DNA of 64,000 bases from Catellatospora sp. TT07R-123 (lineage in GTDB: Bacteria > Actinomycetota > Actinomycetes > Mycobacteriales > Micromonosporaceae): positions 4,588,001-4,652,000 of the forward strand of contig NZ_BNEM01000001.1 in NCBI RefSeq assembly GCF_018327705.1, written 5' to 3'. The notes beneath the pieces were generated by a model, which worked only from the letters and a program-made list of their open reading frames with translations, made no database searches and was not told the origin of the DNA. A program made the position numbers and the translations under genes. Positions 1-64,000 of the stretch are shown here, one piece after another (the first letter of the stretch is position 1; every line of letters begins with the position of its first letter).

Positions 1-366
1 CCTCGGCCCGATCCGTTAGTGGCGATCCCCTCGCGACGGCCTGTCCACCATCAGACCACCCCGCATGCCGACCTTCTTGCCAACCTCGGACCGTAGCCCT
101 GACCCCAGGACACGGGTCTGGGGCACTGGCCTGAAGGTGTAGTTGATCTTCGTCTACGGGCTGAGGCCTCAACGGCTAAGCGGCCTTCGCCCCCTACCCG
201 CGGCTGTCCACAGCTTTCTCCAGCCAGATGCTCACGAAGCGCAAATAACGCGAATCGGACTATCCCCAGCTCAGAGCCGGTACCTGTGATCCACAACCTG
301 CCCAAAGTTGTCCACAGCTCGCCCGTGACCCTTTCCACAACCGGGCTTCAGTTATCCACAGCCCCC

Positions 367-380
367 GTTTCACGTGAAAC
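367..380. promoter_or_regulatory. parS: parS site 1 (ParB-binding)
   Basis: GTTTCACGTGAAAC is a perfect 14-bp palindrome and matches the inner 14 bases of the widely conserved parS consensus TGTTTCACGTGAAACA. It lies seven bases after a perfect DnaA box (352-360). ParB nucleates on such sites to drive origin segregation. Confidence 0.9.
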
Positions 381-542
381 CAGCACCCGTTCTCGCCCCG
401 TTGAGCGTCGTTTCGGCGTGATGAGCACGCGAAATCACGGTTCCGCGGGTCGGCGCCCAGGTCCGTGGCGAGGGTCACGATCCGTGGTTCCACAGCCCTG
501 AAGGCGACTGTCCACACAGTTATCCACAACCGGCTGTGGAGA

Positions 543-562
543 GTGGTTTCACGTGAAACCAC
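543..562. promoter_or_regulatory. parS: parS site 2 (ParB-binding), 20-bp palindrome
   Basis: The 14-bp parS core is extended here to a perfect 20-bp palindrome, GTGGTTTCACGTGAAACCAC. DnaA-box-like 9-mers abut it on both sides (535-543 reverse, 563-571 forward), so DnaA and ParB could compete or cooperate. It lies about 50 bp upstream of the presumed promoter of the first gene. Confidence 0.9.
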
Positions 563-610
563 ATGTCCACAACTCTCGGGCCAGGGGGAGACAGGACCGC
601 CTGGCTGGGC

Positions 611-622
611 TAGATTCTGCAG
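611..622 (+). promoter_or_regulatory. Candidate leaderless promoter of the HIT-like gene
   Basis: TAGATT (611-616) fits an actinobacterial -10 box, with a weak -35 (GAGACA, 588-593) at 17-bp spacing. The expected transcription start falls on the GTG at 623, and there is no ribosome-binding site between, so the mRNA is probably leaderless. Inference from sequence only. Confidence 0.4.
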
Positions 623-1228
623 GTGGCCGATACCCCCATGCCCCTTCCCGGCTTCACTGCGTGGCCCTCGTTCCCTTTCGAGGGTGATATCAAGGTCAAG
701 CAGCTTGACCCGCCGGTGGACACCGAGCCCACCCGCAAGGGTGAAGACTCTGCCGACTGCACGGCCTGCGCTGCGCCGGATGATGCGTACATCTGGGTGA
801 ACGAGCGCTGGCGGGTGCGGACCATGGACCGCCCTACGGGGCTGCCCATGGTGCTCATGCTTGAGCCGCGTTCACACCTCGATCTGGGCGACCTGCCCAA
901 CCTTCTCGCCGCCGAGCTCGGTGTGATGACGGTGCGGCTGGAGCGGGCGATGCGATCGCTCGACAACGTCGCCCGCGTCCACGTGTACCGGTGGGGTGAC
1001 GGTGCGGCCCATCTGCACGTGTGGTTCATGGCTCGCCCAACGGGCCAGCTCCAGTTGCGCGGCACGTTCCTGCCGCTGTGGGACGACATCCTGCCGCCCA
1101 TCCCTGAGGTCCAGTGGAAGGAGAGCCTGGCGCATGTCGCCGCCTGGCTCGCCGAGTTCGGGGGCACTCCACTGGCTCAGCCGCCGCGCATCGACTGGCA
1201 GGCGCCGGCCAAGCTCGGCGAGGCGTGA
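623..1228 (+). CDS. HIT-like domain protein
   Basis: This 201-residue protein starts at GTG. It carries HLHVW (residues 130-134) after a hydrophobic strand, matching the core of the histidine-triad motif, and a CTAC pair (46-49) like the N-terminal Cys pair of many HIT nucleotide hydrolases/transferases. The third His of the classical triad is replaced (Trp-Phe follow), so nucleotidyl-hydrolase chemistry is uncertain; a GalT/HIT-like fold is the best guess. The gene stands alone between the DnaA/parS region and a convergent SDR gene, and ends just before the 56-bp palindrome. Soluble; substrate unknown. Confidence 0.55.
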   Translation: MADTPMPLPGFTAWPSFPFEGDIKVKQLDPPVDTEPTRKGEDSADCTACAAPDDAYIWVNERWRVRTMDRPTGLPMVLMLEPRSHLDLGDLPNLLAAELGVMTVRLERAMRSLDNVARVHVYRWGDGAAHLHVWFMARPTGQLQLRGTFLPLWDDILPPIPEVQWKESLAHVAAWLAEFGGTPLAQPPRIDWQAPAKLGEA

Positions 1229-1245
1229 GCAAGGGATCTCAAGAC

Positions 1246-1301
1246 AACAAAAGCGGAGCGGGTGTGGTTTCACGTGAAACCACACCCGCTCCGCTTTTGT
1301 T
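1246..1301. promoter_or_regulatory. parS: 56-bp perfect palindrome centred on parS site 3; probable bidirectional terminator
   Basis: Bases 1246 to 1301 form a perfect inverted repeat (28 bp per arm, no loop). The parS core GTTTCACGTGAAAC occupies 1267-1280, exactly at the centre (1273.5). The outer arms start with AACAAAAGCGG and end with CCGCTTTTGTT, giving a GC-rich stem with a short T-run on either strand, as in a bidirectional intrinsic terminator. It separates the convergent HIT-like (stop 1228) and SDR (stop 1340) genes. One element therefore appears to combine a ParB site with a terminator. Confidence 0.85.
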
Positions 1302-1339
1302 CGGCACGGGCACGGAGAGCCGGCTCCGGCGTTGCGCTG

Positions 1340-2062
1340 CTACCAGGGCAGCGGGCCGTCGTCCTGGAGGAAGGCGCCGGTGGGCGGCGAGTCCTGGGTG
1401 GCCACCGCCACCGCGATGCGGGCGCCCTCCTCGCGGGTACGAGTTCCGGAGTTGTTGTTCAGGTCGGTGGCCGTGAAGCCGGGGTTGACGGCGTTGACGG
1501 AGATGCCGCTGTCCCGAAGCTCCTTGGCGTAGCAGGCGGTCGCCATGTTCAGCGCGCTCTTGGAGGAGGCGTACGCCAGGAAGGCCAGCTTGTAGTACGG
1601 CGACTCCGGGTCCATGGCCAGGGAGATCGAGCCGAGGTCGCTCGACATGTTGATGATCCGGGCGTCGTCGGCCCGCCGCAGCAGCGGCAGCATCGCGTTG
1701 GTGACGGCAACGACCCCGAACAGGTTCGTCTCGTACACCTCGCGCAGCGTCGCCACGGTGGCCTCGCTCGGCAGCGCCGTCCCGTCGTAGCGGGCGATGC
1801 CGGCGTTGTTGACGAGCACATCCAGGCGGCCGTATTCGGCGTCGATCCGAGCGGCAGCCGCGGCGATCGACTCCGGGTCGGTCACGTCCAGCTGAACGAA
1901 ATCCGCCCGGTGTCCTTCCGTGCGCAAGGCGGCCGCGGCGGCCGTGCCGCGTTCCGCGGAGCGGGCGGCCACCAGGACGGTGAAGCCGTGGGCGGCCAGG
2001 CCGCGGGCGATCTCGTACCCGATTCCCTTGTTGGCTCCGGTGATCAGTGCAGTCTTGGTCAT
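1340..2062 (-). CDS. Short-chain dehydrogenase/reductase (SDR)
   Basis: This 240-residue classical SDR has a Rossmann-fold TGANKGIG cofactor motif (residues 8-15), NNAG (85-88), the catalytic Ser near 141 and YASSK (Tyr164, Lys168). The length fits a classical single-domain, probably NADP(H)-dependent, cytoplasmic oxidoreductase; the carbonyl or alcohol substrate cannot be told. The ATG at 2062 opens directly into the beta1 strand of the fold, so longer upstream frames are not used. It is divergent from an XRE regulator (starts 102 bp apart), a common arrangement in which the regulator controls the enzyme. No operon partner. Confidence 0.85.
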   Translation of the reverse strand: MTKTALITGANKGIGYEIARGLAAHGFTVLVAARSAERGTAAAAALRTEGHRADFVQLDVTDPESIAAAAARIDAEYGRLDVLVNNAGIARYDGTALPSEATVATLREVYETNLFGVVAVTNAMLPLLRRADDARIINMSSDLGSISLAMDPESPYYKLAFLAYASSKSALNMATACYAKELRDSGISVNAVNPGFTATDLNNNSGTRTREEGARIAVAVATQDSPPTGAFLQDDGPLPW

Positions 2063-2110
2063 GTCCCCATCCTGCGGCGGTTGCGGGCCGTCAGGGAGGC
2101 CACCGTCGAT

Positions 2111-2128
2111 GGTGGTACCGGTGGTACC
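2111..2128. promoter_or_regulatory. Tandem 9-bp repeat, candidate operator in divergent promoter
   Basis: GGTGGTACC occurs twice head to tail (2111-2119 and 2120-2128); each copy contains the palindrome GGTACC. It lies between the divergent SDR and XRE-regulator genes, where an operator would be expected. No binding protein is known from the sequence. Confidence 0.45.
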
Positions 2129-2163
2129 TCCCCTGGTGAGCGGCGACAGGGCAGGCTGAGCGT

Positions 2164-3006
2164 ATGGAAAGAGAAGCGCTGGCGGAGTTCCTCCGCAACC
2201 GCAGGGCTCGACTGGGCCCGGCCGAGGTGGGCCTGCCTGTCGGCGGCCCGCGCCGTACGCCCGGTCTGCGGCGGCAGGAGGTCGCGCAGCTGGCCGGCAT
2301 CTCGATCGAGTACTACATCCGCCTGGAGCAGGCGCGCGGGCCGCATCCGTCCCGGCAGGTGCTCGCGGCACTCGGCCGGGCCCTGATGCTGAACGCGGAC
2401 GAGCGGTCCCACCTGTTCCGTCTGGCGGGCGAACTGCCGCAGCAGACCGACGGTCCCCCACGCGACGTGCCCGCAGGCATCCTGCATCTGCTGACCGCAC
2501 TGACCGAGGTGCCCGCGTACGTCCTGGACGCCAAGTACGACGTGCTGGCGTGGAACGGGCTCGCGGGCCGCCTGCTGACCGGTGGCCCGATCGTCGACCT
2601 GGCGGCGGTCCCGCCCCGGCAGCGCAACGTCGTGCGCTGGATCTTCGAGTCGCCGGATCTGCCCCGCCGCCTGGCCGACGAGGACGCCGCCCGGTTCATC
2701 CGTTCCGCGGTCGCGGACCTGCGGGCGGCGCGGGTCCGCTACCCCGGCGACCGCGGGATCCGGGAGCTGGTGGATGAGCTGCTGCGGACCAGTCCCGAGT
2801 TCGGTGAGATCTGGGCGGAGCACGGCGTGGACACCCACCGGAACATGGTCAAGCGGATGGACCATCCGGTGCTGGGCCCGCTGGAGTTCGAGTGCCAGGT
2901 GCTGCTCGTGCCGGACCGGGATCAGCGCCTCGTGGTGTACGCCCCCGCGCCGGGTTCAGCCTCGGCACAGGTGCTGCGCCAGCTCGCCAGTGCCAGCGGA
3001 CGTTGA
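2164..3006 (+). CDS. XRE-family transcriptional regulator with MmyB-like ligand domain
   Basis: This 280-residue protein has an N-terminal helix-turn-helix (about residues 5-85) with the typical LRRQEVAQLAGIS-YY-LE pattern. A C-terminal domain (about 100-275) resembles the MmyB-type ligand-binding domain, with YDVLAWN and the VRYPGDR-like segment. Such proteins usually regulate an adjacent, divergent SDR gene, which is exactly the layout here (SDR starts at 2062). Proposed role: ligand-responsive control of the SDR through the tandem repeat at 2111-2128 (inference). A strong hairpin terminator follows directly. Confidence 0.85.
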   Translation: MEREALAEFLRNRRARLGPAEVGLPVGGPRRTPGLRRQEVAQLAGISIEYYIRLEQARGPHPSRQVLAALGRALMLNADERSHLFRLAGELPQQTDGPPRDVPAGILHLLTALTEVPAYVLDAKYDVLAWNGLAGRLLTGGPIVDLAAVPPRQRNVVRWIFESPDLPRRLADEDAARFIRSAVADLRAARVRYPGDRGIRELVDELLRTSPEFGEIWAEHGVDTHRNMVKRMDHPVLGPLEFECQVLLVPDRDQRLVVYAPAPGSASAQVLRQLASASGR

Positions 3007-3053
3007 GAAGGGCACCTTCCACCGCGTAAAGCGATGAGAAGGTGCCCTTCTTT
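3006..3053 (+). terminator. Intrinsic terminator after the XRE regulator
   Basis: A 13-bp perfect stem, GAAGGGCACCTTC (3007-3019) with GAAGGTGCCCTTC (3038-3050), is followed by TTT. It starts at the stop codon and lies between convergent genes, so it may serve the ddl-like gene on the minus strand too. Confidence 0.8.
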
Positions 3054-3065
3054 ACCCCGCAGGGG

Positions 3066-4040
3066 TCAGCGGTGGGCGGCGCGGCGGACGAGGGTGGCGA
3101 GGACCTCGCCGAGGTCGAGGCCGCCGGCCTGGACGGCCATCGGGAGCAGGGACGTCTCGGTCATGCCCGGGGCCACGTTGACCTCCAGGACGGTGCAGTC
3201 GCCGTCCGGGGTGACGATGAGGTCGACGCGGGACAGGTCGCGCAGGCCCAGGGCGCTGTGGGCGGCCAGCGCGGTCTTGACCACGTGAGCGGTGACGTCG
3301 GCTTCGAGCCGGGCAGGGGTGTGCCAGGTGGTGAGCCCGGCGGTGTAGCGGGCGGCGTAGTCGTACACGCCGTTGCTGGGGACGATCTCGACCGGGGGCA
3401 GCGCGAACGGGCCCTCGCCGAGGTCGAGCACCGAGACGGCGACGTCGACGCCCGCGACGTAGCGCTCGACGAGCGCGGTCTGGTGGTACGCGAAGCAGCC
3501 GACCATCGCGGCCGGCAGGGCCGACGCGTCGGTGACCACCGCGGCGCCCAGGCCGGAGCCGCCCTGGGCGGGCTTGACCATCAGCGGCAGGCCGAGGCGG
3601 TCGACGATGCGCTCCAGCACGGCGACCGCGCCCAGCTCGGAGAACCGGTCGTGCGGCAGGGCCACCCAGTCCGGGGTGGGGATGCCGGATTCGCTGAGCA
3701 CCGCCTTGGCCGACGGCTTGTCCCAGGCGAGCCGGGAGGAGCGGGCGTCGCAGCCGACGTACGGCACGCCGCAGAGGTCGAGCACACCGCGCAGTGAGCC
3801 GTCCTCGCCGGTGGAGCCGTGCAGCGCGATGAAGACGGCGTCCGGCGGGTCGGCCTTGAGCATGGGCAGCAGCATCACGTCGGCGTCGGCGAGTTCCGCC
3901 TCGACCCCGGCGGCGCGCAGCGCGTCGAGGACGCGGGCACCGGAGCGCAGCGACACGTCCCGCTCATACGAAAGCCCGCCCGCGAGGACCAGGCAGCGCA
4001 GGTCGGTCTCGGTCGCGGGCGGGGCAGAGTTCGCGGTCAC
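3066..4040 (-). CDS. D-alanine--D-alanine ligase-like ATP-grasp protein
   Basis: This 324-residue ATP-grasp enzyme fits the Ddl family: LVLAGGLSYERDVSLRSG at the N terminus (the Gly-rich loop with the catalytic-Glu region), FIALHGSTGEDGSLRG, the ATP-grasp segment PLMVKPAQGGSGLG, and the metal-binding end VLEVNVAPGMTETSLLP. Ddl ligates two D-Ala using ATP for peptidoglycan precursors. Length is slightly shorter than many housekeeping Ddl proteins (about 350-370), and actinomycetes often keep a second ddl-like gene in this near-origin block, so this may be the paralogue rather than the main enzyme. GTG start at 4040, nine bases after the aminotransferase stop: probably one operon. Confidence 0.8.
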   Translation of the reverse strand: MTANSAPPATETDLRCLVLAGGLSYERDVSLRSGARVLDALRAAGVEAELADADVMLLPMLKADPPDAVFIALHGSTGEDGSLRGVLDLCGVPYVGCDARSSRLAWDKPSAKAVLSESGIPTPDWVALPHDRFSELGAVAVLERIVDRLGLPLMVKPAQGGSGLGAAVVTDASALPAAMVGCFAYHQTALVERYVAGVDVAVSVLDLGEGPFALPPVEIVPSNGVYDYAARYTAGLTTWHTPARLEADVTAHVVKTALAAHSALGLRDLSRVDLIVTPDGDCTVLEVNVAPGMTETSLLPMAVQAGGLDLGEVLATLVRRAAHR

Positions 4041-4049
4041 AGGTTCAGA

Positions 4050-5375
4050 TCATGCCAAGTCGGGCCCGGGGGCGTGCGCGCCGGGCCGCTCCGGGCCGAC
4101 GGCGCAGTCCAGCGGGCCGGTGCCGGCGAAGACCGCGCGCAGCGCGAGCTCCTGCTCGACCACGCCCGCCAGGCGCCGCACGCCCTCGCGGATGCGCTCG
4201 GGGGCCGGGAACGAGAAGTTGAGCCGCAGGTGCTGGCGGCCGGTGCCGTCGGCGTAGAAGCCGGTGCCGGGCACGTACGCCACGCGGGCGGCGATGGCCC
4301 GGGGCACCATGGCCTTGGAGTCCAAGCCCTCGGGCAGGGTCGCCCACACGAACAGGCCGCCCGCGGGGCGGGTCCAGGTGGTGCCCTCCGGCATCAGGTC
4401 GGCCAGCGCGGACAGCATGGCGTCGCGGCGCTCGGCGTAGATCTGCTGGTACGTCTTGAGCTGCTGGCGCCAGGGCATCGTGGACAGGTAGGTGCTGACC
4501 ACGGACTGGGCGAAGTTGCTGGGGCACAGGATGTTCGCCTCGGTGGTGATCACCAGCTTGTCCCGGACCGCGTGCGGGGCCAGGATCCAGCCGACCCGCA
4601 GGCCAGGCGCGAACGTCTTGGAGAAGGTGCTCAGGTAGAAGACCCCGTCGCGGCGGCGGGCGCGCAGCGGTCGCGGCGCCTCGCCCTCGAACCCGAGTCG
4701 GCCGTACGGGTCGTCCTCGATGACCAGCAGCCCGGCCCGCTCGCAGATGTCGAGCACCTGCTCGCGGCGCTCCTCCGACAGGGTGACACCGGCCGGGTTC
4801 TGGTACGTCGGGATGGTGTACAGGAACTTGACCCGCCGCCCGAGCTTGCGCTGCTCCTCGATGGCGGTCTCCAACGCGGCCGGGATGAGCCCGTCGTGGT
4901 CCATCGGCACGTGCACGACCTGCGCCTGTGCGGCCTGGAACACACCCAGCGCCCCGACGTAGGTCGGGCCCTCGGCGAGGACGACGTCGCCCGGGTCGAG
5001 GAAGAGCCGGGCGATGAGGTCGAGGGCCTGCTGGCCGCCGATGGTGACGACCACGTCCTCCGGGGAGGCGCCGACCGAGGCGTCGATGCCGACGTCGGCC
5101 ATCAGGGCGCAGATCTGCTCGCGCAGCTCCGGCATGCCCTGGCCGAGCCCGTACTGCAGGGCGGTGGCGCCCGAACGGGCGACGAGCTCGCCGATTACCT
5201 CGCCGACGGCGTCGAGCGGCAGGGCGGAGATGTATGGCATGCCGCCGGCCAGTGACACGACCTCGGGTCGGTTGGCCACGGCGAAGAGAGCTCGGATCTC
5301 CGATGCGGTCATCCCCGAGATGCGCTGTGCGTATCGGTCGGTGTAGTCGTCGAGCGTGGTGCCCGTCTCCGCCAC
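4050..5375 (-). CDS. PLP-dependent aminotransferase, class I/II (2-aminoadipate aminotransferase-like)
   Basis: This 441-residue fold-type I aminotransferase has LQYGLGQGMPELREQI near residue 74, the YQNPAGVTLS substrate loop (191-200), DDPYGRLGF (221-229) and the Schiff-base Lys253 in STFSKTFAPGLRVGW. The family includes LysN-type 2-aminoadipate and branched/aromatic aminotransferases; substrate cannot be fixed. No DNA-binding domain is present, so it is not a MocR regulator. Its ATG is 228 bp from the divergent GNAT gene, and it is followed after nine bases by the Ddl-like gene, suggesting cotranscription. Cytoplasmic. Confidence 0.85.
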   Translation of the reverse strand: MAETGTTLDDYTDRYAQRISGMTASEIRALFAVANRPEVVSLAGGMPYISALPLDAVGEVIGELVARSGATALQYGLGQGMPELREQICALMADVGIDASVGASPEDVVVTIGGQQALDLIARLFLDPGDVVLAEGPTYVGALGVFQAAQAQVVHVPMDHDGLIPAALETAIEEQRKLGRRVKFLYTIPTYQNPAGVTLSEERREQVLDICERAGLLVIEDDPYGRLGFEGEAPRPLRARRRDGVFYLSTFSKTFAPGLRVGWILAPHAVRDKLVITTEANILCPSNFAQSVVSTYLSTMPWRQQLKTYQQIYAERRDAMLSALADLMPEGTTWTRPAGGLFVWATLPEGLDSKAMVPRAIAARVAYVPGTGFYADGTGRQHLRLNFSFPAPERIREGVRRLAGVVEQELALRAVFAGTGPLDCAVGPERPGAHAPGPDLA

Positions 5376-5603
5376 GATCCCTCCCCAGTGCCGTGGAACG
5401 CCGGGAAGATCCGTGTTCCGCAGAGTCAGTCATCAAATCGTACGCTGGGTAAAGTCGCTCTTGAACCGACATTCGGTCGAATCCAACCGACGGGATAGGG
5501 TGCAGTCGGGCAGAAGTCGGGCGTAAAGTCTATGAGTTGGGCCCGTTCGCGGGTCCGCTCGTGTCGGCATGCGGCCACGCCGCTCTCGGAGCAGGAGCTG
5601 TTC

Positions 5604-6272
5604 ATGTCACGCAGAGTGGTCAACCTGACACTCGACACTCTTGAGGACCTGCCCAAGAGCTGTCGCAGCTGCGTGTTCTGGGAGCTCGATCCGGTCGCGG
5701 CCGAGCGTGCCTGCGCTGCGGGCGACCCGGGGCTGGAGAAGGAGGCGTGGGTCTCGCAGACCCTGCTGGAGTGGGGCTCCTGCGGCAAGATCGCCTATGT
5801 CGACGGCATGCCCGCCGCCTTCGTCCTCTACGCCCCGCCGATGTACGTCCCGCGCGGCAACGCCTTCCCCACCTCGCCGGTCTCCCCCGACGCGGTCCAG
5901 CTGATGACCGCGCACGTGGTCGCGGCGTTCGCCGGGGGCGGCCTGGGCCGGGTGCTGATCCAGTCGGTCGCCCGCGACCTGACCAAGCGCGGGGTGAAGG
6001 CGATCGAGGCGTTCGGCGACGCCAAGTTCGGCGAGCACGACGCCGAGGCGCACCAGCAGAACAGCTGCCTGGCCCCGGCCGACTTCTTCCTGGCGGTGGG
6101 CTTCAAGACGGTGCGGCCGCACCCGCGCTACCCGCGGCTGCGGATGGACCTGCGCACGGCCCTGTCCTGGAAGTCCGACGTCGAGTACGCGTTGGAGAAG
6201 CTGCTCGGCTCGATGAGCCCCGAGCTGCTGCGCCCCGGCGTCCGTCCGGCCGTGCGGGGCACCACCAACTAG
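5604..6272 (+). CDS. GNAT-family N-acetyltransferase-like protein
   Basis: This 222-residue protein has a GNAT core. GMPAAFVLYAPP gives strands beta3-beta4, and the acetyl-CoA-binding turn is AAFAGGGLGRVLIQSVARDL (about residues 112-131; Q/RxxGxG/A type). A distinctive N-terminal CRSCVFWEL motif is shared by homologues that sit beside parAB in actinobacteria. Acceptor substrate unknown. An upstream in-frame extension exists, but the ATG at 5604 has GGAG six bases ahead and begins MSRRVVNLTL as expected. Its stop codon overlaps the stop of the convergent DUF2786 gene (CTAG, 6269-6272), leaving no room for a separate terminator. Confidence 0.75.
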   Translation: MSRRVVNLTLDTLEDLPKSCRSCVFWELDPVAAERACAAGDPGLEKEAWVSQTLLEWGSCGKIAYVDGMPAAFVLYAPPMYVPRGNAFPTSPVSPDAVQLMTAHVVAAFAGGGLGRVLIQSVARDLTKRGVKAIEAFGDAKFGEHDAEAHQQNSCLAPADFFLAVGFKTVRPHPRYPRLRMDLRTALSWKSDVEYALEKLLGSMSPELLRPGVRPAVRGTTN

Positions 6273-7504
6273 CGCGGCAGCCGCTGCCGCATCGTCAGCT
6301 CCGCCCGGTCGGCGGCGGCCAGCCCCGCGTCCCAGCCCTCGCGGTTGCTCACGGTCGCGCTGCGCCCGGTGCGCTCGGGGAACAGCGCCTCGAACGCCGC
6401 GTCGACGGCCTCGGCCCGTGCGGCCAGCAGTGGCACCAGGTCGGTTCCGGCCACCACCTCGGCGTCGACCTGCTCGGTCGCCTGGGTCAGCCGCTCGCCG
6501 ACGCGCTGCGCGTACGCGGTGAGGAACGAGTGCCGGAACGAGCGGGTGTTGTTGCGGCCGTACCGGTCGGCCCTCGGGCCGGTGCCGGTCATCGCGCGGG
6601 TCGCCTGGACCAGCAGCGAGGTGAACAGCAGCTCCACCGCCTCCAGGTCGGCCTCGAACCCGACGACCGTGCTCAGGCCCCACTCCTTCATGAACACGGC
6701 GTGGCAGCGGTTGGCCTCGGCGACAGCCTGCAACAGCAGGCACTTCGGCAGCTCGTACGGGTTGTCGACCGGGATGCGCAGCACTGCCGGCCCGTCCGTG
6801 CCGCCCTCGGCGGCCGCCAACCGGGCGGCGTCGATGCTGTGCCGCGCCATCAGTTCCTGCGCCTTGGCGGTGAACGCCTCGGCCTCCTCCTCGAACGTGG
6901 TCGACTCGGCCTTGGCCAGCAGCGCCCGGATGCGGTCGAGCTGGCGCTCCTGCCCGTCACCCGGGCGTGCCTGGCGCGGGACCCGGCGCGGCGGGGCGGC
7001 GCCCGGTGCCGGGACGACCAGCTCCAGCTGGGGCAGGCGCAGGAACAGCTCCACGAGCATGGCGACGTAGTCAACTAGCTCGCCGCGATCGAGCCGATGC
7101 GTGGTGACGAACTCGCGGGCATAGGCGAAGTCGTCGCTCCACCAGGCGACGGCGTTCAGCTCGTCGAGCTGGGCCTGCCAGCGCGGATCGACCTGTTCGG
7201 CGGTGAAGGCTCTGCTCAGGCCGGCCGCCGCGTCGGTGACGATCAGGGCGGCGGTGGCGTCGAAGGTGCGCCGCACCGCGCGGACGAGTTCGGCCGGCTG
7301 CCAGTTGGCGTTCCAGGCCCGCTGGACACCCTTCTCCAACAGCACCAGCATGGCGACGTCGACAGCCTGCTCGCCGAGCGAGGAGGTGAGGATCTGGCCG
7401 CGGACCAGGCGGTAGCGGCGCTCGTCGCCATTGCGCAGGCAGAGCACGGCCTCGTGGAACATGCGCTCCGCGTAGTCCACCGGCGAGGGGCCGGAGTCGG
7501 TCAC
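6269..7504 (-). CDS. DUF2786 domain protein
   Basis: About 411 residues from a GTG start at 7504 that overlaps the upstream amidase-like stop (GTGA, 7501-7504), implying translational coupling. The recognisable part is the DUF2786 helix, RIRALLAKAESTTFEEEAEA followed by FTAKAQELMARHSI. The rest is mostly helical, with no signal peptide or membrane segment. The function of the family is unknown; in this actinobacterial block the gene repeatedly lies beside cwlM. A longer open frame upstream was not used because it runs through the cwlM 3-prime end and is Arg-rich, as expected of an out-of-frame GC-rich shadow. Confidence 0.7.
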   Translation of the reverse strand: MTDSGPSPVDYAERMFHEAVLCLRNGDERRYRLVRGQILTSSLGEQAVDVAMLVLLEKGVQRAWNANWQPAELVRAVRRTFDATAALIVTDAAAGLSRAFTAEQVDPRWQAQLDELNAVAWWSDDFAYAREFVTTHRLDRGELVDYVAMLVELFLRLPQLELVVPAPGAAPPRRVPRQARPGDGQERQLDRIRALLAKAESTTFEEEAEAFTAKAQELMARHSIDAARLAAAEGGTDGPAVLRIPVDNPYELPKCLLLQAVAEANRCHAVFMKEWGLSTVVGFEADLEAVELLFTSLLVQATRAMTGTGPRADRYGRNNTRSFRHSFLTAYAQRVGERLTQATEQVDAEVVAGTDLVPLLAARAEAVDAAFEALFPERTGRSATVSNREGWDAGLAAADRAELTMRQRLPR

Positions 7505-8664
7505 TTGCTCAGTTCTCCCAGGGCCAGGCGGAGCTGGCTGACGTCGATGGTGCCGGTCTTCACGTCGATCTCGGCCGGGTAGTACATGCGCTGCACGGCG
7601 GCGACGATCGCCTCGACCACGCGCTCGCGGAACATCGGGTCGGTGAGCTGCGCGCGGTCCTTCGGCGAGGTCAGGTAGCCGACGTCGACGCGTACCGCGG
7701 GCATGCGGGTGTAGCGCAGCAGCTCCCACGTCTTGGCGTGGGTGTGGCAGTTGCGCAGGCCGGTGCGGGCCACGATCTCGCGCTGCACCAGCCCGGCCAG
7801 CCGCTCCCCCATCGTCGAGGTGACGCCGTCCCCGGTGCCGTAGTGGTACGTCGCGACGCCGTCGGCCTCCGGGTTGTGGTGGCCGTCGATGTGCAGCGAG
7901 ATCAGCAGGTCGGCGGCGAGGTCGTTGGCCAGCTGCGCCCGGTCGGCGTCGCTGGGCGCCTCGATCGGCAGCGGGCCCCGGGTCAGGTGCACCCGCATCC
8001 CGGCGGCGGCCAGGCGGCCCTCCAGCCGGGTGGCCAGGTCGTACGCGAGGTCGGCCTCGGTCCAGCGCAGGGGCCCGTCGGGGACGACCACGCCCGGGTC
8101 GGAGCCGCCGTGGCCGGGGTCGATCACGATCTGGCGGCCGACCAGGCTCGGTCCGGAGGCGCGGAACAGCGACTCCTCGCGCAGCTTCAGCGGCGAGCCG
8201 CCGGTCACCTTGCGCCCCAGCCGGCGCAGCATGTGCAGGGTCTGCGGGCCGCAGGAGCCGTCGGGCACTAGGCCCATCTCACGCTGGAACGCCGACAGCG
8301 CCTTGGCGGTGCGCGCCCCGTACGTGCCATCGGTGCGCCCGGCGTCGTAGCCCATCTCCAGCAGCCGCTCCTGCAACTGGCGCACGTCGTCGCCGCGCAG
8401 CGGGTTGGAGACGCTGTAATACAGCGTGCGGGCGCCCAGCGTCCATCTCGCGGCGTCCAGCGCCCGCCAGGTCTCCGCGCCGACCTCGCCGTCGACGGAC
8501 AGCCCACGGCTCTGCTGGAAGGCCCGGACGGCCCGCTCGGTCGCCTCGTTGAAATGGTCGGCCTCGGCCGAGTCGGGGGCGGGCGGCATCAGGCCGAGCG
8601 TGACCAGGATCTGCCGGATCTCGGTGACGGCAGGGCCCCGCTCACCGCGCTTGATCGCTCGCAC
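7501..8664 (-). CDS. cwlM: CwlM-like N-acetylmuramoyl-L-alanine amidase homologue
   Basis: This 387-residue protein has two peptidoglycan-binding (PG_binding_1) repeats (about residues 8-70 and 88-147) and an Amidase_3 domain (about 177-372). Expected zinc ligands are present: His185 in IDPGHGG, Glu203 in WTEADL and His258 in ISLHID. The position of the second catalytic Glu (usually E in ExGF/Y) is Asp327 (VRVDVGYLT). There is no signal peptide, so the protein is cytoplasmic, as in mycobacterial CwlM, a regulator of MurA rather than a hydrolase (established for mycobacteria). Gene order cwlM-trxA-trxB-rsmA/sigM-murJ matches M. tuberculosis, so a regulatory role is the best inference. Confidence 0.8.
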   Translation of the reverse strand: MRAIKRGERGPAVTEIRQILVTLGLMPPAPDSAEADHFNEATERAVRAFQQSRGLSVDGEVGAETWRALDAARWTLGARTLYYSVSNPLRGDDVRQLQERLLEMGYDAGRTDGTYGARTAKALSAFQREMGLVPDGSCGPQTLHMLRRLGRKVTGGSPLKLREESLFRASGPSLVGRQIVIDPGHGGSDPGVVVPDGPLRWTEADLAYDLATRLEGRLAAAGMRVHLTRGPLPIEAPSDADRAQLANDLAADLLISLHIDGHHNPEADGVATYHYGTGDGVTSTMGERLAGLVQREIVARTGLRNCHTHAKTWELLRYTRMPAVRVDVGYLTSPKDRAQLTDPMFRERVVEAIVAAVQRMYYPAEIDVKTGTIDVSQLRLALGELSK

Positions 8665-8772
8665 AGGCGGACCTCCAGAGAAACCTCACAAATGCCACCG
8701 GAGCCTATCGTGCCGCTCGGGCTGGCAGTGACGAGCGCCACGGTTACAGCTGTGCCGGGGCTCCGTAACAGG

Positions 8773-8804
8773 CCGAGGCCCCGAGCGTAAGCCCGGGGCC
8801 TCGG
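8773..8804 (-). terminator. Hairpin downstream of trxA
   Basis: An 11-bp perfect stem, CCGAGGCCCCG (8773-8783) with CGGGGCCTCGG (8794-8804), encloses a 10-nt loop. It lies nine bases past the trxA stop. It lacks a T-run on the minus strand, as is common for actinobacterial terminators. Confidence 0.6.
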
Positions 8805-8813
8805 AAAACAGTG

Positions 8814-9134
8814 TCAGAGAGCGGACTCGATCAGGCGGACGATGTCGCCCTTCGGGCGGGCGCCCGCGACCGACTGCACCGGCTGACCACCCTTGAACAG
8901 GGTGAGCGTCGGGACCGACATGACCCGGTAGGCCCGTGCGGTCTCCGGGTTGGCGTCGATGTCGAGCTTGACGATGGTGACCTGGTCCTTCATCTCGCTG
9001 GCGATCTCCTCCAGCACCGGGGCGACCTTGCGGCACGGGCCGCACCATTCAGCCCAGAAGTCCACCAGGACCGGCTTGTCGGACTGCAGCACGTCGGCGA
9101 CGAACGAGGCGTCGGTGACCGCCTTGGATCCCAT
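8814..9134 (-). CDS. trxA: Thioredoxin
   Basis: A 106-residue classical thioredoxin: WCGPC redox centre (Trp30, Cys31, Cys34), DFWAEW before it, [11 protein letters not shown], and the cis-Pro segment [13 protein letters not shown]. Cys31/Cys34 reduce protein disulfides and are recharged by thioredoxin reductase, encoded 78 bp upstream on the same strand. The pair lies downstream of sigM-rsmA, and SigM-type sigma factors often control trx genes in actinobacteria (known for relatives; not shown here). Length is normal and the ATG is well placed. Cytoplasmic. Confidence 0.95.
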
Positions 9135-9212
9135 CTCGCGTCTCTCCTATCTCAGATCTCTACTTGAAGCCTGTCTCAGGGGGCCAGACAGCGCTCTCCG
9201 GCCCGTCGCGCA

Positions 9213-10136
9213 CTAGTGCGCAAGGAACCGCTCAGCGTCCAGGGCCGCGGTGCAGCCGGTGCCGGAGGCGGTGATGGCCTGGCGGTAGGTGTGGTCGACC
9301 AGGTCGCCCGCGGCGAAGACGCCGGGGATGCTGGTACGGGTGCTCGGCGCGTCGACCTTCACGTAGCCCTCGTCGTCCAGGTCGACCTGGCCGACGAACA
9401 TCTGGCTGCGCGGGTCGTGGCCGATGGCGACGAAGACGCCGCTGACGGGCAGCTCGCGGGACTCGCCGGTGATCACGTTGTGCACGCGTACGCCGGAGAC
9501 CTTGCCGTCGGCGCCGAGGATCTCGTCGATCACGGTGTTCCACTCGACCGAGATCTTCTCGTTCGACAGCGCGCGCTCGGCCATGATCTTGCTGGCGCGG
9601 AACTCGTCGCGGCGGTGGATGATCGTCACGTGCTCGGCGAAGCGGGTGAGGAACGTGGCTTCCTCCATCGCCGAGTCGCCGCCGCCGGCCACCACGATGC
9701 GCTGGCCGCGGAAGAAGAAGCCGTCGCAGGTCGCGCAGGACGACACGCCGTGGCCGAGCAGCTCCTGCTCGCCGGGCACGCCCAGCGGGCGCCAGGCCGA
9801 ACCGGTGGCCAGGATGACGGCGCGCGCCCGGTACTCCGTGTCGCCGACCCACACGCTCTTGATCTCGCCGGACAGCTCCACCCGGGTCGCGTTGTCGGTG
9901 ATGAACTCGGTGCCGAAGCGCTCGGCCTGCTTGCGCATCTGGTCCATCAGCTCGGGACCCATGATGCCGTCGGGGAAGCCGGGGAAGTTCTCGATCTCAG
10001 TGGTCGTCATCAGCGCGCCACCGGACTCGACGCCCTCGATGAGCAGGGGCTTGAGGCTGGCGCGCGCGGCGTATACGGCGGCGGTGTAACCGGCCGGACC
10101 CGAGCCGACGATGATCAGGTTTCGGACGTTCTCCAC
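9213..10136 (-). CDS. trxB: Thioredoxin reductase (NADPH)
   Basis: This 307-residue low-molecular-weight flavoprotein has the FAD motif GSGPAG (residues 11-16), redox-active CATC (Cys134, Cys137), the NADPH-binding segment [13 protein letters not shown] and the C-terminal FAD motif [10 protein letters not shown]. It transfers electrons from NADPH via FAD to thioredoxin, encoded immediately downstream. The GTG start at 10136 has GGGAG eight bases upstream. The gap of about 107 bp to the rsmA stop leaves room for its own promoter. Length is normal. Confidence 0.95.
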
Positions 10137-10243
10137 GAAACGCGCTCCCTAGCGATCGATTCGCCGTGCTGACGCAGGCTGAAACGCCATCGTACGGAGC
10201 GCGCATTCCTTTACCACCCCAGCGGTGGGTCAGCTCACTGTGT

Positions 10244-11101
10244 CTAGTCTGCCGCGACCCGGAACAGCTCGTCAGAGCCGTTCACGCCGCACTGCGGACC
10301 GGCCACCACGACCCAGCGCCCGGTGGTGGTCGCCATCGTGATGACCAGTGCGGGCCGCCCCTCGAACCGGGCGAAGTCGACCAGTTCCACCGTGCCGGGC
10401 AGCGTGGCGGACACCGCGCTGAGGCAGCCCCCGAGCGCCGGTTGCGACTCGGCCAGCTGACGCAGCTCCGGCGGCGTGTTCTGGGACATCCAGCTCGACG
10501 CGTCCCCGGGCGTGGACTTCGTCTCGGGCGTGCTGAGCGTCGTCATCGGCGGCGTCTGCATGCCGTTGCGCAGGTCGTCGGTCACCGTGTAGCGGTTGTA
10601 GTCCGTGCCGCTGGACAGCCGCCGATACAGCGCCGAGGAAAGCTCGGCGCTGGCCGGCATCTCGGCCCCGCTGTCGGCGGCGCTGCCGGCACCGCCGAGC
10701 TGCGACAGCGGCAGGGTGATCCCTGCCAGCGCCAGCGCGGCCGCGGCGACACCCACCGGCACCGCCCAGCGGCGACGGCGGCGGGCCGCGGTGGCGGGAC
10801 GGCGGTCCAGGGTGCGCTCACCGGTGCCGGACCGGGGCGCCGGGGTGGGTGCGGGCGCGAACTGCGGCCCGGCCAGCAGCTCGTCGAAGCGGGCCGCCAG
10901 GTCGGCGGGCATGGGCTCGGGGGTCGCGGCGAGCAGAGCCAGGTCGGCCGAGACCAGCGGCATCGCCGACCGCATCAGGCCGGCGGCCTCGGCCCAGGCC
11001 GGGTCGTGGGCGACGAGATCGCCGACACGTGCCTCGTCAGGGGTGCCGTCGAGAGCGCCGTCCATCCAGTCGGCGAGCAGATCGAGATCGACCGTGCTCA
11101 T
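10244..11101 (-). CDS. rsmA: Anti-sigma-M factor-like membrane protein
   Basis: This 285-residue single-pass membrane protein has a cytoplasmic N-terminal part (1-110, ending in an RRRRR stretch), a transmembrane helix at about 112-133 and an extracytoplasmic domain to the C terminus. Its ATG overlaps the sigM stop (TGATG), so the two are translationally coupled, as for sigma/anti-sigma pairs. No zinc-binding HxxxCxxC motif is visible in the cytoplasmic part, so it is not a ZAS-type anti-sigma factor. Role: presumably sequesters SigM at the membrane and releases it on envelope or redox stress (inference from context and M. tuberculosis synteny). Confidence 0.75.
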   Translation of the reverse strand: MSTVDLDLLADWMDGALDGTPDEARVGDLVAHDPAWAEAAGLMRSAMPLVSADLALLAATPEPMPADLAARFDELLAGPQFAPAPTPAPRSGTGERTLDRRPATAARRRRRWAVPVGVAAAALALAGITLPLSQLGGAGSAADSGAEMPASAELSSALYRRLSSGTDYNRYTVTDDLRNGMQTPPMTTLSTPETKSTPGDASSWMSQNTPPELRQLAESQPALGGCLSAVSATLPGTVELVDFARFEGRPALVITMATTTGRWVVVAGPQCGVNGSDELFRVAAD

Positions 11102-11754
11102 CAGGCGCCTCCTCTCGGCGTGGTCTGGCTGTCGCGCGGCGGTGTGGCCGTGTCGGGTCGGACGTCGCCGTCGCCGCTGAGGTTGCGTAGGTGGCCCAAC
11201 ATCACAGCCAGCCGGGCGCGCCCCCGTGAGCAGCGGCTCTTGATGGTGCCCTCCGCCACTCCCATCATGGTCGCGACCTCGGCCACCGAGTAACCCTGCA
11301 GGTCCACCAGGACCAGCGCGGCGCGCTGCTCGTACGGCAGGTCGGCCAGGGCGGCGCGGACCACCATCGCGGTGTCGTGGTCGGTGCTCGGGGCGGCCGG
11401 TTCGTGCCGCCCGGCCCCGTGCCGGTCGTCCTCGTCGGGTCCGGCCTGGCCGGGCAGCGGCACGGTGGCGTGGGTCTGGCGCCGCCGGAGCCGGTCGACG
11501 CAGGCGTTGACCACGATGCGGTGCAGCCAGGTGGTGACCGCCGCCTCACCCCGGAACCGGGCCGCGGCGCGGTGCGCCGACAGCATCGCCTCCTGGAGCG
11601 CGTCGGCGGCGTCCTCGCGGTCGTTGACCGTGCGCACCGCGACCGCCCAGAGGCGATCGCGGTGGCGGCGGAACAGCACGCCGAAGGCGTCCGGGTCACC
11701 GGCGACGTGGGCGTGCAGCAGCTCCTCGTCGGTACGGAGATCCGGGCCGCTCAC
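11101..11754 (-). CDS. sigM: ECF-type RNA polymerase sigma factor (SigM-like)
   Basis: This 217-residue ECF sigma factor has region 2 with FRRHRDRLWAVA and DREDAADALQEAMLSAHR, WLHRIVVNACVDRLRRR, and region 4 with LPYEQRAALVLVDLQGYSVAEV plus GVAEGTIKSRCSRGRARL as the -35-recognition helix-turn-helix. The GTG start overlaps the upstream pseudokinase stop (GTGA, 11751-11754), and the stop overlaps the anti-sigma ATG, giving a tightly coupled three-gene operon. Synteny with Streptomyces and Mycobacterium sigM is good. It probably directs an envelope/oxidative-stress regulon that may include trxA/trxB. Confidence 0.9.
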   Translation of the reverse strand: MSGPDLRTDEELLHAHVAGDPDAFGVLFRRHRDRLWAVAVRTVNDREDAADALQEAMLSAHRAAARFRGEAAVTTWLHRIVVNACVDRLRRRQTHATVPLPGQAGPDEDDRHGAGRHEPAAPSTDHDTAMVVRAALADLPYEQRAALVLVDLQGYSVAEVATMMGVAEGTIKSRCSRGRARLAVMLGHLRNLSGDGDVRPDTATPPRDSQTTPRGGA

Positions 11755-13250
11755 TGCACCTCGACTACGATCTCCTGCACGCCGATCCGGTACTTGTTCG
11801 CGGTCTCCAGCGGCAGGTCGGTGATCCAGACCAGGAGGAACTGGTACGGCACGGAGGTGTCGGTCGGGAACACCATGGTGGTGCCGGAGTCCTTGCCGAG
11901 CGCCTCACCGAGCTGCTTGTACGTGTCGACGATGGTCTTGTCGCCCGCGCTGGTGCTCGGGGCGTCGACCAGGCCTGTACGAAGTTCGGCGGAGGCGCCG
12001 GGCACCGTCAGCTGCACCTTGACGCTGGAGACCAGCGCCGGGGTGTCCAGCTTGATCAGGATGCCCATGCCGGACTTCTGGTTGCCGAAGTTCGAGTGGT
12101 TGTAATAGCGGCTGGTCTGCCAGGCCGTCTTCAGGTTGCCGTCGACGACGAGCTCGGCGTCCTTGGTCTCGGTACGGTCGCCCTTGGGGTCGACGATGCG
12201 GACCTGGTCGGCGCGCAGCTTCAGCGCGTGCGGCTGCGGCGCGGCCGAGGCGGTGGCCTGCGGTCCGGCGCTGGCGGTGGCCTGCGCGAGCGGGTCGCCG
12301 TCACCGGAGCTGAGCGCCCGAATCGCGAAGACCAGGCCGGCGATGACCAGGGCCACCGCGACACCGCCCGCGATGAGCAGCTTGGGCGTGGTCGCCCGCG
12401 CCGGTGGCTCGGGTGCGGCCTCGTCGGCGAAGCGCAGCGTGCCGTTGCCGCCGAGCAGCAGCCGCTCGCCGGTGTCCAGCCGCGCCAGCTCGGAGGCGAG
12501 CACGTGGGCGGTCGGCAGCGCGAGCTTGCCGTCGAGCAGGTCCATTACCAGGTCGTCGAGGTAGGTCGGCACTCCGGCGCGGACGTTGCGCGGGGCGACC
12601 AGCGCACCCGTGCCGTCGCGGCGGCCGTCGGGCAGCGCGGATCTGCCGGCCTCGGCCGGCCAGTGCCCGGTGAGCATGAAGTAGGCCAGCGCGCCCAGGC
12701 TGCGTACGTCGGCCTCGGTGCTGGTGTGCGTGTCGACGCGGGCGTCGGCGAGCACGACCCGGCTGTCGTTGGCGACGAGCACGGTGCCGGGGTGCACGTT
12801 GCCGTGCGCCATGCCGCTGGTGTGCAGTCCGGCGACGGCGTCGGCGACCGCGTGCAGCACCGAGGTGGTGCGCTCGGCGTCGAACGGGCCGTCCTCGGCG
12901 ACCAGGTCGCGCAGGGCCACGCCGTCGATCCACTCACGGACGACGTAGGCCTGGTCGCCCTCGTCGATGGCGTCGTAGACGCCGATCAGATTGGGGTGCA
13001 CGACCCGGCTGGCGGTGACCGCCGCCGACAGCATCTCCTCGGCGGACGAACCGCCGGGGCGCCGGAGCACGAGGGCCACGGGGCGCCGGAGCACGACGTC
13101 CACGCCGCGCCACACCTGGCGCCCGGCGCTGTCGTTGTTGATGTGCTCCTCCAGGCGGTATCGCTCGGCCAGCACGTCGCCGACCGACAATCCGCCGCGG
13201 GTTTCCGCCGCCGGCTCGGCCGCGCGTGGACCCTCGCCGACCTGGGTCAC
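11751..13250 (-). CDS. Membrane-anchored pseudokinase with extracytoplasmic C-terminal domain
   Basis: 499 residues: a protein-kinase-like domain (about 25-265), a transmembrane helix (about 291-311) and a C-terminal beta-rich discoidin-like domain (about 340-499). Catalytic hallmarks are lost. The beta3 Lys is Val61 (VALV), the HRD catalytic loop is HGNVHPGTV (149-157) with no catalytic Asp, and the DFG triad is replaced by ADA. It is therefore a pseudokinase. In M. tuberculosis the equivalent domains form the C-terminal half of the MviN/MurJ protein and recruit FhaA; here they are a separate gene, first in a coupled operon with sigM and rsmA. Likely role: regulating lipid II export or cell-wall growth (inference). 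GGGAGG precedes the GTG start. Confidence 0.8.
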   Translation of the reverse strand: MTQVGEGPRAAEPAAETRGGLSVGDVLAERYRLEEHINNDSAGRQVWRGVDVVLRRPVALVLRRPGGSSAEEMLSAAVTASRVVHPNLIGVYDAIDEGDQAYVVREWIDGVALRDLVAEDGPFDAERTTSVLHAVADAVAGLHTSGMAHGNVHPGTVLVANDSRVVLADARVDTHTSTEADVRSLGALAYFMLTGHWPAEAGRSALPDGRRDGTGALVAPRNVRAGVPTYLDDLVMDLLDGKLALPTAHVLASELARLDTGERLLLGGNGTLRFADEAAPEPPARATTPKLLIAGGVAVALVIAGLVFAIRALSSGDGDPLAQATASAGPQATASAAPQPHALKLRADQVRIVDPKGDRTETKDAELVVDGNLKTAWQTSRYYNHSNFGNQKSGMGILIKLDTPALVSSVKVQLTVPGASAELRTGLVDAPSTSAGDKTIVDTYKQLGEALGKDSGTTMVFPTDTSVPYQFLLVWITDLPLETANKYRIGVQEIVVEVQ

Positions 13251-13518
13251 CCGTCCTCCCCCTCGTGAAGCACTGTGGTTGCATCGATGGCGTCGGCTGC
13301 GGCCGAAGCCGCCGGAATGCCGTCCGCTACTTAGAGAGCCTAGGCGCTCCGCTCGGTTGCCGAGTGCGACCTTACAGCTATCCGACGGATCGGCGTACCG
13401 GTAAGGCGCCCCGTTCTCGGAATCGAACGTATACCACCCGCCCGACTAGATACGCCCTGCGTAGGACACAAAATGGCTACGCTTCCTCCATATCGGGCGA
13501 AACAGACGGGGGGCGCTG
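13251..13518. other. Divergent promoter region, pseudokinase/HerA-like
   Basis: 268 bp without a gene between divergent starts. Locally AT-richer stretches (about 13420-13450 and 13460-13500) probably hold the promoters; no clear -35/-10 pair or operator stands out. A GGGGGG run just ahead of 13519 can act as ribosome-binding site for the HerA-like gene. Confidence 0.4.
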
Positions 13519-15042
13519 ATGGATGCTGAAGCGATCAGAGCCGGGTACGCCTTCGAGGGACCCGGGCTCGAACTCGGTGCCCTCGTGCTCGACGACGGCA
13601 AGGCCGATCCGCAGTGCCCGATCCGGGTCCCGCTGGCGATGCTCAACCGGCACGGGCTCGTCGCGGGCGCCACCGGCACCGGCAAGACCAAGACCCTGCA
13701 GGTCATGGCCGAGCAGCTGTCCGCGGCCGGGGTGCCGGTCTTCCTCGCCGACATCAAGGGCGACGTCAGCGGTATGGCCGCCGCCGCGACCCCGTCCGAC
13801 AAGATCACAGCGCGGATGGCCGAGCTGGGGCAGGCGTGGGCGCCCACGGCGTACCCGTGCGATTTCCTGACCCTGGGCGGCCGGGGCGTCGGGGTGCCCG
13901 TGCGCGCGACCGTCACCGACTTCGGCCCGCTGCTGCTGTCGAAGGTGCTCGGGCTGACCGAGGTGCAGCAGTCCTCGCTCAACCTGGTCTTCCACTTCGC
14001 CGACCAGAAGGCGCTGCCGCTGGTCGACGTCAAGGACCTCCGCGCGGTGATCCAGTACCTGGTGTCCGAGGAGGGCGCCGCCGAGCTGAAGAACCTGGGC
14101 GGGCTGTCCAAGCAGACCGCCGGGGTGCTGCTGCGCGAGCTGATCGGGTTCAGCGACGCGGGTGCCGACGCGTTCTTCGGCGAGCCCCAGTTCGCGACCA
14201 CCGACCTGCTGCGGCTGGCTCCGGACGGGCGCGGCATGGTCACGATCCTGGAGCTGCCCGGCGTCGTGGCCCAGCCCGCGCTCTTCTCCTCCTTCCTGAT
14301 GTGGCTGCTCGCCGAGCTGTACGAGGAGCTGCCCGAGGTCGGCGACCCCGACAAGCCCAAGCTGGTCTTCTTCTTCGACGAGGCGCACCTGCTGTTCAAG
14401 GACGCGTCCAAGGCGTTCCTGGAGTCGATCACCCAGACGGTGCGGCTGATCCGCTCCAAAGGAGTAGGTGTCTTCTTCGTCACGCAGACGCCGAAGGACG
14501 TCCACGCCGACGTGCTGGCGCAGCTGGGCAACCGGGTGCAGCACGCGCTGCGGGCGTACACGCCCGACGACGCCAAGGCGCTCAAGGCGACCGTGTCGAC
14601 GTTCCCGAAGTCGGACTACGACCTGCAGCAGGTGCTGACCCAGCTCGGCACGGGTGAGGCGATCGTCACGGTGCTGAACGAGAAGGGCGCCCCGACCCCG
14701 GTCGCCTGGACCCGGCTGCGGGCGCCGCAGTCGCTGATGGCCGCGGTCGACCCGGCCGTGCTCGGGGCGGTGGTGGCCGCCTCGCCGCTGGGGCCGAAGT
14801 ACGGCCAGGCAGTGGACCGCGAGTCGGCGTACGAGATCCTCAGCGCCCGGATCGCCGCCGCCGCTCCCCCGCCGCAGCCCGCTCCCCCGCCCGCCGGACG
14901 GCAGGCCCAGCCCAAGCCGGACCCCAACCTCGCCGAGCAGATCCTCGGCTCCAAGACCACCAAGCGCCTGCTCACCACGGCCGCGGCCGCCGCCGGCACC
15001 GCCATCATCCGCAGCATCTTCGGCACCCGCCGCCGCCGCTGA
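13519..15042 (+). CDS. HerA-like ATPase (DUF853/YjgR family)
   Basis: This 507-residue P-loop ATPase has Walker A GATGTGKT (residues 50-57), FLADIKGDVSG, Walker B VFFFDEAH, and the sensor-like segment GVGVFFVTQTPKDVHADVLAQLGNRV. This is the YjgR/DUF853 family of HerA/FtsK-type ATPases; its biological role is unsettled. A Pro-rich linker (about 453-475) leads to a basic C terminus ending RRRR. The gene interrupts the minus-strand pseudokinase-murJ order, which is one polypeptide in mycobacteria. The ATG at 13519 follows a GGGGGG stretch. Nucleic-acid translocation is possible but not shown. Confidence 0.8.
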   Translation: MDAEAIRAGYAFEGPGLELGALVLDDGKADPQCPIRVPLAMLNRHGLVAGATGTGKTKTLQVMAEQLSAAGVPVFLADIKGDVSGMAAAATPSDKITARMAELGQAWAPTAYPCDFLTLGGRGVGVPVRATVTDFGPLLLSKVLGLTEVQQSSLNLVFHFADQKALPLVDVKDLRAVIQYLVSEEGAAELKNLGGLSKQTAGVLLRELIGFSDAGADAFFGEPQFATTDLLRLAPDGRGMVTILELPGVVAQPALFSSFLMWLLAELYEELPEVGDPDKPKLVFFFDEAHLLFKDASKAFLESITQTVRLIRSKGVGVFFVTQTPKDVHADVLAQLGNRVQHALRAYTPDDAKALKATVSTFPKSDYDLQQVLTQLGTGEAIVTVLNEKGAPTPVAWTRLRAPQSLMAAVDPAVLGAVVAASPLGPKYGQAVDRESAYEILSARIAAAAPPPQPAPPPAGRQAQPKPDPNLAEQILGSKTTKRLLTTAAAAAGTAIIRSIFGTRRRR

Positions 15043-15057
15043 CCCGCGGGACGGGGA

Positions 15058-16797
15058 TCACCGCCCCAGGCGGCGGCGGACCATGCCGAGGACGTCGTGG
15101 ACCTCTTCGACCCGCAGGGCGAGGGTGACCGCGCCGTACACGCCGCAGATGATCAGGCCGCCGAAGATGAGCGTGACCCACGCGGTGAGGCTGCTCACGC
15201 TGCTCTGGGTGGCGCCCATGTAGAGCAGCTTGACGCTGCCCCAACCGGCCGCCGCCGCGACCAGCGCCGCGACCAGCACCTTGGCCAGGGTCGTCGAGAT
15301 GCGGCGCAGGCCGATCAGGCCGATCCGGCGCTTGAGCAGCACCGCCGAGAACAGGGCGGCGGCGATGTACGAGACGGCGTTGCCGAACATCATGCCGACC
15401 GCCGTGGTGCCGATGGCGAACGCGGCGACCCAGCCGAGCTGCAAAGACAGCCGCAGCGAGATCACCGGCAGGTTGATCAGGGCCGGGGTCTTCGTGTCCT
15501 GCATCGAGTAGTAGCTGAAGTTGAACAGCTGGCTGATCGCGAACGGCAGCAGGGCCAGCCCGGCCACCATCAGCACCGGCGCGGTGTGGATGGAGGCTTC
15601 GCGGTCGACGGCGCCGCGCTCGAACAGCGCGATGGCGATCGGCAGCGCCAGCACGGCGTAGGTGACCGCGATGGGGGCGATGACGACGGAGACCATGCGG
15701 ATGCCGCGGCTCAGGTCGGCCGCGATGTCGTGCGCCCGGCCGTCGGCGGCGGCGGCGCTCATCCGGGGCAGCAGCGCCGTGATGATCGAGACGGCGATGA
15801 TGCCGTGCGCCATCATCATCAGCAGGAAGACGTTGTTGTAGATCATCGGGCCGGGGCCGTGCTTCTGGCCGCGGTTGAGCAGGTTCGTCATCACCAGCAG
15901 CGCGACCTGGTTGACGATCACGTAGCAGAGCATCCAGCCGCCGATGCGGGCCAGCCGCCGCAGGCCGAGCTCGCGGAAGCCGAACCGCAGCCGCCAGCGG
16001 AAGCCCACCTTGCGCAGCGCCGGCAGCAGGCCGAACGACTGGACCAGGATGCCGAGCAGCACACCGCCGCCGAGCAGCAGGATCTCGCCGCGGGTCACCT
16101 GGGTGGGGTCGGTGACCGGCTTGTCGTGGTAGATGACCATGAACGCGATGCCGGTGCCGATCACCACGATGTTGTTCAGGATCGGGGACCACATGGGCGG
16201 CCCGAACCTGCCCCGGGTGTTCAGCACGGCGCTGCACAGGCCGGTCACGCCGTAGAAGAAGATCGTCGGCAGCATCAGGTACGACAGTGCCGTGATCAGG
16301 TCGCGGTACTCCTGCGGGTTGCCGCTGGCGTAGGTCAGCGACAGCAGCGGGGCGCAGACCACCGCGAGCACGGTGGTGATGCCGAGCACGATCATGGTGA
16401 GCGTGAGCAGGCGCTGCGTGAAGGCCTCGCCCCGATCCGGGTCGGTCTTGCGCGACCGGACCAGCATCGGCACCAGCACGCTGGACAGGATGCCGCCGAG
16501 CAGCAGCTCGTAGATCATGCCCGGGAAGATCTGCGCCGTGGTGTACGTGTCGCCCAGCACCTCGGTGCCGATCGCGGCCGTCAGCACCGCCGTACGCAGG
16601 AAGCCCGTGCCCCGGCTGACCAGCGAGCCGACCGCCATCAGCATCGAGTTCCCGGCCGCGCCCTTGTGCTCCTCCTCGAAGCTGGGCTCGGCCGCGGCCT
16701 CCAGCTCCTCGGCGGGCAGCCCGTCTGACACCAGCCGTGGCAGCACGGCGGTGTGATCGGCGGCGTCGACCGGGGGGAGGCGATCGGGGGCGGTCAT
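15058..16797 (-). CDS. murJ: Lipid II flippase MurJ (MviN family)
   Basis: About 579 residues from the ATG at 16797 (MTAPDRL). A 12-base longer start at 16809 exists; still longer starts run into the divergent pcnA region and are rejected. After an acidic cytoplasmic N terminus of about 75 residues the protein is polytopic, with roughly 14 membrane helices. The MOP/MurJ hallmark SLVSRGTGFLRTAVL opens helix 1. MurJ flips lipid II across the membrane for peptidoglycan synthesis. The mycobacterial orthologue carries a C-terminal pseudokinase; this one ends after the last helix and a short basic tail, and the pseudokinase is encoded separately at 11751-13250. It lies 15 bp from the convergent HerA-like stop. 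Confidence 0.9.
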   Translation of the reverse strand: MTAPDRLPPVDAADHTAVLPRLVSDGLPAEELEAAAEPSFEEEHKGAAGNSMLMAVGSLVSRGTGFLRTAVLTAAIGTEVLGDTYTTAQIFPGMIYELLLGGILSSVLVPMLVRSRKTDPDRGEAFTQRLLTLTMIVLGITTVLAVVCAPLLSLTYASGNPQEYRDLITALSYLMLPTIFFYGVTGLCSAVLNTRGRFGPPMWSPILNNIVVIGTGIAFMVIYHDKPVTDPTQVTRGEILLLGGGVLLGILVQSFGLLPALRKVGFRWRLRFGFRELGLRRLARIGGWMLCYVIVNQVALLVMTNLLNRGQKHGPGPMIYNNVFLLMMMAHGIIAVSIITALLPRMSAAAADGRAHDIAADLSRGIRMVSVVIAPIAVTYAVLALPIAIALFERGAVDREASIHTAPVLMVAGLALLPFAISQLFNFSYYSMQDTKTPALINLPVISLRLSLQLGWVAAFAIGTTAVGMMFGNAVSYIAAALFSAVLLKRRIGLIGLRRISTTLAKVLVAALVAAAAGWGSVKLLYMGATQSSVSSLTAWVTLIFGGLIICGVYGAVTLALRVEEVHDVLGMVRRRLGR

Positions 16798-16855
16798 GGC
16801 ATGCACCATACCTGCGAATCGGGCTGAGCAGCCCGCCAAGTAGGCTGGATGATCG

Positions 16856-18304
16856 ATGTCGCCCTCCACTCCGCTCTCCGAAGCCCAGCGCAACGCCGTC
16901 GCCGAACTGCTGCGCGTCTCCCCCGTCGCCGACGAACTGGGCCGCCGGTTCGCCAAGGCCGGTCACGAACTGCACCTCGTGGGCGGTTCCGTCCGTGACG
17001 CCCTGCTCGGGCGGCTCGGTGACGACCTCGACTTCTGCACCGACGCGCACCCGGACGAGACCCTGCGCATCGTGAAGGGCTGGGCCGAGGCGACCTGGGA
17101 GACCGGTCGCGAGTTCGGCACCATCGGCGCCCAGCGCTCCGGCCTCCGGCTGGAGATCACGACGTACCGGGCGGAGTCCTACGACGGGATCAGCCGCAAC
17201 CCGCAGGTGCAGTACGGCACGAGCCTGCATGACGACCTGGTGCGCCGCGACTTCACGGTCAACGCGATGGCGGTCAGCCTGCCCGGCCATGAGTTCGCCG
17301 ACCCGTTCGGCGGGTTGCAGGACCTGGCGGCGCGGGTGATCCGTACCCCCGGCACGCCGCAGCAGTCGTTCGGCGACGACCCGCTGCGCATGCTGCGCGC
17401 GGCCCGCTTCGCCGCGCAGCTGCGCTTCACCCTGGAGCCGTCCGTGGTCGAGGCGATGGAGCGGATGTCGGCCGACCTTCAGCGGATCACCGCCGAGCGC
17501 ATCCGCGACGAGTTCGGCAAGCTGATGCTCGGCGCCGACCCGGTCACCGGCCTGCGGCTGCTGGTCGACACCGGCCTGGCCGACCAGTTCCTGCCCGAGC
17601 TGGCCGGGCTCAAGCTGGAGATCGACGAGCACGCCCAGCACAAGGACGTCTACGAGCACACGCTCAAGGTGGTCGCCAACGCGGTCGGGTTCGACACCGC
17701 CGACGGCGGCCCCGACCTCGTGCTGCGCCTGGCCGCCCTGCTGCACGACATCGGCAAGCCCGCCACCAAGGCGGTGGGCGCCGACGGCGGCGTGAGCTTC
17801 CACCACCACGAGATGGTCGGCGCCCGCCTCGCGAAGTCCCGCCTCAAGCTGATGAAGTTCCCCAAGGACGTCATCACGCCCGTCGTTCAGCTCGTCGCAC
17901 TGCACCTCCGCTTCTACGGGTACGGCCGGGGCGAGTGGACCGACTCGGCGGTCCGCCGGTACGTCACCGACGCCGCGGACCAGCTCGCACGGCTGCACAA
18001 GCTCACCCGTTCCGACTGCACCACCCGCAACAGGCGCAAGGCGTCCCAGCTCGCGGCCGACTACGACGCGCTGGAGCAGCGCATCGCGCAGTTGCAGGAG
18101 GCCGAGGACCTGGCCCGGGTGCGCCCGGACCTGGACGGCAACGCGATCATGGAGCTGCTCGGCGTGCCGCCGGGCCCGATCGTCGGCCGCGCCTGGAAGC
18201 ACCTCAAGGAGCTGCGCCTGGAACACGGCCCGCTCGACCGCGACGCGGCCGAGGCCGAACTCCAGCGCTGGGCCCGCGCCGAGGGCATCCTCCCCCACGC
18301 CTGA
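16856..18304 (+). CDS. pcnA: CCA tRNA nucleotidyltransferase / HD-domain protein
   Basis: This 482-residue class II nucleotidyltransferase has LVGGSVRDALLGR (about 41-53) and the metal-binding GDDLDFCTDA, then RRDFTVNAMA and GDDPLRMLRAARFAAQL. A C-terminal HD domain carries LLHDIGKP and HHHEMVG. It adds or repairs the CCA 3-prime end of tRNAs. It keeps the position next to murJ found in Streptomyces and Mycobacterium. The ATG at 16856 is preceded by a -10-like TAGGCT (16841-16846), which would give a very short or absent leader. Starts of pcnA and murJ are only 58 bp apart, so their promoters overlap. Confidence 0.92.
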   Translation: MSPSTPLSEAQRNAVAELLRVSPVADELGRRFAKAGHELHLVGGSVRDALLGRLGDDLDFCTDAHPDETLRIVKGWAEATWETGREFGTIGAQRSGLRLEITTYRAESYDGISRNPQVQYGTSLHDDLVRRDFTVNAMAVSLPGHEFADPFGGLQDLAARVIRTPGTPQQSFGDDPLRMLRAARFAAQLRFTLEPSVVEAMERMSADLQRITAERIRDEFGKLMLGADPVTGLRLLVDTGLADQFLPELAGLKLEIDEHAQHKDVYEHTLKVVANAVGFDTADGGPDLVLRLAALLHDIGKPATKAVGADGGVSFHHHEMVGARLAKSRLKLMKFPKDVITPVVQLVALHLRFYGYGRGEWTDSAVRRYVTDAADQLARLHKLTRSDCTTRNRRKASQLAADYDALEQRIAQLQEAEDLARVRPDLDGNAIMELLGVPPGPIVGRAWKHLKELRLEHGPLDRDAAEAELQRWARAEGILPHA

Positions 18305-18331
18305 CCACCGTGGCGTGCCGTGCGGTCAGGC
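18299..18331. terminator. Hairpin spanning the convergent pcnA and MFS stops
   Basis: GCCTGACC (18299-18306) pairs with GGTCAGGC (18324-18331) around a 17-nt loop. The stem contains both stop codons. It is the only structure in the 21-bp gap and could end transcription from both sides. Confidence 0.45.
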
Positions 18332-19663
18332 CGGGCGGCGGCTGACCGCGGCGTACCAGACGGAGAGCAGTACGAAGCCGAGAGCGGTCGCGACCAGGCC
18401 GACGAAGGACTTGCCGTTGGGGGGCAGGATCAGCGCGGCGGTGAACAGGCCGCCCACCCAGAGCAGGTTGAACAGGGTGTCGTTAACGCTGAAGATGCGT
18501 CCGCGGTAGGCGTCTTCGCATTCGTGCTGCAACGTCGCATCCACGATGATCTTGATGCTCTGCGCCGCGACGTTGATGAGGAAGACAGCCACCAGCAGCG
18601 GCGTCTGCCGGAACGGCAGGCCGAACACCAGCACCACCACGCCGACGCCCGCGACCACGGCGATGAGCCAGCGCCGCCCGTCCCACCAGCGCACCGCCAG
18701 GGGTGTGACGACCGCGGCCAGGGCGACTCCGGCCGCGCCGAGGATCACCACCAGCCCCAGCGACAGCAGCGACTGCCCGGCCCGGTCCGTGCTGTTGCCG
18801 AAGTACCGGCTGTACAGCAGCAGCGTGGCCAGCGTGAGCACGCCGTACAGGTAGCGGTAGCCCGCCTGGAGCAGCATCACCTCGGCCGCCTTGCGGCGCC
18901 CGGCCAGGTGGCGCGCACCCGCGACCATCCCCCGGAACACCTCGACCAGGGCCTGCGCCAGGCTGCCGGTGCGCCGCTCCCCCGCCAGCGGGCCCAGCTC
19001 ACCGGCCCGGAACAGCACCCGCGCGAGCAGGCCGGACAGCAGGTAGCCGATCGCGGCCGAGGCGCTGATCAGGCCGTACCCGTGGCGGTCGCCGCCGACG
19101 AGGTGGAAACCGATCACGACCGCCGAGCTGAACAGCCCGGTCGAGTAGCAGATCGTGCCCAGCGTCGAGGCGAGCGCGTTGGCCGGGACGAGCTTGCGGT
19201 CATCGACCACGTGCGGCAGCGCGGCGGACAGCCCGGCCAGGAAGAACCGGTTGATGGCGATGACGATCAGCGCGGAGACCGCGAACCCGACGCCCTGCAG
19301 CCCGGACCACAGCAGCGCCGCGCACGGGACCACCATCACCGCGCGGGCGATGTTGGCGAACGAGAGCGAGGCGCGGCGGTCCCAGCGGTCCAGCAGCACG
19401 CCGACATACGGGCCGAGCAGCGAGTACGGCAGCAGCAGGATGGCGAACCCGGCCGCGATCGCCACCGGGCTGGTCTGCTTCTCCGGGTTGAACAGCAGCG
19501 CCCCGCCCAGACCCGCCTGGAACCACCCGTCGGCGATCTGGCTGGTCAGCCGCACCGCCAGCAGCCGCCGGAACGGTCCGCCGGCCAGGATCGCGCGCGA
19601 GGACGCGACCGGCGCGGAACTGGCGGTCGTGTTCGGGATCACGGGGTGCGGCACGTCACCCAC
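18326..19663 (-). CDS. MFS transporter
   Basis: This 445-residue polytopic membrane protein has about 12 helices. The MFS loop-2 signature is modified but visible in LLGPYVGVLLDRWDRRASL, with a second copy after helix 8 (PLAVRWWDGRR). Such LLDRWDRR-type MFS proteins belong to a clade often annotated as putative exporters; substrate unknown. The N terminus (about 35 residues) is cytoplasmic and low in structure. Convergent to pcnA with a 21-bp gap. A locus between pcnA and ino1 is conserved in Streptomyces, but there is no functional clue. Confidence 0.8.
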   Translation of the reverse strand: MGDVPHPVIPNTTASSAPVASSRAILAGGPFRRLLAVRLTSQIADGWFQAGLGGALLFNPEKQTSPVAIAAGFAILLLPYSLLGPYVGVLLDRWDRRASLSFANIARAVMVVPCAALLWSGLQGVGFAVSALIVIAINRFFLAGLSAALPHVVDDRKLVPANALASTLGTICYSTGLFSSAVVIGFHLVGGDRHGYGLISASAAIGYLLSGLLARVLFRAGELGPLAGERRTGSLAQALVEVFRGMVAGARHLAGRRKAAEVMLLQAGYRYLYGVLTLATLLLYSRYFGNSTDRAGQSLLSLGLVVILGAAGVALAAVVTPLAVRWWDGRRWLIAVVAGVGVVVLVFGLPFRQTPLLVAVFLINVAAQSIKIIVDATLQHECEDAYRGRIFSVNDTLFNLLWVGGLFTAALILPPNGKSFVGLVATALGFVLLSVWYAAVSRRPA

Positions 19664-19717
19664 CCTACGTGGGTTCGGGCGGCGGTACGTGAACGCAACC
19701 GCGCCCCGGAGTGAACG

Positions 19718-19756
19718 GGGCCGGCGCCCCCGCCCTACAGCGGGAGACGCCGGCCC
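19718..19756 (-). terminator. GC-rich hairpin after the flotillin-like gene
   Basis: GGGCCGGCG (19718-19726) pairs with CGCCGGCCC (19748-19756), and a smaller CCCGC/GCGGG stem is nested inside. It lies 18 bases past the flotillin-like stop on the minus strand. No T-run. Confidence 0.5.
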
Positions 19757-19773
19757 TGTGCGGAGCGGGAGGC

Positions 19774-21249
19774 TCAGCTCTCGCGGGCCGCCCCGGTGAC
19801 CTTGGCCAGCAGCGCCGGCAGATCGATCCCGGTGAGGTCCGTGCCGAGCTGGAGGCCCTGCGCCACGTTGCTGGCGACCGACTTGGTCAGCGAGCTGGCA
19901 CCGTCGGTGGAGATCACGGTCATCTTGTCGATGGCGCTCATCGGCGCGGCCGCCGCGGCCACCACCTGCGGCAGCACCTTGACCAGCAGGTCGAGCACAG
20001 CCGCCTCGTTGTACTGGGCGAACGCCTCGGCCTTCAGACGCATCGCCTCGGCCTCGGACTGCCCCGTGGCCAGGATCGCCGCGGCGTTGGCAGCACCTTC
20101 GCGCTCGACCGCCTCCGCGATGGCCGAACGGCGGCGCTGCTCCGCCTCACCTTCCTTGGCACCCTCGATGGCGTTCGCCTCGGCCAGCGCGGCACGCCGT
20201 GCCCGCTCGCCCTCACCCGTGAGGCGGGCCTGCTCGGCGTTGGCCTGCGCGGCGGCGATGGTCGCCTGGCGGGACGCGTCCGCGGCGAGGACCCGGGCGT
20301 TGCGGTCGGCCTCGGCCTCCTGCTCGACCTTGTATCGCGCCGCGTCGGCGGGCTTGCGCACCTCGGTGTCGAGCTGGCGCTGCTTGAGCTCGGCGTTCTG
20401 CTCGGCGACCTTGCGCTGCTCGGCGATGATGATCTGCTGCCGCTCGGCCTCGGCCAGCGGACCCGCTGCGGCGGAGACGGCCTTGGCGGCGTCGATCTCG
20501 GCCTGGATCCCGGCCTGCTTCAGGGCCAGGTTCCGCTGCGCCTCGGCGATCGACTCCTCGGACAGCAGTCGTGCCTGCTCGGCCTGCTGGCGGGCCACCG
20601 CCTCGGCGATGGCGGCGTCCTTGAGCACCCGGGCGGCCTCCGGCCGGCCCAGGTCCTGGAGGTATGACCCCTCGGCCAGGATGTCCTGCAACTGGAACGT
20701 GTCGAGCACCAGACCCTGGTTGGTCATCGAGTGCTCGGCTTCCTCGGCCACCGCGCTGGCGAACGCGGCCCGGTCCCGGATGATCTCCTCGATGGTGAGG
20801 CGGCCGACGATCGAGCGCAGCGCACCGGCGAGGACCTCGCGGGTGAACTCCTCGATCTCCGCCTGCTGGTGCAGGAAGCGCTGGGCGGCGGCGCGGATGG
20901 CGTCCTCGGTGCCGCCGACCTTCACGATCGCGACGCCCTGGAGGTTGGCGCGGATGCCCTGCTTGCTGACCGCACCGGTGATCTCGACGTGGATGCGCCG
21001 GCTGGACAGGTCGAGCACCTGGAGCTTCTGGACGACCGGAAGCACGAACACCGAGGCGCCCATGACGACCTTCTGGCCGGACAGATCGGTGGAGCGGACG
21101 CCGTCGGCGGTCTCGATCCGGCGGCCCTTGCGGCCGGTCACGATGAACGCCTCGTTGGGTCCGGCGACCTTGATCCGGGACAGCACGAACAGGACGATCA
21201 GGAGCAGCAGCAGTACGCCGCCGCCGATCGCGATGTAGAGGGGTGACAT
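19774..21249 (-). CDS. Flotillin-like SPFH-domain membrane scaffold protein
   Basis: 491 residues: an N-terminal hairpin or transmembrane anchor (about 5-25), an SPFH/PHB domain (about 28-200), and a long Ala/Glu-rich coiled coil (about 205-400) with repeated EAER/AEA heptads. The C-terminal region is hydrophobic and short. This is the flotillin/YqiK class, which organises membrane microdomains. The gene upstream (55 bp gap, same strand) encodes an NfeD-like protein, the usual flotillin partner, so the two form an operon. The exact physiological role in actinomycetes is not established. A hairpin follows the stop. Confidence 0.85.
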   Translation of the reverse strand: MSPLYIAIGGGVLLLLLIVLFVLSRIKVAGPNEAFIVTGRKGRRIETADGVRSTDLSGQKVVMGASVFVLPVVQKLQVLDLSSRRIHVEITGAVSKQGIRANLQGVAIVKVGGTEDAIRAAAQRFLHQQAEIEEFTREVLAGALRSIVGRLTIEEIIRDRAAFASAVAEEAEHSMTNQGLVLDTFQLQDILAEGSYLQDLGRPEAARVLKDAAIAEAVARQQAEQARLLSEESIAEAQRNLALKQAGIQAEIDAAKAVSAAAGPLAEAERQQIIIAEQRKVAEQNAELKQRQLDTEVRKPADAARYKVEQEAEADRNARVLAADASRQATIAAAQANAEQARLTGEGERARRAALAEANAIEGAKEGEAEQRRRSAIAEAVEREGAANAAAILATGQSEAEAMRLKAEAFAQYNEAAVLDLLVKVLPQVVAAAAAPMSAIDKMTVISTDGASSLTKSVASNVAQGLQLGTDLTGIDLPALLAKVTGAARES

Positions 21250-21304
21250 TGCCTTCCTTCTGACAGGGGCGGTCGCGCAGGCGTGCCGCGGGAGGGGGAC
21301 CGAA

Positions 21305-21808
21305 TTATTGCTCAGGCAGTTCTCGGACGAACACGCTGGTGTCGCTGATGGCCTCGATGACCAGGACTTTCGTCCCCAGCGCCACGGGCCGGTCGGCGCG
21401 GGCGCCCAGCTTCACCGGCTGCCCGCCGATGCGTACGCGGACCTCGCCGTAACCGCCTGCGGGCACGGGGGTCACCACGACGCCGCGGGTGCCGACGAGG
21501 TCGGCCCGGGTGGGGGTGCCGTCGGTGGGCATGTCGCCGAGGCGGTGCGCCAGCAGTCCCGTCAGCACCGCGACCGGCACCGCCGAGACCAGGCCCAGCG
21601 TGAGCACCACGACCAGGCTGACGTCGCCGCCGATCAGCTCGTTGAGGATGGCGGCGGCGAACCCGAACCCGCCGACGAACGCGGCCACGAGCTCGGTGGA
21701 GACGAACCCGTCACCGAGGTCGAGCAGGTCGCCACCGAGAATGGCGATCGCAGCCAGGACGATGCCCATGGCCCCGATGACCAGGAAGATCAGCGTCGCG
21801 GTACCCAC
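21305..21808 (-). CDS. NfeD-like membrane protein
   Basis: 167 residues from GTG 21808 (VGTATLIFLVIGAMG). Two to three transmembrane helices (about 4-25, 38-58, 65-92) are followed by a C-terminal OB-fold-like NfeD domain with LVGTRGVVVTPV, YGEVRVRIGG and LGTKVLVIEAISDTSVFV. It pairs with the flotillin-like gene downstream, as NfeD1b proteins do. A longer upstream frame was not used because its extra N terminus is Arg/Pro/Gly-rich and the hydrophobic N terminus at 21808 is typical of the family. Confidence 0.8.
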   Translation of the reverse strand: MGTATLIFLVIGAMGIVLAAIAILGGDLLDLGDGFVSTELVAAFVGGFGFAAAILNELIGGDVSLVVVLTLGLVSAVPVAVLTGLLAHRLGDMPTDGTPTRADLVGTRGVVVTPVPAGGYGEVRVRIGGQPVKLGARADRPVALGTKVLVIEAISDTSVFVRELPEQ

Positions 21809-21873
21809 GGCCCGAAAGGTAGCCCCCGCCCGCAAATCCCCAGCCCGCACGCCCCACACGTGCCCACCGCCCC

Positions 21874-21966
21874 GTCCGCTCGCCGGCGGCGTCTGGACTG
21901 AGGAGCGTGCCCGAGCCAAAGGCTCGGCAGCGACGAGGGAAGACGCCGCCTGAAAGGCGAGCGGAC
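21874..21966. repeat. Nested inverted-repeat structure (about 93 nt) in an intergenic region
   Basis: Outer arms GTCCGCTCGCC (21874-21884) and GGCGAGCGGAC (21956-21966) pair perfectly over 11 bp. Directly inside, GGCGGCGTCT (21885-21894) pairs with AGACGCCGCC (21941-21950), with a 5-nt bulge (TGAAA) on one side. A third hairpin, CCGAGCC-AAA-GGCTCGG, sits at about 21911-21927. The whole lies between nfeD (start 21808) and a small membrane protein gene (stop 21999). It could be a terminator, a small structured RNA or a dispersed palindromic element; I cannot decide. Confidence 0.6.
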
Positions 21967-21998
21967 CGCGCCCGCGGAGGCGGGCGCCAGCAGCACAG

Positions 21999-22496
21999 CT
22001 ACTCCAGCAGGTAGCCCATGATCTTCCAGGCGCCGATGCCGACCAGCGCCAGGGCCACGGCCAGGATGACGGTGGTGAACAGGCACGGCAGAGCCACGCC
22101 GCGGGACTTGGCGGGCGCCCGGTACGACCCGACCCATCGGGTGGGCGGACCGGACTTCTCGGCCTCGTCGGCGAGCTGCACGAGGCGCTGCGCGGCGGCC
22201 TCGGACAGGCCGACCGGGTCGCCGTCGAAGTGCAGCAGGCGCAGGCGCTGCCACGGGTCCGGATTGGCCTTGGCGAACGCGGCGAGCTCGGATTCCCGTA
22301 CCTCTTCGGTCAGGAAGCCCCAGCGGCCCGCCTCGACGGGATTGCCCGTCTGCCGGTAGACGGAGGTCAGCAGCGCGCGGACCTCCAGGTCGTTGGGCAG
22401 CACCGCGAGCAGCGTCCGCAGTCGCTGAACAGCCACGTGGGTATGCCCGGCCGCGAGATCGGCGCGCACCCGGGCGAGTACGTCCGCCTTTGCCAC
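21999..22496 (-). CDS. DUF6584-like small membrane protein, copy A
   Basis: This 165-residue protein starts at GTG. The N-terminal helical region (about 1-60) resembles a single tetratricopeptide-like hairpin: VAQRLRTLL-type helix, DLEVRALLTSVYRQTGNPVEAGRWG. A C-terminal transmembrane helix lies at about 138-160. A homologous protein is encoded just upstream (22601-23062), so this is a tandem duplication. Function unknown; the TPR-like fold with a membrane anchor suggests protein contacts at the membrane. DUF6584 assignment is from memory of the family pattern. Confidence 0.65.
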   Translation of the reverse strand: MAKADVLARVRADLAAGHTHVAVQRLRTLLAVLPNDLEVRALLTSVYRQTGNPVEAGRWGFLTEEVRESELAAFAKANPDPWQRLRLLHFDGDPVGLSEAAAQRLVQLADEAEKSGPPTRWVGSYRAPAKSRGVALPCLFTTVILAVALALVGIGAWKIMGYLLE

Positions 22497-22600
22497 GCCC
22501 TGATCCTTATGGACTGGTGCCCCTCACGCCAGAGGCATTTATAACGGCCGGGTCACAGAAAATTGAGGGGGCCGGCCTCATTGGCAGCAGCCCCGTCCTG

Positions 22601-23062
22601 TCAGAGCAGCCACTCCAGCACGGTCTGGGCGCCGACGACGGCGAGCAGAGCCAGCGCGACCAGGGCGGCGACCGCCGCCGCGGTGGTGAGCCGGCGTGGA
22701 CCGTGCGGCGCGGCCGGTGCCGCGGCGCCGGCGGCGGCGTGCAGGGGTGCCAGCCGTACGCGGGAGATGTCGGTGGGGGCCTGGGCTCCGGCGGGCCAGC
22801 GCAGCGCGTCGAGGCGGCGGTGCGGCGGGTACCGGGTCTCGAACGCGGCCAGTTCGGCCGGGTCGGCGGATTCGTCCAGGTAGGACCAGCGGCCGGCTTC
22901 GACGGCGTTGCCGGTGGCCCGGTAGATCGCGGCCAGCCTGCGCCGCAGATCGAGGTCGGTGGGGTGCGCGGCGACCAGGCTGTGCATGCGCTGGATCGCC
23001 GGGTAGGTATGGCCTCTGGTTAGATCCTCGGCCACCCGGTCCATGAGATCTGACTTACCCAT
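22601..23062 (-). CDS. DUF6584-like small membrane protein, copy B
   Basis: 153 residues from ATG 23062 (MGKSDLMDRV). It is clearly related to the neighbouring 21999-22496 protein: DLTRGHTYPAIQRMHSLV followed by PTDLDLRRRLAAIYRATGNAVEAGRWSYL mirrors copy A. A C-terminal transmembrane helix spans about 127-150. The middle region is Ala/Pro-rich and differs from copy A, so the pair has diverged. An in-frame extension to 23098 exists, but MGKSDL aligns with MAKADVL of copy A, which supports the shorter start. Function unknown. Confidence 0.65.
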   Translation of the reverse strand: MGKSDLMDRVAEDLTRGHTYPAIQRMHSLVAAHPTDLDLRRRLAAIYRATGNAVEAGRWSYLDESADPAELAAFETRYPPHRRLDALRWPAGAQAPTDISRVRLAPLHAAAGAAAPAAPHGPRRLTTAAAVAALVALALLAVVGAQTVLEWLL

Positions 23063-23151
23063 GGCTTCACTATGCATACTCTGGGGCACCGGGTCCATAC
23101 GCTGAGCATGCCCAGAACTGGAACGTCAGCGGCCATTTACCACAGATGAAG

Positions 23152-23198
23152 GCCTATCTGCCGCGTGACGTTCGTCAATTTCCGCAGCAGATAGGCCA
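23152..23198. other. Inverted repeat downstream of ino1
   Basis: GGCCTATCTGC (23152-23162) pairs with GCAGATAGGCC (23188-23198), and a smaller TGACG-TT-CGTCA palindrome (23167-23178) lies in the loop. It sits 53 bp past the ino1 stop and about 90 bp ahead of the next minus-strand gene. Terminator or operator; undecided. Confidence 0.4.
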
Positions 23199-23250
23199 TC
23201 GTCGGTTGAGTGAGTAATCCCGCTCACATCTTCATGTGCGGGCTACGAAA

Positions 23251-24330
23251 TCAACGATTTACCGTGCCCTTGATGAAGCCCTCGACGGCCTGGTGGGCGT
23301 CGTGGTCGCTGTACTGCACCGGCGGCGACTTCATGAAGTAGCTCGAAGCGGACAGGATCGGGCCGCCGATCTTGCGGTCCAGCGCGATCTTCGCGGCGCG
23401 CACCGCGTCGATGATGACGCCGGCCGAGTTCGGCGAGTCCCACACCTCAAGCTTGAGCTCGGCGTTCAGCGGGGTGTCGCCGAACGAGCGGCCCTCCAGG
23501 CGGATGTAGGCCCACTTGCGGTCGTCCAGCCACGGCACGTGGTCCGACGGCCCGATGTGCACATCGCCCTTGGTCATCTCATGCGGGATCTGCGAGGTCA
23601 CCGACTGCGTCTTCGAGATCTTCTTCGAGACCAGGCGCTTGCGCTCCAGCATGTTCATGAAGTCCATGTTGCCGCCGAAGTTCAGCTGGTAGGTGCGCAG
23701 CAGCTCGACGCCGCGGTCCTCGAACAGCTTGGCCAGCGCGCGGTGCACGATGGTGGCGCCGACCTGGCTCTTGATGTCGTCACCGACGATCGGCAGCCCG
23801 GCGTCCTCGAACTTCTTGGCCCACACCGGGTCGGAGGCGATGAAGACCGGCAGCGCGTTGACGAAGGCGCAGCCCGCGTCGATCGCCGCCTGGGCGTAGA
23901 ACTTGTCCGCCTGCTCGGAGCCGACCGGCAGGTACGCCACCACGACGTCCACCTTGGCGTCCTTGAGGACCTTCACCACGTCGACCGGGGCGTCGTCAGA
24001 CTCCTCGATCATCTCGCGGTAGTACTGGCCCAGGCCGTCGAAGGTCGGGCCGCGGTGCACGGTGACACCGGTCGGCGGCACGTCGCACAGCTTGATGGTG
24101 TTGTTCTCGCTGGCGACGATGGCCTCGGCCAGGTCCCGGCCGACCTTCTTCGCGTCCACGTCGAAGGCGGCGACGAACTCGACGTCGCGGACGTGGTAGC
24201 CGCCGAAGTCGACGTGCATCAGGCCGGGCACGCGGTCGGCGGGATCGGCGTCGCGGTAGTACTCCACGCCCTGGATCAGGGACGAGGCGCAGTTACCCAC
24301 ACCTACGATGGCAACGCGGACGGAGCCCAT
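23251..24330 (-). CDS. ino1: Inositol-3-phosphate synthase
   Basis: This 359-residue protein fits the actinobacterial/archaeal short form of myo-inositol-1-phosphate synthase: NAD-binding [16 protein letters not shown] at the N terminus, then [31 protein letters not shown] and [16 protein letters not shown]. It converts glucose 6-phosphate to inositol 1-phosphate (3-phosphate), the first step toward phosphatidylinositol, mycothiol and mannosylated lipids. The PadR gene lies 57 bp upstream on the same strand. Order ino1-padR-(DUF5318)-ponA1 matches M. tuberculosis Rv0046c-Rv0050, which supports the call. Confidence 0.93.
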
Positions 24331-24387
24331 AGCTCCTGCCTCCTTCTCAATCTTCAGGCGGTCGGCCGGTCGGCCGGGCCGCCCAAC

Positions 24388-25053
24388 TCACTCGGCGGAG
24401 TCGTCAGGGCCCGGTCGGGCCGTGAGCGGTCTTTCCAGGTCTGTGTCCGGCGCGGGGCCGGTGGCGCCGCGCGCCTGGGGCGAGCGGCCGGAGCGCTCGT
24501 TCGCGATCAGCTCCTCCAGCCAGCGGACCTCGCGGTCCGCGGCGTCGAAGCCGTGTCGCTGGAGCTCCAGGGTGTACGCGTCGAGCCGTACGGCCGCGCG
24601 GGCGAGCACCTCGCGGAAGCCCTCCCGGCGCTCCTCCACCTTGCGGCGGCGGCCCTCGAGGATGCGCAGGCGGATGTCGACGTCGGTCCGGGAGAAAAAG
24701 GCGAAGTGAACACCGAAGGCCGCATCCTCATACGCCTCCGGTCCCACCTGCGCCAGCAGGTCCTGGAACCGTTCCTTGCCCTCGGCTGTGATCTTGTAGA
24801 CCACCCGTCCCCGACGGCTGGTCAGCGGTGGCACGCCGGCGTCGTCGGCGGGGGTCTCCCCCGCCTCCGTTATCCAGCCGGCGGTTTGCAACCGCCGCAG
24901 TGTGGGGTAGAGGGAGCCGTAGCTGATCGCCGCACGAATCGTCCCGAGCTTGGTGCTGAGCTGCTTGCGCAGCTCGTAGCCGTGCATCGGCGATTCGTGC
25001 AGGAGGCCGAGGATGGCGAGGTCGAGCAAGTCGGCCACCCCCTCCTCGTGCAT
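24388..25053 (-). CDS. PadR-family transcriptional regulator
   Basis: 221 residues. The winged helix is LLDLAILGLLHESPMHGYEL, with YGSLYPTLRRLQTAGWI as recognition region and wing. The C-terminal PadR helical dimerisation region runs to about 190. The ATG at 25053 is used; GTG at 25038 (VADLLDLAIL) is an alternative that looks like the usual family start. A perfect 11-bp inverted repeat lies 23 bp upstream, so autoregulation is likely, and ino1 follows in the same direction and may be co-regulated (inference). Ligand unknown. Confidence 0.85.
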   Translation of the reverse strand: MHEEGVADLLDLAILGLLHESPMHGYELRKQLSTKLGTIRAAISYGSLYPTLRRLQTAGWITEAGETPADDAGVPPLTSRRGRVVYKITAEGKERFQDLLAQVGPEAYEDAAFGVHFAFFSRTDVDIRLRILEGRRRKVEERREGFREVLARAAVRLDAYTLELQRHGFDAADREVRWLEELIANERSGRSPQARGATGPAPDTDLERPLTARPGPDDSAE

Positions 25054-25075
25054 GGTTCACACGGACGTTGACTTC

Positions 25076-25100
25076 ACGATGTATCGCGCCGATACATCGT
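25076..25100. promoter_or_regulatory. Candidate PadR operator (11-bp inverted repeat)
   Basis: ACGATGTATCG (25076-25086) and CGATACATCGT (25090-25100) are perfect inverted arms around CGC. ATGT and ACAT within the arms match the core spacing type of PadR operators. It lies just upstream of padR and 134 bp from the divergent DUF5318 gene. Confidence 0.7.
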
Positions 25101-25233
25101 TACGTTAGAACGGAGCGACAGGTCTAGGCAATCCCCGGGTGCCCTTGATCACCGTGTCTGCGCAGGGCGCGGCGTTCGTCACGCTCTGTGACGGCGGTCG
25201 CGGCGGTCCCGACGACGGGTTACCCTGCTTTTC

Positions 25234-25713
25234 ATGCGCGCGCAGCAACGGATCTCTGTGCCCCGAACCGGGGCGCTTACGGGGAGTCGCCCCCGTATGG
25301 ATGGGTTCGTTGACTATGCCCTGCAGCGGCGGGCGCTGCTGCGGGAGGTGTACGCGGGAAGGGTCGGCACGTCAGAGGTCTGCGACGCGTCGCCCTACCT
25401 GAAGAGCGCGGCTCGGTTCCACGGCGAGACCACCGAGAAGCGGTGCCCCATCTGCCGTCGCGAGTTCGTGATCAACGTGCACTACATCTACGGCGATCAG
25501 CTGAAGCACGCCGCCGGCCAGGCTCGCACGCGCGCCGAGCTGGCGGCACTGGCCGACACGCTCGGTGAGTTCCAGGTATACGTGGTCGAGGTGTGCCGCG
25601 GCTGCAACTGGAACCACCTCGTGGAGCAGTACCTTCTTGGCCGAGCACACCGGATGGCGCCCCCGCTGTCCGAAGCTGGCGCCAGCGCCACATCCCCGAC
25701 CGGAACGGTGTGA
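25234..25713 (+). CDS. DUF5318 zinc-ribbon-like protein
   Basis: This 159-residue protein has two Cys pairs: CPIC (about 74-77) in EKRCPICRREFV and CRGC (about 120-123) in VEVCRGCNWNHLVEQYLLG. These look like a zinc ribbon. The same gene lies between padR/ino1 and ponA1 in M. tuberculosis (Rv0049), so identity is well supported by synteny, but function is unknown. The stop is followed after one base by the ponA ATG (TGACATG), so the two genes are cotranscribed and perhaps functionally linked to cell-wall synthesis (inference). Confidence 0.8.
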   Translation: MRAQQRISVPRTGALTGSRPRMDGFVDYALQRRALLREVYAGRVGTSEVCDASPYLKSAARFHGETTEKRCPICRREFVINVHYIYGDQLKHAAGQARTRAELAALADTLGEFQVYVVEVCRGCNWNHLVEQYLLGRAHRMAPPLSEAGASATSPTGTV

Positions 25714-25714
25714 C

Positions 25715-28576
25715 ATGACTTCGTACGGCGACCCCAACGCCGGCAACGGGTACGACGACGAGTATTCCCGTCCCCCGTATCAGCCGCCGGCGTCGAACTC
25801 GGGCCGCGCTTCGGTGCCATCCGAGGACTACGGCTACGACTACTCCGACGGTCCGCAGGGTGATTCCGGTCACGCCGGCGGCTACGGGCAGCAGTCACAC
25901 GGCCAGGGCGGCGGCTACGACCAGGGCGGCTACTCCCAGCAGGGCGGCTACGACCAGGGTTACGGCCAGCAGAGCGGTTACGGCCAGGACCAGGGTTACG
26001 GCCAGGACCAGGGCTACGGGCAGCAGGGCGCCGGCTACGGCCAGGCGCCGGTGAGCCCCGCCTCCGGCCGGGCCAGCGTGCCCAGTGCGGCCGGTCGGGC
26101 CACGGTCGGCGGCGGCGCGGGCCGGGCCAGCGTGCCGGGTGTCGCGGGCCGGGCCTCGGTGCGCCCCCCGTCGGTGCCGGACGAGGACCTGCCCGGCGGT
26201 TCCGCGCGTCCCGGCGGCAAGGGGAAGAAGGGCGCCCAGGGCGGTAAGAAGAAGCCCAAGCGCAAGCGGCTGAGCATCATCCTGTCGTCGATCGCGGTCT
26301 TCATCCTCCTGGCGGGCGGCGGCCTGATCGTCGGCACGTACTTCTACTCCTCGGTCCCCGAGCCTGCCGACTTCAGCTCGAACGAGAACACGTTCGTCTA
26401 CGCCAGCGACGGCAAGACCCAGATCGCCAAGCTCGGCGGCGAGAACCGCGAGATCGTGCCGATGGGCACGCTCAGCGAGCAGGTGAAGGTCGCGCTGATC
26501 GCGGGCGAGGACAAGAACTTCTTCAACCACCACGGCATCGACATGTGGGGTATCGCCCGCGCCGCGTGGAACAACCTGACCGGCGGCGAGACCCAGGGCG
26601 CCTCGACCATCACCCAGCAGTACGCGCGTAACGCGGCCAAGGACCTCGAGGTCAGCTACGCCCGTAAGCTGCGCGAGGCGGTCATGGCCCGGCGCCTGGA
26701 GGACAAGTTCTCCAAGGACCAGATCCTCGGCTTCTACGTCAACACCGTCTGGTACGGCCGCGGCTCGTCCGGCGTCGGCGCGGCCTCGAAGGCGTACTTC
26801 GGCAAGCCCGCGGACAAGCTGACGATCGAGGAGGCCGCCGTTCTCGGCGGCGTGCTGAAGCAGCCCGAGCCGAACGAGAACGACGGCACCAAGGGCTTCG
26901 ACCCCAACTTCAACATGGACGGGGCCAAGGAGCGCTGGAACTACGTCCTGAACAACATGGTCGAGATGGGCAAGCTCGACGCCGCCGCGCGCGCGGGCAT
27001 GGTCTTCCCGGAGAAGTCGCTCAAGAAGTACTCCGCGCAGGCGGGTGAGCAGGGCATCACCGGCACCGGCACCGGCTTCGTCGTGCAGAAGTACGTCGAC
27101 CGCGAGATGGCCGCCTGGGGCATCACCGACTGGCGCAACAAGGGCTACAAGATCATCACGACGATCGACGCCACGGCCCAGAAGGCGCTGGAGGCCCAGC
27201 TGTTCCGCGACTTCGAGCGCAAGGAGCAGTGCACCGGCGAGGGTGACAAGAAGGTCTGCAAGGACGTCATCGTCAAGCCGCTCGACCGGCCCGGCACGAA
27301 GATCAACGGATACCCGAAGAACGTCATCGCGGCCGGCGTCGCGATCGAACCGAAGACCGGCCGGGTGCTCGCCTACTACGGCGGCCCGAACGGCACCGGC
27401 ATCGACTACGCGGGCAAGTTCGCCGAGGGCACCGAGTTCGAGGACGGCGGCCACCCGCCGGCGTCGTCGTTCAAGATCTACACCCTGACGGCGGCCCTGG
27501 AGAACGGCATCTCGATCAAGTCGATGTGGGACCCGACCCCGATCACGGAGAAGAACTGCAAGGACTACAACGCCTGCCCGTACCGGGTGCAGAACTCCGG
27601 TCGCGAGGTCAGCGCCATCGACTGCAAGACCAACTGCACCCTGCAGCACGTCACCGAGCTGTCGCTGAACGTCCCGTTCTTCAAGATCGCTAAGCAGATC
27701 GGGCCGGACAAGGTGCTCGACACCGCGCGCCGGGTCGGCATCACCACCATGTGGTCGACCAACGACGGCAAGGCCCGCCACCTGAACGACCCCGCCTTCG
27801 AGAACGACCCGGCCAAGGTCCGCGCCGCGTTCGACTACCAGATCGGCTACGGCCAGTACCCGATCACGGTGCTGGACCACGCGACCGGCGTGGCGACCCT
27901 GGCCAACCACGGCACGTACAACAAGCCGCACTTCGTGCTCCAGGTTCTGAAGAAGAACAAGGAGACCGGCCAGTACGAGAAGGTGCCCAACACCGGCGAG
28001 AAGCTGGACTCCAAGCAGACGATCCGCCCGGAGGTCGCCGACGAGGTCGCCGGCGTGCTGCGCAACATGCCGGCCCGCTACGGCCGGACGCTGGAGGGCG
28101 GCCGCGAGGCCGGCGCCAAGACCGGCACCTGGGAGTCGGTGAAGAAGAAGGGCGCCAACTCCAACGTCTGGACCGTCGGCTTCACCAACCAGATCGCGGC
28201 CGCGATCTGGGTCGGCAACAACGTCGGCGCCTCGGAACCGATCTACCAGAAGGACGGGCACACCAACATCGCCAGTGTCGGCCTGCCGGCCCAGATCTGG
28301 CAGGGCTTCATGAACGGCGCCAACAAGGGCAAGAAGATGGAGCCGATCGCCGACTGCACCTGTGGCGAGATCGGCTCGATCGAGGAGGGCGACGGCGTAG
28401 AGCCGACCCCGACCGCCCCGCCGACGCTGCCGAACGACGGCTGCGCGCTCGGCACGCTGTGCCCGACCCCCGACCCGTCCCAGTCGCCGGGCACCGGCGG
28501 CGGCAACGGCGGTGGGAACCCGAGCCCGCAACCATCGCGATCGTGCAAACCGACGAACCCGCTATGTAACAGGTGA
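25715..28576 (+). CDS. ponA: Class A penicillin-binding protein (PonA1-like)
   Basis: 953 residues from ATG 25715; a longer frame would overlap DUF5318. A cytoplasmic Gly/Gln/Tyr-rich tail (1-160) with GRASVP repeats and a basic stretch leads to a transmembrane helix (about 186-208). The GT51 glycosyltransferase follows, with catalytic Glu265 in AGEDKNFF and GASTITQQYARN. The transpeptidase has Ser584 in SSFK, S650-L-N652 and K802-T-G. The C-terminal tail is Pro/Thr/Gly-rich. It polymerises and crosslinks peptidoglycan outside the membrane. Paired Cys around residues 503-509 and 612-645 could form disulfides. Directly downstream of DUF5318; ends at a strong terminator. Confidence 0.93.
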   Translation: MTSYGDPNAGNGYDDEYSRPPYQPPASNSGRASVPSEDYGYDYSDGPQGDSGHAGGYGQQSHGQGGGYDQGGYSQQGGYDQGYGQQSGYGQDQGYGQDQGYGQQGAGYGQAPVSPASGRASVPSAAGRATVGGGAGRASVPGVAGRASVRPPSVPDEDLPGGSARPGGKGKKGAQGGKKKPKRKRLSIILSSIAVFILLAGGGLIVGTYFYSSVPEPADFSSNENTFVYASDGKTQIAKLGGENREIVPMGTLSEQVKVALIAGEDKNFFNHHGIDMWGIARAAWNNLTGGETQGASTITQQYARNAAKDLEVSYARKLREAVMARRLEDKFSKDQILGFYVNTVWYGRGSSGVGAASKAYFGKPADKLTIEEAAVLGGVLKQPEPNENDGTKGFDPNFNMDGAKERWNYVLNNMVEMGKLDAAARAGMVFPEKSLKKYSAQAGEQGITGTGTGFVVQKYVDREMAAWGITDWRNKGYKIITTIDATAQKALEAQLFRDFERKEQCTGEGDKKVCKDVIVKPLDRPGTKINGYPKNVIAAGVAIEPKTGRVLAYYGGPNGTGIDYAGKFAEGTEFEDGGHPPASSFKIYTLTAALENGISIKSMWDPTPITEKNCKDYNACPYRVQNSGREVSAIDCKTNCTLQHVTELSLNVPFFKIAKQIGPDKVLDTARRVGITTMWSTNDGKARHLNDPAFENDPAKVRAAFDYQIGYGQYPITVLDHATGVATLANHGTYNKPHFVLQVLKKNKETGQYEKVPNTGEKLDSKQTIRPEVADEVAGVLRNMPARYGRTLEGGREAGAKTGTWESVKKKGANSNVWTVGFTNQIAAAIWVGNNVGASEPIYQKDGHTNIASVGLPAQIWQGFMNGANKGKKMEPIADCTCGEIGSIEEGDGVEPTPTAPPTLPNDGCALGTLCPTPDPSQSPGTGGGNGGGNPSPQPSRSCKPTNPLCNR

Positions 28577-28604
28577 TCGGCGTAATCGCTGATCAGATGC
28601 CCTG

Positions 28605-28640
28605 AGAGGGGGTCCCGTCACGGGACCCCCTCTTTCTTTT
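28605..28640 (+). terminator. Intrinsic terminator after ponA
   Basis: A 13-bp perfect stem AGAGGGGGTCCCG (28605-28617)/CGGGACCCCCTCT (28621-28633) with a 3-nt loop is followed by a T-rich run (TTCTTTT). One of the clearest canonical terminators in the window. Confidence 0.92.
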
Positions 28641-28707
28641 CCCAATTGCCGCCCGCTACCTGGCGCCTTGCTGCGCTTCACAGATTTCTGAGGCAGGATG
28701 TCGGGCT

Positions 28708-30198
28708 ATGAGTGATGTTCGTGAGCACGTCGCCTCACCCTCGACCGAGGACCCGTTCGTCCACGGCCTCAGCGAGGCGATCGGCGGCCCGCGCGGCGAG
28801 CACGCGGTGCCGCAGACCCCCGACCGCGGCGGCAGGTTCTGGACCGCCGCGCGGATCGTGCTCGCGCTCACCTGCCTGATGCTCGCGTTCCACTGGGTGC
28901 AGAAGTCGCCCTGCCAGGACGGCGCCTGGGCGGACTACAAGCAGTACACGCACTTCTGCTACACCGACGTGCTCGCGCTCTACTACGCCGAGCACCTCAA
29001 CGAGGGCGCGGTGCCGTACGTCGACTACCCGGTCGAGTACCCGGTGCTCACCGGCGCCTTCATGGGCCTCATCGGCCTGCCCGTGCACGCGTTCGGCACG
29101 AAGAACGACATCAACCAGGCGCAGTACTTCTACAACGCCAACGCCCTGGTGCTGGGCGTCTTCGCGATCGCCACGGTCGCCATGATGCTCTCGCTGCGGC
29201 GGCGCAGACCATGGGACGCGGCGATGTTCGCCCTGTCCCCCGCGCTGCTGGTGACAGCCACGGTCAACTGGGACCTGCTGGCCATCGTGCTGGCGGTCGC
29301 GGGCGTCTGGTTCTGGGCCAAGCGGAACCCGATCGCCGCCGGGGCCATGCTCGGCCTGGGCATGGCCGCCAAACTATGGCCCGCGTTCCTGTTCCTGCCG
29401 TTGGCCGCGCTGGCCCTGCGGCCGGTGCGCGAGCTGACCGGCGAGGCGGACAACCCCCTGTTCGACTTCTGGCGCCGCCGGGAACTGATGCCGCTGCTCA
29501 AGGCCGTCGCGGCGGGTGCCGTGGCCTGGCTCGTGGTGAACGTGCCGGTGATGGTCACGCACTACGACAACTGGAAGCGGTTCCTCGATCTGAACACCGA
29601 GCGCGGCATCGACTGGGGCACGTCCTGGTACATCGGGCGCCACCTCGACCCGTCCGGCGCTACGATCTGGGACAAGGTGCCGCTGGTGACCAACCTGTCG
29701 CTGGCGCTGTTCGCCGCCTGCTGCGTCGGCATCCTGGTGCTGGCCCTGATGGCCAAGACCCCGCCCCGGGTGGCGCAGCTCGCGTTCCTGGTGGTGGCGC
29801 TGTTCCTGATCACCAACAAGGTCTGGTCGCAGCAGTTCACGCTGTGGCTGCTGCCGCTGCTGATCCTGGCGCGGCCCAAGTGGGTGTCGTTCCTGGTGTG
29901 GCAGGTCGCCGAGGTGATCTACTTCCTGGCCTTCTACGGCGAGCTGATGACCGCTTCCGGCAAGCCGGTGTTCCCGGAGGGCGTGTTCGTGCTGGCCTCC
30001 GCGATCCGGCTGATCGCCGTGGTGGCGCTGGTGGTGCTGGTGGTGCGCGACATCCTGCGGCCGGAGCTGGACGTGGTGCGGCGTACGTACGCCGACTCCG
30101 ACACCCCCGACCCCGACGCCGGCCCGCTCAACCCGGACCCGGGCGCCCCGCCCGTCCTGGCCGCGGACGGCGGCAGCGGCAGGCTCGCCGTCGCCTGA
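28708..30198 (+). CDS. GT87/DUF2029-like integral membrane glycosyltransferase
   Basis: This 496-residue protein has about 10-12 membrane helices. After a 50-residue cytoplasmic N terminus and one helix, the first outer loop contains YVDYPVEYPVL, with the acidic residues typical of GT-C polyprenyl-phosphate-mannose-dependent transferases. LGMAAKLWPAFLFLPL (middle) is the usual GT87-type sequence. Position downstream of ponA1 matches Rv0051 in M. tuberculosis. Likely adds mannose or arabinose to lipid or protein acceptors outside the membrane; donor and acceptor unproven. It ends at a 21-bp terminator shared with the convergent gene. Confidence 0.75.
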   Translation: MSDVREHVASPSTEDPFVHGLSEAIGGPRGEHAVPQTPDRGGRFWTAARIVLALTCLMLAFHWVQKSPCQDGAWADYKQYTHFCYTDVLALYYAEHLNEGAVPYVDYPVEYPVLTGAFMGLIGLPVHAFGTKNDINQAQYFYNANALVLGVFAIATVAMMLSLRRRRPWDAAMFALSPALLVTATVNWDLLAIVLAVAGVWFWAKRNPIAAGAMLGLGMAAKLWPAFLFLPLAALALRPVRELTGEADNPLFDFWRRRELMPLLKAVAAGAVAWLVVNVPVMVTHYDNWKRFLDLNTERGIDWGTSWYIGRHLDPSGATIWDKVPLVTNLSLALFAACCVGILVLALMAKTPPRVAQLAFLVVALFLITNKVWSQQFTLWLLPLLILARPKWVSFLVWQVAEVIYFLAFYGELMTASGKPVFPEGVFVLASAIRLIAVVALVVLVVRDILRPELDVVRRTYADSDTPDPDAGPLNPDPGAPPVLAADGGSGRLAVA

Positions 30199-30210
30199 AG
30201 CCGGTATACG

Positions 30211-30256
30211 AAGAGGCGCGGCCCCTGCTCCATCGGGAGCAGGGGCCGCGCCTCTT
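30211..30256. terminator. Bidirectional terminator, 21-bp perfect stem
   Basis: Arms 30211-30231 and 30236-30256 pair perfectly over 21 bp around the tetraloop ATCG. AA at the left edge and TTT at the right edge give a short U-run in either direction. Lies between convergent membrane-protein genes. Confidence 0.9.
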
Positions 30257-30261
30257 TACGG

Positions 30262-32118
30262 TCAGGACAGGGTGAAGGTCACCGCGTCGGCGGTCTCGGT
30301 GCGCTGGAGACCCAGGCCGTCCCCGGAGGCGGTCAGGGCCGCCTCGTACGGCGAGCCCTTGGCCTCCTCCTTGAGGACGACCACGGTCTTGACGCCGATC
30401 TGGCGCAGCCGGTCGACGCTGGCCTGGTCGGGGAAGTTCTTGGTCAGCTCCCGGATCTCGCCGAGGCTCTGCGGCTGGAAGCCGCTGTTGCCGTTGACGA
30501 TGGGCTCGAACCGGTCGGTCGACCAGAGCATGACCTTCATGTCCATCAGCGGGTCGCTGGGCAGCACCAGCAGCGGGCCCTGGGCCGCGGCCATCGCGGC
30601 GGGCTGCTGCGGCACCACCGGGTGCTCGGTGATGTTCAGACCCTCGATCAGCACCAGCGCCAGCGGCAGGAACGTGGCCAGACGCAGCATCGGGTGCGGG
30701 CGGGACGGCACCCGCTCCACCGCGATCTGCTTGGCCTGCTCGACGAAGGCGGTCACCGCGCCCGCTGCCAGCAGCGCCAGCAGCAGGGTGGTCCAGACCA
30801 CGAGGCGGCCCGGGGTGCGGATGGCGTCCCAGCCGGGCAGCACGTCGTACAGCCACAGGTAGCCGGGGCGGCCGCCGAAGAACTGGGTGCCCATGGCCAG
30901 CACGACGCTCAGCACCACGCCCGCGAACAGCAGCAGGCGCTGGCGCAGCGTCCAGACCGACAGGATCAGGCCGGCGATGGCCAGGCCGTACAGCACGAAG
31001 CCGGGCAGCAGGCTGGTCTCCCCCGCCGCCCAGCCCAGCGTCTCGCGGGCGCCGGAGTGGGCCTGGCCCCACAGCAGGTCCTGGGCCGGGCTGGTGAAGA
31101 AGCCGAGCGCGGGCGGGGAGTACCAGGACAGCTCGGCCTCGGAGCGCTGCGCGTACGGGTGCAGCTCGACGACCTTCAGGTACGGCAGCGCCATCAGCCC
31201 GCCGACGGCGGCGAACACGACCCCGCCGACCAGGTCGGCCGAGAACAGCTTCCAGCCGAAGGGCCGGTGCGCGCCGTTGCGGTAGCGGTACACGAACCAG
31301 AACACCAGGCTGACCAGCACGATCGCGGCCACCACGTACGCGAAGGGCAGGCCGATGCCGAAGCCGAGGCTGACCTGCCACGCCGCGACCAGCCAGCCCG
31401 CCAGCGCCCAGCCGGGCTTGCGCTTGTCCGGGTCGTAGCCGCCGCGCAGCGAGAAGCCGTGGCCGCGGGCGAGCATGGCCAGGGCCAGCGCGATGCCGCC
31501 GGTCGACATGATGTGCATGTGCCCGGCCTGGGCCAGGCGCCACGGGGCGTACGCGAACGCGGCACCCGCCACGGCCGCGCCGGTCTTGCCCGAGCCGAGC
31601 TGGCGGGCCAGCACGTACGCGCCGAAGAAGGCGAGCGCGTGCAGCAGGATGTACATCACGTTGTAGCGGACCAGCGCCGCCTGCATGCCGGTGCCGAACA
31701 GACCCGCGGGCGAGTAGCCGAGCAGGGTGTCGGAGAAGGCGAAGCTGTACGGCTCGGGGTAGAAGCTGTTGGAGTTCCACAGCTGCCCGATGTTGGTCTT
31801 GAGCGAGTGCCCGGACCAGGCCATCTGCCACGCCTGCAGGGTGGGGTCACCGGTGTCCTGCGGGATCGTGAACCTGGCGTACCACGCGGTGGGCCAGGTC
31901 ATGATCACCGCGAGCGCCAGCGACACGTACGCCGCCAGCGCCCACTCGTGCACGACCACCCGCCAGGTGCGCCGCGCGAGGTGGCGCAGCCGGCCGGGGT
32001 TCTCCTCCGGGGCCGGGCTGAACCGGGCGAAGGCGTCCTCCTCGATCGGCTCGGGCTCCGGCGCAGGGTGGCGCGGAGTCACGGGCTCGTTCGCCACGGT
32101 GCTCTCGGTCCCAGTCAC
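30262..32118 (-). CDS. Polytopic membrane protein, probable GT-C glycosyltransferase
   Basis: 618 residues: an acidic cytoplasmic N terminus (about 1-55), about 11-12 transmembrane helices and a C-terminal soluble domain (about 490-618). The first outer loop has DTGDPTLQAWQMAWSGHSL with acidic residues, as in GT-C or PMT-like transferases, and the second has FYPEPYSFAFSDTLLGYSP. No sugar donor can be assigned. The endonuclease IV gene starts outside its operon (convergent order reversed): this stop faces the 30198 stop across the terminator, and the start is ten bases before the endonuclease IV stop, so the two minus-strand genes are probably cotranscribed. Confidence 0.65.
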   Translation of the reverse strand: MTGTESTVANEPVTPRHPAPEPEPIEEDAFARFSPAPEENPGRLRHLARRTWRVVVHEWALAAYVSLALAVIMTWPTAWYARFTIPQDTGDPTLQAWQMAWSGHSLKTNIGQLWNSNSFYPEPYSFAFSDTLLGYSPAGLFGTGMQAALVRYNVMYILLHALAFFGAYVLARQLGSGKTGAAVAGAAFAYAPWRLAQAGHMHIMSTGGIALALAMLARGHGFSLRGGYDPDKRKPGWALAGWLVAAWQVSLGFGIGLPFAYVVAAIVLVSLVFWFVYRYRNGAHRPFGWKLFSADLVGGVVFAAVGGLMALPYLKVVELHPYAQRSEAELSWYSPPALGFFTSPAQDLLWGQAHSGARETLGWAAGETSLLPGFVLYGLAIAGLILSVWTLRQRLLLFAGVVLSVVLAMGTQFFGGRPGYLWLYDVLPGWDAIRTPGRLVVWTTLLLALLAAGAVTAFVEQAKQIAVERVPSRPHPMLRLATFLPLALVLIEGLNITEHPVVPQQPAAMAAAQGPLLVLPSDPLMDMKVMLWSTDRFEPIVNGNSGFQPQSLGEIRELTKNFPDQASVDRLRQIGVKTVVVLKEEAKGSPYEAALTASGDGLGLQRTETADAVTFTLS

Positions 32119-32128
32119 AGCTGACCTC

Positions 32129-32917
32129 TCACAGGTGTGCGCGCAGGTACGCGATGTCGGCCGACTGACCTTCCGCGCCGCCGGGGGTCTCCACCACCGC
32201 CGGAGCGCCGGACGCGCTGATGACAGCCGCGACCAGCTCGGGATCGATCATGCCGGGTTCACTCTTGCTCGTCAGATTGTCGTGCCGATCGCGCCCGGAG
32301 TCGAATTCGTCTCGCGATCCGTTCGCGTGGATCAGGTCGATCCGGCCGGTGATGGCCTTCACACGATCGACGATGTCGAGCAGGTCCTCGCCGCCCGCGT
32401 GCGCGTGGCAGGTGTCGAGGCAGAAGCCGACGCCGAAGTCGCCGACCGCGTCCCAGAGCCGGGACAGGTTGTCGAAGCGCCGGGCGCAGGCGTTGTCGCC
32501 GCCCGCGGTGTTCTCGATCAGGATCGGGGTCCCGGGAAGGACGGCGCCGCTGTCCTTGGCCTGCTGGAGGGCCTTGCGCCAGTTGTCGAACCCGGTCGCG
32601 AGGTCGTCGCCCTTGTCGACGTGGCCGCCGTGCACGATCAGCCCGGCGGCGCCGACCTCCGCGGCGCCCAGCACGTGCTGGATGAGCAGTTTGCGGCTCG
32701 GGATGCGGATCCGGTTGTTCGTGGTGGCCACGTTGATCCGGTAGGGCGCGTGGATGAAGACCTGGACCGCGCTCTCACGGATGGCCGCGAGGTCGGCACG
32801 CGGCACGGGCGGCTTCCACTCCTGCGGATCGGACAGGAAGAACTGGATGACGTCCGCGCCGCGCGCGGCCGCCTCCGCGAGCGGATCTTCGTAATCGACG
32901 TGAGCCCCGATAAGCAT
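32129..32917 (-). CDS. nfo: Endonuclease IV (deoxyribonuclease IV, AP endonuclease)
   Basis: 262 residues from ATG 32917 (MLIGAHVDYEDPLAEA). AP endonuclease 2 TIM-barrel motifs: IGAHV near the N terminus, QVFIHAPYRINVAT, GLIVHGGHVDKGDD (zinc His), ILIENTAGG, GFCLDTCHAHAGGED, and the C-terminal VVETPGG. It cleaves DNA 5-prime of abasic sites in base-excision repair, using a trinuclear zinc centre. Length is close to mycobacterial End (about 250). The open frame continues far upstream, but MLIGAHV is the conserved beginning. Together with the 30262 gene it forms a minus-strand pair. Confidence 0.88.
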   Translation of the reverse strand: MLIGAHVDYEDPLAEAAARGADVIQFFLSDPQEWKPPVPRADLAAIRESAVQVFIHAPYRINVATTNNRIRIPSRKLLIQHVLGAAEVGAAGLIVHGGHVDKGDDLATGFDNWRKALQQAKDSGAVLPGTPILIENTAGGDNACARRFDNLSRLWDAVGDFGVGFCLDTCHAHAGGEDLLDIVDRVKAITGRIDLIHANGSRDEFDSGRDRHDNLTSKSEPGMIDPELVAAVISASGAPAVVETPGGAEGQSADIAYLRAHL

Positions 32918-33106
32918 TCGACCAGTATTACCCGCCCCCGCCGACCTGTCGCGTGGTCGCAGGCGCAACCGGAGCGCAGTTGTCGCGTTGAGCTCAGTGC
33001 CGCACGTGGCTCCCCACGCTCCGCCGGTCGGGAGGCATGAGACGCGTGCCACCTCGCCCCCGCGAGGTGACCTGAACCGGGGCGCCTGCCCCAGGGGGAG
33101 AAATCC

Positions 33107-33937
33107 ATGTCGTACGCCATTCGTCGACGTGCCGCCGCGTTCGCCGCGGCCGGCCTCCTGGCGGGCCTGCCGCTGCTGCTGGCGAGCCCGGCCGGGGCCG
33201 CCGAGCCGGAGGCCGCGCCGAACGTCGACTTCACCGGGGGCGGCCTGGGCGTGCTGCTGTGCGGCTCCAAGCCGACCACCATGAAGATCACCGTCGCCGC
33301 CGAGTCGAAGGTCAAGCTGACCAACGGCCTGGGCCAGAAGGCGACGCTGCAGATCGACGGCAAGGACAGCGCCGCGGTGTCGGACGGCGAGACGATCGAG
33401 GTGCAGTTCCACCGCGGCCCGGTCAAGGTCGCCATGGTCCCGGAGTGCCTGCTCAACCTGAACCCGAGCTTCGAACCGCTGACGGTCGACGTGGCGGCGC
33501 GTACCACACAGCCGACCGGCACGACCCCCACCACCGGCTCGACCCCGAACCCGAGCCGCAGCTCCGGCAGCACCTCGGGCAGCTCGTCGTCGACCAAGCC
33601 GAGCAAGAGCCGCGACAGCCACAGCAGCAGCCACGGGTCGTCGGCCAACAGCTCGGAACCCGCGCCGAGCGGCGACGACACCGCGATCCCGGAAGTGCCG
33701 AAGGACATCTTCAACCCGGACGACGAGCAGCCGGGGGCAGACCCGAGCCCCAGCAGCGCCGTCGTGGTGGGCGAGGGCAGCGGGAACAGCGGGCCCATGC
33801 AGGAGGCCAGCTTCCCGGTCGACAACGGGCCGATCGGACTTCTGGCAATTATCGCCACGGTGTGTGTCGTAGGCGTGGGTGCGGGTGCAATTCGGGCTAT
33901 TATCGCTCAGCGGGCAACTCGGGCAGAGTTCGCGTAG
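33107..33937 (+). CDS. Secreted, Ser/Thr-rich surface protein with C-terminal anchor helix
   Basis: This 276-residue protein has a Sec signal peptide (about 1-31, Ala-x-Ala cleavage after SPAGA), a beta-rich domain (about 35-125) with two Cys, and a long Ser/Thr/Pro linker (about 128-185). A second acidic segment leads to a C-terminal hydrophobic helix (about 244-265) with a short basic tail. There is no LPXTG motif. The architecture suggests an extracytoplasmic protein tethered by its C-terminal helix. Function unknown. GGGGGAG precedes the ATG. Located just before rpsF, where M. tuberculosis has a different gene. Confidence 0.65.
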
Positions 33938-34272
33938 CATCAACAGAGACTCCGCGGAGCGCTCTTTCCAACATCGTCGGTGTGGTCGTTCCTCCCCAGG
34001 TCCCACCCAGCGTCGGAAGAGCGCTCCGCGGTCTATTCCAGGACATTCATTCGGTACACGGCCGTCTCACCTGGGGCGGCCGTGTCGCATTGCCGACGGT
34101 GACACGGGTCATCCGCCCGGGGGTACGGGCGAAAGCGGGCGCACCATCCCGAGCAGGTAGTATGGGCGAGTTCTGTCCGCCGCGGGCCTATCCCGCGGCT
34201 TCTCGCAGAACGACGCAGACCTCCTGCCACGGAACGACCGTGGCCGATCAGCCCATAGGAGGTGAGTACGTC
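33938..34272 (+). promoter_or_regulatory. rpsF upstream region: long inverted repeat, promoter and structured leader
   Basis: 335 bp without a gene. CCGCGGAGCGCTCTT (33952-33966) pairs with AAGAGCGCTCCGCGG (34017-34031), and a smaller stem ACACGGCCG/CGGCCGTGT lies at 34056-34085; either may terminate the preceding gene. A -10 box TAGTAT (34158-34163) predicts a start near 34170. The resulting leader of about 100 nt has two tight hairpins: CCGCGGG/CCCGCGG (34180-34198) and CCACGG/CCGTGG (34227-34243). GGAGGTG (34259-34265) is the ribosome-binding site. The hairpins could be an S6:S18-type autoregulatory leader (inference). Confidence 0.5.
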
Positions 34273-34563
34273 TTGCGTCACTACGAAGTCATGGTGATCC
34301 TCGACCCCAGTCTCGAGGAGCGCACCGTCGCACCGTCGCTGGACACGTACCTCAACGTGATCCGTACGTCGGGTGGCTCGGTTGAGAAGCTCGATGTGTG
34401 GGGCCGTCGCCGGCTCTCCTTCGAGATCAACAAGAAGGCCGAAGGTATCTACGCCGTCATCGACCTCCAGGCGTCGCCTGAGGCCGTGGCCGAGCTGGAC
34501 CGCCAGCTGCGACTCAACGAGTCGGTGCTGCGTACCAAGGTCATCCGTCCGGAAGTTCGCTGA
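34273..34563 (+). CDS. rpsF: 30S ribosomal protein S6
   Basis: 96 residues starting at TTG 34273 ([18 protein letters not shown]), with GGAGG eight bases upstream. S6 hallmarks: the first beta strand [36 protein letters not shown], and [16 protein letters not shown]. It binds S18 on the 30S platform. A longer frame upstream has no S6 similarity. The TTG start is rare and fixed by the strong ribosome-binding site and by the homology boundary. It opens the rpsF-ssb-rpsR-rplI cluster. Confidence 0.95.
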
Positions 34564-34663
34564 GCTTCCTCCCGGATACGCAACGCCCGGACCGCTTCAC
34601 GTGTGCTGTCGCATCCCTGTGGGAACCTTTGCGGCAGAACATATGTGAACCGAGGAGAAGGTC

Positions 34664-35179
34664 ATGGCTGGAGAAACCACCATCACGGTCATCGGCAACC
34701 TGACCGACGACCCTGAGCTGCGCTTCACCCCGTCGGGTGCGGCAGTGGCGAAGTTCCGCGTCGCATCCACCCCGCGCACGCTCGACCGGGCCTCCGGCGA
34801 GTGGAAGGACGGCGAGCCGCTCTTCCTGCAGTGCTCGGTGTGGCGTCAGGTCGCGGAGAACGTCGCCGAGTCGCTGCAGCGGGGTTCCCGCGTCATCATC
34901 TCGGGACGGCTGCGCCAGCGGTCGTACGAGACGAAGGAAGGCGAGAAGCGCACTGTCTTCGAGCTGGAGGTCGACGAGATCGGCCCGTCGCTGCGGTATG
35001 CCACGGCGAAGGTGCAGAAGATGTCGCGCTCCGGTGGCAGTGGTGGCGGCTACGGCTCCGGCTCCGGCGGTAACAGCTCCGGCGGGGGCGGCGGCGGAGG
35101 TTTCGCCGACGACCCGTGGGCTACCGCCTCTCCGGCCGGCGGTTCGGGTGGCAACTTCGACGACGAGCCACCGTTCTGA
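34664..35179 (+). CDS. ssb: Single-stranded DNA-binding protein
   Basis: 171 residues: an OB-fold (about 3-110) with [21 protein letters not shown] and [18 protein letters not shown], then a Gly/Ser-rich linker (about 120-155), ending in the conserved acidic tip DDEPPF that docks replication and repair partners. Tetrameric SSB coats single-stranded DNA. It lies 100 bp after rpsF and 62 bp before rpsR, the usual actinobacterial order. GAGGAGAAGG precedes the ATG. Confidence 0.96.
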
Positions 35180-35241
35180 CGGATGATCCGGCCGCTTCGC
35201 GGCGGACCGTCAGAGAATGCAGAGACTTGAGGAACATGAAA

Positions 35242-35481
35242 ATGGCGAAGGCTGCGGCCCTCCGCAAACCGAAGAAGAAGGTGAACCCGCTCGACAAGGA
35301 GGGGATCACCTACATCGACTACAAGGACACCGCGCTGCTGCGCAAGTTCATCTCCGACCGCGGCAAGATCCGCGCTCGGCGGGTGACCGGCGTGACCACG
35401 CAGCAGCAGCGGCAGATCGCTCGTGCGGTCAAGAACGCCCGTGAGATGGCGCTCCTGCCGTACACCACCACGGGTCGCTGA
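35242..35481 (+). CDS. rpsR: 30S ribosomal protein S18
   Basis: 79 residues from ATG 35242 ([13 protein letters not shown]). An ATG at 35236 would add two residues, but GAGG (35229-35232) is only three bases from it and nine from 35242, favouring the second. Typical S18 core: [40 protein letters not shown]. No zinc Cys motif (C-minus type). Partner of S6. It lies 14 bp before rplI. Confidence 0.95.
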
Positions 35482-35495
35482 GAGGGGGCACCGCA

Positions 35496-35945
35496 ATGAA
35501 GATCATTCTTACGCACGAGGTGTCCGGTCTCGGCACCCCGGGTGACATCGTCGAGGTCAAGGACGGTTTCGGCCGTAACTACCTGCTGCCCCAGGGCTTC
35601 GCGATCGCGTGGACCAAGGGCGCCGAGAAGCAGGTCTCCTCGATCAAGCGGGCCCGCGCGGCCCGTGAGGTCAAGGACCTGGGCCACGCCAACGAGCTGA
35701 AGTCGGCGCTGGAGGGCCTGAAGGTCACCCTGCAGGCTCGCGCCGGCCAGGGCGGCCGCCTGTTCGGTTCGGTCACCGCGAACGAGATCGCCGACGCCGT
35801 GAAGTCGGCCGGCGGTCCCGCGCTCGACAAGCGGAAGATCGAGCTGCCGGGCCACATCAAGACGACCGGTGGTTACACGGTGCAGATCAAGCTGCACCCG
35901 GACGTGACCGCCAAGTTCAACCTGAACGTGGTCGCCGCCAAGTAA
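35496..35945 (+). CDS. rplI: 50S ribosomal protein L9
   Basis: 149 residues. The N-terminal domain, MKIILTHEVSGLGTPGDIVE, is followed by KDGFGRNYLLPQGFAIAW, the L9 signature. A central helix (about 50-80) connects to the C-terminal domain with GRLFGSVTANEIADAV. Full length. Last gene of the rpsF cluster, followed by a strong hairpin; dnaB is separated from it by two minus-strand genes, unlike mycobacteria, where it follows closely. Confidence 0.96.
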   Translation: MKIILTHEVSGLGTPGDIVEVKDGFGRNYLLPQGFAIAWTKGAEKQVSSIKRARAAREVKDLGHANELKSALEGLKVTLQARAGQGGRLFGSVTANEIADAVKSAGGPALDKRKIELPGHIKTTGGYTVQIKLHPDVTAKFNLNVVAAK

Positions 35946-35954
35946 GCGGAACGC

Positions 35955-35991
35955 ATCGCGGCCCCCGGGACACCGTCCCGGGGGCCGCGAT
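35955..35991. terminator. 17-bp stem between convergent rplI and VWA genes
   Basis: ATCGCGGCCCCCGGGAC (35955-35971) pairs perfectly with 35975-35991 around a 3-nt loop. No T-run follows, but the stem is very stable and lies between two convergent stops, so it probably acts both ways. Confidence 0.8.
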
Positions 35992-35998
35992 CGTCTGC

Positions 35999-37465
35999 TC
36001 AGCGGCCCAGCAGCGGCTGGGCGTCGTGGATCATGTCGGCGAGGTCGTCGACCGCGCGGTCGTCCAGCTCGCCCGCGGCCGTGTCGGCGATGCGGGCCAG
36101 CTCGGCCACGTCCGGGCGGCCGTCGGCGCCGCCGCGCAGCGCCACCGCGAAGAAGGCCGCCGCGTAGCAGACCCGCAGCCGCGGGTCGGCCCGGTCGAAC
36201 GTGCCGTCCAGGTCGGCGGCCTCGACCGACTCGTACGCCTCGGACGCCTCCTTGCTCACCGGGTCCAGCCAGCGGACCCGCACCTGCGCCACCCGGCCGC
36301 GCGCCTCGGGCACCAGCTTGACCAGGTACAGCGCGGTCACCGAGTGCCCCGGGCCGACCTCGCCGCCGTCGACGCGGTCGTTGCGGAAGTCCTGGTCGGC
36401 GACGCGGCGGTCGTCGTACCCGATGAGCTGGTAGCTCTCGACGGTCGCGGAGTCGAACGTGACCTGGGCCTTGGCGTCGAGTGCGCGCAGCGACAGCGTC
36501 GCGGGCAGCCTGCGGACGAAGACGTCGCGGGCCTGGCGCCGCTCGGAGACGTACACGACGAACCCGTCGCCGCGGTCGGCCAGCCGCTCCATCAGCGCGT
36601 CGCCGTAGTCGCTGCCGACGCCTACGCCCAGCAGCGCGATCTGCTTGTCGGCCTCCGCGCGCACCTGGCGCAGCATCCGGTCGGCGTCGGTGTTTCCGGT
36701 GTTGGCCAGGCCGTCCGAGAGCAGGATCACCCGGTTGCTGTAGCCGTCGCGGAAGCCGTCCCGCGCGGTCTGGTAGCCGGTCACCAGGCCCGCGCCCAGG
36801 TTGGTGCTGCCGCCCGCGCGCAGCGAGTCGATCGCGGCGTGCAGGTCCTCCTTCTCCGACACCCGGGTCATCCGGCGCACCACCTTCGCGCTGTCGTTGA
36901 AGGTGACGATCGCGACCGCGTCGGTCGGGCGGAGCTGGTCGACCAGGGTGTGCAGCGCGTCGGAGACCAGGTCGAGCCGGCCGGGGTCGCCCATCGAGCC
37001 GGACACGTCGATCACGAACGTCAGCGCGGCGTCCCTACGCTGCCCGGCGTCCTCGGCGCGGGTCTGCAAACCGATGCGCAGCAGCCGCAGCGACGACGAG
37101 CCCGCATGGCTTCCGGGCACCCGCGTGCCGTCCACGTGCACCGCGAACCCGTCGCCGCGGGGCTGCGGATAGTGCTGGTCGAAGGCGTTGACGAACTCCT
37201 CGGGGCGCACGGTGTTCGCGTCGGGCAGCCGCCCGTCGGCGATCCGGCCCGCCGCGTACGTGTAGGAGGCGGTGTCCACGTCCAGGGCGAAGGTGGACTG
37301 GTTGTCGCGCTGGGGGTCGACGGCGGCGCCCTGGTCGCGGTCGGCCCCGGCCTGCGGTCCGGGCGGGGCTGGGCGGTCGGCGGAGGTCGAGGGTTCGCCC
37401 GCGGAGCAGCCTGCCGCGGCGAGCGCGACGGCGAGCAGGATGGCGGGGGCGCTGAGTCGCTTCAT
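35999..37465 (-). CDS. von Willebrand factor type A lipoprotein (YfbK-like)
   Basis: 488 residues from ATG 37465. A lipoprotein signal peptide ends at LAAAGC (Cys20 lipobox). After a Pro/Ala/Gln-rich linker comes a family N-terminal domain with TFALDVDTASYTYAAGRIADG. The VWA domain follows, with the MIDAS motif DVSGSMG and LLSDGLANTGNTD, and the C-terminal DUF3520-like region ends near the stop. Probably an outer-surface lipoprotein binding Mg2+/Ca2+ and a protein partner; no ligand can be named. TGTGTC-N8-GACACA (37505-37524), 40 bp upstream, may be an operator. Insertion of this gene and the next separates rplI from dnaB. Confidence 0.8.
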   Translation of the reverse strand: MKRLSAPAILLAVALAAAGCSAGEPSTSADRPAPPGPQAGADRDQGAAVDPQRDNQSTFALDVDTASYTYAAGRIADGRLPDANTVRPEEFVNAFDQHYPQPRGDGFAVHVDGTRVPGSHAGSSSLRLLRIGLQTRAEDAGQRRDAALTFVIDVSGSMGDPGRLDLVSDALHTLVDQLRPTDAVAIVTFNDSAKVVRRMTRVSEKEDLHAAIDSLRAGGSTNLGAGLVTGYQTARDGFRDGYSNRVILLSDGLANTGNTDADRMLRQVRAEADKQIALLGVGVGSDYGDALMERLADRGDGFVVYVSERRQARDVFVRRLPATLSLRALDAKAQVTFDSATVESYQLIGYDDRRVADQDFRNDRVDGGEVGPGHSVTALYLVKLVPEARGRVAQVRVRWLDPVSKEASEAYESVEAADLDGTFDRADPRLRVCYAAAFFAVALRGGADGRPDVAELARIADTAAGELDDRAVDDLADMIHDAQPLLGR

Positions 37466-37780
37466 GCACCCATGGACGGGCCTGACAAGATCAAAAGCTC
37501 GTGATGTGTCGTACCTGAGACACAAGCGGAACCAATCGCGACACTCCTGACACCTGGCTGTTATCCGCCCGGACCGGGATGCAGCACCTTCCGGGAAACC
37601 GCGCCCACGCGGCCCTACCCGCGCACTGCCCCTCCGCCCCGCCACGCGCGGGTGGCTGCGACGCGTGCAGTTTCGGGGGAACTGCTGGAATCAGGCCACC
37701 TATTCGGGCCGTTTCCCCGAAACTGCGGCAACGAACGCGCGGCGCGGCGCCAGGCGGCGCGCACGCGGCGCGACGGGGCG
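37466..37780. other. Gene-free region with a 60-bp palindromic repeat
   Basis: 315 bp between the VWA gene start and the stop of the next minus-strand gene. Apart from the inverted repeat at 37505-37524 and the 60-bp repeat at 37667-37726, I see nothing. Codon bias is absent in the short open frames. Confidence 0.6.
37667..37726 (+). repeat. Dispersed 60-bp palindromic element, copy 1
   Basis: Terminal arms GCAGTTTCGGGG (37667-37678) and CCCCGAAACTGC (37715-37726) are perfect 12-bp inverted repeats, and pairing continues with a few mismatches inside. A second copy lies at 49565-49624 in the opposite orientation, about 80 percent identical by eye over the full 60 bp. Both are intergenic. The structure, two short hairpins facing each other, is REP/BIME-like. 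Confidence 0.75.
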
Positions 37781-38410
37781 TCAGGTGATGCTGAGCAGGA
37801 CGGTGGCGGCGCCGCCGGCGACGACGGCGGCGCAGAAGCCGATGGTCGCGGCGCGCCAGGTGTCGCTGGCCCAGCGGAGCACGGCCGCCACCGCGAGCGC
37901 GCCACCCAGGGCCAGCGCCCAGCGCGGCGACGAGGAGATCAGGTCGCCCAGCGCCGCGGAGCGCTTGGATTCGCAGCCGCCGAGCCCGACCGCCAGGCAC
38001 GCGGGGTCGGGGGTGCCGGGCAGCAGCAGCGCCCGCCCGAGCAGGACCAGTAGTGGCACGGCGAACCACCCGGTGGCCCACAGCAGCGCCGACCAGTAGT
38101 CGCGCTCGCCCGGCCCCTGGTCAGGCGCCGGGGCGTGAGCCGTGCGGGCCTCCGGCGGGGGGTGCTCGGCGAGGTTGTCCGGCCACCGGTCGTCCTCGTA
38201 CGGCTCGTAGGCCTCGTGGGTGACGTAGGTGTGGAAGCCGCGGTCGTCGCGGTCGTCGTAGGACGGCTGGCCGTAGCGGTCGGCGGCGGAGCGCTGGCGC
38301 GGCACGGCCCGGTCGTCCGGATCGCCCCAGCCGCCGGCCCGGGTGTTGGGCGCGCCGTACGGCACCTGCCCCCACCCCTCGGGCTGCGACTGCCGGTCCG
38401 GATATCCCAC
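37781..38410 (-). CDS. Hypothetical membrane protein
   Basis: About 209 residues from GTG 38410 (VGYPDRQSQPEGWGQ). A hydrophilic N-terminal half, rich in Asp/Arg/Pro/Tyr (about 1-95), is followed by three to four hydrophobic helices (about 105-125, 150-172, 187-207) with two Cys in the first outer loop. I do not recognise a family. It is divergent from dnaB with a 326-bp gap, so it may share the DnaA-box region. Start is uncertain; longer frames run into the DnaA-box cluster and lack coding character. Confidence 0.5.
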   Translation of the reverse strand: MGYPDRQSQPEGWGQVPYGAPNTRAGGWGDPDDRAVPRQRSAADRYGQPSYDDRDDRGFHTYVTHEAYEPYEDDRWPDNLAEHPPPEARTAHAPAPDQGPGERDYWSALLWATGWFAVPLLVLLGRALLLPGTPDPACLAVGLGGCESKRSAALGDLISSSPRWALALGGALAVAAVLRWASDTWRAATIGFCAAVVAGGAATVLLSIT

Positions 38411-38567
38411 GCGGGCAGCGTGGCCGAGACCGATGTCCCGGGCAATCGGCCGAACCGGCGAAAATCGGCGGACAACGATGTCATGATCTACGCCACGCCC
38501 GATCCGAAAATCTTGGCGATAATCTTGTGTGCACACCCTGTGTGTAGTGTTTTCCCAGGTCAGAGCG

Positions 38568-38668
38568 TTATGCACATCTTGTGGAATGCGCCTGTCCACA
38601 GGTTGTGCACAGCATCCCCCACAGGTCTTCCGGGGTTGTCCACAGGGTTGTCCGCAGGTCTGTCCACC
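38568..38668 (+). promoter_or_regulatory. DnaA-box cluster upstream of dnaB
   Basis: Within 101 bp there are six DnaA-box-like 9-mers in the same orientation: 38568-38576, 38592-38600, 38603-38611, 38636-38644 (perfect TTGTCCACA), 38648-38656 and 38660-38668. A -10-like TAGGGT (38699-38704) and a good ribosome-binding site (AGGGGGAGG, 38724-38732) follow before the dnaB GTG. The whole gap 38411-38736 has no gene. DnaA control of dnaB transcription is a fair inference. Confidence 0.6.
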
Positions 38669-38736
38669 GGGGTGTTTGTGCCCGGGCGGCGGCCCGCCTA
38701 GGGTCAATCAGATCCGCGAAAGTAGGGGGAGGCGCC

Positions 38737-41664
38737 GTGACGACAGTGGGTGACGGCGTACGGGGACAGGTCCTCGCGACCCAGCCTCCAGCCCCCGACC
38801 AGGCGGTCTACGAGCGCACTCCGCCGCAGGACGTGGCGGCCGAGCAGTGCGTGCTCGGCGGCATGATGCTGTCGAAGGACGCCATCGCCGACGTGGTCGA
38901 GATCCTGCGCGCCAACGACTTCTACAAGCCCGCGCACTCGACCATCTTCGAGGCCGTGCTCGATCTGTACGGTCGCGGCGAGCCCGCCGACCTGATCACC
39001 GTCGCGGCGGTGCTGGAGGCCAAGGCCGAGCTGTCCCGGGTCGGCGGCGCGCCGTACCTGCACACGCTGATCGCGACGGTCCCCACCGCGGCCAACGCCT
39101 CCTACTACGCGCGCATCGTCAGCGAGCGCGCCGTGCTGCGCCGCCTCGTCGAGGCGGGCACGAAGATCGTGCAGCTCGGCTACGGCTCGGCCGCGGGCAC
39201 CGGCCGCGACGTCGACGACGTCGTCGACCTCGCCCAGCAGGCCGTCTACGACGTCACCGAGCGCCGCGTCAGCGAGGACTTCGCCGTGCTCGCCGACATG
39301 ATCCAGCCGACGCTGGACGAGATCGAGGCCGTGGGCGCCGCCGACGGCACCATGCGCGGGGTGCCCACCGGCTTCCAGGACCTCGACGGACTGCTCAGCG
39401 GGCTCCAGGCGGGCCAGCTCATCATCGTCGCCGGTCGACCGGGCCTCGGCAAGGCCCTGGCGCTGGACACGCCGCTGCCGACGCCCGCCGGTTGGACGAC
39501 CATGGGCGAAGTCGGCCCTGGCGACTGGCTCATCGGCGCCGACGGCCGACCGACGCAGGTGTCGCACGCGTTCGACGTGATGCACGATCGCCCGTGTTAC
39601 GAGGTCGAGTTCTCCGACGGTTCGACCATCGTTGCCGACGCCGACCATCTCTGGAAGACCACCACCCGGGCAAGCCGTCGGCAGCGAGCCGAGACCAAGG
39701 CGGCCCACCAGTGGCCGGAGGCTGCCCGAGCCCAGGCTGAGGCCGTGCTCCGCGAGGCGATGGCCCAGGACGACGTGCTCGTGACGCTCCGCGAGGCGGA
39801 GTCGTTCGCCGGTCCGGTCTTCCGGCACGTGCTGCAGGTCGTCGCCGCTGAGGTCGGTTCGAGCGCGAAGGTGATCCGGCAGTACGAGCGGAATGGCCAG
39901 CCCTGGAACCGGGCCTGGCCGGCGTATTCGCGACAGGCGCTGATGCAGGCACTGCGCCAGCGGGTCGACCGGCTGATGAACGCGGAGACGACAGCAGCCC
40001 CGGTCGAACCCGTCACGACGGAGCAGATCGCGGCCACGCTGCACCACCCCGCCGACGGCAGGCTCAACCATGCGGTGGAGAACACCGCCGCCCTGGCACT
40101 TCCGGAGCGAACGGACCTGCCTGTCCCGCCGTACACACTCGGCGCCTGGCTCGGCGACGGGCATTCGCTGGCCGCTCGGATCACGACCGCCGACCCGGAG
40201 ATGGTCACCTATATCGAGGCTGACGGGTTCTCGATGATGCCGGAGTCCGGCCTGTACCTGTACTCGATCAAAGTGCCGGAGCTGCCTCCGCTCGCCGACC
40301 GTGTGTGCGTGGTCTGCGGCGAACAGTTCACTCCCCAGGCCGTCAGTGTCTACACCTGTGGTCGATCCTGCGGCGGCCGGTCGAAGGGGATGGTGCCGCC
40401 AGAGGACCGCGAGGGCTGCGCCACGTGCGGCAAGGTCACTCCCGCCACCGGCGGGGTGTCCCGGCGGTGTGCCGAGTGCCATGCCCGGTTCGGGTCGTTC
40501 CTCGGATATCTGCGGGCCGCCGGTGTCTACGGTGACAAGCACGTCCCCGCCGCTTATCTCCGTGCTTCCGAGCGCCAGCGGCGCGACTTGCTCGCCGGGC
40601 TGATGGACACCGACGGAACGGTCGCGCCCACCGGCAACCTCCAGCTCACGTCGACCAGCGCGAAACTGGCCGACACCATGCAGGAACTGGTTATCAGCCT
40701 GGGCTACCGCTGCACCGTCACGACCAGGCGGGTGAAGGGCCGGACCCCGGAGTCCTCCACGGCGTACACCCTGAACTTCTCCACCGCAGACGAGATCTTC
40801 CGCCTGGAACGCAAGAAGCTTGCGCACAAGGAGCGCTGCCGGACGAGGAACCTGACCCGGACCGGCATCCGGTACGTGGTCGCTGTGCGACCGGTCGCCA
40901 GTGTCCCCGTGCGATGTGTGACCGTCGACAACACCGACCACCTGTACCTGGCAGGCAGGTCGATGATCCCGACGCACAACAGCACCGCGTCGATGGACTT
41001 CGCCCGTAACGCAGCGATCCGGGCGAACGCGGCCAGCGCCATCTTCTCGCTGGAAATGTCGAAGACCGAGATCGTCATGCGCCTGCTGTCGGCCGAGGCC
41101 AAGGTGCCGCTGCACGTGCTGCGCTCGGGCAAGCTGTCCGACGACGACTGGACCAAGCTCGCCCGGTGCATGGGCGAGATCTCCGAGGCGCCGATCTTCG
41201 TCGACGACACCCCGAACATGAACCTGATGGAGATCCGGGCCAAGGCGCGCCGCCTCAAGCAGCGGCACAACCTGAAGCTGATCGTCGTCGACTACCTCCA
41301 GCTGATGAGCTCGCCGAAGAAGACCGAGAGCCGCCAGCAGGAGGTCTCCGAGCTGTCCCGTGGCCTCAAGCTGCTGGCCAAGGAGGTCGAGTGCCCGGTG
41401 ATCGCGGTGAGCCAGCTGAACCGCGGCCCGGAGCAGCGCACCGACAAGCGGCCCCAGCTGTCCGACCTGCGTGAGTCCGGCTCGATCGAGCAGGACGCCG
41501 ACATCGTGATCCTGCTGCACCGCGACGACTACTACGACAAGGAGTCGCCGCGCGCGGGTGAGGCCGACTTCATCGTGGCCAAGCACCGTAACGGCCCCAC
41601 CGACACCATCACGGTCGCCGCGCAGCTGCACTTCTCCCGCTTCGTGGACATGGCCTTCGGCTGA
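38737..41664 (+). CDS. dnaB: Replicative DNA helicase DnaB with intein
   Basis: 975-residue precursor from GTG 38737. Extein residues 1-239 and 749-975 (466 in all) form DnaB: an N-terminal helical domain (about 28-130) and a RecA-like ATPase with IIVAGRPGLGK interrupted at the Walker A Lys, continuing STASMDFARN. Later motifs are IVVDYLQLM and SQLNRGPEQR. The intein removes itself and joins Lys239 to Ser749. DnaB unwinds the replication fork as a hexamer. A cluster of DnaA boxes precedes it. The next gene, crcB, starts seven bases after the stop and is likely cotranscribed. Confidence 0.95.
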   Translation: MTTVGDGVRGQVLATQPPAPDQAVYERTPPQDVAAEQCVLGGMMLSKDAIADVVEILRANDFYKPAHSTIFEAVLDLYGRGEPADLITVAAVLEAKAELSRVGGAPYLHTLIATVPTAANASYYARIVSERAVLRRLVEAGTKIVQLGYGSAAGTGRDVDDVVDLAQQAVYDVTERRVSEDFAVLADMIQPTLDEIEAVGAADGTMRGVPTGFQDLDGLLSGLQAGQLIIVAGRPGLGKALALDTPLPTPAGWTTMGEVGPGDWLIGADGRPTQVSHAFDVMHDRPCYEVEFSDGSTIVADADHLWKTTTRASRRQRAETKAAHQWPEAARAQAEAVLREAMAQDDVLVTLREAESFAGPVFRHVLQVVAAEVGSSAKVIRQYERNGQPWNRAWPAYSRQALMQALRQRVDRLMNAETTAAPVEPVTTEQIAATLHHPADGRLNHAVENTAALALPERTDLPVPPYTLGAWLGDGHSLAARITTADPEMVTYIEADGFSMMPESGLYLYSIKVPELPPLADRVCVVCGEQFTPQAVSVYTCGRSCGGRSKGMVPPEDREGCATCGKVTPATGGVSRRCAECHARFGSFLGYLRAAGVYGDKHVPAAYLRASERQRRDLLAGLMDTDGTVAPTGNLQLTSTSAKLADTMQELVISLGYRCTVTTRRVKGRTPESSTAYTLNFSTADEIFRLERKKLAHKERCRTRNLTRTGIRYVVAVRPVASVPVRCVTVDNTDHLYLAGRSMIPTHNSTASMDFARNAAIRANAASAIFSLEMSKTEIVMRLLSAEAKVPLHVLRSGKLSDDDWTKLARCMGEISEAPIFVDDTPNMNLMEIRAKARRLKQRHNLKLIVVDYLQLMSSPKKTESRQQEVSELSRGLKLLAKEVECPVIAVSQLNRGPEQRTDKRPQLSDLRESGSIEQDADIVILLHRDDYYDKESPRAGEADFIVAKHRNGPTDTITVAAQLHFSRFVDMAFG
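39454..40980 (+). other. DnaB intein, class 3 (W-C-T type), with LAGLIDADG endonuclease
   Basis: 509 residues inserted after the Walker A Lys. It starts with Ala, not Cys/Ser, so classical N-terminal splicing is impossible. It ends PTHN followed by extein Ser. The class 3 triad is visible: Trp67 in VADADHLW (block B), Cys488 in VRCVTVDN (block F) and Thr507 in PTHN (block G). Homing-endonuclease motifs are LGAWLGDG and LLAGLMDTDG. Between them lie CVVC...CGRSC and CATC...CAEC, two zinc-knuckle-like clusters. Similar inteins are known in actinobacterial and mycobacteriophage DnaB. Codon use does not look foreign. Confidence 0.88.
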
Positions 41665-41671
41665 GCCCGGC

Positions 41672-42067
41672 ATGCGGCGCGGACAGTGGGACGTGCTCGG
41701 CGTCATCTCCGCCGGGGGTGTGCTCGGCGCGCTCGCCCGCTACGGGCTAGGGGTCGCGTTCCCGCAGCCGCCGGACGGGTTCCCGTGGACCGTCTTCGCG
41801 ATCAACGTGCTCGGGTGCGGGCTCATCGGCGTGCTGATGGTGCTGGTCACGCACGTGTATCCGGGGCGGCGCCTGCTGCGGCCGTTCGTCGGCACCGGCG
41901 TGCTGGGCGGGTTCACCACCTTCTCGACGTATACCGTCGACATCGTGCGGCTGCTGCACGCCGGAGCTCCGGGCACGGCGCTGGCCTACCTGGCCGGCAC
42001 GCTCGTGTCGGCCCTGCTCGCGGTGTACGGCGGGACGGTGCTGACGCGATGGGCGGTGCGGCGGTGA
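41672..42067 (+). CDS. crcB: Fluoride channel CrcB/Fluc, first subunit
   Basis: 131 residues with four membrane helices. Family hallmarks: [13 protein letters not shown] in helix 1, [18 protein letters not shown] (central Asn) and [16 protein letters not shown] in helix 3. Fluc proteins form dual-topology dimers that export fluoride. A second crcB follows after a DUF190 gene; the two may form a heterodimer. It starts seven bases after dnaB, so it has no fluoride riboswitch of its own. Its stop overlaps the next GTG (GTGA, 42064-42067). Confidence 0.9.
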
Positions 42068-42387
42068 GCGCGTTGCGGCTGACGGTGGTCGTCGGCGAGG
42101 ACGACCGGGTGGCCCATCGGCCGCTCTACACCGAGATCGTGCACCGGGCGCACCGGGCCGGGCTGGCGGGCGCGACGGTGCTGCGCGGCGTCGAGGGATA
42201 CGGGCGGTCCGCGCGGATCCATACCGACCGGCTGCTGTCGCTCTCGGCGGAGCTGCCGATGTTCGTGGTCATCGTGGACGCGGCCGAGAAGGTGCGGGCG
42301 TTCCTGCCGGAGCTGGCCGAGCTCGGCGTCGACGGGCTGGTCACGGTGGAGCCGGTGGAGCTGGTCGACCTGGGGGACCTGCCGTGA
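42064..42387 (+). CDS. DUF190 domain protein (GlnB-like fold)
   Basis: 107 residues from GTG 42064; an ATG at 42049 is an alternative. Core: [19 protein letters not shown] with [18 protein letters not shown], then [20 protein letters not shown], the DUF190 signature. The family is often encoded between or beside crcB genes and is thought to regulate or modulate fluoride export, but this is not proven. It is translationally coupled to both neighbours (start and stop overlap by four bases each). Confidence 0.88.
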
Positions 42388-42734
42388 CGGTGCTGCTGGT
42401 GGCGCTGGGCGCGGCGGTGGGGGCGCCGCTGCGATACCTGGCCGACCGGGCGGTGCAGGCCCGCCATGACTCGGTCTTCCCCTGGGGGACGCTGGCGGTG
42501 AACGTGGTCGGCTCGTTCGTGCTCGGCGCGCTGGCCGGCGGCGCGGCGACCAGCGATCTCGCGGCCCTGCTCGGCACCGGCTTCTGCGGCGCCCTGACCA
42601 CGTACTCCACCTTCGGCTACGAGACCCTCAAGCTCGCCGAGTCCGGCGCCAAGGGCTACGCCGTCCTCAACGCCGCCCTCAGCATCACCCTCGGCCTGCT
42701 CGCCGCAGCGGCCGGCTACGCCTTGCTGAGTTGA
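42384..42734 (+). CDS. crcB: Fluoride channel CrcB/Fluc, second subunit
   Basis: 116 residues with four membrane helices, GTG start overlapping the DUF190 stop. Motifs: [30 protein letters not shown], and [19 protein letters not shown]. Together with 41672-42067 it forms a likely heterodimeric channel, as usual in actinobacteria with paired crcB genes. Its end overlaps by 19 bases the 3-prime end of the convergent membrane-protein gene, with no visible terminator. Confidence 0.9.
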
Positions 42735-44059
42735 TCAGGAAGCTGTGCCCCCGACACGCCGTCGACCCGTGCCATAAGTTCATGATCGACGGAGAAGAGC
42801 GGGGCGGCCCAGAGGGCGAGGGTGGCGGGGTAGAGGAGGTAGCCGAAGCGGGTGGCGGGCATCAGGATGATGGCTGCCAGCAGGCCGACGGCGCAGACGG
42901 CGGCCACCGTGGCGGCGGAGCGGGGCGGGTGGCGCAGCAGCCAGGCGGCGATGGCCAGGGCGGTGAGGCCGAGCAGGGCCAGGGCCACGGTGCGGCCCGC
43001 CGGGACGTGCTCGGCGAGCAGGCGTCCCAGCAGCGGTGACGCGGCCGGGCTGGTGACCAGGCCGTGGCCGGTGGGGAACCGGATCACGTTCTCGATGAAC
43101 GCCGCCGGTTCGACCAGCAGCGGCGGCAGCATGGCCAGCACGGGCAGGCCCACCGCCCCGGCGGCGTAGCGGATGCCCCGGCGGCGGACCAGGGCGTACG
43201 CGGCGAGCACCACCACGACCGGCCAGGCGAGCAGCTTCATCGCGGCGGCGGCGCCGATGGCGGCTCCCGCCCAGCCGAACCGCCGCCGGGCCGCCAGCGC
43301 GAGTGCGAGCAGGCACAGGGCCAGCACCGGCAGATCGTCGCCGCCGGTCGCCAGGGTCAGCGCGCACAGCGGCAGCACGGTGGCCGCCTGGACGGCGCGC
43401 ACCAGGAGGCTGTCCTGGACCTGCGTGCCGCCGGTGCCGGGGCGGCGGAGCAGGGCGGCCGCGGCGACCACGCAGGCCGCGGTGGCGAGGGCGAACCAGA
43501 CCCGGGCGTCGGTCCAGGCCGCTGCGCCGAACAGCGCGCGCGGCAGGCCGAAGACCGCCATCCCCGGCTGGTACGGCGTGTAGCCGAGCAGCGGATCGGA
43601 CAGCCCCGCGATGGCATCCCGCCCGAGGTAGGGCGTGCCGGTGTCGAGCAGGCGCCGGGCGGACGCCTCGACGACCAGCACCTCCTCCTGGGCCCGGTCG
43701 CCGGCTCCCCCGGCGCGCGCGGCGGCCTGGAGGAGCAGCGGCAGCAGCGTGACGACCAGCCAGGTCACCGCGGTGACGGCGGCGCGGGCGGTGGGGCCGG
43801 TGAGCTTGGGCGTGGCGGGCGCCCGGCTCGCGGCGTACCGGATGAGCAGCTGGACCACGACGGCGGCGCAGGCGGCGGCGTAGCCCCAGACCGCGACGGC
43901 GCCCCAGGCCCGGTGCGGCGCCAGCGTCGACCCGGCGCCGGTGAACCCGGCGAACAGCGCGCTCAGGGCGTACAGCCCGAGGTCGGCGGCCAGGCCGCCG
44001 GCGGCCCGGTCGATCCGGCGCCACAGGTCACGGGCGGGGCGGCCGGATGCGCTGGTCAT
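42716..44059 (-). CDS. GT87-like integral membrane protein
   Basis: 447 residues from ATG 44059, overlapping the stop of the upstream GGDEF-EAL gene (ATGA). About 10-11 membrane helices. The outer loop after helix 3 has TGTPYLGRDAIAGLSDPLLG with YTPYQPGMAVFGLPR, matching DUF2029/GT87-type transferases, and GAAIGAAAAMKLLAWPVVVVL resembles the family middle motif. Possibly a mannosyltransferase or an unknown glycosyltransferase; acceptor unknown. The C-terminal segment is hydrophilic. Coupling to a c-di-GMP enzyme gene hints at envelope or exopolysaccharide control (inference). A longer upstream frame is discarded because it reads through the GGDEF-EAL gene. Confidence 0.65.
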   Translation of the reverse strand: MTSASGRPARDLWRRIDRAAGGLAADLGLYALSALFAGFTGAGSTLAPHRAWGAVAVWGYAAACAAVVVQLLIRYAASRAPATPKLTGPTARAAVTAVTWLVVTLLPLLLQAAARAGGAGDRAQEEVLVVEASARRLLDTGTPYLGRDAIAGLSDPLLGYTPYQPGMAVFGLPRALFGAAAWTDARVWFALATAACVVAAAALLRRPGTGGTQVQDSLLVRAVQAATVLPLCALTLATGGDDLPVLALCLLALALAARRRFGWAGAAIGAAAAMKLLAWPVVVVLAAYALVRRRGIRYAAGAVGLPVLAMLPPLLVEPAAFIENVIRFPTGHGLVTSPAASPLLGRLLAEHVPAGRTVALALLGLTALAIAAWLLRHPPRSAATVAAVCAVGLLAAIILMPATRFGYLLYPATLALWAAPLFSVDHELMARVDGVSGAQLPDQLSKA

Positions 44060-46581
44060 GCCGTGGAGTCTGACACCCGCCCGGTGCCGGTGCCACGCCC
44101 GGGGTTGCGCCGCTTCTGCGGCAGCTGCACCACCGCGCCCGGCCGGTGCAGCGGCTCGGCCAACTGAGTGATCTTGCCGCTGTCGATCAGCTCCATCAGC
44201 GCGGGCAGCGGCATCGGCTTGGCGAACAGGTGGCCCTGCCCGGCGGTGCAGCCGAGCTTCCACAGCATCTGCCGCTGGCTCTCCCGCTCCACGCCCTCCG
44301 CGACGACCAGCAGGTCGAGGTGGTTGGCCAGCTCCACGGTGGAGCGCACGACGGCGGCGTCGCTGATGCTGTGCTCCATCTGCACCACGAACGAGCGGTC
44401 GATCTTCAGCTCGCGGGCCTGGATGCGGGCCAGCACCGACAGCGAGGAGTAGCCGGTGCCGAAGTCGTCCAGGGCCAGCTCGCAGCCGAGCTCGGTCAGC
44501 TCGGCCAGCACCTGGTCGACGACGTCCAGCGGGCTCAGGTTGTGCGACTCGGTCAGCTCCAGCATGAGCGCGTCGCCGGGCAGGCCGTGGTCGTCGAGGC
44601 GGGTGGCGACCAGGGCGGGCAGCCGCCGGTCGAGCAGGCTGCGCGGGGAGATGTTCACCGCGACCGGCCAGCGGCATCCGGCCGCCCGCCACCGGGCCGC
44701 CCCGGCGAGGGCCTGGTCGAGCACCGCGTCGGTGAACGCGGTCAGCAGGCCGGACCGCTCGATCGGCTCCAGGAAGCTGCGCGGCTCGACCCGGCCGCGG
44801 TCGGGGTGCTGCCAGCGGGCCAGCGCCTCGGCGCCGATGGTGGCGCCGCTGGCCATGTCGACGATCGGCTGGAACTCCAGCGTGAACTCGCGCTGGGCCA
44901 CGGCGCGCGGCAGCATGCCGCCGACGACCAGACGGGTGCGGTCGGCGGTGTCGCGGTCGGGTGCGTACACCGCGACCATCCGCCCGGTGCGCTTGGCCTG
45001 GTACATCGCGATGTCGGCGCGGCGCAGCAGCTCTACGAAGCCGCCGGTGGACGGGGCGGTGGCGACACCGGCGCTCGCCGACACCACCATCGGCATGCCG
45101 TCGATCTCGACCGGCTCCTGGAGCACCTTGAGCAGCGCCTCCGCCCGGTGCTGGGCCAGTGCCGGGGTCGGCACCGAGCGGTACAGCACCGCGAACTCGT
45201 CACCGCCGAGGCGGGACACGAGCGCGTCCGTCCCGGCCGCTTCCTCCAGCCGCCGCGCCACGGTGACCAGCACCTGGTCGCCCGCGCCGTGCCCGAGGGC
45301 GTCGTTGATCTCCTTGAAGTGGTTGAGGTCCAGCACCAGCAGCGCGGTCACGCCGCGGCGGGCGCCGCGGGTGTCCAGGGCCAGCGTGACCTCGTCGCGC
45401 AGCAGCCGCCGGTTGGGCAGGCCGGTGAGCGGGTCGTGGGTCGCGTCGTGGGCGTACTTGTCGGCGAGCTGTTCGAGCTGCACGAACGAGGTGGCGTTGC
45501 GGACCGAGGTGCCCAGCGCGCCCGCGAACGCGCGCAGGGTGAGCTGCTCGCGCTCGGACAGCGAGACCGGGCGCTGGAAGCACAGGCGCAGCTCGCCGAC
45601 CTTCTCGCTGTCGCCGTCGCCGCCCAGCGGCACGACCGCGGTGCGGGCCGGGTCCGGCGGCACGTGGGTGGGGGTGCCCTGGTACAGGATCTCGGCGTGG
45701 GTGCCGCTGACCAGCTGCTCCAGGCCGGGCAGGCGGATCTCCACCTCGACCGTGTCGGCGGAGAACAGCGTCGCCGCGTTGCGGACGGCCTTGCGCAGCA
45801 CCTCGTCCAGCTGCACCGCGTTCAGCGCGTCGGTCGCCTCGGCGAGCTGCTGCCAGGCCTTGCGCTCGGCCCGCGCCCGCACCCGGCCGCGATGGGTGAG
45901 GTGAAGGCTGAGGACGATCACAGGAATGACGATGAGCAGCTGCGGTTCCTGCTTGAGCACGACCAGCGTCAGCACCGCCACCGCGAAGCGCACCAGCGCC
46001 GAGCCCCAGCGCAGGTCGGGGTCGGCCAGGAAGCGGTCGCGCAGGCTGGTCTGCGTGGCCAGCGCGATGACGGGCAGCGCGATGACGTCGTCGGCCACCT
46101 GCGCGGCCAGGTAGGCCAGCGCGAGCAGGCCGAGATGGTGCACCGGGTCCTGGGCCGCGCTCGGCGCGAGTGACAGCACCGCCGCGGCGATGCCGCAGAT
46201 GACGGTCTCCTTGGCCACGGCGAAGACGAACCGCATCGGCGAGGCCATCCGGTTCACGGCCCTGGCGGCGGTGGAGCCCACGACGGCGGCCAGCACCGCC
46301 CAGGGCATCGGCAGCAGGGCGGCGGCGACCAGGAGCGCGGCGTCGGCCCAGTGCACGTTGTGGTGGTTGGACCGGATGCGCACCTGCACGTTGGTGAGGG
46401 TCGCCAGCATCACCAGCAGGGCCATGCCGCCGGCGCGCAGCGCCAGTTCGCTGCCCACGGGTCTGGTGAGGGCGAAGCCCAGGGAGGCGAGGACGATGAC
46501 CGCCCCCAGAGACGCAACTAGACCGACTAGCAGTCTGAGCTGCCGATCGGTCTGCTGCGAGGTGTTCGTCTGGTCGGCCAC
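44056..46581 (-). CDS. Membrane GGDEF-EAL protein (c-di-GMP synthase/phosphodiesterase)
   Basis: 841 residues from GTG 46581. Six to seven N-terminal helices (about 12-230), a GAF-like domain (about 245-375), then GGDEF (about 395-550) and EAL (about 570-815). The GGDEF motif is intact (RLGGDEF). No RxxD inhibitory site lies five residues ahead of it. The EAL domain keeps EALARW, VNISPRSL, LELTES, LDDFGTGYSS, KIDRSFV, VAEGVE and GQGHLF, so both activities are plausible. It turns c-di-GMP over in response to an unknown membrane or cytoplasmic signal. Its stop overlaps the start of the GT87-like gene. It is divergent from moaCB across an AT-rich region. Confidence 0.9.
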   Translation of the reverse strand: MADQTNTSQQTDRQLRLLVGLVASLGAVIVLASLGFALTRPVGSELALRAGGMALLVMLATLTNVQVRIRSNHHNVHWADAALLVAAALLPMPWAVLAAVVGSTAARAVNRMASPMRFVFAVAKETVICGIAAAVLSLAPSAAQDPVHHLGLLALAYLAAQVADDVIALPVIALATQTSLRDRFLADPDLRWGSALVRFAVAVLTLVVLKQEPQLLIVIPVIVLSLHLTHRGRVRARAERKAWQQLAEATDALNAVQLDEVLRKAVRNAATLFSADTVEVEIRLPGLEQLVSGTHAEILYQGTPTHVPPDPARTAVVPLGGDGDSEKVGELRLCFQRPVSLSEREQLTLRAFAGALGTSVRNATSFVQLEQLADKYAHDATHDPLTGLPNRRLLRDEVTLALDTRGARRGVTALLVLDLNHFKEINDALGHGAGDQVLVTVARRLEEAAGTDALVSRLGGDEFAVLYRSVPTPALAQHRAEALLKVLQEPVEIDGMPMVVSASAGVATAPSTGGFVELLRRADIAMYQAKRTGRMVAVYAPDRDTADRTRLVVGGMLPRAVAQREFTLEFQPIVDMASGATIGAEALARWQHPDRGRVEPRSFLEPIERSGLLTAFTDAVLDQALAGAARWRAAGCRWPVAVNISPRSLLDRRLPALVATRLDDHGLPGDALMLELTESHNLSPLDVVDQVLAELTELGCELALDDFGTGYSSLSVLARIQARELKIDRSFVVQMEHSISDAAVVRSTVELANHLDLLVVAEGVERESQRQMLWKLGCTAGQGHLFAKPMPLPALMELIDSGKITQLAEPLHRPGAVVQLPQKRRNPGRGTGTGRVSDSTA

Positions 46582-46851
46582 GTGCTGACCTCTTCCGTCA
46601 GGAGACAGATGGTCGTGAGTGCCGACAGCCTAAGCGATTTTCAGTTCCACTCGTGACTGCGCATTTCCGTCTCCTCGGCTCGAGCTGTCTGCTTGCCAAC
46701 CTCTGCTGGAGAGCGTAGTTTCTGCGCGGTTGCTTTCAACTAGTACGTTCATAATTCAAACAAGTATGGCGATTTATCACAGTTAGTGGTGAGTCGCTTA
46801 CTCGTCGTGTTCACTGTCAGTGTTCGACGCCTTGGCAACTAGGCTCTAGTC
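46582..46851. promoter_or_regulatory. AT-rich divergent promoter region, GGDEF-EAL/moaCB
   Basis: 270 bp with a markedly AT-rich core (about 46730-46800) in a GC-rich genome. TAGGCT (46840-46845) lies six bases before the moaCB GTG, fitting a -10 box of a leaderless transcript. A short palindrome CACTG-T-CAGTG is at 46813-46823. No Moco-riboswitch fold is visible, and a leaderless mRNA would leave no room for one. Confidence 0.5.
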
Positions 46852-47898
46852 GTGACAGAACTACCCACGTCCGGAACCTCACCTCAACTGACTCATGTGG
46901 ACGCCAAAGGCGCCGCGCGGATGGTGGACGTCGCCGGCAAAGAGATCACGGTGCGTAGCGCGGTCGCGGCCGGGCGGGTGCGCACCACGGCGGCGGTGCT
47001 GGACCTGCTGGCGGGAGCGGGCGTGCCGAAGGGCGATGCGCTCGGCGTCGCCCGGCTGGCCGGGATCATGGCGGCGAAGCGCACTCCGGAACTCATACCG
47101 CTGTGCCATCCCATCGCCGTCCACGGTGTCACTGTCGACCTGTCCCTCGCGACAGACGGAGTCGAAATAACCGCGACGGTGCGTACGGCAGACCGTACCG
47201 GGGTCGAGATGGAAGCCCTGACCTGCGTCGCCACCGCCGGGCTGGCCCTCATCGACATGATCAAGGCGGTCGATCCGGCCGCCAGCATCGAGCAGGTCCG
47301 GGTGCTGCGCAAGGAGGGCGGCAAGACCGGCCTGTGGGTACGCGACGACACGCCTGAGCCTTCCCCCGCCACCGTCGTCCCAAACACCGGGACACCGCGC
47401 GCCCATGTCGTCGTCGCCTCCACCCGCGCCGCGACCGGCGTCTACGCCGACACCGGCGGTCCTCTCCTAGCTGACGGACTGCGTGCGATGGGCTGCGAGG
47501 TCACCGGCGTGACCGTCGTCCCCGACGGCGAACCGGTCCGGCAGGCGCTGCTGGCGGCGCTGGCCGACCGCCCCGACGCGATCGTCACCACCGGCGGCAC
47601 CGGGATCAGCCCGACCGACCGCACCCCCGAGGTCACCCGCGCCCTGGTCGACTACGAGGTCACCGGGATCGCCGACGCCGTCCGCGCGGCCGGGGCCACC
47701 CCGCTGGCGGCGCTGTCGCGCGGGATCGCGGGCGTCGCCGGGCGCACCCTCGTCGTCAACCTCCCCGGCTCCACCGGGGGCATCCGCGACGGCCTGGCCG
47801 TGCTCGCCAAGGTGCTGCCACACGCGGTCGAGCAGCTGCGCGGCGCGGACCACGCGACGCAGCCCGGCCCGGCCGCAGGACTAGGGTCGAACCCATGA
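46852..47898 (+). CDS. moaCB: Bifunctional molybdenum cofactor protein MoaC-MoaB fusion
   Basis: 348 residues from GTG 46852, probably leaderless. The MoaC part (about 12-165) has LTHVDAKGAARMVDV, AAKRTPELIPLCHP and GVEMEALTCVATAGLALIDMIK. It converts 3-prime,8-cyclo-GTP to cyclic pyranopterin monophosphate with MoaA. The MoaB/MogA part (about 185-330) has the TTGGTGISPTDRTPEVTR motif and adenylylates molybdopterin. MoaCB fusions are known in actinobacteria. It is followed by moeA (overlap ATGA) and moaE, one operon; moaA and moaD are 9 kb away. Confidence 0.92.
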   Translation: MTELPTSGTSPQLTHVDAKGAARMVDVAGKEITVRSAVAAGRVRTTAAVLDLLAGAGVPKGDALGVARLAGIMAAKRTPELIPLCHPIAVHGVTVDLSLATDGVEITATVRTADRTGVEMEALTCVATAGLALIDMIKAVDPAASIEQVRVLRKEGGKTGLWVRDDTPEPSPATVVPNTGTPRAHVVVASTRAATGVYADTGGPLLADGLRAMGCEVTGVTVVPDGEPVRQALLAALADRPDAIVTTGGTGISPTDRTPEVTRALVDYEVTGIADAVRAAGATPLAALSRGIAGVAGRTLVVNLPGSTGGIRDGLAVLAKVLPHAVEQLRGADHATQPGPAAGLGSNP

Positions 47899-49088
47899 CC
47901 GCATCGACGCCTCGCGACTGGGCCGCCGCCCGCCGCGACGTACACGGCGCAGGCTGGAAGGCCCAGCGCCCGGCCGTCACCGTGCCGCTGCTCGACGCCG
48001 ACGGGCTGACCCTGGCCGCGTCCCTGGCGCCCGGCACCGACCTGCCCGCCTTCCCCACGTCCAGCATCGACGGCTTCGCGCTGCGCGGCCGCGGCCCGTG
48101 GCGGGTCGGCGGCCGGGTGCTGGCCGGCGGCGTGCCCGAGCCGCTCACCGGCGACGGCGCCGCCGTCGAGATCGCGACCGGGGCGATGGTGCCCGACGGG
48201 ACCGAGGCGATCCTGCGCGTCGAGCACGCCACCCGCAGCGGCGACCTCGTCGACGGCACCCCCAAGAGCGAGCGCGAATGGCGCCTGCCCGGCGAGGAGG
48301 CCCGCGCGGGCGAGGTGCTGCTGCCCGCCGGGACGCCGGTCACCCCGGGCGTCATCGGCCTGGCCGCGTCGTGCGGCCACGACACCCTGCCGGTACGGCC
48401 CGCGCCGCGCGCCGCCGTGCTGGTCTTCGGCGACGAGCTGCTCACCGAGGGCCTGCCCGGTGACGGGCGGGTCCGCGACGCGCTCGGGCCGTCGATCCCG
48501 GCGTACCTGCGGCGGCTCGGCGCCCACTGCGGCCCCGCCGCCGGCCCGATCAAGGACACGCTGGCCGCCCACGTCGAGGCGCTGCGGGCGGCCTTGGACG
48601 ACGGCGCCGACCTGATCTGCACCACCGGCGGCACCATGCACGGGCCCGTCGACCACCTGCACCCCGCCCTGGCCGAGCTCGGCGCGCAGTACGTCGTGAA
48701 CACCGTCGCGGTGCGGCCCGGGTTCCCGATGCTGGTCGCGGCGCTGCGGCACGGGGACCGTACGCGGTTCGTGGCCGGACTGCCCGGCAACCCGCAGTCG
48801 GCCGTGGTCGCACTGGTGTCCCTGGTCATGCCGCTGCTCGCGGGCCTGACCGGCCGTCCCGAACCGGCGCTGCCGCAGGCGACCCTCGGCGAGGCCGTGC
48901 CCGGCCGGGGCGACTACACCCACCTTGCGCTGGTGCGCCTCGACCCGGTGGACGGGCTGGCCCGGCCGGTCCCGCACGTCGGCTCGGCGATGCTGCGCGG
49001 GCTGGCCGGGGCGCAGGGGTTCGCCGTGATCCCGCCCGGCACCAGCGGCCGCCCCGGCGACGCCGTCGACCTGGTGGCCATCCCGTGA
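47895..49088 (+). CDS. moeA: Molybdopterin molybdotransferase MoeA
   Basis: 397 residues, ATG overlapping the moaCB stop by four bases. MoeA features: FPTSSIDGFALRG with the conserved D-G-[FY]-A near residue 56, EIATGAMVPDGTEAILRVE, LVFGDELLTEG, TTGGTMHGPVDHL and FVAGLPGNPQSAVVALV. It inserts molybdate into adenylylated molybdopterin. Slightly short of E. coli MoeA (411) but complete. The stop overlaps the moaE GTG. Confidence 0.92.
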   Translation: MTASTPRDWAAARRDVHGAGWKAQRPAVTVPLLDADGLTLAASLAPGTDLPAFPTSSIDGFALRGRGPWRVGGRVLAGGVPEPLTGDGAAVEIATGAMVPDGTEAILRVEHATRSGDLVDGTPKSEREWRLPGEEARAGEVLLPAGTPVTPGVIGLAASCGHDTLPVRPAPRAAVLVFGDELLTEGLPGDGRVRDALGPSIPAYLRRLGAHCGPAAGPIKDTLAAHVEALRAALDDGADLICTTGGTMHGPVDHLHPALAELGAQYVVNTVAVRPGFPMLVAALRHGDRTRFVAGLPGNPQSAVVALVSLVMPLLAGLTGRPEPALPQATLGEAVPGRGDYTHLALVRLDPVDGLARPVPHVGSAMLRGLAGAQGFAVIPPGTSGRPGDAVDLVAIP

Positions 49089-49510
49089 CCGGACGCATCG
49101 CCATCAGCACGGTCACGACCGCGCCGCTCGACGTCACCGCGCACGAGGCGGCCGTCGCCGACCCGCGCGCCGGGGCCGTGGTCAGCTTCGCCGGGGTGGT
49201 GCGCGACCACGACCACGCCCGGCCGGTGACCTCGCTGACCTACGAGGCGCACCCGACCGCCGAAGCGGTGCTGCGCGAGGTCGCCGAGGAACTGGCGGCC
49301 GACCCGGACGTCTACGCGATCGCGGTGTCCCACCGGTACGGCCCGCTGGCCGTCGGCGACGTCGCCCTGGCGGCGGCGGTCGCCACGGCGCACCGGGCGG
49401 CCGCCTTCACCGCCTGCGCCCGCCTGGTGGACCTGGTCAAGCAGCGCCTGCCGATGTGGAAGCACCAGCTCTTCGCCGACGGCACCGACGAATGGGTCAA
49501 CTGCCCGTAG
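49085..49510 (+). CDS. moaE: Molybdopterin synthase large subunit MoaE
   Basis: 141 residues, GTG start overlapping moeA (GTGA). MoaE motifs: AVVSFAGVVRDHDHARPVTSL, LTYEAHPTAE, VSHRYGPLAVGDVALAAAVA and the end VKQRLPMWKHQLFADGTDEWV (catalytic Lys region). With MoaD it makes molybdopterin from cPMP. MoaD is encoded separately at 58796. A very stable hairpin follows. Confidence 0.93.
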   Translation: MTGRIAISTVTTAPLDVTAHEAAVADPRAGAVVSFAGVVRDHDHARPVTSLTYEAHPTAEAVLREVAEELAADPDVYAIAVSHRYGPLAVGDVALAAAVATAHRAAAFTACARLVDLVKQRLPMWKHQLFADGTDEWVNCP

Positions 49511-49559
49511 CCCCGCACGCCGCCGGCGGGGCGCCGCGCCCCGCCGGCGGCGCGCGGGG
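49511..49559 (+). terminator. GC-rich hairpin after moaE
   Basis: Arms 49511-49532 and 49538-49559 pair over about 21 of 22 positions around a 5-nt loop, starting one base after the moaE stop. No T-run; very stable. Confidence 0.75.
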
Positions 49560-49564
49560 TTCGC

Positions 49565-49624
49565 GCACTTTCGGGGAAAGTGCGCGAATCATGGGCCGGA
49601 TTCCAGCACTTTCCCCGAAACTGC
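49565..49624 (-). repeat. Dispersed 60-bp palindromic element, copy 2
   Basis: Reverse-oriented copy of the element at 37667-37726: its complement also begins GCAGTTTCGGGG and has TGCTGGAATC at the same offset. One half is extended into a perfect 12-bp hairpin, TTCGCGCACTTT (49560-49571) with AAAGTGCGCGAA (49577-49588) around CGGGG. It lies between two terminator-like stems at a convergent junction. Confidence 0.75.
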
Positions 49625-49677
49625 AACCTCACCGACCGCCTGGCGGGCGGCGGGTGGCGGGTGGCGGAGGAAGTGAG

Positions 49678-49711
49678 AGCGCGCCCCACCCGTGGTCGGG
49701 TGGGGCGCGCT
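49678..49711 (-). terminator. Terminator hairpin of the GT87 gene
   Basis: AGCGCGCCCCACCC (49678-49691) pairs perfectly with 49698-49711 around a 6-nt loop, 17 bases past the stop of the minus-strand GT87 gene. Confidence 0.8.
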
Positions 49712-49727
49712 TCGTCGTGCGGGGCCG

Positions 49728-51134
49728 TCAGCGGGTGGTGGCGACGGCCTGCCGGGCCGGGGTCGGGACCGCCTGGCGCACCTGGGGGATGCGCACCGGG
49801 ACGTGGCCGAACGCGGGCTCGGCGCCGGGCCGCGACGGCAGCGCCGCCACCAGCACGATCAGCGCGATCGCCAGCGAGTTCTCGGCCAGCATGCCGAACA
49901 GTCCGTCGGCGTAGTGCGAGACCCCGGGGAGCTGGTGCTCGTAGGGCCAGATCGGGGAGATGAGGAACAGCAGGTACAGCCCGATCGCGGCGGCCGCGTG
50001 GCGCGCACCGACCAGCCACGGGAACCAGATCGGCTCGCGCAGGCCCGGAGTGGACCGGGCGCGGGCGAGCAGGCCCCGGCTGGCGGCGCGGCGGCGCAGC
50101 GCCTGGTCGCCCAGCGCGATGATCGCCGGGACGACCCAGACCAGGTGGTGCGTCCACGAGATCGGGCTGATCACGTTGGCGGTGAGGCCGACCAGCGTGA
50201 ACGCGGTCAGCTCGTCGCCCTCGGTGTGCGCGGCGGTGGCCCGGGACAGGCCGACCGCGAGCAGCACCAGCGTGAACGCGATCCACAGCAGGCTCGGGGC
50301 GTTCGTGGTGTCGTACAGGCGGGACAGCAGGCCGGCCAGGGACTGGTTCGGCGTCATGTCCGCGGCGCCGACCCGCTCGGTCTGCCAGATCACGCTGCCG
50401 AAGTACATGGTCGACTCATGCGGCACCACCAGGTACGCCGCCGCGGTCGCCGCGATCGTCGCGCCGGTCGCGGTCGCCGCCGCTCGCCACTGCCTGCTGA
50501 CCAGGAAGTAGACGATGAACAGCGCCGGGGTCAGCTTGATCGCCGTGGCCAGGCCGATGCCCACGCCCGCCCAGCGCCAGCCGCGCCGCAGCGCCACCAT
50601 GTCCGCCATGACCAGCGCGAACAGGATCAGGTTGACCTGGCCGAAGCCCAGCGTCTCCCGGGACGGCTCGATCGCGGCGAACAGCGGCAGGGCGATCGCC
50701 ACGGTGAGCCAGCGCGACCAGCCGCACCGGTCGGCGACCGGGACCAGCAGCACGGTCAGCACCAGCCCCAGCGAGACCAGCCCGATGAGGATGTTGATCC
50801 AGCCGGCGACCGCGCTGCTGACGGCGGCCATGGGCAGCATCGTCAGCGCGGCGAACGGCGGGTACGTGAAACCGAGCGTGGTGTTCGGTGCGATGTAGTC
50901 GTACAGCTCGCCGCCGCCGGCCCACCACTCCACCGCACCGTGATAGATCTTCATATCGAAGAAGTCGTACCACCGTCCGAAGTTCTGCTCGGTCGCCCAG
51001 GAGGCGTAGCAGACGGCGGCGACTATGCCGACCCGGACGAGGGTCCAGCGATCCCATCGCAGGGGTCGCCGGTCACGGAGGTTGCGGTGGCGCTCGGTGA
51101 GGCGGGGCAGACTGCGCACGCCGAAAGACGGCAT
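49728..51134 (-). CDS. GT87-family (alpha-1,2-mannosyltransferase-like) membrane glycosyltransferase
   Basis: 468 residues from ATG 51134, chosen because AAGGAGGTGG lies seven bases upstream; a longer frame lacks that. About 10-12 helices. The first outer loop has FFDMKIYHGAVEWWAGGGELYDY with a catalytic-type Asp. Family segments: LGFTYPPFAALTMLP, FGQVNLILFALV, GLATAIKLTPALFIVYFLV, and ISPISWTHHLVWVVP. This matches the polyprenol-phosphate-mannose-dependent GT87 enzymes (PimE-like) that elongate PIM/lipomannan or related glycans on the outer leaflet. Acceptor unproven. A CRP-like site lies upstream. Third GT-C-like gene in the window. Confidence 0.85.
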   Translation of the reverse strand: MPSFGVRSLPRLTERHRNLRDRRPLRWDRWTLVRVGIVAAVCYASWATEQNFGRWYDFFDMKIYHGAVEWWAGGGELYDYIAPNTTLGFTYPPFAALTMLPMAAVSSAVAGWINILIGLVSLGLVLTVLLVPVADRCGWSRWLTVAIALPLFAAIEPSRETLGFGQVNLILFALVMADMVALRRGWRWAGVGIGLATAIKLTPALFIVYFLVSRQWRAAATATGATIAATAAAYLVVPHESTMYFGSVIWQTERVGAADMTPNQSLAGLLSRLYDTTNAPSLLWIAFTLVLLAVGLSRATAAHTEGDELTAFTLVGLTANVISPISWTHHLVWVVPAIIALGDQALRRRAASRGLLARARSTPGLREPIWFPWLVGARHAAAAIGLYLLFLISPIWPYEHQLPGVSHYADGLFGMLAENSLAIALIVLVAALPSRPGAEPAFGHVPVRIPQVRQAVPTPARQAVATTR

Positions 51135-51395
51135 GGCGTCGCCACCTCCTTCAAGGTCCCGGGGTTCGGTGTCCCGTTCGTGTCTGCTCAGCAGCCTAGA
51201 ACGGCGGGGCACTCCAGTACCTCCCGTGTTACCCGACCGTGTCCGATCCCACACGCCTTTGCGACATTTCCAGCGGGTTAACGCATGGTGCGAAGTTCGA
51301 GTGATTGGCGTCACACCAACCCTGCAACCAGCACAGACACGCCCTACACATGTCGCAACTACCCGGACCGGGGCGGGGAAACGCGCCTGAAGGTC
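51135..51395. promoter_or_regulatory. GT87 upstream region with CRP-like site
   Basis: 261 bp. AGTGATTGGCGTCACA (51300-51315) is a near-perfect palindromic match to the Crp-type consensus (TGTGA-N6-TCACA; one mismatch on each scheme). A 40-codon frame on the minus strand (51229-51351) with five Cys is present, but its codon use is poor and I do not call it a gene. No terminator stands out after the DoxX gene. Confidence 0.45.
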
Positions 51396-51905
51396 TCAGT
51401 TTGAATGCAACTGCCCGACAGCCTTCCGCTGCGCCTTCCGGATCGACTTCTGTGCGTCGTGGACGGCCCGGTTCGCCCGCCAGCCCAGGCTCGGCGAACC
51501 GGCCGTGTCGGCGGCCGCGAGCAGCAGGCCGCCCAGCAGGCCGAGGTTCTTGGCGAACTGCACCAGCTCCTCGCGCCGCTGCTGGGAGTCCTTGGCCAGC
51601 CAGAACGGGTGGTTGACCACGGTGGCCGGGATCAGCGTCCCGGCCAGCAGCGCCGCGGCGGGCCGGGGCGCGGTGCCGGTGGCCAGCATCACACCGCCGA
51701 TGAGCTGGGCCGCGCCGTTGACGCGGACCAGGGACTTCGCCTCCGACGGCAGGCGTGGATCGACGCGCTCCAGCAGCGGGGCGACCTGCTCCGCCAGGGG
51801 CGCGGCCTGTTCGGCGTACCGCTCGGGCCTCAGCAGTGCGTGCGCGCCGGCGACGGCGAAGATCCCGCCCAGCAGGGCGCGCGCGACCCCTCGTACTGGT
51901 CTCAT
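51396..51905 (-). CDS. DoxX-family membrane protein
   Basis: 169 residues with about four helices: ARALLGGIFAVAGAHALLRP, VRVNGAAQLIGGVMLATG, PAAALLAGTLIPATVVNHPFW, and NLGLLGGLLLAAADTAG. The HPFW and GA-pattern are typical of DoxX/SURF4-like proteins. In mycobacteria DoxX takes part in membrane oxidoreductase complexes; the function here is unproven. The ATG lies ten bases after the stop of the upstream membrane protein gene, so the two are cotranscribed. C-terminal tail is basic. Confidence 0.8.
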   Translation of the reverse strand: MRPVRGVARALLGGIFAVAGAHALLRPERYAEQAAPLAEQVAPLLERVDPRLPSEAKSLVRVNGAAQLIGGVMLATGTAPRPAAALLAGTLIPATVVNHPFWLAKDSQQRREELVQFAKNLGLLGGLLLAAADTAGSPSLGWRANRAVHDAQKSIRKAQRKAVGQLHSN

Positions 51906-51915
51906 ACCGCAATTA

Positions 51916-52455
51916 TCAGGGGCGTTTGCCCATGCAAAGGACGAAATCCAAACCAGCCAGTTCGCTGTCGAAGAAGTAGTGGTAGCGGTAGCCCTGCACG
52001 CCCTGGCACTCCTTGGTGTCGCTGGTCGCGTCGAAACGCGCCAGCACCTGTAGCGCCCCGGGCTCGCAGTCGGCCATCACCAGGTCCGGGTCCTCCTCCG
52101 TGCCGCGGTTGGCCACGCAGTCGCCGGGCTGGGCGAACCGCGCCGTGCGGGGCGCGGCCGACGGGGTCACGGTGGTCACCGGCAGCGGCTCGGCCGCGGT
52201 CTCGAACGGGTCGGGCAGCACCCGCAGCGCGACCAGCACCGCGACGAAGGCGACCACGCACACGCCGAGCAGGGCCAGCCCGATGACCGCCGGGCCGCGG
52301 CCGCCCATCCGGGGGCGCGGCGGCGGCTGCACGATCGGCAGCATCTCGGTGATGCGGTGCACCGCCGCGGTCGGGTCTTCTTCGGGCTCGTTGCCGGTGC
52401 GGCGGTGGGCCGGGGTGTGCCGGGAGCGCTGCGCAGGGTCGTCGTGGGTGTACAA
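51916..52455 (-). CDS. Membrane-anchored protein with Cys-containing extracytoplasmic domain (LppU-like)
   Basis: About 179 residues from TTG 52455; GGAG precedes it by seven bases. GTG/ATG starts further in (VHRITEM, MLPIVQ) are alternatives. One transmembrane helix (GPAVIGLALLGVCVVAFVAV, about 58-80) follows a Pro-rich cytoplasmic part. The outer domain has four Cys (GDCVAN, ADCEPG, KECQGV, LCMGK), likely two disulfides, resembling the LppU/SCO3897-like family. Function unknown. Divergent from the prepilin peptidase (starts 55 bp apart) and upstream of DoxX in an operon. A much longer frame to 53130 is discarded because it overlaps the peptidase. Confidence 0.6.
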   Translation of the reverse strand: MYTHDDPAQRSRHTPAHRRTGNEPEEDPTAAVHRITEMLPIVQPPPRPRMGGRGPAVIGLALLGVCVVAFVAVLVALRVLPDPFETAAEPLPVTTVTPSAAPRTARFAQPGDCVANRGTEEDPDLVMADCEPGALQVLARFDATSDTKECQGVQGYRYHYFFDSELAGLDFVLCMGKRP

Positions 52456-52510
52456 AACCGAGCTCCGCGTGGGACGAGACAGGGGTGCCTGCCAAGGTAC
52501 CGTGCCCGCC

Positions 52511-53266
52511 ATGCCCCTCGATTCCACCGTCACGCTGATCTCCGCCGCCGTGGGTGCCGTCTGCGGGGCGCTGACGCCCCGGATCGCGTACCGGCTGGCG
52601 GTCGAGTGGGACGAACCGAAGCGCACCGGCTGCGGCGCCTGCGCGGGGCCCTTCCCGCCGGGCCGGGCGGGCTGGCTGACCACGGCCGCGCGCTGCCCGT
52701 CCTGCCGCGCCGCCACCGGGCCGAGTCCGTGGTGGACCGTGCCGGTCGGGGCCGTCGCCGCGGCCGGGCTCGGGGCGAGCCTGCACGGCTGGCTGCTGGC
52801 CGCGTCGCTCGTGCTGAGCGTGGCCGGGGTGCTGCTCGCGGCGATCGACCTGAGAGTCCACCGGCTGCCCGATCCCATCGTGGGGGCCACGGCGCTGGGA
52901 GTCCTGGCGCTGGTGACGGCCGGGGCGGTCAGCGGCCGCGACTGGTCGGCCCATCGCGGCGCGCTGCTCGGCGGGCTGGTGCTGCTGCTCGGATACGGGC
53001 TGGTCAGCGTGCTTACCAGCGGGGCGTGGGGCCTCGGCGACGCCAAGCTCTCCGGGGTCCTCGGCCTGGTCCTCGGCTGGTTCGGCTGGGGCATGGTCGT
53101 GACGGGGGTGGTCCTCGGCGTCGTGGTCAACGGTCTGACGGCGATCGTCTATCTGATCTTCCGCCGGATCGGGCGGCGGGATTCGCTGGCGATAGGCCCG
53201 GGTCTGCTGGTCGGCGCATGGGCCGCGATCGTGCTGCCGGTCGTCTTTCCGGTGATCTTCGGTTAA
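52511..53266 (+). CDS. Prepilin peptidase (A24 family)
   Basis: 251 residues, seven to eight helices. Two catalytic aspartates of A24 aspartyl proteases are present: AAIDLRVHRLPD (D in helix 4 region) and GLGDAKLSG (GxGD motif). The cytoplasmic loop after helix 1 has four Cys (CGAC, CPSC), the zinc-binding type of PilD. It cleaves prepilin leader peptides and may N-methylate them. There are no pilin, pilB or tad genes nearby, so it is an orphan here; its substrates are elsewhere. ATG 52511 chosen; a GTG nine bases upstream is possible. Confidence 0.85.
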   Translation: MPLDSTVTLISAAVGAVCGALTPRIAYRLAVEWDEPKRTGCGACAGPFPPGRAGWLTTAARCPSCRAATGPSPWWTVPVGAVAAAGLGASLHGWLLAASLVLSVAGVLLAAIDLRVHRLPDPIVGATALGVLALVTAGAVSGRDWSAHRGALLGGLVLLLGYGLVSVLTSGAWGLGDAKLSGVLGLVLGWFGWGMVVTGVVLGVVVNGLTAIVYLIFRRIGRRDSLAIGPGLLVGAWAAIVLPVVFPVIFG

Positions 53267-53549
53267 CGATCAGCATCGATCACCGCTTCAGGTCGGCCGC
53301 TCGGTGCCGGAATCCGGCGCAGCGGCATTGTGGATCATGGGCCGTGCGTACCCGCGTCGAACCGGTCGTCCGGCGACCTGCCGACGGCGGATGAGACATG
53401 AGCCGGTCCCGCATTCGGGGCGGCCTGGTGGCGGCGGTCGCACGTTTTTCCGACCCGTGACGGCATATCCGAATTGCCATTAATCGCGCCAATAACCTGT
53501 TAACGCATAACTGCGATGGTCCGAGCGGGGTGCGACGGGCTGCCGGGGC
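53267..53549. other. Intergenic region between convergent genes, AT-rich end
   Basis: 283 bp. GC-rich to about 53460; the last 90 bases are AT-richer (AATTGCCATTAATCGC and TAACCTGTTAACGCATAA type). I see no gene, no long stem and no clear terminator. Confidence 0.4.
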
Positions 53550-54146
53550 CTACCGGCGGGTGGCGGCCAGGGCCTGCTCGCGGCTGTGCACGCCGAGCTT
53601 GTCGTACAGGCGGCTGACGTAGGTGCGGACCGTCGACTCGGCCAGCCGCATGCGCAGGGCGATGGCGGCGAGGCTCCCGCCGGCGTGCAGCTCGCGCAGG
53701 ATCTCCTCCTCGCGCGGGCTCAGCTGCTGGGTCGAGTTGCGGCGGCGGGCCAGCACGGCGGCCAGGTCGGGGGCGGTGAACGACGCGGGCGCGACGGCGG
53801 CGTGCCGTACGGCCGCCATCAGCAGCTCGACCGGCCCGGTCCGCGGCAGGTACGCCGACAGCCCGGCCTGGAGGGAGCGCAGCAGCAGGTTGTCCTCGGC
53901 CGGGCCGGTCAGCACCACGCCGAGGCGGGGGCGGCTGTCGCGCAGCTCGGCGGCCAGCGGCAGCGCCCCGGGCACCGCGGCGTCGAGGGTGACCACGTTC
54001 GGCTCGTGCTGCCCGACGAGCGCCAGCAGCCGGGCCGGGTCCGCCGCCTGGCCGACCAGCTCGATCTCGGGATCGTCGGCGCACGCCGCCGCGTAGCCGA
54101 GCTGCACCATGGTCACCGGATCCACCGTCACCAGCTTGATCGACAC
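53550..54146 (-). CDS. LuxR-type response regulator with degenerate receiver
   Basis: 198 residues from GTG 54146, because GGAGG ends five bases before it; an in-frame GTG six bases further out sits inside the ribosome-binding site. The N-terminal receiver-like domain (about 1-115) has only one Asp in the first acidic pocket (VTVDPV), keeps Asp in VTLDAAVPG and Thr in VLTGPAED, but the conserved Lys is Arg (AYLPR). The C-terminal LuxR helix-turn-helix has LSPREEEILRELHAGGSLAA and LAESTVRTYVSRLYDKLGV. No histidine kinase is adjacent. Phosphorylation is doubtful; the protein may act without it. Confidence 0.8.
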   Translation of the reverse strand: MSIKLVTVDPVTMVQLGYAAACADDPEIELVGQAADPARLLALVGQHEPNVVTLDAAVPGALPLAAELRDSRPRLGVVLTGPAEDNLLLRSLQAGLSAYLPRTGPVELLMAAVRHAAVAPASFTAPDLAAVLARRRNSTQQLSPREEEILRELHAGGSLAAIALRMRLAESTVRTYVSRLYDKLGVHSREQALAATRR

Positions 54147-54279
54147 AGACACCTCCGTTGTGACGCTGCGTTACTCCCTCCTACGTAGCGTCCGGGGCGT
54201 GTCCGGTGTCACTCCTGCGACGGTGATGTCATCCCTGCGGGGGCACGGTCCCAGCCGTTCGGGCCGGGCGGCCGGCCGA

Positions 54280-57200
54280 TCAGAGCAGCCGCAGCTGCTG
54301 CTCGCGGGGCCGCTGCGGGCTCTGCTCGTTCAGCTGCTCCAGCAGCCCCGCGTCGATGGGCTGGAGGAACGGCGTCGGGCGGCAGTCGCGCTCGCTGCCG
54401 AACCGGGCCCGTCGCGCCGCGTGGCTGACGTACAGCCGCCGCTGCGCCCGGGTCAGGCCCACGAAGAACAGGCGCCGCTCCTCGGCGATCTCCGCCTCGG
54501 TCGGCGAGTTGCCCGGCATCCGCAGCGGGAGCAGGCCGTCCTCGCACCCGGCCAGGAACACCACCGGGAACTCCAGGCCCTTGGCCGCGTGCAGGGTCAG
54601 CAGGGTCACCGCCTCGGCCCGCGGGTCCAGCGCGTCCACCTCGGCGCCGGTCGTCACGTCGGCCAGGAACTTCTGCAGGTCGGCCCCGCACCGCTGGGCC
54701 AGTGGCATCAGCAGGTCGACCGCCGACCACACCTCGTCCGGTTCCGGGGTGGCCCGGCCGAGCGCGGGGCGCTCGATCAGCACCTTCGCGGTCAGCGTCA
54801 GCCGGGCCGCGACGGAGCCGTTCAGGCCGGTGGCCAGCCGCATCTCGGTGACCAGGGCGTTCACCCCGGCGCGGTCGCGCAGCCGGTCGTGCGAGCGCTT
54901 CTGCACCGGCACGCCGGCCCGGGACAGGGCGTCGACGATCGCGGCGGCCTGCGCGTCGGTGCGGTACAGCACCGCGATGTCGTTGAACGACACCGTCGTC
55001 CCGGTCACGCCCCGGGTGTCCGCGCGGGTCCGGTGCGACACCCCGCCGACCAGCTCGTCGACCTTGCGCGCGATGAACGCCGCCTCGTCGGACGGGCTGC
55101 CCGCGGCGAACCGGCCGATCAGCGGGGCGTCGGGGTCGACCCGGGCCGGGTCGAGGCGGCGGCCGGGCACCAGCGACGACGGGGCGATCGCCTGCACCGC
55201 TGCGGCCAGGATCGGCGCGGCCGAGCGGTAGTTGCGGGTCAGCCGCACCACCCGGGCGTCGGTGAAGTCACGGGAGAACTGGAGGAAGAACGAGACGTCC
55301 GCGCCCCGGAACGAGTAGATCGCCTGGTCGGGGTCGCCGATGGCGCACAGGTTGCCGTCGCCGGGCACCAGCAGGCGCAGCAGCGCGTACTGGTCGGGGT
55401 CGACGTCCTGGTACTCGTCGACGAAGACCCACGGCCAGCGGGCGCGCAGCTTGTCGACCAGCGACGGCTGCGCCCGCAGCAGCGTGACCAGCCGCGGCAT
55501 CAACTCGTCGAGCATGATGCCGTCGGGGCAGCCGGGCTCGTCGACGACGGTGAGATTCGGCTCCTGCTCGCGCAGCACCGACAGGGCCAGCGCGTGGAAC
55601 GTCGACACGGTCACGTCGTCGGCGACCGGCCCGAGCAGCGAGGTCAGCCGGTGGCGCAGCTCGTCGGCGGCCCGGCGGGTGAACGTGATCGCCAGGCACT
55701 CCTCCGGGTACACGTTCATCTCGGCGCACAGGTATGCCAGCCGGTGCGTCAGCGTGCGGGTCTTGCCGGTGCCGGGACCGGCCACGATCAGCAGCGGCCC
55801 ACCCGGCGCGGACGCGGCGACGCGCTGCATCGCGTCCAGCCGGTCCAGCAGGCCGGTGCCGACCTCCTCCATCCCCGCGAGCATCGGCTCGAACGGCTCG
55901 TGCGGCGACGCCTCCGGCGCCAGCGGCGGCGCGCTGACCGGCTTGCGCGGCGAGGCGCGCCGCACCACCGGCTTGGCCGGGGTGGGCGCCTTCGGCTTGC
56001 GCGGGGCGGGCACCGGCACGGCGGGCAGGTCGAACAGCGTGTCGGCGGTGCTGTGCGGGCGCAGCTCGTCCGGCTCGAACAGGCGGATCACGCCGTACTC
56101 GCCGTCGTAGCCGGGGACGCGGTGCACGGCGCCGGTCCGCAGCCGGCGCACCGACTCGCCCAGCAGCTCGCCGCCGACCGCCGCGATCTCGGCCACGGGC
56201 ACCTCGGTCAGGATCGACAGCTCCGAGCCCAGGGCCGCGACCAGTGCGTTCACCCTGCCCTCGACGGTACGGGTCTTCGGCCCGACCCCCTCGATCTCCC
56301 CGACGATCTCGGGCAGCTGCACCAGGTGCGTCACGGGCTTGGCGTGCGCCGGGGCGAGCCCTTCGGCCCGGTCGGCCAGCGCCTCGACCCGGGCGAGCAC
56401 GCCGATGGTCAGCGGCCGCTCGCACACCGGGCACAGGCCGCCGGTCTCGCGCGACTGCGCCGGGGTCCAGTTGACCCCGCAGTCGCGGTGCCCATCCCCG
56501 TGGTATTTGCCCTCTTCCGGGAAGAACTCGATGGTTCCGGCCATCCCCGGGCCCCCGGCCAGCGCGTTCTTGACCGCGTAGTAGTCCAGGGGGCAGTCGA
56601 ACCGGGTCGCCTCGCGGGCCAGGGCCTGCGGCGAGTGGGCGTCGGAATTGGACACCAGCGTGTATGCGTCCAGGCTGGACACCCGGTGGTTCATCGCCGG
56701 GTCGCTGGACAGGCCGGTCTCCACCGCCGTGATGTGCCCGGCCAGATCGGCGTAGCAGTCGGCGATCGCGTCGAAGCCCGACTTCGAGCCCAGCGCCGAG
56801 AACCAGGGCGTCCAGATGTGCGCGGGCACCAGGTAGGCGTCCGGGCTGGCCTCCAGCGTGATCTCCAGCAGGTCGCGCGAGTCCAGGCCGAGGATCGGGC
56901 GGCCGTCGCTGGCCAGGTTGCCCACCCGGCCCAGGCGCTCGCGGAACCGCTGCGCCGCATCGAGATCGGGCAGGTAGATGAGGTGATGCACCTTTCGGGT
57001 GCGGTCGCCCCGCTTGTAGATGGTGGAGATCTCGACACTGAGCATGAACCGGGCGGGATCGCCCGAAGCCAGGCGCGGAGGCAGTTTCTGGGCCACGTCC
57101 CGCTCGGTCTCGGGGCTCAACCGGTACAGCCCCGGCTCGGCTTCGCGCAGATGGGTGCGCAGATGCTCGAACCAGGCCGGGTGGGTGACGTCGCCGGTGC

Positions 57201-57336
57201 CCAGCAGCGCGATGCCCTTGCGCCGGGCCCACCAGGCGAGCACGGGCAGCTCAAGGTCCTTGCTGCACGCGCGCGAGTACCGCGAGTGGATATGCAGATC
57301 AGCAGTCCAGACGGGGGGCACACGGAATCCTGACAC
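54280..57336 (-). CDS. EndoQ-like PHP nuclease fused to UvrD-type helicase
   Basis: About 1018 residues from GTG 57336; GTG 57357 and 57321 are alternatives. PHP domain (about 10-300): ADLHIHSRYS (Asp13, His15, His17), GTGD (46-49), Glu102, His173 and NSDAH (Asp232, His234). Cys286, Cys302 and Cys305 (CPVC) suggest a zinc finger, then helix-hairpin-like VGEIEGVGPKT. This is the EndoQ/TIGR00375-type architecture; archaeal EndoQ nicks DNA 5-prime of deaminated bases. After a Pro/Lys linker (about 435-490) comes SF1 helicase: GPGTGKT (520-526), FVDEYQDVDPDQ, GDPDQAIYSFRGA, LTLHAAKGLEFPVVFLAG, and VGLTRAQRRLYVS. Likely a damage-directed nuclease-helicase. Confidence 0.8.
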   Translation of the reverse strand: MSGFRVPPVWTADLHIHSRYSRACSKDLELPVLAWWARRKGIALLGTGDVTHPAWFEHLRTHLREAEPGLYRLSPETERDVAQKLPPRLASGDPARFMLSVEISTIYKRGDRTRKVHHLIYLPDLDAAQRFRERLGRVGNLASDGRPILGLDSRDLLEITLEASPDAYLVPAHIWTPWFSALGSKSGFDAIADCYADLAGHITAVETGLSSDPAMNHRVSSLDAYTLVSNSDAHSPQALAREATRFDCPLDYYAVKNALAGGPGMAGTIEFFPEEGKYHGDGHRDCGVNWTPAQSRETGGLCPVCERPLTIGVLARVEALADRAEGLAPAHAKPVTHLVQLPEIVGEIEGVGPKTRTVEGRVNALVAALGSELSILTEVPVAEIAAVGGELLGESVRRLRTGAVHRVPGYDGEYGVIRLFEPDELRPHSTADTLFDLPAVPVPAPRKPKAPTPAKPVVRRASPRKPVSAPPLAPEASPHEPFEPMLAGMEEVGTGLLDRLDAMQRVAASAPGGPLLIVAGPGTGKTRTLTHRLAYLCAEMNVYPEECLAITFTRRAADELRHRLTSLLGPVADDVTVSTFHALALSVLREQEPNLTVVDEPGCPDGIMLDELMPRLVTLLRAQPSLVDKLRARWPWVFVDEYQDVDPDQYALLRLLVPGDGNLCAIGDPDQAIYSFRGADVSFFLQFSRDFTDARVVRLTRNYRSAAPILAAAVQAIAPSSLVPGRRLDPARVDPDAPLIGRFAAGSPSDEAAFIARKVDELVGGVSHRTRADTRGVTGTTVSFNDIAVLYRTDAQAAAIVDALSRAGVPVQKRSHDRLRDRAGVNALVTEMRLATGLNGSVAARLTLTAKVLIERPALGRATPEPDEVWSAVDLLMPLAQRCGADLQKFLADVTTGAEVDALDPRAEAVTLLTLHAAKGLEFPVVFLAGCEDGLLPLRMPGNSPTEAEIAEERRLFFVGLTRAQRRLYVSHAARRARFGSERDCRPTPFLQPIDAGLLEQLNEQSPQRPREQQLRLL

Positions 57337-57402
57337 GCTTGCTGCCCCCGTCCACACCCGCCACGCACATCCGTGACAGTTCTAACGGAAAACCCCGACA
57401 AT

Positions 57403-58773
57403 TCAGGGGGCGCGCAGCTCCACCAGGGTGACGTCCGGCGGGGCGCCGACCCGGACCGGCGGGCCCCAGTAGCCGGCGCCGTTGGTGACGTACACCTTCG
57501 TGCCGTCGACGTCGCCGAGGCCGGAGATCACCGGCTGCTGCAGGGCCGCGATCAGGTTGAACGGCACCAGCTGGCCGCCGTGCGTGTGCCCGGACAGCTG
57601 GAGGTCGACGCCGTGCCTCGACGCCTCGTGGGCCTGCACGGGCTGGTGGGCCAGCAGGACGACCGGTCGGCTGGTGTCGCGGCCGTCCAGCGTACGGGCG
57701 AAATCCGGTCCCTTGCCCGGTCCGTCGCTCGCGCCGCTGACATCGTTGACCCCGGCCAGGTCCAGGCCGTGGATGGCCAGCCGCTCGTTGCGCAGCGCCC
57801 GCAGTCCGAGCCGTTCCACCTCGGCGACCCACTCCTCGGCGCCGGAGAAGTACTCGTGGTTGCCGGTGACGAAGTAGGCGCCGTTGCGCGAGCGCAGGTC
57901 ACGCAGGGGCGCGGCCTCGTCGGCCAGCTCGGCGACGCTGCCGTCGACCAGGTCGCCGACGATCGCGACGATGTCGGCGTCCATGCCGTTGAGGGCGTTC
58001 ACGATGCGGCGGGTGTGCTCGACGCCGGTCAGCGGGCCGAGGTGGATGTCGCTGGCCAGCGCGATCCGGTAGCCGTCCATGCTGCGCGGCAGCTTGGCCA
58101 GCGGGATCTGGATCCGCTTGACCACCGGCCCGGACAGGGCAGTCTTCGCCCCGTACGCCGTGATCCCGGTCGCGGTGAGCCCCGCGAAGATCGCCGCCCC
58201 CCGCGCGATGAACAACCGCCTGCTCTCGGCCTCCGCCGCCACCGCGCTCGCACCCACACCGCCGCCGCCGCCGTCGCCGTCGCGGTCGCTCGATCGTCCA
58301 ACTTGCCCGGCAATCGGGGCAATGACCGGCTTGCTTTCGCCCGACTGCCCGGCAACTTCGCTGACCTTGGTCAGGCCGACGGACTCGGCGACGATCGTGG
58401 TCTCGGCGACGATCGTGGTCTCGGTGGCGGACGGGGTCGCGGTGGCGGACGGGGTCGCGGTGCGGCGGCGCAGGGACCGGTTGGCGAGGGCGCGCGGGAG
58501 TTCCAGGATCAGCAGGACCAGGAGCAGGTAGAACAGGACGGCGAGCCAGAGGTAGCCGGCCAGGGGGACGAACGTGCTCGCCTTGGCGCCGATCGCGCGG
58601 GGCAGGATGAACGCGCCCAGCAGCAGGGCGACCAGGGCGAACAGGATCGCCGTGCCGATCTTGCGGGCCCGGCCGGGCCGGGTCGTGTCGCGCACCATCC
58701 GCTTCCACAGGTACCAGTGGATCGGGCCGACGACGAGCAGCACGATGCTGAAGAAGACCAGCGCCTGGAGCAC
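57403..58773 (-). CDS. Membrane metallophosphoesterase
   Basis: 456 residues from GTG 58773 (VLQALVFFSIVLLVVG). Four N-terminal helices, a low-complexity Thr/Ser/Val/Gly linker (about 120-190), a Tat-like RRLFIARGAAIFAGL segment, then calcineurin-like phosphoesterase (about 225-440): ASDIHLGPL, VGDLVDG, TGNHEYF, LLAHQP and SGHTHGGQLV. The metal-binding Asp/His set is complete. Related YkuE/YaeI-type enzymes act on phospholipids or UDP-diacyl sugars, or are unassigned. An inverted repeat (58300-58358) lies inside the linker coding region. Upstream moaD starts at 59038 in the same direction. Confidence 0.82.
   Translation of the reverse strand: MLQALVFFSIVLLVVGPIHWYLWKRMVRDTTRPGRARKIGTAILFALVALLLGAFILPRAIGAKASTFVPLAGYLWLAVLFYLLLVLLILELPRALANRSLRRRTATPSATATPSATETTIVAETTIVAESVGLTKVSEVAGQSGESKPVIAPIAGQVGRSSDRDGDGGGGGVGASAVAAEAESRRLFIARGAAIFAGLTATGITAYGAKTALSGPVVKRIQIPLAKLPRSMDGYRIALASDIHLGPLTGVEHTRRIVNALNGMDADIVAIVGDLVDGSVAELADEAAPLRDLRSRNGAYFVTGNHEYFSGAEEWVAEVERLGLRALRNERLAIHGLDLAGVNDVSGASDGPGKGPDFARTLDGRDTSRPVVLLAHQPVQAHEASRHGVDLQLSGHTHGGQLVPFNLIAALQQPVISGLGDVDGTKVYVTNGAGYWGPPVRVGAPPDVTLVELRAP
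58300..58358. repeat. REP-like inverted repeat inside the metallophosphoesterase linker
   Basis: AACTTGCCCGGCAATCGGGG (from 58300) and, inverted at 58336-58358, AAGTTGCCGGGCAGTCGGGC share about 18 of 23 positions. The geometry (two short palindromes facing each other, 59 bp) resembles the 60-bp intergenic repeats, but sequence differs. It codes for a flexible linker, so insertion would be tolerated. Confidence 0.45.
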
Positions 58774-58795
58774 GGTGTTCCTTCGGGTTCGGGGG

Positions 58796-59038
58796 TCAGC
58801 CGCCGGCGAACGGCGGGAGGACGTCCACTGTCGCACCGGTGGGGATCGGCGCGCGACGGTCGTGCCACGCTAGCCCGTCAACCAGGAAGCTGGCTGAAAG
58901 CAGCACCCGGGCGAGAGCATCGCCACGGTTCGCGCCCAGCTCCTTGACCAGCTGGCCGAGGTCGAGCCCGGCCGGGTACGACTCCTCCAACACCCCGGCC
59001 GCGGCCCGGGCTCCGGCGAAGTAGCGCACTGTGATCAC
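58796..59038 (-). CDS. moaD: Molybdopterin synthase small subunit MoaD / ThiS-like
   Basis: 80 residues, beta-grasp fold, GTG start at 59038, C-terminal diglycine (PPFAGG) as needed for adenylylation and thiocarboxylate formation. It starts one base after the moaA stop; GGAGG inside the moaA end serves as ribosome-binding site. With MoaE (49085-49510) it forms MPT synthase. Pairing with moaA rather than moaE places half of the pathway here. Confidence 0.88.
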   Translation of the reverse strand: MITVRYFAGARAAAGVLEESYPAGLDLGQLVKELGANRGDALARVLLSASFLVDGLAWHDRRAPIPTGATVDVLPPFAGG

Positions 59039-59039
59039 G

Positions 59040-60044
59040 TCATCCTCCGATGGCGGACATGGGGCGGGCGGGCTGAAGGAAGTCGGGGTTGTCGATACCG
59101 TGACCGGGCAGTTTGCCCCACATCGCGTCGCGCCAGCGCTGCGCGACCTCCTCGTCCCCGGCTCCGCCGCGCAGCAGCCCGCGCAGGTCGGTCTCGCCGC
59201 GGGCGAACAGGCAGTTGCGCACCTGGCCGTCGGCGGTTAGCCGGGTGCGGTCGCAGTCGCCGCAGAACGGCCTGGTCACCGAGGCGATCACACCGACCTT
59301 CGCCGGGCCGCCGTCGACCAGCCAGGTCTCGGCCGGTGCCCCCGCACGCTCGGCCGGATCGGGCGACAGGTCGAACTCCGTGTGCAGCGAGGCGAGGATC
59401 TCCTCGGCGGTCACCATGTCCGTACGGCTCCAGCCGTGCTGCGCGTCCAGCGGCATCTGCTCGATGAAGCGCAGCTCGTACCCCTGCTTGAGCGCGAAGC
59501 GCAGCAGCGCCGGGGCCTCGTCGTCGTTGACGCCGCGCAGCAGCACGGTGTTCAGCTTGACCGGGGTCAGCCCGGCCTCGGCCGCCGCGGCCAGGCCCGC
59601 GATGACGTCGTCGAAGCGGCGGCGGTGCGCGATCGCGGCGAAGCGGTCGGGGTCGAGGGTGTCCAGCGAGACGTTGACCCGGTCTAGCCCGGCGTCGCGC
59701 AGCGGCGCGGCCAGCCGGGCCAGGCCGATGGCGTTCGTGGTGACCGACAGGTGCGGCCGGGGGCGCAGCGCGGCCGCCGCGGCCACGATGCCGACCAGGC
59801 CGGGGCGCAGCAGCGGCTCGCCGCCGGTGAAGCGGACCTCGGTGACACCGAGCCGGGTCACCGCGATCTCGATCAGCCGCCCGACCTCGGCATCGGTGAG
59901 CACCTCGGCGTTGGGCAGCCAGGGCAGCCCTTCCGGGGGCATACAGTACGAACAGCGCAGATTGCAGCGATCGGTCAGCGAGACCCGCAGATCGACAGCA
60001 CGGCGCCCGAATCGGTCGACGAGGCCGGATCGGTTGGAGGTCAC
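59040..60044 (-). CDS. moaA: GTP 3-prime,8-cyclase MoaA
   Basis: 334 residues from GTG 60044; a GTG at 60098 would add 18. Radical-SAM motif CNLRCSYC (Cys27, Cys31, Cys34), TGGEPLLRPG, VNVSLDTLDP, KLNTVLLRGVND, and the C-terminal [4Fe-4S] site FCGDCDRTRL...RNCLFA. The C-terminal GG (SAIGG) is also present, as in MoaA. It converts GTP to 3-prime,8-cyclo-GTP using SAM; MoaC (in the fusion at 46852) completes cPMP. Divergent from hen1 with 65 bp between. Confidence 0.94.
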   Translation of the reverse strand: MTSNRSGLVDRFGRRAVDLRVSLTDRCNLRCSYCMPPEGLPWLPNAEVLTDAEVGRLIEIAVTRLGVTEVRFTGGEPLLRPGLVGIVAAAAALRPRPHLSVTTNAIGLARLAAPLRDAGLDRVNVSLDTLDPDRFAAIAHRRRFDDVIAGLAAAAEAGLTPVKLNTVLLRGVNDDEAPALLRFALKQGYELRFIEQMPLDAQHGWSRTDMVTAEEILASLHTEFDLSPDPAERAGAPAETWLVDGGPAKVGVIASVTRPFCGDCDRTRLTADGQVRNCLFARGETDLRGLLRGGAGDEEVAQRWRDAMWGKLPGHGIDNPDFLQPARPMSAIGG

Positions 60045-60109
60045 TTCACGACGGTAGCGCGCGTAACCGGAATGCGTGCGCACCGGTCTACCTGGCAAGA
60101 TGCGCGGTC

Positions 60110-61507
60110 GTGCTGCTGACCCTCTCCACGACGCACCGCCCGGCCACGGACCTGGGCTACCTGCTGGTCAAACACCCCGAGCGGGTGCACACCTTCGATC
60201 TGAGCACCGGCACCGCGACCGTGCTCTACCCGCAGGCCGACGAGCAGCGCTGCACCATGGCGCTGCTGCTGGAGGTCGACCCGCGCCGGCTTGTGGACGG
60301 CAAGGCCGAGGGACAGCTCAACCAGTACGTCAACGACCGCCCGTACGCCGCATCCAGCCTGCTGGCAGCCGCGCTCAACCGGGTCTTCCGCACCGCCGCC
60401 CGCGGCGTGTCCAAGGACCGGCCGGAGCTGGCCGCCACCGCGATTCCGCTGGAGGTGCGGGTGCCGGTGTTGCGGGCCAAGGGCGGTCTCGCGCTGGCAG
60501 AACGCCTGTTCACCCCGCTGGGCTGGACTCTGGCCGGTTCGGCGCTGCCGCTGGACGAGGCCCGTCCCGAGTGGGGCGACAGCCGCTACCTCGACCTGAC
60601 CCTGTCGGGGCAGGTACGCCTCGCCGACGCACTCAACCACCTGTACGTGCTGCTGCCCGTGCTCGACGACGCCAAGCACTACTGGGTCGCGCCCGATGAG
60701 ATCGAGAAGCTGCTGCGCGCGGGCGAGGGCTGGCTGTCCGCGCACCCCGAGCGGCCGCTGATCATCCGGCGCTACCTGGCGCACAGCCGTGCCCTGGCCG
60801 AGCGCGCCGACGAGCAGCTGGCGCCGCTGGCGGAGGCGGCCGCCGACGACTCGGTCGCCGAGCACGCGGCCGAGAAGCCCAAGCCCCTGAACCTGGTGCG
60901 CCGTGCCGCGGTGCTCGCCGCGCTGGCCGAGACCGGCGCCGCCCGCGTGCTCGACCTGGGGTGCGGCGGCGGGGCACTGCTCGGCGACCTGATGAAGGAC
61001 CAGCGCTACACCGAGATCGTCGGCGCGGACGTGTCGCCCCGGGCGCTGGAGCTGGCCGAGCGGCGGCTGCGCCTGCACCGGCTGCCCGACCGGCAGCGGG
61101 CCCGGATCAGCCTGGTCCAGTCGGCGCTCACCTACGTCGACGAGCGGCTGCGCGGGTACGACGCGGCCGTGCTGATGGAGGTCATCGAGCACCTGGACCT
61201 GCCCCGGCTGCCCGCCCTGTGCGCGGCGGTCTTCGGCGACGCCCGGCCCGGAGCGGTCATCGTGACCACCCCGAACGTCGAGTACAACGTCCGCTACGAG
61301 CACCTGCCCGAGGGCGAGCACCGCCACGACGACCACCGCTTCGAGTGGACCCGGGCAGAGTTCGCGCGCTGGTGCGACGAGGTCGCCGCCGAGTACGGCT
61401 ACACCGTGGCCCTGCGCGGCGTCGGCGACCCCGATCCGGAGGTCGGCACCCCGACCCAGCTCGCCCTGTTCACCAAGGCCACGACCGCGACGGAGGCGGC
61501 GGCATGA
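60110..61507 (+). CDS. hen1: 3-prime-terminal RNA ribose 2-prime-O-methyltransferase Hen1
   Basis: 465 residues from GTG 60110. An N-terminal domain (about 1-240; LLTLSTTHRPATDLGYLLVKHP) supports the ligase of Pnkp. The C-terminal SAM methyltransferase (about 255-460) has VLDLGCGGGALLG. The metal-binding set is EVIEHLDLP (two Glu and His) with HDDHRFEW (His). In bacterial RNA repair, Hen1 methylates the 3-prime end of a cleaved RNA before Pnkp ligates it, protecting the repaired site. Directly coupled to pnkp (ATGA overlap). Confidence 0.93.
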   Translation: MLLTLSTTHRPATDLGYLLVKHPERVHTFDLSTGTATVLYPQADEQRCTMALLLEVDPRRLVDGKAEGQLNQYVNDRPYAASSLLAAALNRVFRTAARGVSKDRPELAATAIPLEVRVPVLRAKGGLALAERLFTPLGWTLAGSALPLDEARPEWGDSRYLDLTLSGQVRLADALNHLYVLLPVLDDAKHYWVAPDEIEKLLRAGEGWLSAHPERPLIIRRYLAHSRALAERADEQLAPLAEAAADDSVAEHAAEKPKPLNLVRRAAVLAALAETGAARVLDLGCGGGALLGDLMKDQRYTEIVGADVSPRALELAERRLRLHRLPDRQRARISLVQSALTYVDERLRGYDAAVLMEVIEHLDLPRLPALCAAVFGDARPGAVIVTTPNVEYNVRYEHLPEGEHRHDDHRFEWTRAEFARWCDEVAAEYGYTVALRGVGDPDPEVGTPTQLALFTKATTATEAAA

Positions 61508-64000
61508 CGATCCTCGACCTTCCCGACCTGGCCCTGGTGGCGCTGGTCGGCATCTCCGGCTCGGGCAAGTCCACCTTCGCCCGGCGGCACTTCGTGCCCT
61601 CGCAGGTGCTGTCCAGCGACACGTTCCGGGCCATGGTCCGCGACGACGAGAACGACCAGTCCGCGACCGGCGACGCCTTCGACGTGCTGCACTACGTGGC
61701 GGCCAAGCGGCTGCGCGCCGGGCGGCTGACCGTCGTCGACGCCACCAACGTGCAGCCGCACGCCCGCGCCGCGGTGGTCGCCACCGCCCGCGCGCACGAC
61801 GTGCTGCCCGTCGCCATCGTGCTGGACACCCCGGAGCCGCTGTGCTGGGAGCGGACCCAGGCCCGGCCCGACCGGGCGTTCGGGCGCGAGGTGCTGCGCC
61901 GCCAGCACCGCGACCTCCAGCGCTCGCTCAAGCACCTGGCCCGTGAGGGCTTCCGCAAGGTGTACGTCGTGCGCGACCCCGACACCGTCGAACTGCGCTA
62001 CGAGCGGCTGTTCAACGACCGCACCGACCTGACCGGCCCGTTCGACATCGTCGGCGACGTGCACGGCTGCCGCGTCGAGCTGGAGTCGCTGCTGCTCGCG
62101 CTGGGCTGGGACCTGGTCCGTGACGGCGACGGCAGGGCCGTGGACGCGAGCCACCCGCTGGGGCGTACGGCGGTGTTCGTCGGCGACCTGGTCGACCGCG
62201 GCCCGGACACCCCCGGCGTGCTGCGCCTGGCCATGAACATGATCGCGGGTGGCCGTGCCCTGTGCGTGGCGGGCAACCACGAGAACAAGCTGCTGCGCCA
62301 CCTGCGCGGCCGCCAGGTGCAGCTGACGCACGGGCTGCCCGAATCGATCGCGCAGCTCGCCGCCGACCCCGTCGACGGGCTCGACCGGTTCCTCGACGGG
62401 CTGGTCAGCCACTACGTGCTCGACGGCGGGAAGCTGGTCGTGGCGCACGCCGGGCTCAAGGAGGAGTACCACGGGCGCACCTCCGGCCGGGTCCGCGCCT
62501 TCGCCATGTACGGCGACACCACCGGCGAGACCGACGAGTACGGCCTGCCCGTGCGCTACCCGTGGGCGCAGGAGTACCGCGGCCGCGCCATGGTCGTCTA
62601 CGGCCACACCCCGACCGTCACCCCGGAATGGGTCAACAACACCATCTGCCTGGACACCGGCGCCGTGTTCGGCGCCCGCCTCACCGCGCTGCGCTACCCG
62701 GAGCGCGAGCTGGTGTCGGTCGAGGCCGCAGCCGAGCACTACGCGCCCGCCCGGCCGCTGCGCGCCCCCGTTCCCGACCGGGCGCCGGGACAGCTGCGGC
62801 TGTCCGAGGTCACCGGTCGGCGGCACGTGCAGACGCCGTATGGCACCGTCACCGTGCCCGCCGAGCACTCTGCCGCCGCACTGGAGGTGATGAGCCGGTT
62901 CGCCGTCGACCCGCGCTGGCTGCGGTGGCTGCCGCCGACGATGGCGCCTGCCTCGACCTCGGCGCAGGACGGCTACCTGGAGCACCCGGTCGAGGCACTG
63001 GCCGACCTGCGCGCCGCCGGCGTCGACCGGGTGGTGTGCGAAGAGAAGCACATGGGCTCCCGGGCGGTGGTGCTGGTCTGCCGCGACGCGGCCGCGGCGG
63101 CCAAGCGGTTCGTCGACGACGGCAGCACCGGGGTGGTCTACACGCGTACCGGGCGGCTGTTCTTCGAGCCTGAGCGCACCGAGCAGCTGCTGGAGCGGGT
63201 CCGCGCCGCCGTGACCTCGGCCGGGCTGTGGGAGGAGCTGGAGACCGACTGGCTGCTGCTCGACTGCGAGCTGCTGCCCTGGTCGGCCAAGGCGCGCACC
63301 CTGATCGACCAGTACGCCGCCGTGGGCACCGCGGGCCGGACCGTGCTGCCCGCCGCCCTGGCCGTGCTCGACGCCGCCGCGGGGCGGGGGCTGGACGTGA
63401 CCGCGCTGCGCGACCGCCTCGGCGCCGGGCTGCGCGACGTCCAGGCGTTCACCGACGCCTACCGCCGCTACGCCCCAGCCGACGCCGAGGTGACCCTCGC
63501 GCCGTTCGCGGTGCTGGCTGCGCAGGGCCGCACGTTCGCCGACCGGGACCACGGCTGGCACCTGGAGCTCGCCGACCGCCTCGTCGCGGCCGACCCGGCC
63601 GGGTTCACGCCGACGCGGCGGCTGGTGCTCGATCTGTCCGAACCGGACGCCGCCGAGCGGGCCACCGCCTGGTGGCTGGAGCTGACCGGGGCGGGCGGCG
63701 AGGGCATGGTGGTGAAGCCGTACGCCGGGCTCGGCGTGCGCGACGCCAAGGGTCGGCTGGTGCAGCCGGGCGTGAAGTGCCGGGGCCGGGAGTACCTGCG
63801 GATCATCTATGGGCCGTCGTACACCGAGCCGGAGCAGCTCGCCGGGCTGCGGGACCGGCGGCTGGGCCGCAAGCGGTCGCTGGCGCTGCGCGAGCACGGC
63901 CTCGGCCTGGCCGCGCTCGCCGAGGCGGCGGCCGACGGGCCGCTGTGGCGCGTGCACGAGCTGGTATTCGCCATTCTGGCCAGCGAGTCCGAGCCGGTGG
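61504..64000 (+). CDS. pnkp: Polynucleotide kinase-phosphatase-ligase Pnkp (runs off the window)
   Basis: At least 832 residues, incomplete at the right edge; family length is about 850. Kinase domain (about 1-165): P-loop GISGSGKST (16-24). Phosphatase (about 178-470): DIVGDVHGC (181-189), GDLVDRGPD, GNHENKLL, VAHAGL and YGHTP. Ligase (about 500 to the end): nucleotidyl-acceptor Lys515 in EEKHMGSRAV and motif IV GGEGMVVKP. It heals 5-prime-OH and 2-prime,3-prime-phosphate RNA ends, then seals them with Hen1. ATG overlaps the hen1 stop. Confidence 0.95.
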   Translation, partial: MTILDLPDLALVALVGISGSGKSTFARRHFVPSQVLSSDTFRAMVRDDENDQSATGDAFDVLHYVAAKRLRAGRLTVVDATNVQPHARAAVVATARAHDVLPVAIVLDTPEPLCWERTQARPDRAFGREVLRRQHRDLQRSLKHLAREGFRKVYVVRDPDTVELRYERLFNDRTDLTGPFDIVGDVHGCRVELESLLLALGWDLVRDGDGRAVDASHPLGRTAVFVGDLVDRGPDTPGVLRLAMNMIAGGRALCVAGNHENKLLRHLRGRQVQLTHGLPESIAQLAADPVDGLDRFLDGLVSHYVLDGGKLVVAHAGLKEEYHGRTSGRVRAFAMYGDTTGETDEYGLPVRYPWAQEYRGRAMVVYGHTPTVTPEWVNNTICLDTGAVFGARLTALRYPERELVSVEAAAEHYAPARPLRAPVPDRAPGQLRLSEVTGRRHVQTPYGTVTVPAEHSAAALEVMSRFAVDPRWLRWLPPTMAPASTSAQDGYLEHPVEALADLRAAGVDRVVCEEKHMGSRAVVLVCRDAAAAAKRFVDDGSTGVVYTRTGRLFFEPERTEQLLERVRAAVTSAGLWEELETDWLLLDCELLPWSAKARTLIDQYAAVGTAGRTVLPAALAVLDAAAGRGLDVTALRDRLGAGLRDVQAFTDAYRRYAPADAEVTLAPFAVLAAQGRTFADRDHGWHLELADRLVAADPAGFTPTRRLVLDLSEPDAAERATAWWLELTGAGGEGMVVKPYAGLGVRDAKGRLVQPGVKCRGREYLRIIYGPSYTEPEQLAGLRDRRLGRKRSLALREHGLGLAALAEAAADGPLWRVHELVFAILASESEPV

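Follow-up and report, generated by a model that had tools for sequence, protein, structure and literature searches.

What might an EndoQ-type nuclease and a UvrD-type motor do when they are joined in one polypeptide? This question was raised by a gene in the window, the whole stretch of 64 kb analyzed here, from a Catellatospora genome of 9.17 Mb in two contigs. After weighing the evidence below, we favor, with a probability of roughly 0.6, the reading that its product is a putative chromosomal, clamp-tethered enzyme of EndoQ-initiated nucleotide-incision (alternative excision) repair. The first-pass annotation had described an EndoQ-like nuclease fused to a UvrD-type helicase in 1018 residues, and matches to PfuEndoQ and to PcrA/UvrD in the minus-strand frame bore out this architecture. 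The strand and a clamp-type motif at the C-terminus, neither of which had been mentioned, are added here (Table 1). The plus-strand frame over the gene resembles a shadow of the minus-strand frame. Relatives such as L004 carry ATG at the aligned start codon.

Table 1. Features of the fused gene and its upstream neighbor, in window coordinates.
Feature	Position	Strand	Remarks
Fused EndoQ-UvrD protein, 1018 aa	54280..57336	-	1018 codons; GTG start at 57336, stop 54280-54282
EndoQ-like nuclease half, residues 11-421	56074..57306	-	PHP, pocket and Zn-finger residues
Pro/Ala-rich linker, residues 422-495	55852..56073	-	low model confidence at 428-494; conserved 'xLFD' directly after the EndoQ half
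SF1A (UvrD/PcrA-type) motor, residues ~495-1005	54322..55854	-	2B region reduced, 1B nearly absent
C-terminal beta-clamp-binding-like motif QLRLL, residues 1014-1018	54283..54297	-	Q1014 kept in 33/33 and L1017 in 32/33 aligned fused proteins
Calcineurin-like metallophosphoesterase, upstream neighbor	57403..58836	-	syntenic in 25 named Micromonosporaceae loci; candidate link to the system

The nuclease half matched PfuEndoQ (5zb8) with an E-value of 5.5e-49, or 3.4e-69 with a 31-row profile. An AlphaFold2 model of the whole protein, built with 33 aligned sequences (pLDDT 80.2, pTM 0.50), contained the EndoQ fold in its N-half and matched PcrA in the C-half only; structure matches much lower in the ranking, to SF1 helicases of other kinds, reflected the shared core fold only. 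The PHP residues are H15, H17, E102, H117, H173, D232 and H234. E102, H117 and H173, which correspond to E76, H84 and H139 of PfuEndoQ, were invariant in 33/33 aligned fused homologues, so that the PHP metal residues are conserved in the fused family as the first-pass annotation had expected. The same invariance was found for G208 and S210, the counterparts of the lesion-pocket residues G169 and S171. In the accessible part of PMC8307549, these five PfuEndoQ residues are reported as catalytic and lesion-gating, with G169 and S171 excluding T and A. The putative zinc finger comprises H283, C286, C302 and C305, one Cys of the Cys4 set in PfuEndoQ being replaced by His in 32/33 aligned fused proteins, and this His is a plausible zinc ligand. 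The window protein scored 131.3 bits against TIGR00375, below the curated cut-off of 326.6 bits, and all 33 aligned fused members matched this family at E <= 0.001 (best 1.3e-53). Thus, the protein resembles PfuEndoQ, TkoEndoQ and the stand-alone Bacillus EndoQ in homology over the EndoQ length, in catalytic and pocket residues and in fold, but differs from them in its SF1A motor, its His-Cys3 finger, the position of its terminal motif at the helicase end and its TIGR00375 score. The data support a real EndoQ-type nuclease domain with putative activity.

The C-half matched PcrA/UvrD, and the SF1A ATPase motifs and core fold were present. K525 (Walker A), D640/E641 (motif II) and R963 (motif VI) were invariant in 33/33 fused proteins. 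The motor is nonetheless not the complete SF1 helicase that had been described, and its score against the NCBIfam pcrA equivalog, 343.5 bits, missed the cut-off of 911.2. Using one script for fused proteins and for 20 UvrD1/PcrA-type controls, we measured the lengths from TFH to DExQD and from YRT to motif V, spans that we take to be the 1B and 2B regions. The window protein has 61 and 123 residues there. The 1B region spanned 60-133 residues in fused proteins (82/85 measurable) versus 130-136 in the controls, and the 2B region spanned 101-160 (76/85 measurable) versus 203-270. Direct alignment likewise left 88 residues between aligned blocks in PcrA versus 17 in the window protein, and 128 versus 51. 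These 20 controls were added because a first set of 16 complete helicases taken as PcrA, in which the script could measure only one, presumably consists of UvrD2-like enzymes, judging from their tails and motif V. These spans indicate a motor pared down to its core, with a shortened 2B region and, in the genus of the window, almost no 1B region. The 2B subdomain regulates UvrD, Rep and PcrA. Loss of much of 1B and 2B could impair unwinding, and the motor may be restricted to translocation or protein stripping.

The fused proteins also differ from UvrD1, PcrA and Rep at their extreme C-terminus, where a clamp-type tail stands in place of the segment, mostly of the WLVLRxAPxxK type, that ends the 20 controls. 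The relaxed motif Q[LM]x[LF][LFIMV] lay within four residues of the end in 78/85 complete fused proteins (84 distinct) and was absent from the other UvrD-type helicases of both comparison sets (0/16 and 0/20); 25/85 fused proteins satisfied the stricter Q[LM]xLF, and shuffled tails gave backgrounds of 0.19% and 0.035%, respectively. All 25 strict tails came from outside Micromonosporaceae, where the relaxed form was present in 38/44 and the strict form in 25/44 (e.g. QLSLF and QLDLF). The matching tails within Micromonosporaceae are all of the relaxed form (QLRLL/I/M/V) and do not end in an aromatic residue as the consensus does; the window protein likewise lacks the final F. Seven of the 85 proteins miss the relaxed motif. 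L037 has an unrelated end, and its helicase continues in another frame downstream; LSLL in L056 and QLTLF in L089 are each followed by a longer tail, and QRTLF in L110 by EIE; the remaining tails are QQRLF (L060), QPRLL (L064) and QMSFDF (L098).

Such tails are familiar from clamp-binding proteins. Excerpts of PMC12309361 give QL[S/D]LF as the beta-clamp-binding consensus, and those of PMC8228993 state that the NucS family binds the clamp through a C-terminal [E/K][L/Y][T/R]LF motif, the archaeal form binding PCNA and the actinobacterial form the beta clamp. The NucS of the genome studied here ends in ELTLF. The fused protein therefore shares a clamp-type C-terminal xLxLF ending with the EndoMS/NucS enzymes of Actinobacteria, although NucS belongs to a different nuclease family, acts on mismatches and lacks a helicase. 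In the portion of PMC4858679 available, archaeal EndoQ is described as binding PCNA through a C-terminal PIP box and being stimulated by it, and bacterial EndoQ homologues are already noted to carry C-terminal beta-clamp consensus motifs, a feature that the fused protein has in common with the stand-alone bacterial enzymes. From these parallels, we infer that the QLRLL-type tail would dock on the beta clamp. A second clamp motif may lie in the linker: an 'LF' occurs within 40 residues of the end of the EndoQ half in 27/33 aligned fused proteins, close to where QLTLF terminates the separately encoded EndoQ proteins of L107 and L109. This suggestive match is a candidate only.

The fusion is real and widespread. 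A scan for named relatives confirmed at least 583; in the best 80, a set that leans towards fused forms through both scan and query, natural EndoQ-motor fusions numbered 72, beside 3 split, 4 lone and 1 cut form. The fused loci among these fell in 10 named phyla, several of them represented by one metagenome bin each and subject to possible binning errors (L066, titled Proteobacteria, groups with Actinomycetota). Cultured genera include Micromonospora, Salinispora and Frankia, and the nearest named relative is Catellatospora coxensis, with 88% over the EndoQ half. GC content ranged from 32 to 76% across the 72 fused loci and from 33 to 41% in 9/9 loci titled Gastranaerophilales, which removes the GC-rich genome as a rationale for the enzyme. 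From the first-pass interpretation, the EndoQ-type nuclease and UvrD-type motor were thus retained, whereas the complete helicase and the link to GC-rich DNA were given up.

Genome searches gave a similar picture on a finer scale. The fused protein was encoded in 11/11 genomes of the genus searched, the present one included. The EndoQ domain was found in 172/200 Micromonosporaceae genomes and 38/44 genera; among the matches listed, only five fall short of a 1,000-aa open frame, and these come from assemblies of 380 to 830 contigs. The fused protein is therefore core-like in this family. In a phylum-wide draw of Actinomycetota, again including the genome studied here, 9/396 genomes matched TIGR00375; two of these matches were weak (E 9e-5 and 2e-6), and the other seven comprised five frames of more than 1,000 aa, one running off its contig (L025) and one lone EndoQ (L022). 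An even draw of Pseudomonadota gave 18/299 matches, nine with frames of more than 1,000 aa (fused) and nine shorter, including L133, which runs off its contig. Matches numbered 5/201 in the phylum of the Chloroflexota locus L103 (G927 fused, G436 fused but cut, and three lone) and 40/146 in the phylum of the Gastranaerophilales locus L077, where 30 frames exceeded 940 aa and ten were shorter; five of these ten were examined and proved to be four split pairs and one lone EndoQ.

The fusion might serve only to express the two halves together, each of them working on its own, and would then carry no mechanistic meaning. The long linker has very low model confidence (pLDDT <50 at residues 428-494, with block values of 30-35), as expected of such an arrangement, and split genes stand beside fused ones within Gastranaerophilales, where the split rows sit among the fused rows of a quick EndoQ tree. 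However, fused loci come from the 10 named phyla counted above, and in the six distinct split loci found (L084, L107, L109, L161, L163 and L164; seven rows, L162 being identical to L084) the two genes remain adjacent or overlapping. All six helicases have a clamp-type ending, in this order QLTLF, QQLKLFLQ, QMTLF, QLSLF, QLSLF and QLSLF. In L107 and L109, two Omnitrophota loci, the EndoQ gene also ends in QLTLF, whereas the other four split EndoQ proteins lack the motif; a clamp motif on each separate half fits a common site of action. We therefore regard joining for co-expression alone as very improbable.

The two halves co-evolve. Distances in the N-half and C-half were strongly correlated (Mantel r 0.86, n=40, 0/999 permutations as high), and 40 linked helicases grouped apart from 17 controls with an SH-aLRT of 100, a separation that rests on a narrow outgroup because the tree held only the first set of 16 controls and one UvrD1-type row (L144). 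The helicase halves of L106 and L108 are very divergent (branch 1.82), so a second fusion event is possible. The EndoQ tree, which was inferred quickly and has long branches to the outgroup, does not separate gain from loss.

The motor is also not always needed, as judged from 15 distinct loci with a lone EndoQ (17 rows less PfuEndoQ and a duplicate Devosia row), around which no helicase of this type occurred on the stretch at hand, a few kb in some cases. These lone copies bear on another explanation, that of a motor-led enzyme whose helicase translocates on or clears stalled forks or R-loops while the EndoQ half is limited to trimming at abasic or flap structures and deaminated bases are not the main substrate. 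The SF1A relatives PcrA and UvrD act on stalled polymerases and forks, and the invariant ATPase motifs agree with such a role. So do two UDG-superfamily matches in the same genome, which make deamination repair at least partly redundant; given these, the 'dedicated' uracil pathway of the first-pass annotation is unproven. Against it, the lesion-gating G208 and S210 are invariant, which argues that base selection has been kept, and EndoQ persists without a motor in several lineages. On balance, we consider a motor-led role unlikely.

The genomic surroundings bear on a role in anti-phage defense. A metallophosphoesterase gene and moaA lie upstream of the fused gene on the same strand; a LuxR-type regulator lies downstream. 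The metallophosphoesterase is upstream in 25/25 named Micromonosporaceae loci (L031-L055, the window not counted) and moaA in 24/25; in the 45 largest ORF clusters listed from 88 loci, those reaching far outside this family only overlap the fused gene itself. A Hen1 RNA-repair gene is found farther off. The 66-nt gap upstream of the fused gene contains TTGTCGGGG-N8-TAGAAC, which we take to resemble a RecA-NDp/PafBC promoter. This site (<=2-3 mismatches) was present only in L001-L003, and no conserved damage-inducible promoter was found upstream of the gene across the genus and family loci; a DNA-damage promoter was accordingly rejected.

A nuclease combined with a small UvrD is a common defense layout, and a Gabija-like system might attack phage DNA, such as uracil-containing or damaged replicating DNA. 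PADLOC models of UvrD-type defense helicases scored well, led by a DRT-associated helicase (E 3.7e-65) and GajB (E 5e-64), and an antiviral role is suggested for Bacillus EndoQ in the available part of PMC8307549. However, the strongest segment of each of the best 25 of 53 PADLOC matches lay in the helicase half, where SF1 motifs common to such enzymes would be expected to score, and no GajA name appeared among these 25 (three proteins scanned). The protein thus resembles GajA plus GajB in its layout and its GajB matches, but its nuclease is an EndoQ-type PHP enzyme and the neighbors scanned offered no defense context, an OLD/GajA-type Pfam match being absent from 10 neighboring ORFs. The EndoQ half had no match among 50,697 phage records, and no place covering 80% of the fused protein was found among 72,556 plasmid records. 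A defense or mobile origin was set aside, since among the matches listed these searches gave helicase-type matches or none. The core-like distribution and the fixed synteny in Micromonosporaceae also speak against defense, which we consider improbable.

Overall, we provide a putative mechanism for clamp-tethered, EndoQ-initiated repair. The strongly conserved QLxLL/F tail would dock on the beta clamp. The EndoQ half would then flip out a deaminated or abasic nucleotide and nick 5' of the lesion, generating a 3'-OH and, on the lesion side, a 5'-phosphate, as expected from homology and shown for archaeal EndoQ. The polarity of UvrD and PcrA is 3'-to-5'. The 2B-reduced SF1A motor would load at the nick and move 3'-to-5' on the intact strand, peeling off the lesion strand as a 5' flap, while a clamp-bound polymerase would extend the 3'-OH; general enzymes are assumed to remove the flap and ligate. 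With nuclease and motor in one protein, nicking and the processing that follows would be coupled. The broader proposal is that this is an undescribed machine, widespread across the ten phyla, which combines clamp-tethered recognition of deaminated or abasic bases, 5' nicking and unwinding by a 2B-less UvrD in glycosylase-independent, replication-coupled excision. This we put forward tentatively, at a little short of even odds.

In the excerpts available, EndoQ papers including PMC8307549, PMC4858679 and PMC8438529 present the enzyme as mainly archaeal, with some stand-alone bacterial copies. Our literature search, over titles and the beginnings of abstracts, found no EndoQ-helicase fusion, and an earlier mention in the EndoQ structure or Bacillus pumilus papers is possible; by word search, 'UvrD', 'fused' and 'fusion' were absent from PMC4357722, PMC6202378, PMC8438529 and PMC11354406, and 'helicase' from PMC4858679. 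The accessible parts of PMC4357722 and PMC8438529 propose that in archaea a helicase acts once EndoQ has nicked, which supports our reading and slightly lowers its originality. With a natural fusion that bears a clamp-type tail, this proposal for the steps after EndoQ incision becomes directly testable, because separate mutations can be made in the tail, the pocket and the ATPase. If the fused enzyme works as proposed, it would also offer a naturally occurring example of a UvrD-type motor that has little 2B subdomain.

The conserved xLFD sequence of the fused EndoQ-UvrD protein lies close to the position of the QLTLF ends of the EndoQ proteins in L107 and L109, two loci where EndoQ and the helicase are encoded by separate adjacent genes, and it may be a relic or a second clamp motif. 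The promoter-like sequence upstream of the fused gene is confined to the three closest genomes (L001-L003). A few genes away from the fused gene, the window encodes a Hen1-type RNA-repair protein, the usual partner of which is Pnkp.

Features and their coordinates
Feature	Position	Strand	Detail
Conserved xLFD	window 56017-56049	-	residues 430-440, directly C-terminal of EndoQ half
RecA-NDp/PafBC-like promoter sequence	window 57337-57402	-	TTGTCGGGG-N8-TAGAAC, upstream of EndoQ-UvrD gene
Hen1-type RNA-repair protein	window 60110-61507	+	Pfam Hen1_L, E 8.6e-109
Fused protein, divergent helicase half	L106:5995-8955		
Fused protein, divergent helicase half	L108:6007-8937		

The lone EndoQ genes of Pseudomonadota and Chloroflexota (L131, L132, L134, L135, L137, L138, L139-L141 and L100), near which no helicase was found and whose open frames end without a clamp motif, perhaps reflect secondary loss. 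Despite belonging to separate families, Rhodococcus rhodnii and Kibdelosporangium philippinense (L074 and L081) have closely similar EndoQ halves, with branches of 0.014 and 0.044 in the EndoQ tree; a recent transfer is possible. In the L106 and L108 proteins, the helicase half has diverged far more than the EndoQ half, possibly through a second fusion or a helicase swap.
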